Below, piece after piece: positions 1 to 32,027 of a stretch of DNA of 32,027 nt. Location: contig CAINQO010000102.1 in assembly GCA_903852325.1 (NCBI GenBank), positions 1 to 32,027 on the forward strand. The letters run 5' to 3'. Each line of letters starts with the position of its first letter. The stretch's first letter is position 1. This DNA comes from Candidatus Omnitrophota bacterium. GTDB taxonomy: Bacteria; Omnitrophota; Gorgyraeia; Gygaellales; Profunditerraquicolaceae. A program made the position numbers and the translations under genes. The notes beneath the pieces were generated by a model that was given only the letters and a program-made list of their open reading frames with translations, did no database searches and was not told the origin of the DNA.

Positions 1-455
1 AACAACCCCAGGAGGCACAAAAATGATATCAGGAGACCGACCTGCCCGCTATCTAAGCAATGTAAAATAGCCCGGAAAGAAAGCATAAGAACTGCGACAA
101 AGATCCAAAACCCCTGTTTAAATGCGACCTTATCCAAAAAGATCAGCTTACTGGATAGCCAAAAGCTAAAAAAAAGACAGGATAGATTAAGTAAAAAAAA
201 TAAACTTGCCGAGATTCTTTTATCAAATATTGCGAAAGGAGCCATGAAAACCGCGAAAAGCGGAGAATACTTAAAAGGAGTAATTTCTTCGCTTGGGCGG
301 ACATATATATTTTTACCCGATAAAATATCCTTACCGGCATTATGGTAGACCCGGTAGTCCGAAAAACCCCTCAGCGGGGCCCGGGACTGATAGTGAATAA
401 ATAAACCCAGCCCCAGACAAAACAACAAAATAAAAGAAATTAATTTAGCGGGCAT
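1..455 (-). CDS. GT87/DUF2029-type polyprenol-phosphate mannosyltransferase, N-terminal part (cut by window edge)
   Basis: This gene is absent from the ORF track because its frame runs off the left edge. From ATG at 455 the minus-strand frame stays open for about 151 codons. It starts with a hydrophobic signal-anchor helix (MPAKLISFILLFCLGLGLFI), followed by a luminal-type loop DYRVYHNAGKDILSGKNIY and then TPFKYSPLFAVFMAPFAIF. Near the edge it reads RAILHCLDSGQVGLLISFLC. This is the typical N-terminal layout of GT87 (DUF2029) integral membrane GT-C enzymes, which have D-x-x-V-Y near the first helix and a GQVN-like motif further on. Such enzymes take mannose or another hexose from a polyprenyl-phosphate donor on the outer face of the membrane. 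It lies directly after a GT2 enzyme of the kind that makes such donors, so the two probably work together. Donor and acceptor cannot be read from the sequence. The C-terminal half is missing. Confidence 0.8.
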   Translation of the reverse strand, partial: MPAKLISFILLFCLGLGLFIHYQSRAPLRGFSDYRVYHNAGKDILSGKNIYVRPSEEITPFKYSPLFAVFMAPFAIFDKRISASLFFLLNLSCLFFSFWLSSKLIFLDKVAFKQGFWIFVAVLMLSFRAILHCLDSGQVGLLISFLCLLGL

Positions 456-1185
456 TATAATGACCTAATAGGATATTCAGCCGGATCCTGAGCAAATCAA
501 AAAACATTGCAGATGAATCCCTGACTATTCTCACTCGTGAATCCGCTCGGTTAACCCAGACAACGGGCTCTTCCCTTACTTTATAACCTAATCTTTTGGC
601 AATACTTAAAACTTCAACATCAAAACAAAACCCCCTAAGCCTTTGCAATTTGAATATTTTTTTGGCCGCATTGCCGCTAAAACACTTAAAACCGCATTGC
701 GTATCATTTATATCTGCCAAACCCAAAACCCTGGCCAACCGGTTAAAAGCCTTTCCCATCCCCTGCCTAAACCATGCCTGTTTTAAAACAATTTTGGAAT
801 TCTTCATCGCCCGCGAACCGATCACCACATCGAAACCTCGGGTAAAGTGGGGCACTAATTTCTCCATCTCCTCGATCGGGGTAGAGAAATCTGCGTCACT
901 AAAAAGAATATACTGGCCTTCTGCGGCCAGGACCCCGCTTTTCACGCTAAAGCCTTTGCCCATATTTTGAATATTAAAAATGGGCTTAATATTAGAATGC
1001 GCTTTGGAAACGGCAGTAATTAAATCTTTGGTATTATCCGTGCTGCCGTCATCAACCACAATTATCTCAAAAATATAGCCCTTAGCCGAAAGATAGCTTA
1101 GGGCCTTCTCTATATTTTTTAAAAGTATCTTGCTTTCATTGTAAGAAGGGATCACCAGAGAAAGGTAGACTTTTTTACTTTCCAC
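445..1185 (-). CDS. GT2 glycosyltransferase, dolichyl/polyprenyl-phosphate hexose synthase-like (ALG5/DPM1 type)
   Basis: This 246-residue GT-A enzyme has the N-terminal motif SLVIPSYNES, the nucleotide-binding VVDDGSTDNT and the metal-binding FSDADFSTP. These are typical of enzymes that transfer a hexose from UDP- or GDP-sugar to a polyprenyl phosphate in the inner membrane leaflet. The C-terminal part (RGFCFDVEVLSIAKRLG, then EEPVVWVNRADSRV) matches the ALG5/DPM1 group rather than chain-extending GT2 enzymes, and there is no C-terminal membrane domain. The start is GTG at 1185, with GGAG about eight bases upstream. It overlaps the end of the DegT gene by 11 nt and its own end overlaps the GT87 start by 11 nt. 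I infer that it supplies the lipid-linked sugar used by the GT87 protein. Whether the sugar is glucose or mannose is not decided by the sequence, although ManC nearby makes GDP-mannose available. Confidence 0.88.
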   Translation of the reverse strand: MESKKVYLSLVIPSYNESKILLKNIEKALSYLSAKGYIFEIIVVDDGSTDNTKDLITAVSKAHSNIKPIFNIQNMGKGFSVKSGVLAAEGQYILFSDADFSTPIEEMEKLVPHFTRGFDVVIGSRAMKNSKIVLKQAWFRQGMGKAFNRLARVLGLADINDTQCGFKCFSGNAAKKIFKLQRLRGFCFDVEVLSIAKRLGYKVREEPVVWVNRADSRVRIVRDSSAMFFDLLRIRLNILLGHYNAR

Positions 1186-2296
1186 CGATAAACTCCTTTA
1201 TAGATTGAATAATATAATCCTTCTCTTCTTTGGTCAAATCCGGGTAAATCGGTAAAGCCAGCGTCTGTTTCGCCGCTTTTTCGCCCTCAGGAAAATCTCC
1301 GGTTTTATAACCCAGGTATTTAAAGCATTTCTGCAAATGTAAAGGCAGCGGATAAAATATCCGGGCGTCAATCCCCTTTGCCTGCATATGTTCCAAGAAT
1401 AATTTATTGGGCAGCGGGGTGCGGATGACATACTGATTGTAGACATGCGTAGAGTAGGCCGGAATAACCGGCAGGAGAATATTTAAACCGGAAAGGTTGC
1501 GGTCATAGTAACGGGCCACCTCCTGCCTGGCTTTATTCCAGGAGTCCAGGTATTTTAATTTAACCTCCAGCACCGCCGCCTGAAGCGTATCCAGACGGTT
1601 ATTGCGGCCCAGCATTATATGATAATACCGGTCTTCATTACCCTGATTGCGTAAAATTTTCAGCTTTTCCGCTGTTTCTTTATTATTCGTTAAAACCATT
1701 CCCGCATCGCCGAATGCCCCTAAGTTCTTGCCGGGATAAAAGCTCACTGTCCCGCAATCTCCCAGCGTGCCGGCTTTTTGACCTTTATATTCTGCCCCGA
1801 AAGATTGGGCATTATCTTCGATAATTTTAATTTTATATTTACGCGCCAGCCGCACGATACCGCCCATCTCCGCGCAGGCGCCGTAAAGATGCACCGGGAC
1901 AATCGCCTTAATCTTAAACTTGCTTTTGCGGGACAGTATTTTTTCGACACTTTCCGGGGAGAGATTATAAGTCTTTTTATCGATATCGGCAAAAACCGGC
2001 CTGGCCCCGATATTGGCTACCGCCCCTGCCGTAGCATAGTAAGTAAACGCCGGACAGATCACTCCGTCCCCCGCTTTAATCCCCAATGCCAAAAGAGCTA
2101 AGCTGATCGCATCGGTTCCGTTAGAAACGCCCACCGCGTATTTTGCTCCGGAATATTCCGCGGCGCGCCGTTCAAATCTATCCACCCCGGCTCCCAAGAT
2201 AAAACTTGTGCTGTCAATTATTTCTTTAATTGCACTATCCAGCTCCGGGCGAATCGGGGCGATTTGCTTCTTTAAGTCTAGGGCTGATATTTTCAT
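1175..2296 (-). CDS. DegT/DnrJ/EryC1/StrS family PLP-dependent sugar aminotransferase
   Basis: This 373-residue, full-length protein belongs to the fold-type I sugar aminotransferases that convert a nucleotide-linked ketosugar to an aminosugar using glutamate. The N-terminal substrate loop GVSNGTDAISLAL, the cofactor aspartate in IIEDNAQSFGAEYKG (around residue 161) and the Schiff-base lysine in SFYPGKNLGAFGDAG (Lys190) are all present, so it should be an active aminotransferase, unlike RfbH in this window where that lysine is a histidine. The sequence style resembles 3-aminotransferases of the WbpE/QdtB/FdtB group. No matching 3-keto-sugar enzyme (dehydrogenase or 3,4-ketoisomerase) is in the window, so the substrate is unknown. 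It lies between a GT9 gene (13-nt gap) and the GT2 gene (overlap). Confidence 0.9.
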   Translation of the reverse strand: MKISALDLKKQIAPIRPELDSAIKEIIDSTSFILGAGVDRFERRAAEYSGAKYAVGVSNGTDAISLALLALGIKAGDGVICPAFTYYATAGAVANIGARPVFADIDKKTYNLSPESVEKILSRKSKFKIKAIVPVHLYGACAEMGGIVRLARKYKIKIIEDNAQSFGAEYKGQKAGTLGDCGTVSFYPGKNLGAFGDAGMVLTNNKETAEKLKILRNQGNEDRYYHIMLGRNNRLDTLQAAVLEVKLKYLDSWNKARQEVARYYDRNLSGLNILLPVIPAYSTHVYNQYVIRTPLPNKLFLEHMQAKGIDARIFYPLPLHLQKCFKYLGYKTGDFPEGEKAAKQTLALPIYPDLTKEEKDYIIQSIKEFIGGK

Positions 2297-2309
2297 TGCC
2301 TTTTCCTTT

Positions 2310-3380
2310 TTAAATAATTAACTTAACCGCTGCGTCAAATACAGCATCCACGCTCACCTGTTTCAAGCATTCTTTGTCCTTCCGGCAAACCTCCAACCGG
2401 AAATTCTTGTAGCATGGACGACACTCCATCTCCGTCTTTAAAACCACATGCTCCCTGCTTGTCGGATACGGCCCATACACCACTTCGCTTACCGAACCGA
2501 ATATAGAGAGCGTCCTGATCCCTGAAGCTGTGGCCATATGCAATGGCCCGCCGTCATTGCTTACCAGTAATTTTAAGCTACGCAATAACGCAGACAAATC
2601 TTCCAGCTCAACCGCACCTGCCAAATCTATGCTTTTATTCTTCATTGCGTTTTTAACTATCTCTACTAAAGGTCTTTCGGTCTTATCCCCCAAAATAACA
2701 ATTTTGGCTCCAGTCTTCTCGATCAACAAATCCGCAAGTTGCGCAAACCTTAAAGCCGGCCAGTGCCTGATTCCGGCATCCGGGCCCCAGCTTGCCCCCC
2801 CTCCGGGAAAGATGCCGATCAACAGATCATTCTCTTTCAGTCCCCGGGACGAAAGAAGGTTTTTTATTTTTTGGATGCTTTTGGCGGAAGCGGCAAATTC
2901 TAAATTAAAAATTTTTGTTTTTATGCCCAAAGGCTTTAACAGCTCCCAGTAATAATCAACCACGTGCCTATCAACATAAGCATCCAGGAAAATCTTATCG
3001 GTTAAAAATCTCCCTCTATTTTTATAATTAAAACCGATCCGTTTTTTAATTCCCGCCAACAGGGTAACCAAGCCGTAACGATGATCCAAAGAGAAATCTA
3101 AAACAATATCAAATCTTTCTTTAGCTATACCCAGGAATAATTTCATAGAATCCCGGATGCCTGCCCATTTTGATTGATGATAGATCTTTTTGAGGTCACC
3201 GCGGGAAAGAGGGAATATCCTGTTTATTGCCGGATTATTCTTTAATAACCCTTGCGTGCGCTGATTGCACCAAAAAGCAATATAACTGTCTGGATATGCT
3301 TCTTTTATCGCCTGGATTATGGGTGTGCTGTGTAATACATCCCCGATACCAAAAGGATTGATAATCAAAAATTTATTCAT
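2310..3380 (-). CDS. GT9 glycosyltransferase (ADP-heptose:LPS heptosyltransferase-like)
   Basis: This 356-residue GT-B enzyme starts with FLIINPFGIGDVLHSTPIIQ, the classic GT9 N-terminus. It also carries IGIFPGGGASWGPDAGIRHW in the middle and the donor-site signature SNDGGPLHMATASGIRTLSIF. The C-terminal stretch CRPCYKNFRLEVCRKDKECL has the cysteine-rich tail often seen in WaaF-like members. GT9 enzymes transfer heptose, or sometimes other sugars, to lipid A core or related acceptors on the cytoplasmic side. The ATG at 3380 overlaps the manC stop codon as ATGA, so translation is probably coupled. A second GT9 gene lies about 2 kb upstream. No ADP-heptose synthesis gene is present, so the donor could come from elsewhere in the genome or be a different sugar. 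Confidence 0.9.
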   Translation of the reverse strand: MNKFLIINPFGIGDVLHSTPIIQAIKEAYPDSYIAFWCNQRTQGLLKNNPAINRIFPLSRGDLKKIYHQSKWAGIRDSMKLFLGIAKERFDIVLDFSLDHRYGLVTLLAGIKKRIGFNYKNRGRFLTDKIFLDAYVDRHVVDYYWELLKPLGIKTKIFNLEFAASAKSIQKIKNLLSSRGLKENDLLIGIFPGGGASWGPDAGIRHWPALRFAQLADLLIEKTGAKIVILGDKTERPLVEIVKNAMKNKSIDLAGAVELEDLSALLRSLKLLVSNDGGPLHMATASGIRTLSIFGSVSEVVYGPYPTSREHVVLKTEMECRPCYKNFRLEVCRKDKECLKQVSVDAVFDAAVKLII

Positions 3381-4762
3381 CTTTTAAAATCATCGGCAAA
3401 TCTTTCGATATCGTCTTCCCCCAGGTAGCTTCCAGTCTGCACTTCCACGATGCGCAAAGGCTTGTTGGTGGGGTTTTCCAGGCGGTGTTTTTTACCCTTG
3501 GAGACATAGACGCTTTGATTACTGTGCACCAGGGAAACCTTATTCCCGCTTATCGTCCTGGCTGTCCCGGAAACAACCACCCAATGTTCGGCGCGGAATT
3601 TATGCCGCTGCAAGCTCAGGCGCTTATGCGGGGTGATTTCGATAAGCTTGACCTTAAACCCCGCCCCTTCCCTAAGCACGGTATATGACCCCCAGGGCCT
3701 TTTCTCCGTTAAATGCACCAGGCGCTCTTTACGCCCCTGCGTCTTCATCAGATCCACCAGTTTTTTGACATCCTGGGTCCTGTCCCGGTCGCAAACTAAA
3801 AGCGCATCGGGAGTATCGGCGATGATCGCATTTTTTATCCCGATAGTTGAAACCAGGCGGTTGCCTTTGGCAAATACGCAAATCCCCTGGCTGTCTAAAT
3901 CCATCGTATCCCCGTTAGCGATATTGCCCCTTTTATCTTTGGGGAAAATTTCGGAAAGCGCCTCCCAGCTGCCCAGGTCGGTCCAATAAAAATCGGCAGG
4001 CAAAAGGGCGATGCGCCCCGAACGTTCCATAATACCGTAATCTACCGAAATCGGCTCGATCTGCGGCCACACCGCGGCGATATCCTCAACGGAATTTATC
4101 TTTTGCAGATCAGCGTATAATCCCGGGAGGTATTTCTTAACCTCCTCCAGAAAGACCGAGGCCTTCCAGATGAACATACCGCTATTCCAGTAAAAAGAAC
4201 GGTCTTTGAAATATTTCTTTGCCCGGCTTAAATCCGGTTTCTCCAGAAACTTTTCCACCCGCAGATACCCGCCCACCTTACGGCCGGCCTTAATATAACC
4301 GTAACCGGTGGATGGGCCGACAGGCTTGATCCCCAGAGTAACCAAAAAATTATCTTTAGCGCAAGTAATCGCTTTTTTCAGGGTAGCGATAAAATTACCC
4401 ACATTTTTAATGTAATGGTCGGAGGGCAACACCAAAAGCACCGCTTCTTTGTCCTTTTGACTGATTAATCTTGCGCATAATCCGATCGCCGGAGCGGTAT
4501 TTTTTCCCGACGGCTCTAAAATAATATTTCTTTCCGGGATGCGGAATTTAGCCACCTGCGCCATAACTTCATAAAAGTAAATTTTATTAGTAATAATATA
4601 GGTATTCTGCGGGTCCACCAGGCCTTTTAAACGCTTGACGGTAGCCTGCAGCAAACTCTCCTGGCCGATGATTTTCATAAACTGCTTCGGTTCCAATTCC
4701 CGGGAAAACGGCCAAAACCTGCTCCCCACTCCACCGGCTAGGATAACAGCGTAATTCACCAT
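3377..4762 (-). CDS. manC: Bifunctional mannose-1-phosphate guanylyltransferase / mannose-6-phosphate isomerase
   Basis: This 461-residue protein has the usual length of type II ManC/AlgA enzymes. The N-terminal pyrophosphorylase domain shows the signature LAGGVGSRFWPFSRELEPKQ and the typical VLPSDHYI, FLEKPD and YWNSGMF elements. The C-terminal cupin domain (roughly residues 350-461) shows KRPWGSYTVL, ITPHKRLSLQRHKFRAEHW and a final YLGEDDIERFADDF, which is the phosphomannose isomerase part. It should convert fructose-6-phosphate to mannose-6-phosphate and mannose-1-phosphate plus GTP to GDP-mannose; the phosphomannomutase (ManB) is not in the window. GDP-mannose may feed the polyprenyl-phosphate synthases and glycosyltransferases nearby. 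The gene is followed by GT9 with an ATGA overlap and preceded by the TylF-like methyltransferase with a 13-nt gap. Confidence 0.95.
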   Translation of the reverse strand: MVNYAVILAGGVGSRFWPFSRELEPKQFMKIIGQESLLQATVKRLKGLVDPQNTYIITNKIYFYEVMAQVAKFRIPERNIILEPSGKNTAPAIGLCARLISQKDKEAVLLVLPSDHYIKNVGNFIATLKKAITCAKDNFLVTLGIKPVGPSTGYGYIKAGRKVGGYLRVEKFLEKPDLSRAKKYFKDRSFYWNSGMFIWKASVFLEEVKKYLPGLYADLQKINSVEDIAAVWPQIEPISVDYGIMERSGRIALLPADFYWTDLGSWEALSEIFPKDKRGNIANGDTMDLDSQGICVFAKGNRLVSTIGIKNAIIADTPDALLVCDRDRTQDVKKLVDLMKTQGRKERLVHLTEKRPWGSYTVLREGAGFKVKLIEITPHKRLSLQRHKFRAEHWVVVSGTARTISGNKVSLVHSNQSVYVSKGKKHRLENPTNKPLRIVEVQTGSYLGEDDIERFADDFKR

Positions 4763-4775
4763 TTTATTTCTCCTG

Positions 4776-5435
4776 TTATAACTTTATCACTGCACATTGA
4801 TATTCCGCCGTTTCAATCGGCCTTTCCGGTTTATCGCTAAAGAATTCGTCAATAGCCATCTTGACTCCGGGGCATGCCTTCCATTTATAATCATCGAACA
4901 CAATCACTCCTCCCGCAGTTACTTTAGCATAGAAAAAATCCAGACAATCTTTAACCGATGAATAGATATCCACATCAATATATACAAAACAAAACTCCTG
5001 AACCTGGAGGTTGACTGCGGTTTCCGGGAAAAAACCCGGATGGAATATAACATTCTTGCAATCACGCAGGAAATTAGTCACCATTTCCAGAGAAGTATCC
5101 GAAAAATCCCCCCGATTATGGCAATCGATCCCGGATTTTACTTCCGGCATCCCCGCAAAAGTATCAAAAAGATGGACTTCTTTCCCCGGGCAGCTTTTTG
5201 CTATGATCCTGGCTGTGCCGCCCTTATAAACTCCGATTTCTGCCATTTGCCCTTTTTTAGCAGCCGCATATCTAGCTAATAACCAGACCCAAAAACAACG
5301 TTTTTTCCCGACCAGCGTAAACCCTTTAACCTGTTTAAATAAATTCTTAAACTCCCTCCTGTCCCAAATTAAGCTGGGGATTGCCGAAAATATCCTGCAC
5401 CACAAAAATAATCTGGATTTTCTTAATTTAAACAT
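4776..5435 (-). CDS. TylF/MycF-type SAM-dependent O-methyltransferase
   Basis: This 219-residue protein carries the TylF (macrocin O-methyltransferase) family pattern. The SAM-binding motif is MAEIGVYKGGTARIIAKSC, followed by VHLFDTFAGMP and the metal-linked segment YIDVDIYSSVKDCLDFFYAK and GGVIVFDDYKW. Enzymes of this family are magnesium-dependent and methylate sugar hydroxyls; in polysaccharide loci they usually methylate a nucleotide sugar or a terminal residue. The N-terminus is basic and hydrophobic but has no clear signal peptide. Spacing to neighbours is 11-13 nt on each side, consistent with the operon. The acceptor hydroxyl cannot be predicted. The alternative is a CmcI-like methyltransferase of related fold, but the FDTFAGMP motif favours TylF. 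Confidence 0.88.
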   Translation of the reverse strand: MFKLRKSRLFLWCRIFSAIPSLIWDRREFKNLFKQVKGFTLVGKKRCFWVWLLARYAAAKKGQMAEIGVYKGGTARIIAKSCPGKEVHLFDTFAGMPEVKSGIDCHNRGDFSDTSLEMVTNFLRDCKNVIFHPGFFPETAVNLQVQEFCFVYIDVDIYSSVKDCLDFFYAKVTAGGVIVFDDYKWKACPGVKMAIDEFFSDKPERPIETAEYQCAVIKL

Positions 5436-5446
5436 TTGGTTTTCCT

Positions 5447-6352
5447 TTAATTAGCCCGGACTACCCTGCTTACCTGCTCTACTACCTCGTTTACGCTTAT
5501 ATCACTCAAACTGTTCTTTTCAATCACGGTGTGTCCTTCACCCCAGGGACCCCACCGTTTAGCGGTCTTACCTTTAAGATCATTCCTGAACAAAGCTACT
5601 ACCGGAGTCCCTACCGCGGCTGCCAAGTGCATTGGCCCGCTGTCACCGGTAACCACCAGGCGGCCGCGTTTCAACAGCGCCGCTAATTCCGTCAAGGTGG
5701 TTTTATTGACCATGTCGATGATGCTGTCATTTAACGCTAAAGGCTGCTTAGACAAACCGGCGACCACCACTTTTAAGTCCAGTTCGTTTCTGATCCGTTG
5801 CGCCAACTCCACAAACCGCTCCAGCGGCCACTGCTTGAGCGGATCACTGGTAAAAGGATGGATAATGACGATTTCCTGGTTAATAAAATATTTGTATAAA
5901 TTTTCATTTACTTTTATCGCCAACGATTTATCCTGCGTTTTTGCGCCTAAAAGGCTGACCAGTTCCAAATTAGCGTCTACTTCATGCCGATTCCCCAGCT
6001 GCTTGGTGTCTTTTAATTTATGTGTAAGCAGTATCCCCCATTTCCGGTCATATCCGGCGCGGACGGGAATCCCTGCCCAAAAAGCCGCCCAGTGCGCTTC
6101 TTTAGTAGGATTTAAAACAACACAAACATCGAATCTGTGCTTTCTTAATTCTTTTCTGAGCTGGTCCCAGATGATCACCTTGTCCGCGCATTCCACTGCC
6201 GCCCCCAGTTCCAAAACTTCCGCCCTGACCGCCAAAGTAAGTTCCGCCTGCGGATAGGCATTTTTTAATGCCCGCAGCGCAGGAATATTCAATAAAAATT
6301 CACCGAAACGGTCATTTCTTATCGCTAAGATATTTTTAATTTTGTTTTCCAC
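5447..6352 (-). CDS. GT9 glycosyltransferase (heptosyltransferase-like), second copy
   Basis: This GT-B enzyme of about 301 residues starts with KNILAIRNDRFGEFLLNIPA and has the donor-site signature VVTGDSGPMHLAAAVGTPVV. Both are standard for GT9, although the N-terminal motif reads RNDRFGEF where many members have RxDxxGDxxL. The ORF track begins at a TTG (6388) deep inside the preceding gene. The GTG at 6352 (VENKIKNILAIR) gives a normal GT9 N-terminus and only a 17-nt overlap with the upstream ligase gene, so I prefer it. The protein is diverged from the GT9 at 2310-3380, so this is not a recent duplication. The likely role is adding heptose or another sugar to the growing glycan or lipid A core in the cytoplasm. 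Confidence 0.87.
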   Translation of the reverse strand: MENKIKNILAIRNDRFGEFLLNIPALRALKNAYPQAELTLAVRAEVLELGAAVECADKVIIWDQLRKELRKHRFDVCVVLNPTKEAHWAAFWAGIPVRAGYDRKWGILLTHKLKDTKQLGNRHEVDANLELVSLLGAKTQDKSLAIKVNENLYKYFINQEIVIIHPFTSDPLKQWPLERFVELAQRIRNELDLKVVVAGLSKQPLALNDSIIDMVNKTTLTELAALLKRGRLVVTGDSGPMHLAAAVGTPVVALFRNDLKGKTAKRWGPWGEGHTVIEKNSLSDISVNEVVEQVSRVVRAN

Positions 6353-7559
6353 AGGCGACCCTACGCAATGAGAGCGCAATCCCCACAAAAAACCAGAACA
6401 TTACCGCTACCCGGGAATAATATAAGCTGGATTCCGTAAGTCCGTTGATCAAAAAAGCGATAAAACATCCTACCAGCGACAAAGAAATTATCTTTAAATA
6501 TTCATCTGGCAAACTTTTATAAAAGACAAGCAGTTCCCTGAACAATATCCATAAAAACCAGAAAAATAACCCCAGGCCGATCAGGCCCATTTCACCGCCC
6601 ATCTGAAAATAATTACTCTGCGCATAATCCGAATCACCGGTATGCATGTAAGCCTCGGCTTCCTTGGTCTTATACTTTCCGTAATTTTTACAAAAAGTAT
6701 TTACCCCTACTCCGATAAAAGGATGCTGGCTGATCATATTTGTAGAATTCATATACATACTGATCCTGTCCTGATTTAATAAGAAGACCAGCGGGTTGTA
6801 GTTTGCCATTTTGGCCCAGTTTTTGATATTTTTCGGCATCACCAGAGGAAAAATCAGCAGCGTCGCCAAAAGCACCCCCAGGAGCAGTTTGTGCCGGCGC
6901 ATCAGCGCCAGGAACAAAACACTGAAAAACAACCCCAGCCCGGAACCCCGGGAAAGAGTGATATAAATCCCCGCGGCCGCCAGGATAGAAATAATGCTGC
7001 CGGAAACCAATTCCTTGCCTTTATAATAGTACATCGTCAGACCGATAAAAAGCGGCGCGATCAATCCCAGGTATATCCCCATGACATTGGGATTAGGAAA
7101 CGGCCCGGTAGGGCGGGCCAACTCGATCAGGCAGTTTTGAACCTGCTGGCCGCGGACAAAATCCCAGCCGGTTTTAAGCTGAACAAACCCGTCAATACTG
7201 GTGAGCAATACTCCGGCGGCCAGCGATATAATTATTTTTTTAAGGTGCCGAATATCGCGGATCTCTTCGGCGCAGATTAAAAATATCAATCCGGATTTTA
7301 GCAGCTTTTCGATACCATGAAAACTTTCCTTGATACTTACGGTGTTACGCATCGAAATAAAAGCTACTGCCAAAAATAACAAAAAAGGTAAGGTGAGCGG
7401 GGTATTTGCTAAAGGACGCTCCCGTTTAATTATTTTTTTCGCAAAATACGAAAAAGCAATAAATCCCAGGACCGTGTTAGATAATCCGGTTGAGATAGCT
7501 ACTGAAAAAGGCAGTAGAATTATAGACCAATACAAGATAGATTCCATAACTACCAGCAT
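6336..7559 (-). CDS. O-antigen ligase/polymerase family membrane protein (WaaL/Wzy-like), copy 1
   Basis: This integral membrane protein of about 407 residues has roughly ten to twelve hydrophobic helices. A large periplasmic-type loop contains QHPFIGVGVNTFCKNYG, followed by SDYAQSNYFQMGGEMGLIGL, the arrangement of the WaaL/Wzy_C (O-antigen ligase) family. These proteins act on undecaprenyl-diphosphate-linked glycans at the outer face of the inner membrane. They either join them to lipid A core (WaaL) or polymerise repeat units (Wzy), and sequence alone separates the two poorly. The ORF-track start at 7610 is a TTG overlapping the GT2 gene by 40 nt. ATG at 7559 has a near-perfect Shine-Dalgarno (AGGAGG, 4-nt spacing) and sits 11 nt after the GT2 stop, so it is the better start. 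A second family member lies at 26.5-27.75 kb. Confidence 0.9.
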   Translation of the reverse strand: MLVVMESILYWSIILLPFSVAISTGLSNTVLGFIAFSYFAKKIIKRERPLANTPLTLPFLLFLAVAFISMRNTVSIKESFHGIEKLLKSGLIFLICAEEIRDIRHLKKIIISLAAGVLLTSIDGFVQLKTGWDFVRGQQVQNCLIELARPTGPFPNPNVMGIYLGLIAPLFIGLTMYYYKGKELVSGSIISILAAAGIYITLSRGSGLGLFFSVLFLALMRRHKLLLGVLLATLLIFPLVMPKNIKNWAKMANYNPLVFLLNQDRISMYMNSTNMISQHPFIGVGVNTFCKNYGKYKTKEAEAYMHTGDSDYAQSNYFQMGGEMGLIGLGLFFWFLWILFRELLVFYKSLPDEYLKIISLSLVGCFIAFLINGLTESSLYYSRVAVMFWFFVGIALSLRRVACGKQN

Positions 7560-7570
7560 AATTCCTCCTT

Positions 7571-8242
7571 TTAACTTAGCCTGAATTTGAAAATCCGTAG
7601 CGCCGCCCAAATCCCGTCGATGATCCGGATCTTTTTACCTTCCTGGTAAGTGCGGGGATTATAAGATACGGCCACCTCGGCGATGCGCATCTTTTTCTTG
7701 GCTGCCTTAGCCACGATTTCAATTTCGATGTCAAAACTGTTTGAACCCAGCGCCAAACCAAGCAAATCTTGCCGACGCATCAGTTTATAACAGGTAAAAC
7801 AATCATTTAGTTTAACACCGAATAAGATATTCATCAAGCCGGTTAAAAACCTGTTCCCCGCTTTGGGGATACTCATCCCATGATACTTTTCGGTGAACCG
7901 TGCCCCCAGGATCAAATCCCCCGCTCCTTTTTGCATCTCCTCCATTAACTTAAGAAAATCTGCCGGGTCGTATTCCAAATCTGCATCCTGGACAATTACA
8001 TACTCACCCACAGCCTGTGAAATCCCGGTGACCACCGCCGCCCCTTTGCCGCGGTTAGAACTGTGGTGGATCACTTTTAAATTATCATAACGCAAATCCC
8101 TTAGGATCTTATCCGTTCCATCCGTAGAGCTGTCATCGACCACGATAATTTCTTTTTCAATGGGCACAGCGATGATCCTGTCGATCACCTGTTTTATCGT
8201 CTTTGCCTCATTGTAAACCGGCACGATCACTGAAAGCATCAT
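7571..8242 (-). CDS. GT2 glycosyltransferase, polyprenyl-phosphate sugar synthase-like (DPM1 type, no membrane domain)
   Basis: This compact 223-residue GT-A protein has LSVIVPVYNEAKTI, IIVVDDSSTDGT and YVIVQDADLEYDP (the DxD-type metal site). The C-terminal part (NSFDIEIEIVAKAAKKKM, then EVAVSYNPRTYQEGKKI) is characteristic of the dolichol-phosphate mannose synthase group, including the conserved YxPRT(Y/H)xEGKK element. No C-terminal transmembrane helices are present. It probably loads a hexose onto a polyprenyl phosphate from a nucleotide sugar, although some members add sugars directly. Two ATG codons in a row (8242 and 8239) follow a GGGAG ribosome-binding site. The 44-nt gap upstream is one of the larger gaps in this operon and shows no obvious promoter. 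Confidence 0.88.
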   Translation of the reverse strand: MMLSVIVPVYNEAKTIKQVIDRIIAVPIEKEIIVVDDSSTDGTDKILRDLRYDNLKVIHHSSNRGKGAAVVTGISQAVGEYVIVQDADLEYDPADFLKLMEEMQKGAGDLILGARFTEKYHGMSIPKAGNRFLTGLMNILFGVKLNDCFTCYKLMRRQDLLGLALGSNSFDIEIEIVAKAAKKKMRIAEVAVSYNPRTYQEGKKIRIIDGIWAALRIFKFRLS

Positions 8243-8286
8243 TGTTGTTCTCCCGTAATTTTATTCCCCGTGGGACCAGTTTTTCC

Positions 8287-9096
8287 TTAATATGGCCTTT
8301 TATCATTCCTGAAAATATTATAATAACCGGAAAGCTTGATCCGGAAACTGAACGGTTTTGCCAGGTCAAAGTTAGTTACCTTGATCCGTTTAAGTTGATA
8401 GACATCTTTATTATTAATGTTGACGCCGCGATTGGTGGCACAGGCGCCTTTATATCCAGCCAGGACAACCAGCTGCTTTGCCCGCGCACAGAACCCGCCG
8501 GTCGGATAACAGAAATAGTCTACAGGCATATTGATCTGCTGCTCGATCGCTTTTTTACTTCCGGAGATCTCCTCAAATGCCGCTTTTTCGTCCCGGATAA
8601 CTCCCAGGTACAAATGCCTTTTAGTATGCGCCCCGAAAGAGACCCCTTCCCTGGACATTAAGCCGATCTCCTCCCAGGAAAGGAATCCGGGCAGGTCCGA
8701 AAAAGATTTGCCCATAAAATCCGTGATCAGGAATATCGTCGCCGGGAACCCCAGCTGTTTTAAAACCGGATAAGCGTATTTATAATTATCCTCATAGCCG
8801 TCATCAAAAGTAATCACCACCTTATTATGCTTCAGGGGCTTACCGGACTTGATACTCTTGACCAGCTGGTCCAGGCTGATCACTTCATAACCGTTTTTCT
8901 TGATAAATTCCATCTGCCTGGCGAAATTTTCCGGGCTGACAAAAAAAGTCCCATCTTTATCCTGCACGCTGTGGTACATCAGGATCGGCACAGTGTAGCG
9001 GGGATAAAGCCATCCGAAATAAAATAGCCCCGTTAAAAACAACGCGGATAATAATACGAGATATCTTTTTTTCATTAACCCCCCGCTTTCCCTCAT
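8287..9096 (-). CDS. Polysaccharide deacetylase (carbohydrate esterase 4) with N-terminal membrane anchor
   Basis: This protein of up to 269 residues has an N-terminal hydrophobic helix (KKRYLVLLSALFLTGLFYFG) and then a CE4/NodB domain. It shows VPILMYHSVQ, the catalytic and metal motif VITFDDGYEDN, the second metal motif SFGAHTKRHLYL (H-x-x-x-H) and YFCYPTGGF. CE4 enzymes remove N- or O-acetyl groups from glycans, and an anchored form acts in the periplasm on GlcNAc-type residues, as in the PgaB and IcaB groups. The first ATG (9096) overlaps the methyltransferase stop as ATGA. A second ATG at 9075 follows a G-rich ribosome-binding site and would give a cleaner signal anchor, so the start is not settled. 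It probably trims acetyl groups from the exported chain. Confidence 0.9.
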   Translation of the reverse strand: MRESGGLMKKRYLVLLSALFLTGLFYFGWLYPRYTVPILMYHSVQDKDGTFFVSPENFARQMEFIKKNGYEVISLDQLVKSIKSGKPLKHNKVVITFDDGYEDNYKYAYPVLKQLGFPATIFLITDFMGKSFSDLPGFLSWEEIGLMSREGVSFGAHTKRHLYLGVIRDEKAAFEEISGSKKAIEQQINMPVDYFCYPTGGFCARAKQLVVLAGYKGACATNRGVNINNKDVYQLKRIKVTNFDLAKPFSFRIKLSGYYNIFRNDKRPY

Positions 9097-9833
9097 TTAT
9101 TACTGCGCTTACTGCAAACAGCGATCAAATCCAGGCAAGAATCCAATTTTCCCTGCGACCAGTAAAAATAATCGCGCTTGGCCCTGGCAAAATACCTTTT
9201 CACCGGGTCAAGGCCAGCGGGCAGAAAATTGAATAATCCGATCTTTTTTAACCGGCGGTTAAACTTTAAAACCCCGCTGCGGAATAAGCCGGAAAGCTTA
9301 ACCCGCTCAAAATGAGGCTCCAGCATTTCTTTAAACTCTTCGAACGTGTATTCGCGGACATGGAATTTGTTAAAAGGCTTTTTACTCCCGGGAGACGCGT
9401 CTTTGATATTGCAAGTAGAACAAACAAAAGTTCCTGTGTCCTTTAACAGTGAAGCCACATCTTTTAAAAGCTTTTGCGTGTCGCGGATATGCTCGATATT
9501 CTGAAAAGAACAGATAATGTCGAATTTCCTGTTTAATCCCCCCAGGTCCTTAATGTCTAAAACCAGATATTCTAGCCCGGCCTTCTGGTATTTATTCTTG
9601 GCGTAAGCGATGACTGACGGGTCATAATCGATTGCCGTGACGCTCTTGGCAAAACCGGCCAGGTAATCGGAGCCGTAACCTTCGCCGCAGCCGATATCCA
9701 GCACGTTTTTATCCGCCACCAGCTTCCGGGCGAATTCGTAAGCGCAGAAGTGCCGCGCGATCATTAAAGGAGTTTCTTTCTCTAAAAGTATCCTCTCCCC
9801 GGTGTTGTCTATATTATTAAGATTTTTATTCAT
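9093..9833 (-). CDS. Class I SAM-dependent methyltransferase
   Basis: This 246-residue protein has motif I NVLDIGCGEGYGSDYLAG, an acidic residue at the end of the second strand (VTAIDYDPS) and FDIICSFQNIEHIRD as motif IV-like. The N-terminus (TGERILLEKETPLMIARHFC) matches methyltransferases common in polysaccharide loci. The C-terminal 90 residues (KFHVREYTFEEFKEMLEPHF) are typical of Methyltransf_11/23 proteins that modify sugars or lipid-linked glycans. The substrate is unknown. Its ATG lies 119 nt from the end of the SGNH gene, the longest intergenic distance in the window, and it has no convincing Shine-Dalgarno just upstream. That would fit translation by coupling to a small upstream ORF. 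Confidence 0.88.
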   Translation of the reverse strand: MNKNLNNIDNTGERILLEKETPLMIARHFCAYEFARKLVADKNVLDIGCGEGYGSDYLAGFAKSVTAIDYDPSVIAYAKNKYQKAGLEYLVLDIKDLGGLNRKFDIICSFQNIEHIRDTQKLLKDVASLLKDTGTFVCSTCNIKDASPGSKKPFNKFHVREYTFEEFKEMLEPHFERVKLSGLFRSGVLKFNRRLKKIGLFNFLPAGLDPVKRYFARAKRDYFYWSQGKLDSCLDLIAVCSKRSNK

Positions 9834-9966
9834 GGCTAAAGCCCGTAAAAAACAATACCTCCGATTGAGGATCCAAGAGATGATCTTTTGGCCGGTAAAT
9901 GCCGGGTATTTTGCCCGCCACCTTGATCCTGGCAGGGGCTTCCCTGGCTATCCTACATTCCCGCAT
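9826..9966 (-). CDS. Possible 46-residue protein in the only long gap of the operon
   Basis: From ATG at 9966 a frame of 46 codons runs to TAA at 9828-9826 (begins MRECRIAREAPARIK, ends LFFTGFSHE). It is too short for the ORF track. It has an AGAGG sequence six bases before its ATG, overlaps the last bases of the SGNH gene and overlaps the start of the methyltransferase gene. It thus fills the gap in the same tight way as the other genes. The codons look like those of its neighbours. I do not recognise a family. It could instead be chance open sequence or the remnant of a decayed gene. Confidence 0.3.
   Translation of the reverse strand: MRECRIAREAPARIKVAGKIPGIYRPKDHLLDPQSEVLFFTGFSHE
9834..9952 (-). 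other. Longest intergenic stretch (119 nt)
   Basis: This is the only gap above about 65 nt between the large genes. I find no TATAAT-like -10 box and no strong hairpin with a T-run in the direction of transcription. A GGAGG lies about 23 nt before the methyltransferase ATG, too far to serve it. The stretch is open in the frame of the proposed 46-residue ORF, which is the simplest account of it. Confidence 0.5.
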
Positions 9967-10657
9967 CACTGGCCTCTGGATTAATTTTTAACAAACTTTT
10001 GGCTAATCTGGGGGCAATGAAAATTAAACCCGTCCTTTTAAACAAACGGAAAAATCTGATCCTTGACACTTCGCTAGAATTAAGCTTGGGCAATAATTTA
10101 TTTTCAACAAGCAAAAAGGCTTTTTTCCCGCAATGGACACTCCCATCGCTTAACCGGGGATCGAACTGCCCGTCTCTTGCAGACAAAACATCTGTCAAAT
10201 CCAGCACCTTTATGCGATTATTCCCACAGTATAACTTCAAACCTTCATTAAGCAATCCGTTTATTTTAATCCTCTCTTCCAGCGAACCGTAAAAAGGAAA
10301 TTTGGGATTATACCCTTGATCAGTCGGTGGAACGACCAACTGCACGATGCAATCCAGGTTTCCGAATTTTCTTCGATAGCGCATAACGGCGTTGATATAA
10401 TTCGAACCAAGTGTTGCGATGATTTCATCCAGCCCCCTGCCGGCGTCTCTTTGTTTAACTATATGACAGCGCACGTCGATCTCGCCGAAAACAAAAAGCA
10501 CGGTATCTCCATCGCAGATACGGTATTTTTCGATATCGAACGAATCCACTCCATCCCTGCCCACCCGATGCATGGTTATCGGCCCTAAATGATGGCAAGA
10601 ATAGCAGGATGACCTTGAATAAACACCTACATGGCTGTCTCCTAATACATGGATCAT
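9953..10657 (-). CDS. SGNH/GDSL-like hydrolase-type protein of unknown substrate
   Basis: This 234-residue protein starts with IHVLGDSHVGVYS, which fits block I of the SGNH fold with the nucleophile serine in GDSH. It has VLFVFGEIDVRCHI in the place of block III (the usual N is replaced by E-I-D) and SDGSVHCG near residue 190, a D-x-x-H block V. The catalytic Ser, Asp and His are therefore plausible. No signal peptide is seen, so it is probably cytoplasmic. In polysaccharide loci such proteins act as acyl esterases or acyltransferase partners on sugars, but activity cannot be assigned here. Its ATG overlaps the rfbH stop as ATGA. The block III change means it could be a non-canonical family with another activity. 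Confidence 0.65.
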   Translation of the reverse strand: MIHVLGDSHVGVYSRSSCYSCHHLGPITMHRVGRDGVDSFDIEKYRICDGDTVLFVFGEIDVRCHIVKQRDAGRGLDEIIATLGSNYINAVMRYRRKFGNLDCIVQLVVPPTDQGYNPKFPFYGSLEERIKINGLLNEGLKLYCGNNRIKVLDLTDVLSARDGQFDPRLSDGSVHCGKKAFLLVENKLLPKLNSSEVSRIRFFRLFKRTGLIFIAPRLAKSLLKINPEASDAGM

Positions 10658-11976
10658 CTGTCACCAAACAGCTTTCCAAAGCCATGCAAAACATTTTCAA
10701 TATAATCCAGCATCGGACCGGTAATGCCCGGATAAACCCCGATCCAAAACAAATTACGCATCAATAAATCCGTATTCTTTAATCCCCCCGGCGCCCGGTA
10801 TTTTATATTCTTATATGCCGGCTGTTTCAGAAGATTGCCGCCGAAAAGCATCCGGGTGGCGATTTTATGCTTCTCCAGATAACCCACGATATCTCCCCTT
10901 TTAAACGGAGCATTTTCTTTCACCAGCACCGGAAAACCAAACCAGCTGGGGTCGGAATCTTTTTGGGCCAGCGGAAGAGCAAAATAATCTCCGTATCCTT
11001 TAAAAACATCGTGGAGGAAAGCGAAATTTTTCTTTCTGGCCCGGATAAAGGAGGCAAGTTTATCCATCTGGGCGCAGCCGATCGCCGCCTGCATTTCCGT
11101 GATCTTAAAATTATATCCGATATGCGAATAAACATACTTGTGGTCGTATCCGTACGGCAAATCCCCGATTTTTTGGCTGAATCTTTTTCCGCAGGCATTA
11201 TCCTCACCCGGAGCGCACCAGCAATCCCTGCCCCAGTCCCGCAAAGAGGTGATTATTTTTTTTAAAAGCAAACTGGAGGTTAACACTGCCCCGCCTTCAC
11301 CGGTAGTAATATGATGCGGCGGATAAAAACTACAGGTAGAGATATCCCCGAAGGAACCGGTATGCCGGCCTTTATATTTTGTGCCGAGGCTGTCGCAATT
11401 ATCCTCTATCCACCACAAATCATGCTTTTTGACGATTTTCCCGATCTTGTCGATATCTGCCGGGTTGCCTAAAGTGTGCGCGGTAAAAATGGCGCGTGTC
11501 TTTTTGCTCAGCGCCCTCTCGATCTTTTCCGCCGCGATATTGTAACTCTCCAGTTCCACATCCACGAATACCGGCACCAAGTTATTCTGCAGGATGGGGT
11601 TAAGGGTAGTCGGAAAACCGCAGGCGGTAGTGATCACCTCATCACCGGGACTCAGCTTCCTCATCTTCAATAACGGGGAGGTCAGCGCGCTTAAAGCCAA
11701 AAGGTTAGCCGAGGAACCGGAATTGGTTAAAAGGCAATATTTAACTTTTAAAAAGTCTGCCAGTTTTTCCTCAAATTCCCGGGCATAGCTTCCGCAGGTA
11801 AGCCAGAAATCCAGGGAAGCGCCGGACAACTTGATCAATTCCTTTTCATCATACACCCTGCCGGCATAAGGCACCGGGGTTTTGCCGGGCGCAAAAAGCT
11901 CACCGGATTTGCGGAGCGAATATAATTCCTTGATCCGGGAAAAAATCTCTTTTCTGATCTTGTTTTCTTTTTTCAT
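10654..11976 (-). CDS. rfbH: CDP-4-keto-6-deoxy-D-glucose-3-dehydrase (E1)
   Basis: This 440-residue member of the DegT superfamily has the hallmarks of the PMP/iron-sulfur dehydrase RfbH/AscC. The usual PLP lysine is replaced by histidine in SFYPPHHITTGEGGAV (His222). The [2Fe-2S] ligand motif C-X57-C-X-C-X7-C is exact (Cys194, Cys252, Cys254, Cys262 in GRDCWCAPGEDNACG). The enzyme removes the C3 hydroxyl of CDP-4-keto-6-deoxyglucose with electrons from a reductase (E3, RfbI/AscD) and gives CDP-3,6-dideoxy-4-ketoglucose. RfbF and RfbG, which make its substrate, are in the same operon about 13 kb upstream, but no E3 gene is visible. Its start overlaps the GT2 stop (TAATG) and its stop overlaps the SGNH start (ATGA). 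Confidence 0.95.
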   Translation of the reverse strand: MKKENKIRKEIFSRIKELYSLRKSGELFAPGKTPVPYAGRVYDEKELIKLSGASLDFWLTCGSYAREFEEKLADFLKVKYCLLTNSGSSANLLALSALTSPLLKMRKLSPGDEVITTACGFPTTLNPILQNNLVPVFVDVELESYNIAAEKIERALSKKTRAIFTAHTLGNPADIDKIGKIVKKHDLWWIEDNCDSLGTKYKGRHTGSFGDISTCSFYPPHHITTGEGGAVLTSSLLLKKIITSLRDWGRDCWCAPGEDNACGKRFSQKIGDLPYGYDHKYVYSHIGYNFKITEMQAAIGCAQMDKLASFIRARKKNFAFLHDVFKGYGDYFALPLAQKDSDPSWFGFPVLVKENAPFKRGDIVGYLEKHKIATRMLFGGNLLKQPAYKNIKYRAPGGLKNTDLLMRNLFWIGVYPGITGPMLDYIENVLHGFGKLFGDR

Positions 11977-12674
11977 TAACGTTGAAAAAATTTGATCTTA
12001 ATGATCATCCGGATCGCCGGCAGCATATCGGTAACCTTGATGGTCTTGCCTTCTTTATGCGTCCGGGGTTTATAATAAATAGGGATCTCCCCCATTTTAT
12101 AACCGTATTTACAAAGCTTGCTGAGCAGCTCGAAAGCATAAACCGGGCCGCTCCCCTTGCAGCCGAAATCCCTTTGCACTTTTGTTTTTATCAAATGGAT
12201 GCCGATCAAATCCGTAAACTTACGATTATACAGGGTATTCAATAAAAATGTAGCGATAATCGTCCCCAGCCAGAACGGCCTCTCTTTGATCAGGGAGAAT
12301 ACGGAAACTTTTTTTCTGCCTGCCAGGCGGGACCCGAACACCACATCCAGGTTTTCTTTCTCCATCTTTTCCAGCATCGGATAAACATCCGCCATCCGGT
12401 ATTCCCGGTCGGCTCCCGGGCCGAAAAAATAATCCCCCCGGGCAAGATTGATCGCTTCGGCGGAAGAATAGCCGATACCCATATTCTGCTCATGGAAAAT
12501 TATCCTTAGATTCTCTCTGGGCGCCAAACCCTTCAACAATTCCCGCGTCCCGTCAGTAGAACAATTATCCACGACAATTATCTCCTTGTCGATCTTTAGC
12601 GCTTCCGCTTCCTCGATCGCCGGCAGGATATTATTCTTTTCGTTAAAACATCCCAGGAATAACGTCAGTTTCAT
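11976..12674 (-). CDS. GT2 glycosyltransferase, DPM1-like
   Basis: This 232-residue GT-A protein has LTLFLGCFNEKNNILPAIEE, IIVVDNCSTDGTRELL and, at the usual DxD position, YFFGPGADREYRMADV. The C-terminal region with YKPRTHKEGKTI is the conserved element of polyprenyl-phosphate sugar synthases. The segment LGTIIATFLLNTLYNRKF is hydrophobic but the protein lacks the multi-helix tail of GtrB-like enzymes. It is the third protein of this subgroup in the window. The changed metal site (GADRE instead of DAD) suggests an altered donor. It overlaps rfbH by one base (TAATG) and FkbM by four bases (ATGA), so it belongs to the same translational unit as the deoxysugar genes. Confidence 0.85.
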   Translation of the reverse strand: MKLTLFLGCFNEKNNILPAIEEAEALKIDKEIIVVDNCSTDGTRELLKGLAPRENLRIIFHEQNMGIGYSSAEAINLARGDYFFGPGADREYRMADVYPMLEKMEKENLDVVFGSRLAGRKKVSVFSLIKERPFWLGTIIATFLLNTLYNRKFTDLIGIHLIKTKVQRDFGCKGSGPVYAFELLSKLCKYGYKMGEIPIYYKPRTHKEGKTIKVTDMLPAIRMIIKIKFFQR

Positions 12675-13609
12675 CCTTTACCCCCGGACAGGCGTAAAGC
12701 CAGCTTCGCGTGTTTTGTCCCGTGTAAAAATAAGAAATTCGTTTCCCGGGTCTCCTCGGTCACCGCGGGGAGCTTTTTTATTCTGCCGTTATCGATCACA
12801 TAGCAATCATAGCCGATATCCCGGAATGATTTAAGGACATCGTTGGGATGATAATCGAATTTCCGGCTCCACTTGCGCAGGATCTCCGAGAAAACTACCG
12901 GCTGGTATTTTTTGATCGTTTCCCATCCCCCTTCAAAAACCAGCTTTTCCGCTCCCTCCACGTCGCACTTGATCAGGTCCAGCTTCTTTACTTTTAAACC
13001 GGGGAATACATCATCCAGCCTTTTAAGGGTGCATTTAACTTTGGCCGTATCCTGGGTATCTCGTAAATTGACCATCGAAGAAGCTCCGCAGCGCTTGGTA
13101 TCGAAGAAAAAATCGAAATCTTCATTCTTATCCGCTAAGCCGAAATTAAAAGCGTTTTTCCGCGGGATCCCGTTCAAAGTAAGATTTTGCACCAGTTTGG
13201 CGTAAATCTGGGGAAGCGGCTCAAAAGAGAACACGGTAACTTTCTTTCCTGTTTTAAGCCAGTTAAGCGTATACCAGCCAAGATTAGCCCCGATATCCAG
13301 GACCACATCCTTTTCTTTAACGATCTCGACCAGGAACCGGGTCTCTTCCCGGTCATAGCCGCCGAAGTCCAGAAAAGTAAACGGCACGGAAGTGATATCA
13401 TAAGGAAGGCAAACCATCTTGATCTGCTTCCCGCAGCTTAAAAAATTAAAAATAACCTCCCCGTCCTTAAGGGTGATCTCCAGGCAGTCGCTGCCCTTGA
13501 TATAATCGGCGTAATCATACAACACTTTATGCAGCCCGAACATCTGTTCCATATAGGCGTATTTTTCTATTTTTTGTTCAAGGTATGCCTGTTTATTCTC
13601 TTTGAGCAT
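12671..13609 (-). CDS. FkbM family SAM-dependent methyltransferase
   Basis: This 312-residue protein contains the FkbM core: VVLDIGANLGWYTLNWLKTG (SAM site), VTVFSFEPLPQIYAKLVQNL and the family-typical DLIKCDVEGAEKLVFEGGWE. The first 110 residues form an extra N-terminal part with a charged helix and no recognised domain. FkbM enzymes usually O-methylate hydroxyl groups, and in glycan loci they modify sugars. The gene begins one base after the SDR stop and ends in an ATGA overlap with GT2. The substrate is unknown, but its position between the SDR and rfbH suggests it may methylate the same deoxysugar or the glycan containing it. Confidence 0.9.
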   Translation of the reverse strand: MLKENKQAYLEQKIEKYAYMEQMFGLHKVLYDYADYIKGSDCLEITLKDGEVIFNFLSCGKQIKMVCLPYDITSVPFTFLDFGGYDREETRFLVEIVKEKDVVLDIGANLGWYTLNWLKTGKKVTVFSFEPLPQIYAKLVQNLTLNGIPRKNAFNFGLADKNEDFDFFFDTKRCGASSMVNLRDTQDTAKVKCTLKRLDDVFPGLKVKKLDLIKCDVEGAEKLVFEGGWETIKKYQPVVFSEILRKWSRKFDYHPNDVLKSFRDIGYDCYVIDNGRIKKLPAVTEETRETNFLFLHGTKHAKLALRLSGGKG

Positions 13610-14668
13610 TTAGCCTTCCTTAGAAAGAAAACTTTTTATACAGCGCCGGAACCCTTCCTCTATCCCTACCCCGGGCCGGTATCCCAGCTTCTCTATCTTG
13701 GCGGTAGAAAGCGCCGGGCGCAACTTATCCTTATTTTCCAGATAGCCGGTGTTCTTTTTACGCTTTGCATAGATCACTTCCAATTTCTTTTCCGGGAAAA
13801 GCCCGGCGATTGAATCCGCCAACTCCCCGATAGAGATCCGGCACCGGTTATTGCTGACATTATAACTTTGACCGGCTTTGCCTTTCAATAAAACCCGGAA
13901 AAAACCGTCGGTGGCGTCGCTAAGATAACAGAATGTCCGCATTGCCCGTCCGTCGCTTTTAACCCGGAGGTTGCGGCCATCCACAACATCCCGGACAAAC
14001 TCGGCAAAAACCCGCTGATCATTCTTCAGATCCATCGTCGGCCCGTACGTATGGTCGGGGCGCACCGCAAAAGTAGGCACTCCGTACTGGCGAAACCAGG
14101 CCTGACACATATTTTCACCCATGCGCTTGCTTTCCCCGTAGCAGCTGCGCAAATCCGTGGGATCCAGGTAACCGGCGTCTTCTTCGGCCAGGATCTTTTT
14201 ATCCACCTTGCCGCAGACTTCCCCGCTGCTAAAAAATAAGAATCCTTTAGAGTTCTTTTCCCGGGCCAGCTCCAGCAGATTTTGGGTACCCAAAACATTC
14301 GGAAGGATAACTCCCACCGGATCCTGGGCAAAAAATTGGGAGCTTGCCGGGCTGGCGGCATGAATTATATAATCTACCGGCCCCTTTATCCGCAGTTTGC
14401 GGGTAATCTCCCGGCAGGCAAGCGCTAACCCCGGATTACCCAGGAATTCCGCGAACCGCTTCCTGGCTTTAGTCATACTCCGGGCCAAAGCGATCACCTT
14501 AATGTTTAATTCCGGAAACAGAACGTTGAGCTGCAGCAGCGTAAACACCATGTATGACGCAAGCATTCCGTTGCTGCCGGTGATCAGAATGGTGGAGTTT
14601 TTTAATTTTCCCCAATCCAGGCGTGCCGCGCAGATATTTTTTAAATCTTCCCTGATGATCTCATTCAT
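13610..14668 (-). CDS. NAD-dependent epimerase/dehydratase (extended SDR) acting on a nucleotide sugar
   Basis: This 352-residue extended SDR has the Rossmann motif TILITGSNGMLASYMVFTLL, YIIHAASPASSQFF, the catalytic serine segment LFFSSGEVCGK and the YxxxK pair in CYGESKRMGEN. The sequence AVRPDHTYGPTMDLKNDQRV and the C-terminal KLGYRPGVGIEEGFRRCIK are standard for nucleotide-sugar epimerases, dehydratases and UDP-xylose synthases. About 25 residues before the Rossmann fold (EDLKNICAARLDWGKLKNS) mark a subgroup often found in capsule loci and annotated only as NAD-dependent epimerase. It sits in the segment with rfbH, so it is a candidate 4-ketoreductase or epimerase for the CDP-sugar, but this is inference. 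It overlaps the methyltransferase gene upstream by 8 nt. Confidence 0.88.
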   Translation of the reverse strand: MNEIIREDLKNICAARLDWGKLKNSTILITGSNGMLASYMVFTLLQLNVLFPELNIKVIALARSMTKARKRFAEFLGNPGLALACREITRKLRIKGPVDYIIHAASPASSQFFAQDPVGVILPNVLGTQNLLELAREKNSKGFLFFSSGEVCGKVDKKILAEEDAGYLDPTDLRSCYGESKRMGENMCQAWFRQYGVPTFAVRPDHTYGPTMDLKNDQRVFAEFVRDVVDGRNLRVKSDGRAMRTFCYLSDATDGFFRVLLKGKAGQSYNVSNNRCRISIGELADSIAGLFPEKKLEVIYAKRKKNTGYLENKDKLRPALSTAKIEKLGYRPGVGIEEGFRRCIKSFLSKEG

Positions 14669-15824
14669 ATATTTTTATGACCTCATTTTTTAACTTTAAA
14701 TCTTTACGGATCTGCCGGATGACTTCTTCCTGGAAGGAATAGGTCGAGATTAAAATCGGCATTCCCGCTTTGATCGCCTCCGGAGGCCTGATCTGCAGGC
14801 CGCCAAGCTTTTTCCCGTGGTATCGGCGGTTAGAATCCACAAAAAACTCTACCCGGGAAAGATCTATCCCGGCGCCGAGCAGTCTTTGCGTGTGCGTACC
14901 CACACCCCAAACAACCACTTTACCCTTACCGGATAACTTGCGGCGGATGAGCGCTTTAACCCGGGCATCCAGCCTGGAACTGGCGGCGATATATTTTTTT
15001 AAACTTACCTGGCAAACCCTGTCCTTTGACGGTTTAAAATTATGTTTTTCTGTTTTTTTAAATAGAGCGAAGATATCCGGATCGACCGTCTGATTAACCC
15101 GGTTCTCATTCTTTTTCATGGCCAGGGGTTTAAAAGAAAACCTGCCCAATAGATTGATCAAAGAAGCCCGCGAAAAATAATTCACATGCTCGATGCTGAA
15201 TTGCTGAAACGGGGTAAAAATATATTTATGGAACCTTGGGGCGTCTGGCACTTCAATGAACAATAAACCGTCATCCTCCAGCAGCAGGCGGATCTTCTTA
15301 AACACCGCGGCAAAATCCACCAGGTGCTCCAGCACCGCCGAAAGAATGATCAACCCGTACCGGCGCTTAGGCTTAAATCCGGAGATACTGCCGGCGATCG
15401 CCTTAACCGCGTATAATTTTGCGGCGCTCCTGGCGCAAGCCGCAGAAGGGTCCAGCCCCAAAAGATTACGATAACCTTCTTTTTTTAAAACGGATAAAAG
15501 CGCTCCGGTGGAACAGCCGATATCCAGGATGCTTATTTTTTTATTCGCAAGATACGGCTTCAAGAATTTAACTATTTTTTCAAAGTGCGCCAGGTAATCC
15601 CCGGAAACCTCTCCCCTTTTAAAATTAAACTCATATTTGGACATCCTGGCGTAATAGCGGTCGAACTCCTTCTGGGAAGGAAGGTTATCCGCGTAAACAA
15701 AACCGCAGCGGGCGCAGGAAACGACATCATAATTTTCCATTAAAGCGATCGCTTTATTGTGAAAATCCTGACGGTAAAGCCTGGTTTTTTCGCCACTGCC
15801 GCAAGCCGGGCAAACTCTACGCAT
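14661..15824 (-). CDS. Zinc-ribbon class I methyltransferase with C-terminal Rossmann-like domain (C-methyltransferase-like layout)
   Basis: This 387-residue protein has three parts. An N-terminal zinc ribbon carries Cys5, Cys8, Cys37 and Cys40 (VCPACGSG and VSCARCGFVYAD). A SAM-binding domain carries ISILDIGCSTGALLSVLKK (about residues 98-115) and LIILSAVLEHLVD. A C-terminal nucleotide-binding-like domain carries VVVWGVGTHTQRLLGAGI and ISTYSFQEEVIRQI. This order is that of sugar C-methyltransferases such as TylC3 and NovU (zinc finger, Methyltransf_23-like core, Methyltransf_14-like tail), but the N-terminal part is also common in unassigned methyltransferases. It overlaps radical SAM and SDR genes by 8 nt on each side. 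Branch-methylation of a deoxysugar is possible; O-methylation is the alternative. Confidence 0.85.
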   Translation of the reverse strand: MRRVCPACGSGEKTRLYRQDFHNKAIALMENYDVVSCARCGFVYADNLPSQKEFDRYYARMSKYEFNFKRGEVSGDYLAHFEKIVKFLKPYLANKKISILDIGCSTGALLSVLKKEGYRNLLGLDPSAACARSAAKLYAVKAIAGSISGFKPKRRYGLIILSAVLEHLVDFAAVFKKIRLLLEDDGLLFIEVPDAPRFHKYIFTPFQQFSIEHVNYFSRASLINLLGRFSFKPLAMKKNENRVNQTVDPDIFALFKKTEKHNFKPSKDRVCQVSLKKYIAASSRLDARVKALIRRKLSGKGKVVVWGVGTHTQRLLGAGIDLSRVEFFVDSNRRYHGKKLGGLQIRPPEAIKAGMPILISTYSFQEEVIRQIRKDLKLKNEVIKIYE

Positions 15825-16827
15825 AAATTTTTTTTAACCTTTTGACGTCGTGTTTAAGGTCATCTTCCGGAAACAAGCGGTATTTGATAATATCACAGTT
15901 CCCGCAAATCCTGCCGGCATTTTTCGTCCCTTCCAGCATCCTCTGCCGGAATCTTTGAAATGCCTCCCCGTTCCAGATCCGCCGCAGGGAATCGACCCGG
16001 CAATCCCCTACGATCTGCGGATATTCGAAAGAATAACAGGGGACCACTTTGCCGTCCGGGTTAACCTGCAGCGTAAAAAAAGGCTGCGGGCAAACGCCGA
16101 CCCTGCCTACCGGCAGGCCAAACTGAGTGAGCTTTTTGCTCTTTAAAATATTCCGGTAATTGATCCCGCTGTGGATAGGCACGGCGTGCTCCACGGCCAG
16201 GGTATCGCAAAACCCCCCCAATATTCTGTAAAACTCCTTTTCTTCCTCTTTATTCTCTAAAGCGCAATCGATGATCTTAAGGTAAACCTCGGTTTTACCC
16301 CGGTTCTCATAAAAATATCTTAAGTTCCTCAGGAACCTGGCAAAATCAATATCTATTCCGCTTATTTTTTTATATCTTTCCTTGCTGATCCCCTGCAGGG
16401 AAACGACTAACCGGGAAAGCCCGGCGCCGATCAATGCTTCGCTCATCCTGGGAGTGAGCAGTAAACCATTGGTGATGATCTCTATTTTGCGGGCAATATT
16501 TTTTTTCGCGGCATACCGCACCATCCTGACGATATCTTTATGTAAAAGCGGTTCCCCGATCCCCACAAAACGCAAAACCTTTATTTTCTCCGGAAAAAGC
16601 GCCAGCTCATCGATGCATTTTTTGTATAAATCAAACCGCATGCTGATGCTTTCCGAAATAAATCCCCGCTTGCTTTTGGGGAGGGAAAAAATACAATAAC
16701 CGCACTTGAAATTGCAGGCATACACCGGGAATATCTGCACCACAAAAGGAGTAGACAAAGGCAAGGCTTTAGCCAAATTCACTCTTTTTCCTCCCGGGGC
16801 CTGGCCGCTGATATTTTTTGCTTTCAT
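15817..16827 (-). CDS. Radical SAM protein with SPASM-type C-terminus
   Basis: This 336-residue protein has the radical SAM cluster motif CNFKCGYC (Cys38, Cys42, Cys45), GIGEPLLHKDIVRMV in the GGE position and EIITNGLLL. The C-terminal part VCPQPFFTLQVNPDGKVVPC, then GDCRVDSLRRIWNG and RICGNCDI, is a SPASM-like domain with cysteines for auxiliary iron-sulfur clusters. SPASM proteins modify peptides, or in some cases sugars and other small molecules. The polysaccharide context here favours a carbohydrate-linked reaction, but no substrate can be named. It starts 2 nt after the Nudix gene and overlaps the methyltransferase by 8 nt. It is one of three radical SAM proteins within about 4.3 kb. Confidence 0.92.
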   Translation of the reverse strand: MKAKNISGQAPGGKRVNLAKALPLSTPFVVQIFPVYACNFKCGYCIFSLPKSKRGFISESISMRFDLYKKCIDELALFPEKIKVLRFVGIGEPLLHKDIVRMVRYAAKKNIARKIEIITNGLLLTPRMSEALIGAGLSRLVVSLQGISKERYKKISGIDIDFARFLRNLRYFYENRGKTEVYLKIIDCALENKEEEKEFYRILGGFCDTLAVEHAVPIHSGINYRNILKSKKLTQFGLPVGRVGVCPQPFFTLQVNPDGKVVPCYSFEYPQIVGDCRVDSLRRIWNGEAFQRFRQRMLEGTKNAGRICGNCDIIKYRLFPEDDLKHDVKRLKKIYA

Positions 16828-16829
16828 TC

Positions 16830-17330
16830 TTAAATGTATTTGCGGTAATGCTTCCTGTGATATTTAATTAAATTATCCGGGCACCCCTCGTGCCACCTAA
16901 GGAACCCGGGATCTTTTGCGCTCAATCCTTTATTTTTCGGGATGAATGTTGACGGAAGACGGCACTGATATAAAACCGAAACAAAATGGCTCCTGTTTTT
17001 CAAATCCGGATGAATGAGTTGGGTAATCGCCAGGGGCAAAGGGTCGAATTTGATTTTTGCGCCGATCTCATTTTGCGCCACCTTGTTTATCCTTTGCTCC
17101 AAAGTTTCCCGGAAACGGACGATCCCGCCGGGGATATGCCAGCCCCGGCCGCAATAAACGTCATCCCTCCAGGCTAAAAGGGTGCGCCCCCGCTCATCCT
17201 TGATCAAAAGGTCGACATTGACCAAAGGCAGCAGGCGGCTCACAAAATAAAACAACTCCAGCGGCAACCCTTTAGCGGGGTCAGGCACTTTTTTTTCCAG
17301 AAATTTTACCGCTGCGCAGATGCTCTTCAT
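16830..17330 (-). CDS. Nudix hydrolase, GDP-mannose mannosyl hydrolase (Gmm)-like
   Basis: This 166-residue protein contains a Nudix fold with a degenerate box: GGIVRFRETLEQRINKVAQNEIG. The first G and the following E are kept (G69, E75), but the central R-E is K-V and the first E of E-E is N. The same kind of departure is known in Gmm (GDP-mannose mannosyl hydrolase), which also shares GxGWxxPGG before the box; here it reads YCGRGWHIPGG. Gmm cuts GDP-mannose to GDP and mannose by attack on the sugar carbon, and ManC in this window provides GDP-mannose. The gene sits between two radical SAM genes with gaps of 2 and 7 nt. It may act on another NDP-sugar made in this operon. Confidence is good for Nudix and moderate for Gmm-like. 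Confidence 0.85.
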   Translation of the reverse strand: MKSICAAVKFLEKKVPDPAKGLPLELFYFVSRLLPLVNVDLLIKDERGRTLLAWRDDVYCGRGWHIPGGIVRFRETLEQRINKVAQNEIGAKIKFDPLPLAITQLIHPDLKNRSHFVSVLYQCRLPSTFIPKNKGLSAKDPGFLRWHEGCPDNLIKYHRKHYRKYI

Positions 17331-17337
17331 TTACAAT

Positions 17338-18987
17338 TTACTCCAGCGCAGGCAGATTGAACTGCTTTGCATAGGCTTTCCAAAACCCGGAATCCCCGAT
17401 GATTTCCAAATACTTGGATTTATACGCCCAGTATTTATCTTCCTGGCGCATCAGGCGGCAGCATTTGGCGGCAAAATAATAGGCAAAGGCGTGGTCATTT
17501 TTAACCCGGATCGTATTTTCAAATCCTTTCAGAGCGGTAGCGTAATTGCCGGAGTTCAGGTCGTTATTTCCCACAAAATTAAGCTCCAGGTTTAAGCGGT
17601 AGGCTTCTTCCTGAATATATTCGGCTTTAAAATCTTCGGTCTCGATCACCGCCCTTTTAAAATCCGCGCGCAGATAATCCCCTTTTAGATAATTTTTTTT
17701 GACGCAAATATCAAACATTTCGCTGCCGGCTAAGGGGGTAGCCACGCTGATCCTGAACCAGTTGGCGTTAAGGGTTTTTAAGAAAGCCCTCGTGTCTTCG
17801 ATGTCCTGTTTGGTTTCTCCGGGGAGCCCGATGAGGATCGCAATATCGGAAGCGATCCCCAGCTGGCGGCAGTCATCAACAACGCGTTTTACGGTGGAAA
17901 GGTCAAGCGGTTTGTGCATGATCTCCTTTAATACCCGGTTGCTCCCTGACTCCGCGGACAAAACCAGGTTCTCCACTCCGATACTTTTGAGCGCCGCAAG
18001 CATCTCCCGGTCCAGCGCGTAAAGCGCTAAAGATGACGGAAAAAAAGCGGTTAAACGCAATTCTTTCATCAACGCGATTATCGCATAAACCCTTTGCTTA
18101 TCCGCCATAAAATGGTCGTCGAAAAAAACGATCACTTCTGCCCCGTATTCCCTTTTAAGACGCTCGAGGTCCTCTTTGATCCGGTGCAGGCTGTAATAAC
18201 GCATTTGCCGGCCGTGCACGGTATGCGAATCGCAAAAACAGCAGCGGTGCGGGCAGCCCCGGGAGGTCAACATCGGCATGCTTATTTTTTTTGCCTGGGC
18301 CAGGGGGAATAAAGACAAAAGCGGATTGGAGGCATAATCCTGCGGATCAAGAAGATCAAAAGGCAAAAACGGTATGGCATCGAGATTTTCGATAAAATCA
18401 TTACAGAATGCGCCGCCGGTTTGGTATTTTTCTTTGGTCACCCAGGCCGGGTTTTCCTTTAAAAAAATATCTTTGTTTTCGGCCTGCACCAGTCCCAGCA
18501 AAGGTTTTTCCCCTTCTCCGTAACAAAGCGCATCGATCGCACCGCTGTTGCGGAATATTTCCTTGTGCATATTGGTCGCCACCCCTCCTCCGGCGGTGAG
18601 TAAAGCGCGGGGAAAAGTTATCCTGGCGGCCTCTGCCAGATCCAACAGGTTGCAGTATGAAGAACTGAATAATGCGGAAATCCCGATTATCTCCGGGGCA
18701 TAATCGAGCAATTCTTTGGCGCCCAGGTATTCGCGGTATAGATCCATAAAAGAACTATAGGTGAAATTTTCCAGCTTATTTAAGATGACGTTGAAATCGA
18801 GAAGCTTTATCCGGACCTGAGCGTTATTCTGCAGATAGGCGCTCAGGGAAAGCAGCCCCAGGGGCATGTCGCTGACCAGGCTGCCGTATTCCCCGGTTTT
18901 CTTGGCTACTTTGCGTTCATTAAAAGCCGGCCGGACAAAATTATCGAAATTTATATTCGGAGGAACAAGGAAAAGGATTTTTTCCAT
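17338..18987 (-). CDS. B12-binding-domain radical SAM protein with TPR-like tail
   Basis: This 549-residue protein has an N-terminal cobalamin-binding-type domain (LFLVPPNINFDNF to ALCYGEGEKPLLGLV, about residues 1-170) without a clear DxHxxG motif. Next comes a radical SAM domain with CPHRCCFC (Cys245, Cys249, Cys252) and the elements VIVFFDDHFM, NLVLSAESGSNRVLKEI and IAILIGLPGETKQDIEDT. The last 80 residues (GNYATALKGFENTIRVKNDH) look like a tetratricopeptide repeat pair, which may bind a partner protein. Class B-type enzymes of this layout perform methylation of unactivated carbons, ring contractions or similar chemistry. In a glycan locus it may C-methylate or rearrange a sugar or the lipid carrier. 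The start overlaps the upstream radical SAM stop by one base (TAATG). Confidence 0.92.
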   Translation of the reverse strand: MEKILFLVPPNINFDNFVRPAFNERKVAKKTGEYGSLVSDMPLGLLSLSAYLQNNAQVRIKLLDFNVILNKLENFTYSSFMDLYREYLGAKELLDYAPEIIGISALFSSSYCNLLDLAEAARITFPRALLTAGGGVATNMHKEIFRNSGAIDALCYGEGEKPLLGLVQAENKDIFLKENPAWVTKEKYQTGGAFCNDFIENLDAIPFLPFDLLDPQDYASNPLLSLFPLAQAKKISMPMLTSRGCPHRCCFCDSHTVHGRQMRYYSLHRIKEDLERLKREYGAEVIVFFDDHFMADKQRVYAIIALMKELRLTAFFPSSLALYALDREMLAALKSIGVENLVLSAESGSNRVLKEIMHKPLDLSTVKRVVDDCRQLGIASDIAILIGLPGETKQDIEDTRAFLKTLNANWFRISVATPLAGSEMFDICVKKNYLKGDYLRADFKRAVIETEDFKAEYIQEEAYRLNLELNFVGNNDLNSGNYATALKGFENTIRVKNDHAFAYYFAAKCCRLMRQEDKYWAYKSKYLEIIGDSGFWKAYAKQFNLPALE

Positions 18988-20072
18988 TAGGCTTTATGCT
19001 GAAACGGTTTCCGGGTGCGGTCCTCAGCCTTAAAAACTTCCGCGCAAGGCACCGGCAGCGGTTTATTATAAACTCTACCGGCGATATATTTATTGATAAA
19101 ATCCCTGTCCTGGGCGATCAGACAGGTATCCACCTGTTCCCCGAAATATTTGATCTTTAAACCCCGGCGGATGATCTTTTTCAAGGACTCCTTAAAAACA
19201 TTGCCGATCGAAACATGGATATAGGGGCAGGGCAGGACATCCCCGTACTGGGTGACCGAAAACATCCCTTTGACCGCGATGCAGCCCATCTCCAGGCCGT
19301 AAGCCGGGGTTAAATGCGTGAACACCTGGTGTTTCTTCTCCAGCCTTTTCATATACCGCATATCTTTTTTGTCCACCAAGCCGCTAAAATCATTCTCCCA
19401 GGCGCCGACAGGCTTAGCGTAAGTCACAAACACCCCGATCCCCTTCCCGTTGAAATATTTGAGGAAGCGGATAAATTCCCGCGAATGCAGCCTTTGTTTG
19501 GTCACCACCGTCTGGATAAAGATCTTTAAACCGGCACCCCTGGCCGCATCCACCGCTTTTATCGCCCGGGCAAAAGACCCCGGAGCCCGGCGGAAGGCAT
19601 CATGCTCAGCCGGATTCAAACTGTCCAGGCTCAACTGGATCCTGTCTACCCCGATACTTTTTAGATGCCGGGCCCTCTTTTCGTCTAAAAACCAGCCGTT
19701 CGTATCGCAATTGATATAAAACTTTTTCGGGCCGATTGCCTTGACCAGCGCGTCGAAATCTTTAAATACCAGCGGCTCACCGCCGGTGATGGTCACCCGC
19801 GCCAGCCCTAAGGCATCCGCCTGGGCAAACAACTTTTTAACATCGGCAATCGTGAAAGAGCGGGCGGCTTTTTTCCCCTGGAACCCCTTGACCGAACAAT
19901 GCCGGCAGCGGAAATTACAATTATAATTATACTGGAACTGGATGATCGCGATGCTCTCGCCGCGTTTAAATTTTTCCTCAAACTTTACGATCTTTTTATA
20001 CACGTAAGGCTTTTCGGACCTTAATTGATCGCGTCGGCTGAGCTCTTCGGATTTTAATTTTGCAGCGGCCAT
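18987..20072 (-). CDS. Radical SAM protein with four-cysteine C-terminal extension
   Basis: This 361-residue protein has the radical SAM motif CNFRCRHC (Cys52, Cys56, Cys59), TITGGEPLVFKDF, INCDTNGWFLD and RIQLSLDSLNPAEHDAFR. The C-terminal portion has cysteines in LEMGCIAVKG, GDVLPCPYIHVSIGN, VDTCLIAQ and PVPCAEVFK. This resembles the auxiliary-cluster part of SPASM or twitch proteins. The N-terminal 45 residues are charged and helical. Together with the B12 radical SAM gene that follows by a one-base overlap, it seems to belong to a multi-step radical route. The substrate is unknown. The ATG at 20072 is preceded by an AGGAAAAGAA-type ribosome-binding site in the 23-nt gap after the ThDP enzyme gene. 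Confidence 0.92.
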   Translation of the reverse strand: MAAAKLKSEELSRRDQLRSEKPYVYKKIVKFEEKFKRGESIAIIQFQYNYNCNFRCRHCSVKGFQGKKAARSFTIADVKKLFAQADALGLARVTITGGEPLVFKDFDALVKAIGPKKFYINCDTNGWFLDEKRARHLKSIGVDRIQLSLDSLNPAEHDAFRRAPGSFARAIKAVDAARGAGLKIFIQTVVTKQRLHSREFIRFLKYFNGKGIGVFVTYAKPVGAWENDFSGLVDKKDMRYMKRLEKKHQVFTHLTPAYGLEMGCIAVKGMFSVTQYGDVLPCPYIHVSIGNVFKESLKKIIRRGLKIKYFGEQVDTCLIAQDRDFINKYIAGRVYNKPLPVPCAEVFKAEDRTRKPFQHKA

Positions 20073-20095
20073 AGTTCTAAAATGTTTCTTTTCCT

Positions 20096-21883
20096 TTAAA
20101 GTCGGCGGAACATGTTTGCTTTAAATTCTTTCCTGGGCAGAGGAGGCCAAAGGTCTTCCATCGGCAGCGATACCATCCGGCCGTCCGGCATGACCCGGGA
20201 GGTGACCCGCGGCTGCGTGGCTAAATCCGGATCGACCATCACTTCGCAGAGTACCGGCCCGGAACTCTTGAGCACGGCTTTGATCTTCCCTTTCATTTCC
20301 GCCTGGTTATTGATCCTGACCGCCTTTAAACCGTAAGCCTTGGCGATTTTTTGCGTATCCGGCAGGCTCAGGCCGCTGGAGGGATCGCAGGCCACCTTCC
20401 TGCCGTTAAAATACCGGTTTTGCGTGGAGCGGATCGAAGCGTAAGCGTTATTATTTAAGACAAACAGCTTAACCGGCAGCTTATAGCGTTTCAACAGCTC
20501 GAGTTCCTGAAGATTATGCTGTAACCCGCCGTCTCCGATCAGGCAAATCACCATTTTTTTACCGCTGGCAAAACAAGCTCCGATGCTGGCCGGAAGGCCG
20601 AACCCCATTGCCCCCAAGCCGGGAGAATTAAATATCCGTTGCCCGGACTTAACCTTAAACGCCTGCAAGGTTATCTCGCTGCAGCTTCCGGAACTCCCGG
20701 GGACGATCACGTCTTTTGCGCTCAATAATTGCGATAGCGTTTCCACCAAGGCATAGGTATTCACCGGTTTTTTCTGCCGGAAATATTCCTGCGGCACCAC
20801 CGGATATTTATTTTTCCATTCCCGGCAGGTCTTCAGCCAGGCGCGGGCATCCACCTTAACCGCTTTGATCCTGGCTAAAAAAGCGCCCAGGAACTCTTCT
20901 GCGCCAAGATTAAAAGCAATATCGATTTTGGTATTTATTTTTCTGATCTCATGGATATCGATATCCACAATCGCTTTTTTAGCCCCTTTAGCGAAATTTT
21001 CATAACTAAAAGCGGATTGCCCTGAATCAAGCCTGGCGCCGATACAAATGATCAGGTCGGCATTCTGCTGGGTAAAATTCGCCCCCCTTTGCCCGACTGA
21101 TCCGGGCCGGCCGGCATACAAAGGATCATCTTCTTCCAGGATATCCGCTGCCCGCCAGGTAAGTAAGACCGGCGCTCCGATTTTAGCGGCTATCTTCTTA
21201 AAAACACCGATCCCTTCCTTGCTCCTTATTCCGTTACCGATTAAAAAAACCGGCCTGCGGGATTGATTGAGCAGATTAATGAGGCGGGTGATCTTTTGAG
21301 ATAAGTTTTTATCCCGGATGGAATGCTTGGACTGATGAAAATTTTCTAATTTCTTTTCATTGATCAACGCCCCCTGCACGTCCAAAGGGATGTCGATCCA
21401 CACCGGACCCGGCCTGCCTTCTTTAGCCAGATAAACCGCTTTATCCAGGTGAAATTTTATTGCTTGCGGATCCATTACCGTTACCGCATATTTTGTAACC
21501 GGCTTAACCAGGGAAACGATATCCACTTCCTGGGGGCCCATTTGCCTGACCCCCTTACCCTTAAGCATATCCGCTCTTTTTACCTGCCCGGAAATGATCA
21601 GTACCGGGACCGAATCGATCCAGGAAGCCGCAACCCCGGTGATCGCGTTTGTACCGCCCGGGCCGGTAGTGACTAACGCTGCCCCCAGATTACCGGTATA
21701 CTGGCTGTAAGCGTCGGCGCAAATAGCGCTGGCCTGTTCATGCAGGTTAGCGACAAAAACCAGGTTTTTATTTTTACCTAAAGAATCTACCAGGTGCATG
21801 CAGCCTCCGCCGGGAAGCATAAAAACATGTTTTATCCCCAAGCGGGAGACATACCGCATCACATAGTCGGAAAGTTTGATCAT
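20096..21883 (-). CDS. Acetolactate-synthase-like ThDP-dependent enzyme (possible YerE-type branched-sugar enzyme)
   Basis: This 595-residue protein has all three domains of the AHAS/IlvB family. The N-terminal PYR domain contains the catalytic glutamate in NLHEQASAICADAY (Glu49) and VTTGPGGTNAITGV. A central domain carries VFLIGNGIRSK and LIICIGARLDS. The C-terminal PP domain has the ThDP motif GDGG at 450-453 and NNN at 474-476. The C-terminal end PRVTSRVMPDGRMVSLPMED is unlike housekeeping AHAS. No small regulatory subunit gene is nearby. In loci with CDP-3,6-dideoxy-4-ketoglucose enzymes, an enzyme of this type (YerE) adds a two-carbon unit from pyruvate to C4 of the sugar. RfbF, RfbG and RfbH are all here, so that role is plausible but not proven. 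The start overlaps the HAD gene as ATGA. Confidence 0.88.
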   Translation of the reverse strand: MIKLSDYVMRYVSRLGIKHVFMLPGGGCMHLVDSLGKNKNLVFVANLHEQASAICADAYSQYTGNLGAALVTTGPGGTNAITGVAASWIDSVPVLIISGQVKRADMLKGKGVRQMGPQEVDIVSLVKPVTKYAVTVMDPQAIKFHLDKAVYLAKEGRPGPVWIDIPLDVQGALINEKKLENFHQSKHSIRDKNLSQKITRLINLLNQSRRPVFLIGNGIRSKEGIGVFKKIAAKIGAPVLLTWRAADILEEDDPLYAGRPGSVGQRGANFTQQNADLIICIGARLDSGQSAFSYENFAKGAKKAIVDIDIHEIRKINTKIDIAFNLGAEEFLGAFLARIKAVKVDARAWLKTCREWKNKYPVVPQEYFRQKKPVNTYALVETLSQLLSAKDVIVPGSSGSCSEITLQAFKVKSGQRIFNSPGLGAMGFGLPASIGACFASGKKMVICLIGDGGLQHNLQELELLKRYKLPVKLFVLNNNAYASIRSTQNRYFNGRKVACDPSSGLSLPDTQKIAKAYGLKAVRINNQAEMKGKIKAVLKSSGPVLCEVMVDPDLATQPRVTSRVMPDGRMVSLPMEDLWPPLPRKEFKANMFRRL

Positions 21884-22461
21884 AGTATTTTATTTATTTG
21901 CGCCAAGGTTTCTTTAACGGACAGCTTGCTTTTATTCCAGGGCTTAGCGACCAGGATCCCTTTGATCCCTTTTTCCTGTGCCTGAAGGATATTCTCCTGG
22001 CTATCTTCGATAAGCAGGTCGACTTTACCCAGCCATTCCAGGTAATCGGCTTTTGTCCGGCCGTAATCGGGGATATCCTCACCGGGGCGCGGCGAAGGCA
22101 CAAAATTAAAACTCCTGATCCATTTGCCGAAATTCCGCATTACCCATTCAGCGGAGATGTGCGCCGCCTTTGCGGGAACCGCGGTTAAAACAATATGCCG
22201 GGCTTTATCCCCGTTGGCGGAAAACCAATCCATTACCTGCGCGTCCGGGGCCAATTTAAAATAAGCCCCGGATAACCGGTAATCATCCAGGGATTTCCGG
22301 TATTCTTCCCTAGTTACGCCGATTATCTTTTCCGGGGTATTCTCGGTAATCTGCGCAAAAGCTATTTTTAATCCGGGATGCCCGGGAAGCCACTTATCCT
22401 CAAGCCAGCGGCGCATCAGGTCATTCAAGATATCGTCAACATCCCAGGCAATGGTTATCAT
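21880..22461 (-). CDS. HAD-like phosphatase (small, cytosolic)
   Basis: This protein of about 193 residues carries the HAD motifs in order: TIAWDVDDILNDL (motif I, nucleophile Asp and acid Asp), HIVLTAVPAKAA (motif II), RTKADYLEW (motif III lysine) and VDLLIEDSQENILQAQEKG (motif IV). The helical cap between motifs I and II resembles the type C (5'-nucleotidase-like) group. It probably removes a phosphate from a small sugar phosphate or nucleotide. It lies directly between the NeuB-cupin and ThDP genes, so a sugar-9-phosphate or similar intermediate is a reasonable substrate. The ORF track uses TTG at 22467; ATG at 22461 (MITIAWDVDD) fits the family better. It ends in an ATGA overlap with the ThDP gene. 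Confidence 0.85.
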   Translation of the reverse strand: MITIAWDVDDILNDLMRRWLEDKWLPGHPGLKIAFAQITENTPEKIIGVTREEYRKSLDDYRLSGAYFKLAPDAQVMDWFSANGDKARHIVLTAVPAKAAHISAEWVMRNFGKWIRSFNFVPSPRPGEDIPDYGRTKADYLEWLGKVDLLIEDSQENILQAQEKGIKGILVAKPWNKSKLSVKETLAQINKIL

Positions 22462-22477
22462 TTCCAATCAAACGGAT

Positions 22478-24007
22478 CTATTTTATCGACTCGCGCAGCC
22501 AATCAAGCCGGAAGGTCATTTCCGTCTTTCTCTCTTTATTCTTTAGTATTGTTTTATCGGCATAGAAAGAATCATCCGGGTAATGCGTCGTGGAAACCTC
22601 CTCGAAAATTACCCCTTCCCGGGAAGAAAAATCATGTTCCTTTTCGCGCTCCACGGTAAGCATGCTGCCGGCCTTAAGCAGCTTCTTCTCTTTGCCGATA
22701 GTTACCCCCAAAGTTCCGTACAGAACCTGGAAAGTTTCTTCTTTCCTGCGGTGATAATGCAGCGGATGCTTTTGCCCGGGAAGTAGGATGATCAGTTTTT
22801 TGCAATATTCCCGGTTAACGCAGTTAAGGATCGCCGCCCCCCATTGCCTGTATTTATCGATGCCGTAATGATGGCTCAACTCCAGGTCGATCTTTTCCGG
22901 TAAAGCGATCTGGCTTTTTATGATCAATTCTTTTAACTCTTTAATGATCTGCAGGACCTTTTGGCGTAAATTCCTTACTTTTAAATCTTTTAAATTAACG
23001 GCGGCCCCGGACTTTAAATTCCTGCTCACCGTATATTCCGTGTATTTAGAAAGGTCATTGGCCAGCAGCTGCCCTGCCGAGCAGGGGATGGCCAGAAAAA
23101 TATTCTCTTTGTTTAATTTTTCCCCGGGTTTTAAATCCTTTTTGGCAAATACCCCTCTTTTTAAACCCCGTAAATCGCTTTTCTCTTCGGGGGTGGCCGG
23201 ATAACGCCCCAGACAGCTGCCTTGCATCCGGTAGGTATCCCGGGCGGCCTGCAGCCATTTATCGACCTGCCCGGGCAATGAAGAATAAGCGTTAACCGGG
23301 TATTTTTTCGACTCGACCGCAACGTGCCTTTCAAAAACAGAGCCCCCCTTAGCGATAGCGACTCTTATGGAATCCGCGTTCTCCGGTTCCTCGTGTGTGG
23401 AAAACCCGACCGCGATTTCCGGGTAACGTTGTTTCAATAAATCGATCTGGTTTAAAAACAGGCGCTCTTTTTTTGTCGGATACTCTCCCACGCAATGCAT
23501 CAGGCAAAAGTTTTTATGGCGATGCTGCAAAAACGTCACCACCTGGTCGATCTGTTCCAGGGAAGCTCCGGCGCAGGAAGCGATCAGCGGCAGTTCGGTC
23601 CGGGCGATCCGCTCCAAAAGCGGCCAATCCGTAAAAGAACAGCTGCCGATCTTAAGCGCGCTAAAGCCGTGCTTTTCCGCCAGTTCCACGGAGCCCTCAT
23701 CAAAGGGGGTGCAAACCGCGAGAAACCCGGCCCGAGTAATCTCATCTTTCAACGCTTTTAATTCCCCCGGGCTTAAGCGGGTTTCCTCGAAACGCTTGAT
23801 ATACTTGATATCTTTTCTACCTTTGTAATCCGGATGGATAAAAGTATCCAGCTGCCGGTATTGCAATTTAAAAGCGAACCGGAAATTATATTTTTTGCAG
23901 ACTTTAGCAATCTCCCGGATAATGCTTTTACCGTGCCCGACATCCCCGCCGTGGTTATTCGCCAGGTCAAAAATAAATAATTTCTCAAAGATGGGCATTT
24001 TATCCAT
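22478..24007 (-). CDS. NeuB-family 3-deoxy-sugar-acid synthase fused to SAF and cupin domains
   Basis: This 509-residue protein has three parts. The NeuB aldolase domain (about residues 8-265) shows DLANNHGG, FKLQYRQLDTF (Lys47, Gln49), CTPFDEGSVEL, ALKIGSCSFTDWPLLE (Lys119), MHCVGEYPT and metal histidines in GFSTHEEP (His205) and FERHVAVE (His228). A SAF domain follows (about 285-345, GVFAKKDLKPGEKL). A C-terminal cupin holds HPLHYHRRKEETF (His417, His419, Glu424). NeuB enzymes join phosphoenolpyruvate to an aldose. Here GYSDHT is changed to GFSTHE, and the usual TG motif is SCAG, so it is a divergent branch. No CMP-sugar synthetase or 2-epimerase gene is near. The cupin may isomerise or sense the sugar. 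Product unknown. Confidence 0.87.
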   Translation of the reverse strand: MDKMPIFEKLFIFDLANNHGGDVGHGKSIIREIAKVCKKYNFRFAFKLQYRQLDTFIHPDYKGRKDIKYIKRFEETRLSPGELKALKDEITRAGFLAVCTPFDEGSVELAEKHGFSALKIGSCSFTDWPLLERIARTELPLIASCAGASLEQIDQVVTFLQHRHKNFCLMHCVGEYPTKKERLFLNQIDLLKQRYPEIAVGFSTHEEPENADSIRVAIAKGGSVFERHVAVESKKYPVNAYSSLPGQVDKWLQAARDTYRMQGSCLGRYPATPEEKSDLRGLKRGVFAKKDLKPGEKLNKENIFLAIPCSAGQLLANDLSKYTEYTVSRNLKSGAAVNLKDLKVRNLRQKVLQIIKELKELIIKSQIALPEKIDLELSHHYGIDKYRQWGAAILNCVNREYCKKLIILLPGQKHPLHYHRRKEETFQVLYGTLGVTIGKEKKLLKAGSMLTVEREKEHDFSSREGVIFEEVSTTHYPDDSFYADKTILKNKERKTEMTFRLDWLRESIK

Positions 24008-24017
24008 TAGTCCCTCA

Positions 24018-24758
24018 TTATATTTTAACCGTAAGCCCGTCCCGGGCGACCCGCGTGCGCTTAAAGATCACGCGCGCGGATCTTTCCGCTTTTTTTATTT
24101 CCGTTAAACGCGGGTAAGCGCCGGAATCAAAATGCGCCAGAAACAATTGCTTAACTTTCGCTTTTTTAGCGATTACAGCCGCCTGCTGAGGATTAAGGTG
24201 CGGCCAGCGGTTATCGACCTTGCCCGGAGGCAGGGAACATTCGGTGATCAAAACATCCGCGCCCGCGGCCAAAGCTTCAAAGTTTTTACAGGGGCCGGTA
24301 TCCGTGCAAAAAGCCAGGCGCTTATTTTCAGCCGTGATCCTGTATCCGTAACACACCCCGACATGGCGGAGCCGGCGGGATTCGATCTCTACCGGAAGTT
24401 TTGACCGCGGGGAAAATTCATTGATCGTTAACCTGGTTTTCAGCTGCTTTACCGGCATAGAATAAGGATCATTGATGAGTGTGGAAAATAATTTCTTTAC
24501 TCCGGGAGGGCCGAAAACTTTTATCCCCTGGGGGAAGGAAAACTTTGCCAAAGCGTGCAGGCCGCTGATATGATCCAGGTGAAAATGGCTGAACAATAGG
24601 ATGACCGGCTTATTTTCTTTGATATACCGGTCGAGCTTGTAAAATCCTCCTCCGGCGTCAAAAACAATGTAGGCTTTTTCGGTATCTACCAGGACACAAA
24701 GCGTATTGCCCAGCTCCGAATCAAACCAGCCCATGGTCCCTAGAAAATGGATTTTCAT
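24018..24758 (-). CDS. Metallo-beta-lactamase-fold hydrolase (RNase Z/phosphodiesterase-like)
   Basis: This 246-residue protein has the MBL metal site LLFSHFHLDHISGLHALA (HxHxDH), a further histidine and aspartates in FCTDTGPCKNFEAL and a late histidine in LFLAHFDSGAYP. The starting strand MKIHFLGTMGWFDSELGNTLC, with the substrate loop between the first strands, looks like RNase Z/ElaC-type and phosphonate-phosphodiesterase-type members. The protein is cytoplasmic. MBL proteins in sugar loci can cleave cyclic phosphates or phosphodiesters, but no substrate is evident. It lies between rfbG (ATGA overlap) and the NeuB-cupin gene (10-nt gap), so it probably belongs to the same pathway. Confidence 0.88.
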   Translation of the reverse strand: MKIHFLGTMGWFDSELGNTLCVLVDTEKAYIVFDAGGGFYKLDRYIKENKPVILLFSHFHLDHISGLHALAKFSFPQGIKVFGPPGVKKLFSTLINDPYSMPVKQLKTRLTINEFSPRSKLPVEIESRRLRHVGVCYGYRITAENKRLAFCTDTGPCKNFEALAAGADVLITECSLPPGKVDNRWPHLNPQQAAVIAKKAKVKQLFLAHFDSGAYPRLTEIKKAERSARVIFKRTRVARDGLTVKI

Positions 24759-25747
24759 GATTTTGAAGAAAAATAATTAAAATACCATTGCGCGGCCGCT
24801 TTTAAACCGTGCTCCAGATCATAAACCGGCCTCCATCCCAGAACCCGGCCGGCCTTGTGCGCGGATAAATATTGCCTGCGGATCTCGTATTTTGCCGTAT
24901 TCATAATTTTATATTTAAGCGGGCGGGTACATAAATTAAGCCGGTTTATTTTTTGCAACAGTTGGATTACCGTTACCGGGCGCTGATCGCTTAAATTGAA
25001 CGCTTCCCCGCAAAGCCGTTTCCGCTTGAATAATTCGGCGGCGCGCAGATAACCGTCGATAATGTCGGAGATATAAACATAATCGCGCACGTATTTTCCG
25101 TCACTGCGCACCGGCAGGATATTACCCTTCACCCGGCAGCGCAGTGCATCCGGGATCAGGCGGCTGAAATTAAAATCCCCGGGGCCGTAAATATTCCCGC
25201 AACGGATAATGGTTACCGGAAGGCCGTAAGTATGGGCATAAGTGCCAGCGATCAGGTCTGCGCAGCTTTTGGAAACATCATACGGGTGATTGGCCAGCAA
25301 AGGATCGGTTTCCAGGTAGGGAAGTTTTTTGCCTGCCCCGTAAGCCTTATCGCTTGAAGCAACGATCAATGCCTGTAAACCCGGCAGTTCCCGGCAGGCA
25401 TCTAAGATTTCCCAGCTCCCGGCGATATTGGAGGTAAATGCCGCAAGCGGATTCTCCCGGCTCCTGCCGACAATCGATTCTGCGGCCAGATGAAAAATCA
25501 CCTGCGGCGGATGCTTACGTAAAATACCGCGGACAAACGCGCCGCTGGCAACACTGCCCTGATAAACCTTTATCCGCTTATAATCATCAGGACAAAGAAT
25601 GGTTTCTTTGCGCAAGGTCTTGATGTCCAGGCCGGTCACCCTGGCCCCGTAACCGGTAAGGGCCTTGGTCAAATGCGAACCGACAAACCCTTCAAAACCG
25701 GTAACCAGGACTTTTTTCTCTTTCCAGAATCGCTTGCGGTCAACCAT
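24755..25747 (-). CDS. rfbG: CDP-glucose 4,6-dehydratase
   Basis: This extended SDR of about 330 residues matches RfbG. The N-terminus is MVDRKRFWKEKKVLVTG with GFEGFVGSHL as the Rossmann glycine motif. It has VIFHLAAESIVGRS, the serine-threonine-like VASSDKAYGAG, the YxxxK pair in HPYDVSKSCADL and IRCGNIYGPGDFNFSRLIPD, all typical of the family. It converts CDP-glucose to CDP-4-keto-6-deoxyglucose with bound NAD. The ORF track starts at a TTG (25807) inside rfbF; ATG at 25747 gives the usual length and sits 7 nt after the rfbF stop. Its product is the substrate of RfbH in this same operon. Confidence 0.95.
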   Translation of the reverse strand: MVDRKRFWKEKKVLVTGFEGFVGSHLTKALTGYGARVTGLDIKTLRKETILCPDDYKRIKVYQGSVASGAFVRGILRKHPPQVIFHLAAESIVGRSRENPLAAFTSNIAGSWEILDACRELPGLQALIVASSDKAYGAGKKLPYLETDPLLANHPYDVSKSCADLIAGTYAHTYGLPVTIIRCGNIYGPGDFNFSRLIPDALRCRVKGNILPVRSDGKYVRDYVYISDIIDGYLRAAELFKRKRLCGEAFNLSDQRPVTVIQLLQKINRLNLCTRPLKYKIMNTAKYEIRRQYLSAHKAGRVLGWRPVYDLEHGLKAAAQWYFNYFSSKS

Positions 25748-25754
25748 AATTAAA

Positions 25755-26531
25755 CTACCAGACTTTCCACGGGATATTTCCGGATTGCCAGATTTTTTCC
25801 AGCTCAAGCTTGTCCCGGAGAGTATCCATGTAGGCCCAAAAACCTTTGTGTTTATATGCGCCTAACTTGCCTTCCTTGGCCAGGCTCTCCAAAGGCTCCC
25901 TTTCCCAAACCGTCGCGTCCCCTTCGGTGATAAAATCAAGAACAGACGGCTCCAGAACAAAAAAACCGCCGTTAATCCAGCTGTTTTCTCCTTTCGGCTT
26001 CTCCAGAAAAGAAGAAACTTTTCCCGCAGCGGTTAAATCCAGCACCCCGAACCTTCCGGCGCTTTGCACCGCGGTAAGGGTAGCCGGCTGCCTGCCTTTA
26101 TTATGGAATTCCACCAATTTTTTTATATTGATATCGGAAAGGCCGTCACCGTAAGTCAAGAGAAAAGTCTCCTGGCCGATGTATTTTTTTACCCGCTTCA
26201 GCCTGCCGCCGGTCATCGTTTCCAAGCCGGTATCCACTAAAGTGATCTTCCATGGTTCCGAAGCAGTGGTATGGATCTGCATCTGGTTGTTTTTTGAAAG
26301 ATCGATGGTGACATCGCTCATGTGCATAAAATAGTGCGAAAAATATTCCTTGATCATATACCCTCGGTAACCCAGGCAAATGATAAAATCGTTAAAGCCG
26401 TAATGGGAATACAGCTTCATGATGTGCCAGATTACCGGTTTACCGCCGATCTCGATCATCGGCTTGGGCAAAACCTCTGTTTCTTCGCTGATCCTTGTGC
26501 CTCTTCCTCCGGCCAAAATAACTACCTTCAT
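25755..26531 (-). CDS. rfbF: Glucose-1-phosphate cytidylyltransferase
   Basis: This 258-residue protein is the size of RfbF and has VVILAGGRGTRISEETEVLP with the pyrophosphorylase core, KPMIEIGGKPVIWHIMKLYS, and the RfbF-specific DFIICLGYRGYMIKEYF and FLTYGDGLSDIN. It makes CDP-glucose from CTP and glucose-1-phosphate, the first step of the CDP-3,6-dideoxyhexose route. The end GAYKHKGFWAYMDTLRDK is also typical. It lies one base after the ligase-like gene and just before rfbG, the standard rfbF-rfbG order. Confidence 0.96.
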   Translation of the reverse strand: MKVVILAGGRGTRISEETEVLPKPMIEIGGKPVIWHIMKLYSHYGFNDFIICLGYRGYMIKEYFSHYFMHMSDVTIDLSKNNQMQIHTTASEPWKITLVDTGLETMTGGRLKRVKKYIGQETFLLTYGDGLSDINIKKLVEFHNKGRQPATLTAVQSAGRFGVLDLTAAGKVSSFLEKPKGENSWINGGFFVLEPSVLDFITEGDATVWEREPLESLAKEGKLGAYKHKGFWAYMDTLRDKLELEKIWQSGNIPWKVW

Positions 26532-26532
26532 C

Positions 26533-27753
26533 TTAACTCCTTTTCTGATCTAAAGACAGATCCTGAAGGAACTTAGTGCTCAAAGAAACCGACAAACCTA
26601 GCAATATCCAGAAAATAAAACTGAGTTGGAATGAATATAAATGTACTTCAAAAAAACTATGGGCCAGAAAGCCCAGCATTCCCGCGGTAAAGCTGATGAG
26701 GACAAAAAAATCCAGGGTCTTGGGCATCCGCAAACTGGCCTTAATACTCCGGTAAAAAATATAACCCATAAATAAGAAAAAGCTCAGCAGGGCGAAAATC
26801 CCTGTTTCCGCCCACATCTGGAGATAGCAGTTGTGTGCGTAACATGCCCCGAAATTATTGATATAATGCGTGGAGTAATCCATGTATGTTCCTACCCCTT
26901 TACCCAGAAAAGGATTATCTTGAATCATTTTCCAGGAACCCTGAAAAAGTAAAAAACGGTGGCTGTCCAGCTTACCGGCATATAAAGAGATGAACCCGGA
27001 TATTGAGGCAATATAAAAAAACAGGCTGATCGGTAATAAAAACGGGAGTGTTTTTTTTAACCGGCAGCCGCTGATTATCACGATTATATAAAATAACCCC
27101 AGCATGATCCCCAGCCATCCTCCGCGCGTATTCGTCCATAAAGAAACCGCCATCAGCGTACAGGTGGCCAGGATAAACAATATCTTCAAAAAAATCCGTT
27201 TCCACTGGTATAAACTTACCCCCAAGAAAACCGGGATAAGGCAGGTTAAATAGGCAGAGAGGGCATTGGGGTTTTTAAAAGGGCCGGTGGGCGTGGCAAA
27301 ATATCCGCCGGACGGCTTCCAGCGTAAAAATTCAAAACCAAGGAATTTTTGCGCACAAGCGGACAAACCGACTAACGCGGCGCTAAATATAAAAACCGCC
27401 ATCGCCTTAGTAACCCGCCGCGGACGGTTAAATACATCCAGGATCGCCCAGAGCAAAAGCGGCCATCTTCCCCATTTAAGCAGAAGCGCCTTCAGGCTCT
27501 TGCCAATTAAAGCCCCGCTGTGAAAAAGCGACAAACTCATGAAAATGAAAAATATCAGTAAATATAAGAAAAAAATGCGGTTGTTTTTTAAAGCGGAGAA
27601 GTCCTTATCGATAATCTTTTTCAATAAAAAACAAACAAGCACTAATACGGCAAGACTGCTGACCATGGCTATGGAAATGGGGATAAAGAAAATAATCCCG
27701 TAAACCGCATACTCTACCCCGGCATCTAAATACCGCAAAGCTTTCTCTCTCAT
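26533..27753 (-). CDS. O-antigen ligase/polymerase family membrane protein (WaaL/Wzy-like), copy 2
   Basis: This 406-residue protein is largely hydrophobic with about ten to eleven predicted membrane helices. In the later part NPFLGKGVGTYMDYSTHYIN and CYAHNCYLQMWAETGIFALL form the periplasmic loop pattern of the O-antigen ligase family. The middle part has FATPTGPFKNPNALSAYLTC and TNTRGGWLGIMLGLF, also found in the family. It acts on undecaprenyl-diphosphate-linked glycan as ligase or polymerase. The shared FPNPN/FKNPN and GxGVxT elements show that the copy at 6.3-7.6 kb is a distant relative. The start forms an ATGA overlap with the WbpM-like gene, so the two are coupled. Confidence 0.9.
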   Translation of the reverse strand: MREKALRYLDAGVEYAVYGIIFFIPISIAMVSSLAVLVLVCFLLKKIIDKDFSALKNNRIFFLYLLIFFIFMSLSLFHSGALIGKSLKALLLKWGRWPLLLWAILDVFNRPRRVTKAMAVFIFSAALVGLSACAQKFLGFEFLRWKPSGGYFATPTGPFKNPNALSAYLTCLIPVFLGVSLYQWKRIFLKILFILATCTLMAVSLWTNTRGGWLGIMLGLFYIIVIISGCRLKKTLPFLLPISLFFYIASISGFISLYAGKLDSHRFLLFQGSWKMIQDNPFLGKGVGTYMDYSTHYINNFGACYAHNCYLQMWAETGIFALLSFFLFMGYIFYRSIKASLRMPKTLDFFVLISFTAGMLGFLAHSFFEVHLYSFQLSFIFWILLGLSVSLSTKFLQDLSLDQKRS

Positions 27754-29576
27754 AATTTAATAATTTCTCGCATTTTCCTGATTACCCCCTCTGCATCCAT
27801 GAGGCTGGCTGCCTCTTCCAATTCCTTAATTTTACGCCGCAATACCCGGGAATCAAAATAATCCGATTGCGCAATATAGATCTTATCCGCCTTGGTCGCC
27901 TTATCTTTTTCGCTGTTGAGCAGGGTTTCCTCAAATAGTTTTTCACCCGGCCTCAGGCCGATAAATTTTATCTTAATATCCTCTTCCAGGTCCAAGCCGT
28001 AAAGGGCGATCAACTCTTTAGCCAGGTCCAGGATCTTGATCTGCTCTCCCATATCCAGGATGAATATTTCCCCGGACTTACCCATGCCTCCGGCTTGCAA
28101 TACCAGTTGGCTGGCTTCATTAACGCTCATAAAGTACCTTTTTACTTCCGGGTGGGTAATGGTTAACGGCCCGCCCTCCTCGATCTGTTTCTTAAATAAG
28201 GGCACGACGCTGCCGTCGGAACCCAGGACATTGCCGAACCTGACTGCCATAAACTTAGTCTTGCTTATTTTGGCTTTTGACTGCAGGGTCATTTCCGCGA
28301 TCCGCTTAGTGATCCCCATCACACTGGTGGGATTGACCGCCTTATCGGTAGAGATAAGGATAAACCTTTCGACCTTGTAGTGATTGGCGGCATAAATAAA
28401 ATTGCGGCTGCCGATAATATTATTCTTCACTGCCGCCACGGGGTTTTCTTCCATCAACGGCACATGTTTATGGGCGGCGGCGTGGAAAATAACCTGCGGA
28501 CGGTATAACGAAAAAACACTCTTTAATAAAGCGACATCCTTGATATCCCCGATAATGGTTCTGAACTTGATTTTCGGGTGGTTGGTTAAAAAATCGATCC
28601 CCAGGTAATACACGTCGTTTTCGTTGTGGTCAAAGAGCAGGATTTCCTTGGGGGCATAATTAATTATTTGCCTGCACAGGGCCGAACCGATCGATCCGCC
28701 TGCTCCGGTAATCAAAACCACCCTGCCGGACAAATACTCCTTGATATCTTTTTCGTCAATCTTTACCGTTTCTCTCCCCAAAAGGTCTTCGGGCTTGATA
28801 TCCCGGTGCCGGATCTCAAGCTCTCCGCTGATTATTTTCTGCAAACCGGGAACGATGCGGATTTTCACGGGATGTTTTTGGCAATGCGAAACTATATTCC
28901 TGATCACTTTTCCGCTGGCCGAGGGAATGGCGATGATCGCTTCGTCCACTCCATATTTGCCAAACAGCGTGGCGATATCGCTGGAGGCCCCCAATATCCT
29001 TACCCCCTGGATACGTAAACCTTTTTTATTCCGGTCATCGTCTATGAAACCGATTATTTCGATATTGGATTTGGGGTTAGCCCTGGTCTCCCGTAAGACC
29101 ATTAAGCCGGCTCCCCCGGCACCGATGATCACCGCCCTTTTCCGCTTATGCATCGGAGCCGGCCGGATCGCCTCCCGGAACATCCGGTTAAAAAAGCGGA
29201 TCCCGGCCATCATGCAGAAACATAGCATGCAATCCAGGATAAAAACCGAACGCGGGATCACTAGTACCGGGAACAGAAAAGCGACCCCGGCAACAAATAC
29301 CGCGGTAGACAGGACGTTGGCTTTGATTATCCTCCATATGTCATCTACTCCAACATATCTCCAGAGGCCGGAAAAAAGCCCAAAATAAGCAAACCAGGCT
29401 ATTTTAACGCAGATAAGGATAGGCAGGGTCTTAGTGATTGTCTGCCAGAAACCAACATCGATCTTGCAATCGAAGCGCAGACAAAAAGCGAGGATATAGG
29501 CGCAAATTACTAAAACCAGGTGTACCGCGATGATAAGCGGCCGACGGAATTTAAAAATCAGGCTCTTAAAGCTCAT
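27750..29576 (-). CDS. wbpM: WbpM/CapD-like membrane-anchored UDP-GlcNAc 4,6-dehydratase
   Basis: This 608-residue protein has the long WbpM layout: four N-terminal membrane helices (about residues 13-128), a first nucleotide-binding fold (VIIGAGGAGLMVLRETRAN, around 150) and the SDR domain (VVLITGAGGSIGSALCRQI, around 287). The catalytic tyrosine is a methionine, with ISTDKAVNPTSVMGITKR placing Met420 and Lys424, as in WbpM-type 6-dehydratases that use a Ser-Met-Lys set. It makes UDP-2-acetamido-2,6-dideoxy-4-keto-hexose in the cytoplasm at the membrane. The following reduction and transfer could be done by the fused enzyme encoded just upstream. A well-formed promoter precedes it. The exact stereochemistry (5-epimerising or not) is not certain, but long members are normally non-epimerising. 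Confidence 0.92.
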   Translation of the reverse strand: MSFKSLIFKFRRPLIIAVHLVLVICAYILAFCLRFDCKIDVGFWQTITKTLPILICVKIAWFAYFGLFSGLWRYVGVDDIWRIIKANVLSTAVFVAGVAFLFPVLVIPRSVFILDCMLCFCMMAGIRFFNRMFREAIRPAPMHKRKRAVIIGAGGAGLMVLRETRANPKSNIEIIGFIDDDRNKKGLRIQGVRILGASSDIATLFGKYGVDEAIIAIPSASGKVIRNIVSHCQKHPVKIRIVPGLQKIISGELEIRHRDIKPEDLLGRETVKIDEKDIKEYLSGRVVLITGAGGSIGSALCRQIINYAPKEILLFDHNENDVYYLGIDFLTNHPKIKFRTIIGDIKDVALLKSVFSLYRPQVIFHAAAHKHVPLMEENPVAAVKNNIIGSRNFIYAANHYKVERFILISTDKAVNPTSVMGITKRIAEMTLQSKAKISKTKFMAVRFGNVLGSDGSVVPLFKKQIEEGGPLTITHPEVKRYFMSVNEASQLVLQAGGMGKSGEIFILDMGEQIKILDLAKELIALYGLDLEEDIKIKFIGLRPGEKLFEETLLNSEKDKATKADKIYIAQSDYFDSRVLRRKIKELEEAASLMDAEGVIRKMREIIKL

Positions 29577-29612
29577 AACCCAATATTATATACTAAAAAA
29601 CTGTTTTTACAA
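29577..29612 (-). promoter_or_regulatory. Sigma-70-type promoter before the WbpM-like gene, giving a nearly leaderless transcript
   Basis: On the minus strand the 63-nt gap contains TTGTAA (29607-29612), a 16-nt spacer and a perfect TATAAT (29585-29590). Only eight bases separate the -10 box from the ATG at 29576. Transcription would start about one or two bases before the start codon, so the mRNA would be leaderless or nearly so. There is no clear Shine-Dalgarno, only a GGG close to the ATG. This is the only gap where I see a convincing promoter. The box match is direct; activity is inferred. Confidence 0.5.
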
Positions 29613-29639
29613 TTGATTGCTGCGGTTTTTAGGTGAGTT

Positions 29640-31187
29640 TCAATGCCGGATACCTTCTTTTTTAATCACTTTGACTAAGGTCAGGAGGATTATATAAATA
29701 TCAAAGACGAACGACCGGTGATTAAGATAATATTCCTCTAAGGCCACCTTCGCGGGGATGGGCAGGTCATCTCTTCCGTTTACCTGCGCCCAGCCGGTAA
29801 CCCCCGGGACCAAGGAATGGATATTTTTCCGGGTACGCAAAGCAATCAGGTCATCCTGGTTAAATAATGCCGGGCGCGGTCCGACAAAGCTCATCTGGCC
29901 CCGGATAACATTAAACAGCTGCGGCAACTCATCTAAGCTGTATGCGCGCAGGATTTTCCCGACCGGGGTCAGGTAATCCCCGGCATCCTGCATTAAGTGG
30001 GTAGCTAACTGCGGAGTGCCGACAACCATCGTTCTGAATTTACACATCTTGAATGTCCGGTTACCCAATCCCACCCGGTCCGTCCAGAAAATAGCCGGGC
30101 CCCTGGAGGTCAATTTAACTAACAGGAAAATAACTGCCATCGGGACACTCAGAATAACCATCAGGATTATGGCCAGAACAAAATCAAAAATACGCTTGGC
30201 TCTTCCCGTCTTATTATTCCGTCCGGGCACCGATAAAGCTTTAAACCAGCTGGCAGTATCCTTAAGCCCCTCCTCCATGGTAAAAGGCGGGTTCCAGCCT
30301 AAGATTTTCTTGATTTTACCGCTCTCAACCAGCTGGGAGCCGGCCAATTTTTCCAAGGCAGCGGATTTTCCGGAAAGCTTAAATAATATTTTTAGGATTC
30401 CGGCCGGTAAATAAAATAAAACTGCTTTTTTGCCTATCGCCGGAGCGATCATCTCAACAAGCTGCGGGACGGATACATCCTGCGCATCGCTAAGCAAAAA
30501 AGTCTCCCCCGCCGCCGCAGGACTAGTAATACAAACAGCGACAGCATCCGCAAGATTGCCGACATACAGAAAACTGCGCTTATTTTTCAGCCCTTTCAAA
30601 GGTAAAGGCAGGCCTGTATTAATAATGTCGAGCAGTTGCCTAAAATTTGCTTTTACTCCCGGGCCGTATACCAGGGGCAGGCGCAAGATCACTGCGGATA
30701 ATCCGGTTTTAGCCGTAATCTGCGTTAACGCGTCCTCTGCTTCCTGCTTGCTGACGCCATAAATATCCCCCGGAGCAAGACGGTCATTTTCCGTGTAAGG
30801 CTTCACCGAACCTCCGGCGTACACCTTGACCGAACTCATAAAAATAAACCGCTTTATTCCTGCGTCTATTGCCTGCTGCGCCAAACGCCTGGTCCCCAGG
30901 ACATTAACCTGATGATAGATGGATTGGGCATCCTTATTCTGATCATTAATGACGTGCGCCCTGCCGGCCAAATGCACTACCGCATCGATGCCTTTAAGGG
31001 CACCGGACCAATCAGTAAATTCATTTACCGGCCCCACCTGTATATATTCATCGGCTCCACGCGCAAAATCAGGATTATCCCGCAGCGATCCCCTGACAAA
31101 AAAACCTTGTTGCTTAAGAAATGCGCACAAATAGCTCCCGATAAACCCGTCCGCGCCGGTAACCAAAACCCTTTGACCCGTCTTCAC
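29640..31187 (-). CDS. Fused SDR 4-ketoreductase/epimerase and phosphoglycosyl transferase
   Basis: This 515-residue protein combines two activities normally encoded separately. Residues 1-315 are an extended SDR: RVLVTGADGFIGSYLCAFL, VVHLAGRAHV, FIFMSSVKVYAGG and the YxxxK pair in DIYGVSKQEAED. Residues 331-515 are a monotopic phosphoglycosyl transferase: KRIFDFVLAIILMVILSVPM (membrane hairpin), KFRTMVVG, SLDELPQLFNV (catalytic Asp419-Glu420), SFVGPRPAL and PGVTGWAQVNGRDDLP. The SDR part resembles WbpV/WreQ-type reductases that make UDP-QuiNAc. The second half is of the WbaP/PglC superfamily that starts glycan synthesis on undecaprenyl phosphate. With the WbpM-like gene next door, I infer reduction of the 4-keto sugar and transfer as the sugar-1-phosphate. 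The start is GTG at 31187. Confidence 0.92.
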   Translation of the reverse strand: MKTGQRVLVTGADGFIGSYLCAFLKQQGFFVRGSLRDNPDFARGADEYIQVGPVNEFTDWSGALKGIDAVVHLAGRAHVINDQNKDAQSIYHQVNVLGTRRLAQQAIDAGIKRFIFMSSVKVYAGGSVKPYTENDRLAPGDIYGVSKQEAEDALTQITAKTGLSAVILRLPLVYGPGVKANFRQLLDIINTGLPLPLKGLKNKRSFLYVGNLADAVAVCITSPAAAGETFLLSDAQDVSVPQLVEMIAPAIGKKAVLFYLPAGILKILFKLSGKSAALEKLAGSQLVESGKIKKILGWNPPFTMEEGLKDTASWFKALSVPGRNNKTGRAKRIFDFVLAIILMVILSVPMAVIFLLVKLTSRGPAIFWTDRVGLGNRTFKMCKFRTMVVGTPQLATHLMQDAGDYLTPVGKILRAYSLDELPQLFNVIRGQMSFVGPRPALFNQDDLIALRTRKNIHSLVPGVTGWAQVNGRDDLPIPAKVALEEYYLNHRSFVFDIYIILLTLVKVIKKEGIRH

Positions 31188-31205
31188 TTTTATCCCCGAC
31201 TTTCC

Positions 31206-32018
31206 TTACTCTTCGAAAAATTGGCAAAACTTGTCACAAAGCACGTTACGGCAATATTTTTCCTTCACTAACTCCCGGCTTTTCAACCCCAGCTCCGCTA
31301 ATTCCTCCCGGGATAGGGAACGTATCTTTTCTATTAACGCAACTGCCTGATCAACCTCACCATGCTCTACCCGCCAGCCGACAGGAGCGTTTTTCAGGAT
31401 TTCGGCGATATGCGATCTTTTAGGAGCAAAGGCAAGAAAAGGCCGGCCCACGCTCATCACTCCATATACTTTACAGGGATGCACAATTCCTACCATATTA
31501 TCTCCCATCGTAACGATGTGCAGGTCCGCTGCGGACAAGCTGTATTGCGTCTGGGCTAAGGGAAGATACGGAAAGGTCATGAGATTGTGCAAACCATGCT
31601 CCCGGGCATACCGCTCCAAATTTTTACACGCGGAGTCGCTGCCAATAAACACAAAAACAACCTCCGGAATATTTTTAAAACGCAGAATAACCTCCAACAG
31701 GGTATCGATCGGATGCACGGAAGTAATGTTACCGCTATACATAACCACAAATTTGTCATTTAAATGGTTATCCTTACGAAAATAATTGGCTTGATGATCA
31801 ATGGAGGCAAGCTGGTTTTCATAAGGCCAGGGAGGGATAATCCGCAAATTCTGCGCTGACTTTGAATTATGGCCCACCTTATCCATCAGCCTTTCGGCCA
31901 TATAAGTATCTAAAGCAACGATGCAGTCGGCCCGGTTAAGGATCAGGCGATTCAGGCAATCAGCAATTACAAAAGCTATTGTCCACCCCGGTCGTGCATG
32001 GCTACTTGAGTCTGTTTT
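31206..32018 (-). CDS. GT4 glycosyltransferase, C-terminal part (5' end cut by window edge)
   Basis: The C-terminal half of a GT-B, GT4-family (WbuB-like) enzyme is present. It shows RIIPPWPYENQL, the second-domain start FVVMYSGNITSVHPIDTLLE, VVFVFIGSDSACKNLERYA and the donor site region MGDNMVGIVHPCKVYGVMSV. The first ATG is at 31901 (MAERLMDKVG), but the frame upstream still reads like GT4 (CLNRLILNRADCIVALDTY), so that ATG is not the true start. The frame is stopped by TAG at 32019-32021, within a palindrome at the very end of the window that may be an assembly artefact. The enzyme probably transfers a sugar from a nucleotide donor to the lipid-linked chain in the cytoplasm. It is followed by the fused reductase-transferase with an 18-nt gap. 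Confidence 0.87.
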   Translation of the reverse strand, partial: KTDSSSHARPGWTIAFVIADCLNRLILNRADCIVALDTYMAERLMDKVGHNSKSAQNLRIIPPWPYENQLASIDHQANYFRKDNHLNDKFVVMYSGNITSVHPIDTLLEVILRFKNIPEVVFVFIGSDSACKNLERYAREHGLHNLMTFPYLPLAQTQYSLSAADLHIVTMGDNMVGIVHPCKVYGVMSVGRPFLAFAPKRSHIAEILKNAPVGWRVEHGEVDQAVALIEKIRSLSREELAELGLKSRELVKEKYCRNVLCDKFCQFFEE

Positions 32019-32027
32019 CTAAACAGA
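32011..32027. repeat. Perfect terminal inverted repeat (7-bp arms, 3-nt loop)
   Basis: The last 17 bases read TCTGTTT-TCT-AAACAGA. The arms are exact reverse complements and the palindrome ends exactly at the window edge. It creates the in-frame stop that interrupts the GT4 gene. A fold-back at a contig end is a typical assembly or read artefact, although a short natural hairpin cannot be excluded. Confidence 0.6.

Follow-up and report, generated by a model that had tools for sequence, protein, structure and literature searches.

Long hydroxylated chains are known to be attached to CDP-sugars by YerE-like ThDP carboligases. The pathways to yersiniose, erwiniose, caryophyllose and gastriose (the YerE, ErwE and JanthE systems) combine rfbF, rfbG and rfbH with such a carboligase, and the physiological substrates of JanthE have been stated to be unidentified. 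Yersiniose takes its branch from pyruvate and requires no donor-making enzyme, whereas in the loci described here a NeuB-cupin fusion and often a HAD phosphatase are fixed neighbours. ErwE does not accept pyruvate, favouring 4-hydroxy-2-oxo acids instead, and the preference of MMAR_2332 is similar (PMC12247030); a hydroxylated 2-keto acid is likewise the donor that we propose for the ThDP enzyme of this locus. In a literature search of limited coverage no enzyme was named that supplies the long 2-keto acid, so that a prior proposal of NeuB for this role is possible, and no annotation of MMAR_2331 was found.

A further point of comparison is the Kdo-8-phosphate route (KdsD, KdsA and KdsC), in which an isomerase is followed by condensation of PEP with an aldose phosphate and then by dephosphorylation with a HAD enzyme. 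The logic proposed here is the same, but it would be carried out by other protein families, with the isomerase fused to the synthase, and the product would be decarboxylated onto a CDP-sugar rather than activated with CMP. We conclude that the NeuB-cupin fusion and the HAD phosphatase probably make a long 2-keto acid that the YerE-like ThDP enzyme next to them uses as its donor. This would explain the origin of the long side chains on such branched surface sugars, gives a testable source for the donor and predicts branch chemistry from the genome. It would also give a new assignment to proteins resembling sialic acid or spore-coat synthases where the other steps of the sialic acid route are missing from the organism.

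Organization of the locus

The window is a stretch of 32,027 nucleotides from a Candidatus Omnitrophota bacterium (contig CAINQO010000102.1). Inspection of its open reading frames bore out the original prediction: on the minus strand, from 24758 to 21880, genes for an MBL hydrolase, a NeuB-SAF-cupin fusion and a HAD phosphatase follow one another in the same direction, placed between rfbF/rfbG and the gene of the ThDP enzyme (Table 1). Genes of the locus overlap or are separated by a few bases, and for the HAD gene a TTG start at 22467 is also possible.

Table 1. Genes of the NeuB-cupin locus and associated genes in the window.
Feature	Position	Strand	Basis
RfbH, CDP-4-keto-6-deoxyglucose 3-dehydrase	10654..11976	-	NCBIfam RfbH, 683 bits vs cutoff 423
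SDR, putative branch-ketone reductase	13610..14668	-	NCBIfam dTDP-glucose 4,6-dehydratase-like, below cutoff
Radical SAM/SPASM protein beside the NeuB-ThDP core	18987..20072	-	Recurs in 38/80 related loci
YerE-like ThDP carboligase, which would use the NeuB product	20096..21883	-	PDB matches, tree
HAD-superfamily phosphatase, 5'(3')-deoxyribonucleotidase fold	21880..22461 (from ATG)	-	Motifs, NT5C, AF2/Foldseek
Predicted NeuB-type PEP-dependent ulosonate synthase fused to cupin	22478..24007	-	509 aa; Pfam NeuB + Cupin_2
MBL-fold hydrolase, RNase Z/PhnP-like, accessory	24018..24758	-	246 aa; Pfam Lactamase_B_2
RfbG-type CDP-glucose 4,6-dehydratase (SDR)	24755..25807	-	TIGR02622 top match, below cutoff
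RfbF glucose-1-phosphate cytidylyltransferase	25755..26531	-	TIGR02623, 421 bits vs cutoff 300

Distribution of the fusion

The fusion is found across bacteria and archaea, in more than 20 phyla and in strains such as Methylophaga sulfidovorans DSM 11578, so that the block, although its position had been described correctly, is not a lone insertion. A search of plasmids gave no match to the fusion at 1e-20. The usual gene order is rfbF-rfbG-rfbH-NeuB/cupin-(HAD)-ThDP. Among 80 loci chosen by similarity to the window protein, mostly from MAGs, a ThDP gene lies no more than 10 kb from the fusion in 72, compared with none of 20 canonical NeuB loci taken from the window's class only (Fisher p 6e-15; p-values here and below overstate the significance, as the loci are not independent and lateral transfer of the entire cluster may account for its spread). 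For rfbF the counts are 50/80 and 0/20, and for NeuA, with a profile seeded from these same control loci, 2/80 and 15/20. Where both NeuB and ThDP genes were scored (68 loci), they share a strand in 67, and fewer than 700 bases separate them in 58.

Of the partners whose co-occurrence had been suggested as a check, the ThDP gene and rfbF accompany the fusion at the counts given above and the HAD does so in 32/80, whereas the MBL gene passes the profile threshold in only four of the 80 loci. What had been read as a four-gene cassette has the NeuB-cupin and ThDP genes as its conserved core, with the MBL gene in a minority of loci; these frequencies argue for the donor-supply part of a branched CDP-sugar pathway and not for a separate cassette. 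Four loci, two from Omnitrophota and two from Mycobacterium, carry a NeuB without a cupin beside or near a ThDP gene, and no cupin-less locus beyond the two from Omnitrophota was found in that phylum. A recognised HAD is present in none of the four, compared with 7/9 fusion loci of the same set.

The NeuB-SAF and cupin domains

Residues 1-346 or thereabouts of the fusion comprise a TIM barrel and a SAF domain, with the Pfam NeuB match covering residues 46-264 (128 bits vs cutoff 22). The closest structure is PDB 3g8r, the 'SpsE' of Chromobacterium violaceum from structural genomics, which belongs to the same subfamily: it matches at 364 bits with 49% identity over the NeuB-SAF part, and the AF2 model of the fusion (pLDDT 93.7) aligns to it in Foldseek with a TMt of 0.97. 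The crystallised chain differs from the fusion in having no cupin, and a literature text search found no function for it (one unrelated match). KDO8P synthases are also among the Foldseek matches of the barrel. Across 75 fusion sequences K119, S122, S144, H205 and H228 are invariant, and in fold as well as in PEP and metal residues the protein is a member of the NeuB superfamily. With the NeuB, PseI and LegI synthases (PDB 1xuu, 8h2c) it shares the TIM barrel and SAF domain, the Lys and Ser of the PEP site and the two metal-binding His; it departs from them in its low equivalog scores, its altered acceptor-side residues, the attached cupin and the absence of NeuA and NeuC. Matches to TIGR03569 (125 bits vs cutoff 400) and TIGR03586 (110 bits vs cutoff 340) are weak, both under the curated NCBIfam cutoffs for the NeuB/NnaB and PseI equivalogs, and the position of SiaC R314 holds hydrophobic residues, mostly I or F. 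Both motifs that had been noted as changed, GFSTHE and SCAG, are present; STHE characterizes the fusion family as a whole, while SCAG is a minor variant of the usual STAG.

The cupin occupies approximately residues 370-499 (Pfam Cupin_2 at 406-463), and its top matches by both sequence and fold are D-lyxose/L-ribose isomerases. It matches the D-lyxose isomerase 2y0o of B. subtilis with an E value of 2.3e-8 and a Foldseek TMt of 0.68, and has the fold and most of the metal and Glu positions in common with this enzyme and with Z5688, from which it differs in being covalently joined to a predicted PEP-dependent synthase. H419, E424, H458, E469 and E470 are invariant in the 75 sequences, whereas H417, a presumed metal ligand, varies, being Q in 24 of them.

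The HAD phosphatase

Although the HAD protein of the window has no Pfam match over cutoff, 23 of its 32 orthologues match NT5C, and all 32 conserve D8-x-D10 (DVDD), T94, K138 and D154, the DxD, T/S, K and D of a HAD phosphatase on a Rossmann core. Its AF2 model (pLDDT 96.5) has 3bwv as best Foldseek match, among deoxyribonucleotidases. A different HAD of the DxDGT type occurs in 15 loci, never together with the first (p 2e-4), and directly adjoins the NeuB or ThDP gene in 11 of the 15. This mutual exclusion and placement suggest that two enzymes fill a single role; neither type of HAD was recognised in about 40% of the 80 loci.

The ThDP enzyme and CDP-sugar genes

Against the PDB the ThDP enzyme scores highest with JanthE (8rph, 387 bits), followed by 5ahk, which we take to be PpYerE (298 bits), and acetolactate synthases (at most 241 bits). 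It is below the NCBIfam acetolactate synthase cutoff and groups with the YerE-like enzymes over acetolactate synthase. In a tree rooted with the genome's own acetolactate synthase, the NeuB-linked ThDP enzymes form a clade with JanthE as sister (support 0.88/0.82). A housekeeping acetolactate synthase was rejected as an identity for it, the genome having a separate one on contig C92. All three genes for a CDP-4-keto-3,6-dideoxyhexose are in the window, RfbG alone falling below its cutoff (192 bits vs the NCBIfam cutoff of 278, although CDP-glucose 4,6-dehydratase, TIGR02622, is its best assignment). RfbH carries the motifs HHITTGEGG, with His at the PLP-Lys position, and CWCAPGEDNAC. From rfbF, rfbG and rfbH in the locus we propose that the ThDP enzyme acts on a ketone acceptor, a CDP-4-keto sugar.

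A proposed pathway and its alternatives

What the analysis shows is gene content, families, folds, conserved residues, synteny across phyla and the lack of NeuA and NeuC; the reactions themselves, the choice of aldose and the step at which the phosphatase acts are inferred. The cupin would interconvert a ketose and an aldose (or their phosphates), NeuB would join PEP to the aldose in a condensation that gives a 3-deoxy-2-ulosonic acid (phosphate), and the HAD would strip the phosphate. RfbF, RfbG and RfbH would meanwhile provide the CDP-4-keto-3,6-dideoxyhexose, and the ThDP enzyme would decarboxylate the ulosonic acid and add the residual acyl chain to C4 of the keto-sugar. The predicted product is a CDP-sugar whose long branch, hydroxylated and 2'-deoxy, is of the caryophyllose, gastriose or erwiniose kind; an SDR would probably reduce it afterwards. 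No CMP-sugar synthetase is needed in such a pathway because the acid would be consumed by decarboxylative coupling; most likely it is coupled to another sugar and not displayed on the cell surface like sialic acid. Two alternatives had been offered in the original prediction, a 3-deoxy acid derived from an unusual aldose and a carbon unit destined for the CDP-sugar; the evidence favours joining the two, with the acid as the carbon unit. The broader proposal, that a bifunctional aldose isomerase/PEP-dependent ulosonate synthase whose product escapes CMP activation and is coupled decarboxylatively to a CDP-4-keto sugar provides bacteria and archaea with a general, widespread way to make branched sugars of C10 and above, we regard as evenly balanced.

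In erwiniose and gastriose the branch has the predicted CH2. We know of no glycan structure for any organism in which the fusion was found. The donor preference of ErwE fits the pathway, since a PEP-condensing synthase yields exactly a 4-hydroxy-2-oxo acid. Caryophyllose is a 3,6-dideoxy-4-C-(1,3,4,5-tetrahydroxyhexyl)-hexose with C2' of the branch as CH2 (PMC5706390), which is where the PEP-derived carbon would sit and agrees with the prediction.

That the fusion is an ordinary sialic, legionaminic or pseudaminic acid synthase with a decorative cupin is scarcely credible. The Pfam NeuB match and the weak TIGR03569 and TIGR03586 matches speak for it, but it was rejected on the low scores of the latter two, on neighbours unlike those of canonical NeuB loci, on the hydrophobic residues in place of the SiaC SAF arginine and on the missing NeuA and NeuC. 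Neither is in the window, as had been noted, and a neuA elsewhere in the genome, which would have pointed to a normal nonulosonate route, was looked for: in the 94.6%-complete genome the sole CTP_transf_3 protein is KdsB, and the best Epimerase_2 score, for NeuC, is 20 bits (cutoff 30.6). This KdsB lies on contig C35 beside a DAHP/KdsA-type synthase (KdsA by position), which disfavours NeuB as the Kdo-8-P synthase. The pair does lend something to the view that the NeuB-cupin acid is a Kdo- or nonulosonate-like glycan residue in its own right, with KdsB or some other CMP-synthetase activating it. On that view the ThDP enzyme would build a second CDP-sugar, branched from pyruvate in the manner of yersiniose, within the same polysaccharide locus. 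Several pathways often stand side by side in sugar loci, and YerE itself takes pyruvate. Independent sugars, however, need no lasting pairing, and the tight same-strand NeuB-ThDP arrangement across so many phyla, the distinct clade of NeuB-linked ThDP enzymes and the rarity of NeuA-type genes relative to the controls make this view unlikely.

It is similarly improbable that the pathway is the same with its steps assigned otherwise, the cupin either acting on the branch as an epimerase or isomerase or having a regulatory function, and the HAD removing another phosphate, whether of a nucleotide or of the aldose before condensation. The HAD fold is indeed nucleotidase-like, and the four loci with a cupin-less NeuB indicate that some products do not require the cupin. 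Against this stand the isomerase matches of the cupin by sequence and fold with its invariant metal and Glu residues, and the lack of a recognised HAD in the cupin-less loci, which looks as though the cupin and the phosphatase worked on the same phosphorylated substrate.

Additional genes

In NCBIfam the MBL protein matches models for RNase Z and PhnP, in both cases below cutoff. It exceeds the profile threshold only in the minority of related loci given above, is also found in several Omnitrophota and has no place in the proposed scheme. The SDR at 13610..14668 has homologues in many related loci, and the radical SAM/SPASM protein possibly acts in a later modification of the sugar.

Organization of the gene block

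Every gene of the block lies on the minus strand of the window, and the genes are closely packed. Pfam agrees with the NeuB, cupin (Cupin_2) and MBL assignments of the original prediction, which did not mention the RfbH that the window also encodes. With RfbF, RfbG and RfbH all present, the window therefore encodes a route to CDP-4-keto-3,6-dideoxyhexose, the acceptor of the branching enzymes YerE and ErwE (PMC12247030).

Features of the window, with the block in order of transcription
Feature	Position	Strand	Remarks
rfbF	26531-25755	-	1st; NCBIfam RfbF, above cutoff
rfbG	25807-24755	-	2nd; NCBIfam RfbG is best match, below cutoff
MBL	24758-24018	-	3rd; Pfam match
NeuB-SAF-cupin	24007-22478	-	4th; Pfam NeuB and Cupin_2
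HAD	22461-21880	-	5th
ThDP	21883-20096	-	6th; all three ThDP domains by Pfam
Radical SAM/SPASM protein	18987-20072	-	7th; first of two radical SAM genes after ThDP
B12-binding radical SAM protein	17338-18987	-	8th; second of the two
Nudix protein	16830-17330
RfbH	11976-10654		NCBIfam, above cutoff
234-aa protein	9953-10657		GDSL/SGNH-like look; no NCBIfam match

The fusion protein and its HAD partner

The AF2 model of the fusion is confident (pLDDT 93.7). Its barrel-SAF part is closest to 3g8r (TMt 0.97), followed by NeuB and PseI, while its cupin part resembles D-lyxose isomerase 2y0o (TMt 0.68, rmsd 2.2; also by sequence, 2.3e-8) and other sugar isomerases. In 75 sequences, NeuB K119, S122, S144, H205 and H228 are invariant and align with the SiaC residues at its PEP and metal sites; at the position equivalent to R314 of SiaC, I or F predominates. 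The cupin residues H419, E424, H458, E469 and E470 are likewise invariant, with H or Q at H417. The 3g8r entry, a Chromobacterium violaceum structural-genomics protein labelled SpsE, belongs to the same NeuB subfamily, and its name is probably wrong.

The DxD, T, K and D motifs are all present in the HAD protein, whose fold is that of a deoxyribonucleotidase. Another HAD, of DxDGT type, occurs in 15 related loci lacking the window type and in none of the 32 that have it (p 2e-4), and in 11 of those 15 it directly adjoins NeuB or ThDP; the two scanned were phosphoglycolate-phosphatase-like, below cutoff. That one role is filled by two HAD types argues for dephosphorylation being needed in the pathway. 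No HAD was recognised in the two Mycobacterium and two Omnitrophota loci with a cupin-less NeuB, and these enzymes perhaps accept a free aldehyde.

Conservation across genomes

Scanning of GTDB genomes gave at least 575 relatives; the 80 best of these come, judging by record titles, from more than 20 phyla and include archaea and cultured strains, among them Mycobacterium szulgai DSM 44166 and Methylophaga sulfidovorans DSM 11578. The whole cluster has likely moved by lateral transfer. Scored with profiles made from window proteins, these 80 loci, which were picked by similarity to the window and share ancestry, have ThDP within 10 kb in 72, rfbF in 50, rfbG in 51, rfbH in 50, HAD in 32, MBL in 4 and NeuA in 2. 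Twenty canonical NeuB loci of the window's class have no ThDP, rfbF or HAD, and 15 of them have NeuA, whose profile was seeded from these loci themselves. ThDP and NeuB share a strand in 67 of 68 loci with both scored, within 700 bases in 58, and the commonest order is rfbF-rfbG-rfbH-NeuB-(HAD)-ThDP. In two Mycobacterium genomes (L167, L168), a ThDP gene has a shorter, cupin-less NeuB as its neighbour; rfbF and rfbH lie close to the pair, and no HAD was recognised in the vicinity; other mycobacteria (L074, L169, L170) have the cupin fusion and the DxDGT-type HAD.

The original prediction held that a co-conserved neuA-like gene elsewhere in the genome, along with normal sialic or legionaminic acid in the glycan, would indicate an ordinary nonulosonate route. 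In the Omnitrophota MAG (1.63 Mb, 94.6% complete), the one CTP_transf_3 protein is KdsB, adjoined by a DAHP/KdsA-type synthase; NeuB has a single copy, and a search for Epimerase_2 gave nothing over cutoff. The neuA check therefore does not refute the prediction.

The ThDP enzyme and the predicted branch

Among solved structures, the ThDP enzyme is nearest to JanthE (387 bits), then 5ahk, presumably PpYerE (298), with acetolactate synthases at 241 or less. In a tree rooted on the MAG's own, separate acetolactate synthase, with JanthE and PpYerE sequences taken from the alignments to these structures, PpYerE diverges first, then JanthE, and the NeuB-linked enzymes form a single clade. A second ThDP gene in an archaeal locus (L034, 10594-12375; uncultured archaeon) groups with PpYerE outside this clade, as if two different branches were made.

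Condensation of an aldehyde with PEP would yield a 4-hydroxy-2-oxo acid with CH2 at C3, from which the ThDP enzyme would strip CO2 and transfer the remainder; the branch should therefore have a CH2 group as its C2' and be hydroxylated at C3'. The 1,3-dihydroxybutyl branch of erwiniose and the 1,3-dimethoxy-4,5,6,7-tetrahydroxyheptyl branch of gastriose would fit this prediction. So does caryophyllose, 3,6-dideoxy-4-C-(D-altro-1,3,4,5-tetrahydroxyhexyl)-D-xylo-hexose, before which M. marinum MMAR_2331 and MMAR_2332 mutants both halt (PMC5706390). ErwE does not accept pyruvate; its preference is for 4-hydroxy-2-oxo acids, and that of MMAR_2332, the caryophyllose enzyme, is similar (PMC12247030). 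For JanthE, the substrates used in the cell are described as unknown (PMC12188165).

The best fit to the observed families, folds, residues and synteny, from which we infer catalysis, aldose and product, is a start with the logic of the Kdo route (isomerase, PEP synthase, phosphatase), but with the acid then spent as acyl donor. Such use would account at once for the lack of NeuA and NeuC, the presence of RfbF/G/H and the constant proximity of ThDP; MBL has no place in it and is unexplained. Neither the branching enzymes of the ThDP family nor the NeuB fold is new; a NeuB-cupin as donor synthase for long-branched CDP-sugars was not found in the literature searched, whose coverage was incomplete. 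Beside the NeuB-ThDP core, the radical SAM/SPASM (38/80 related loci), B12-binding radical SAM (15/80) and Nudix (31/80) proteins recur, which suggests further conserved sugar modification.
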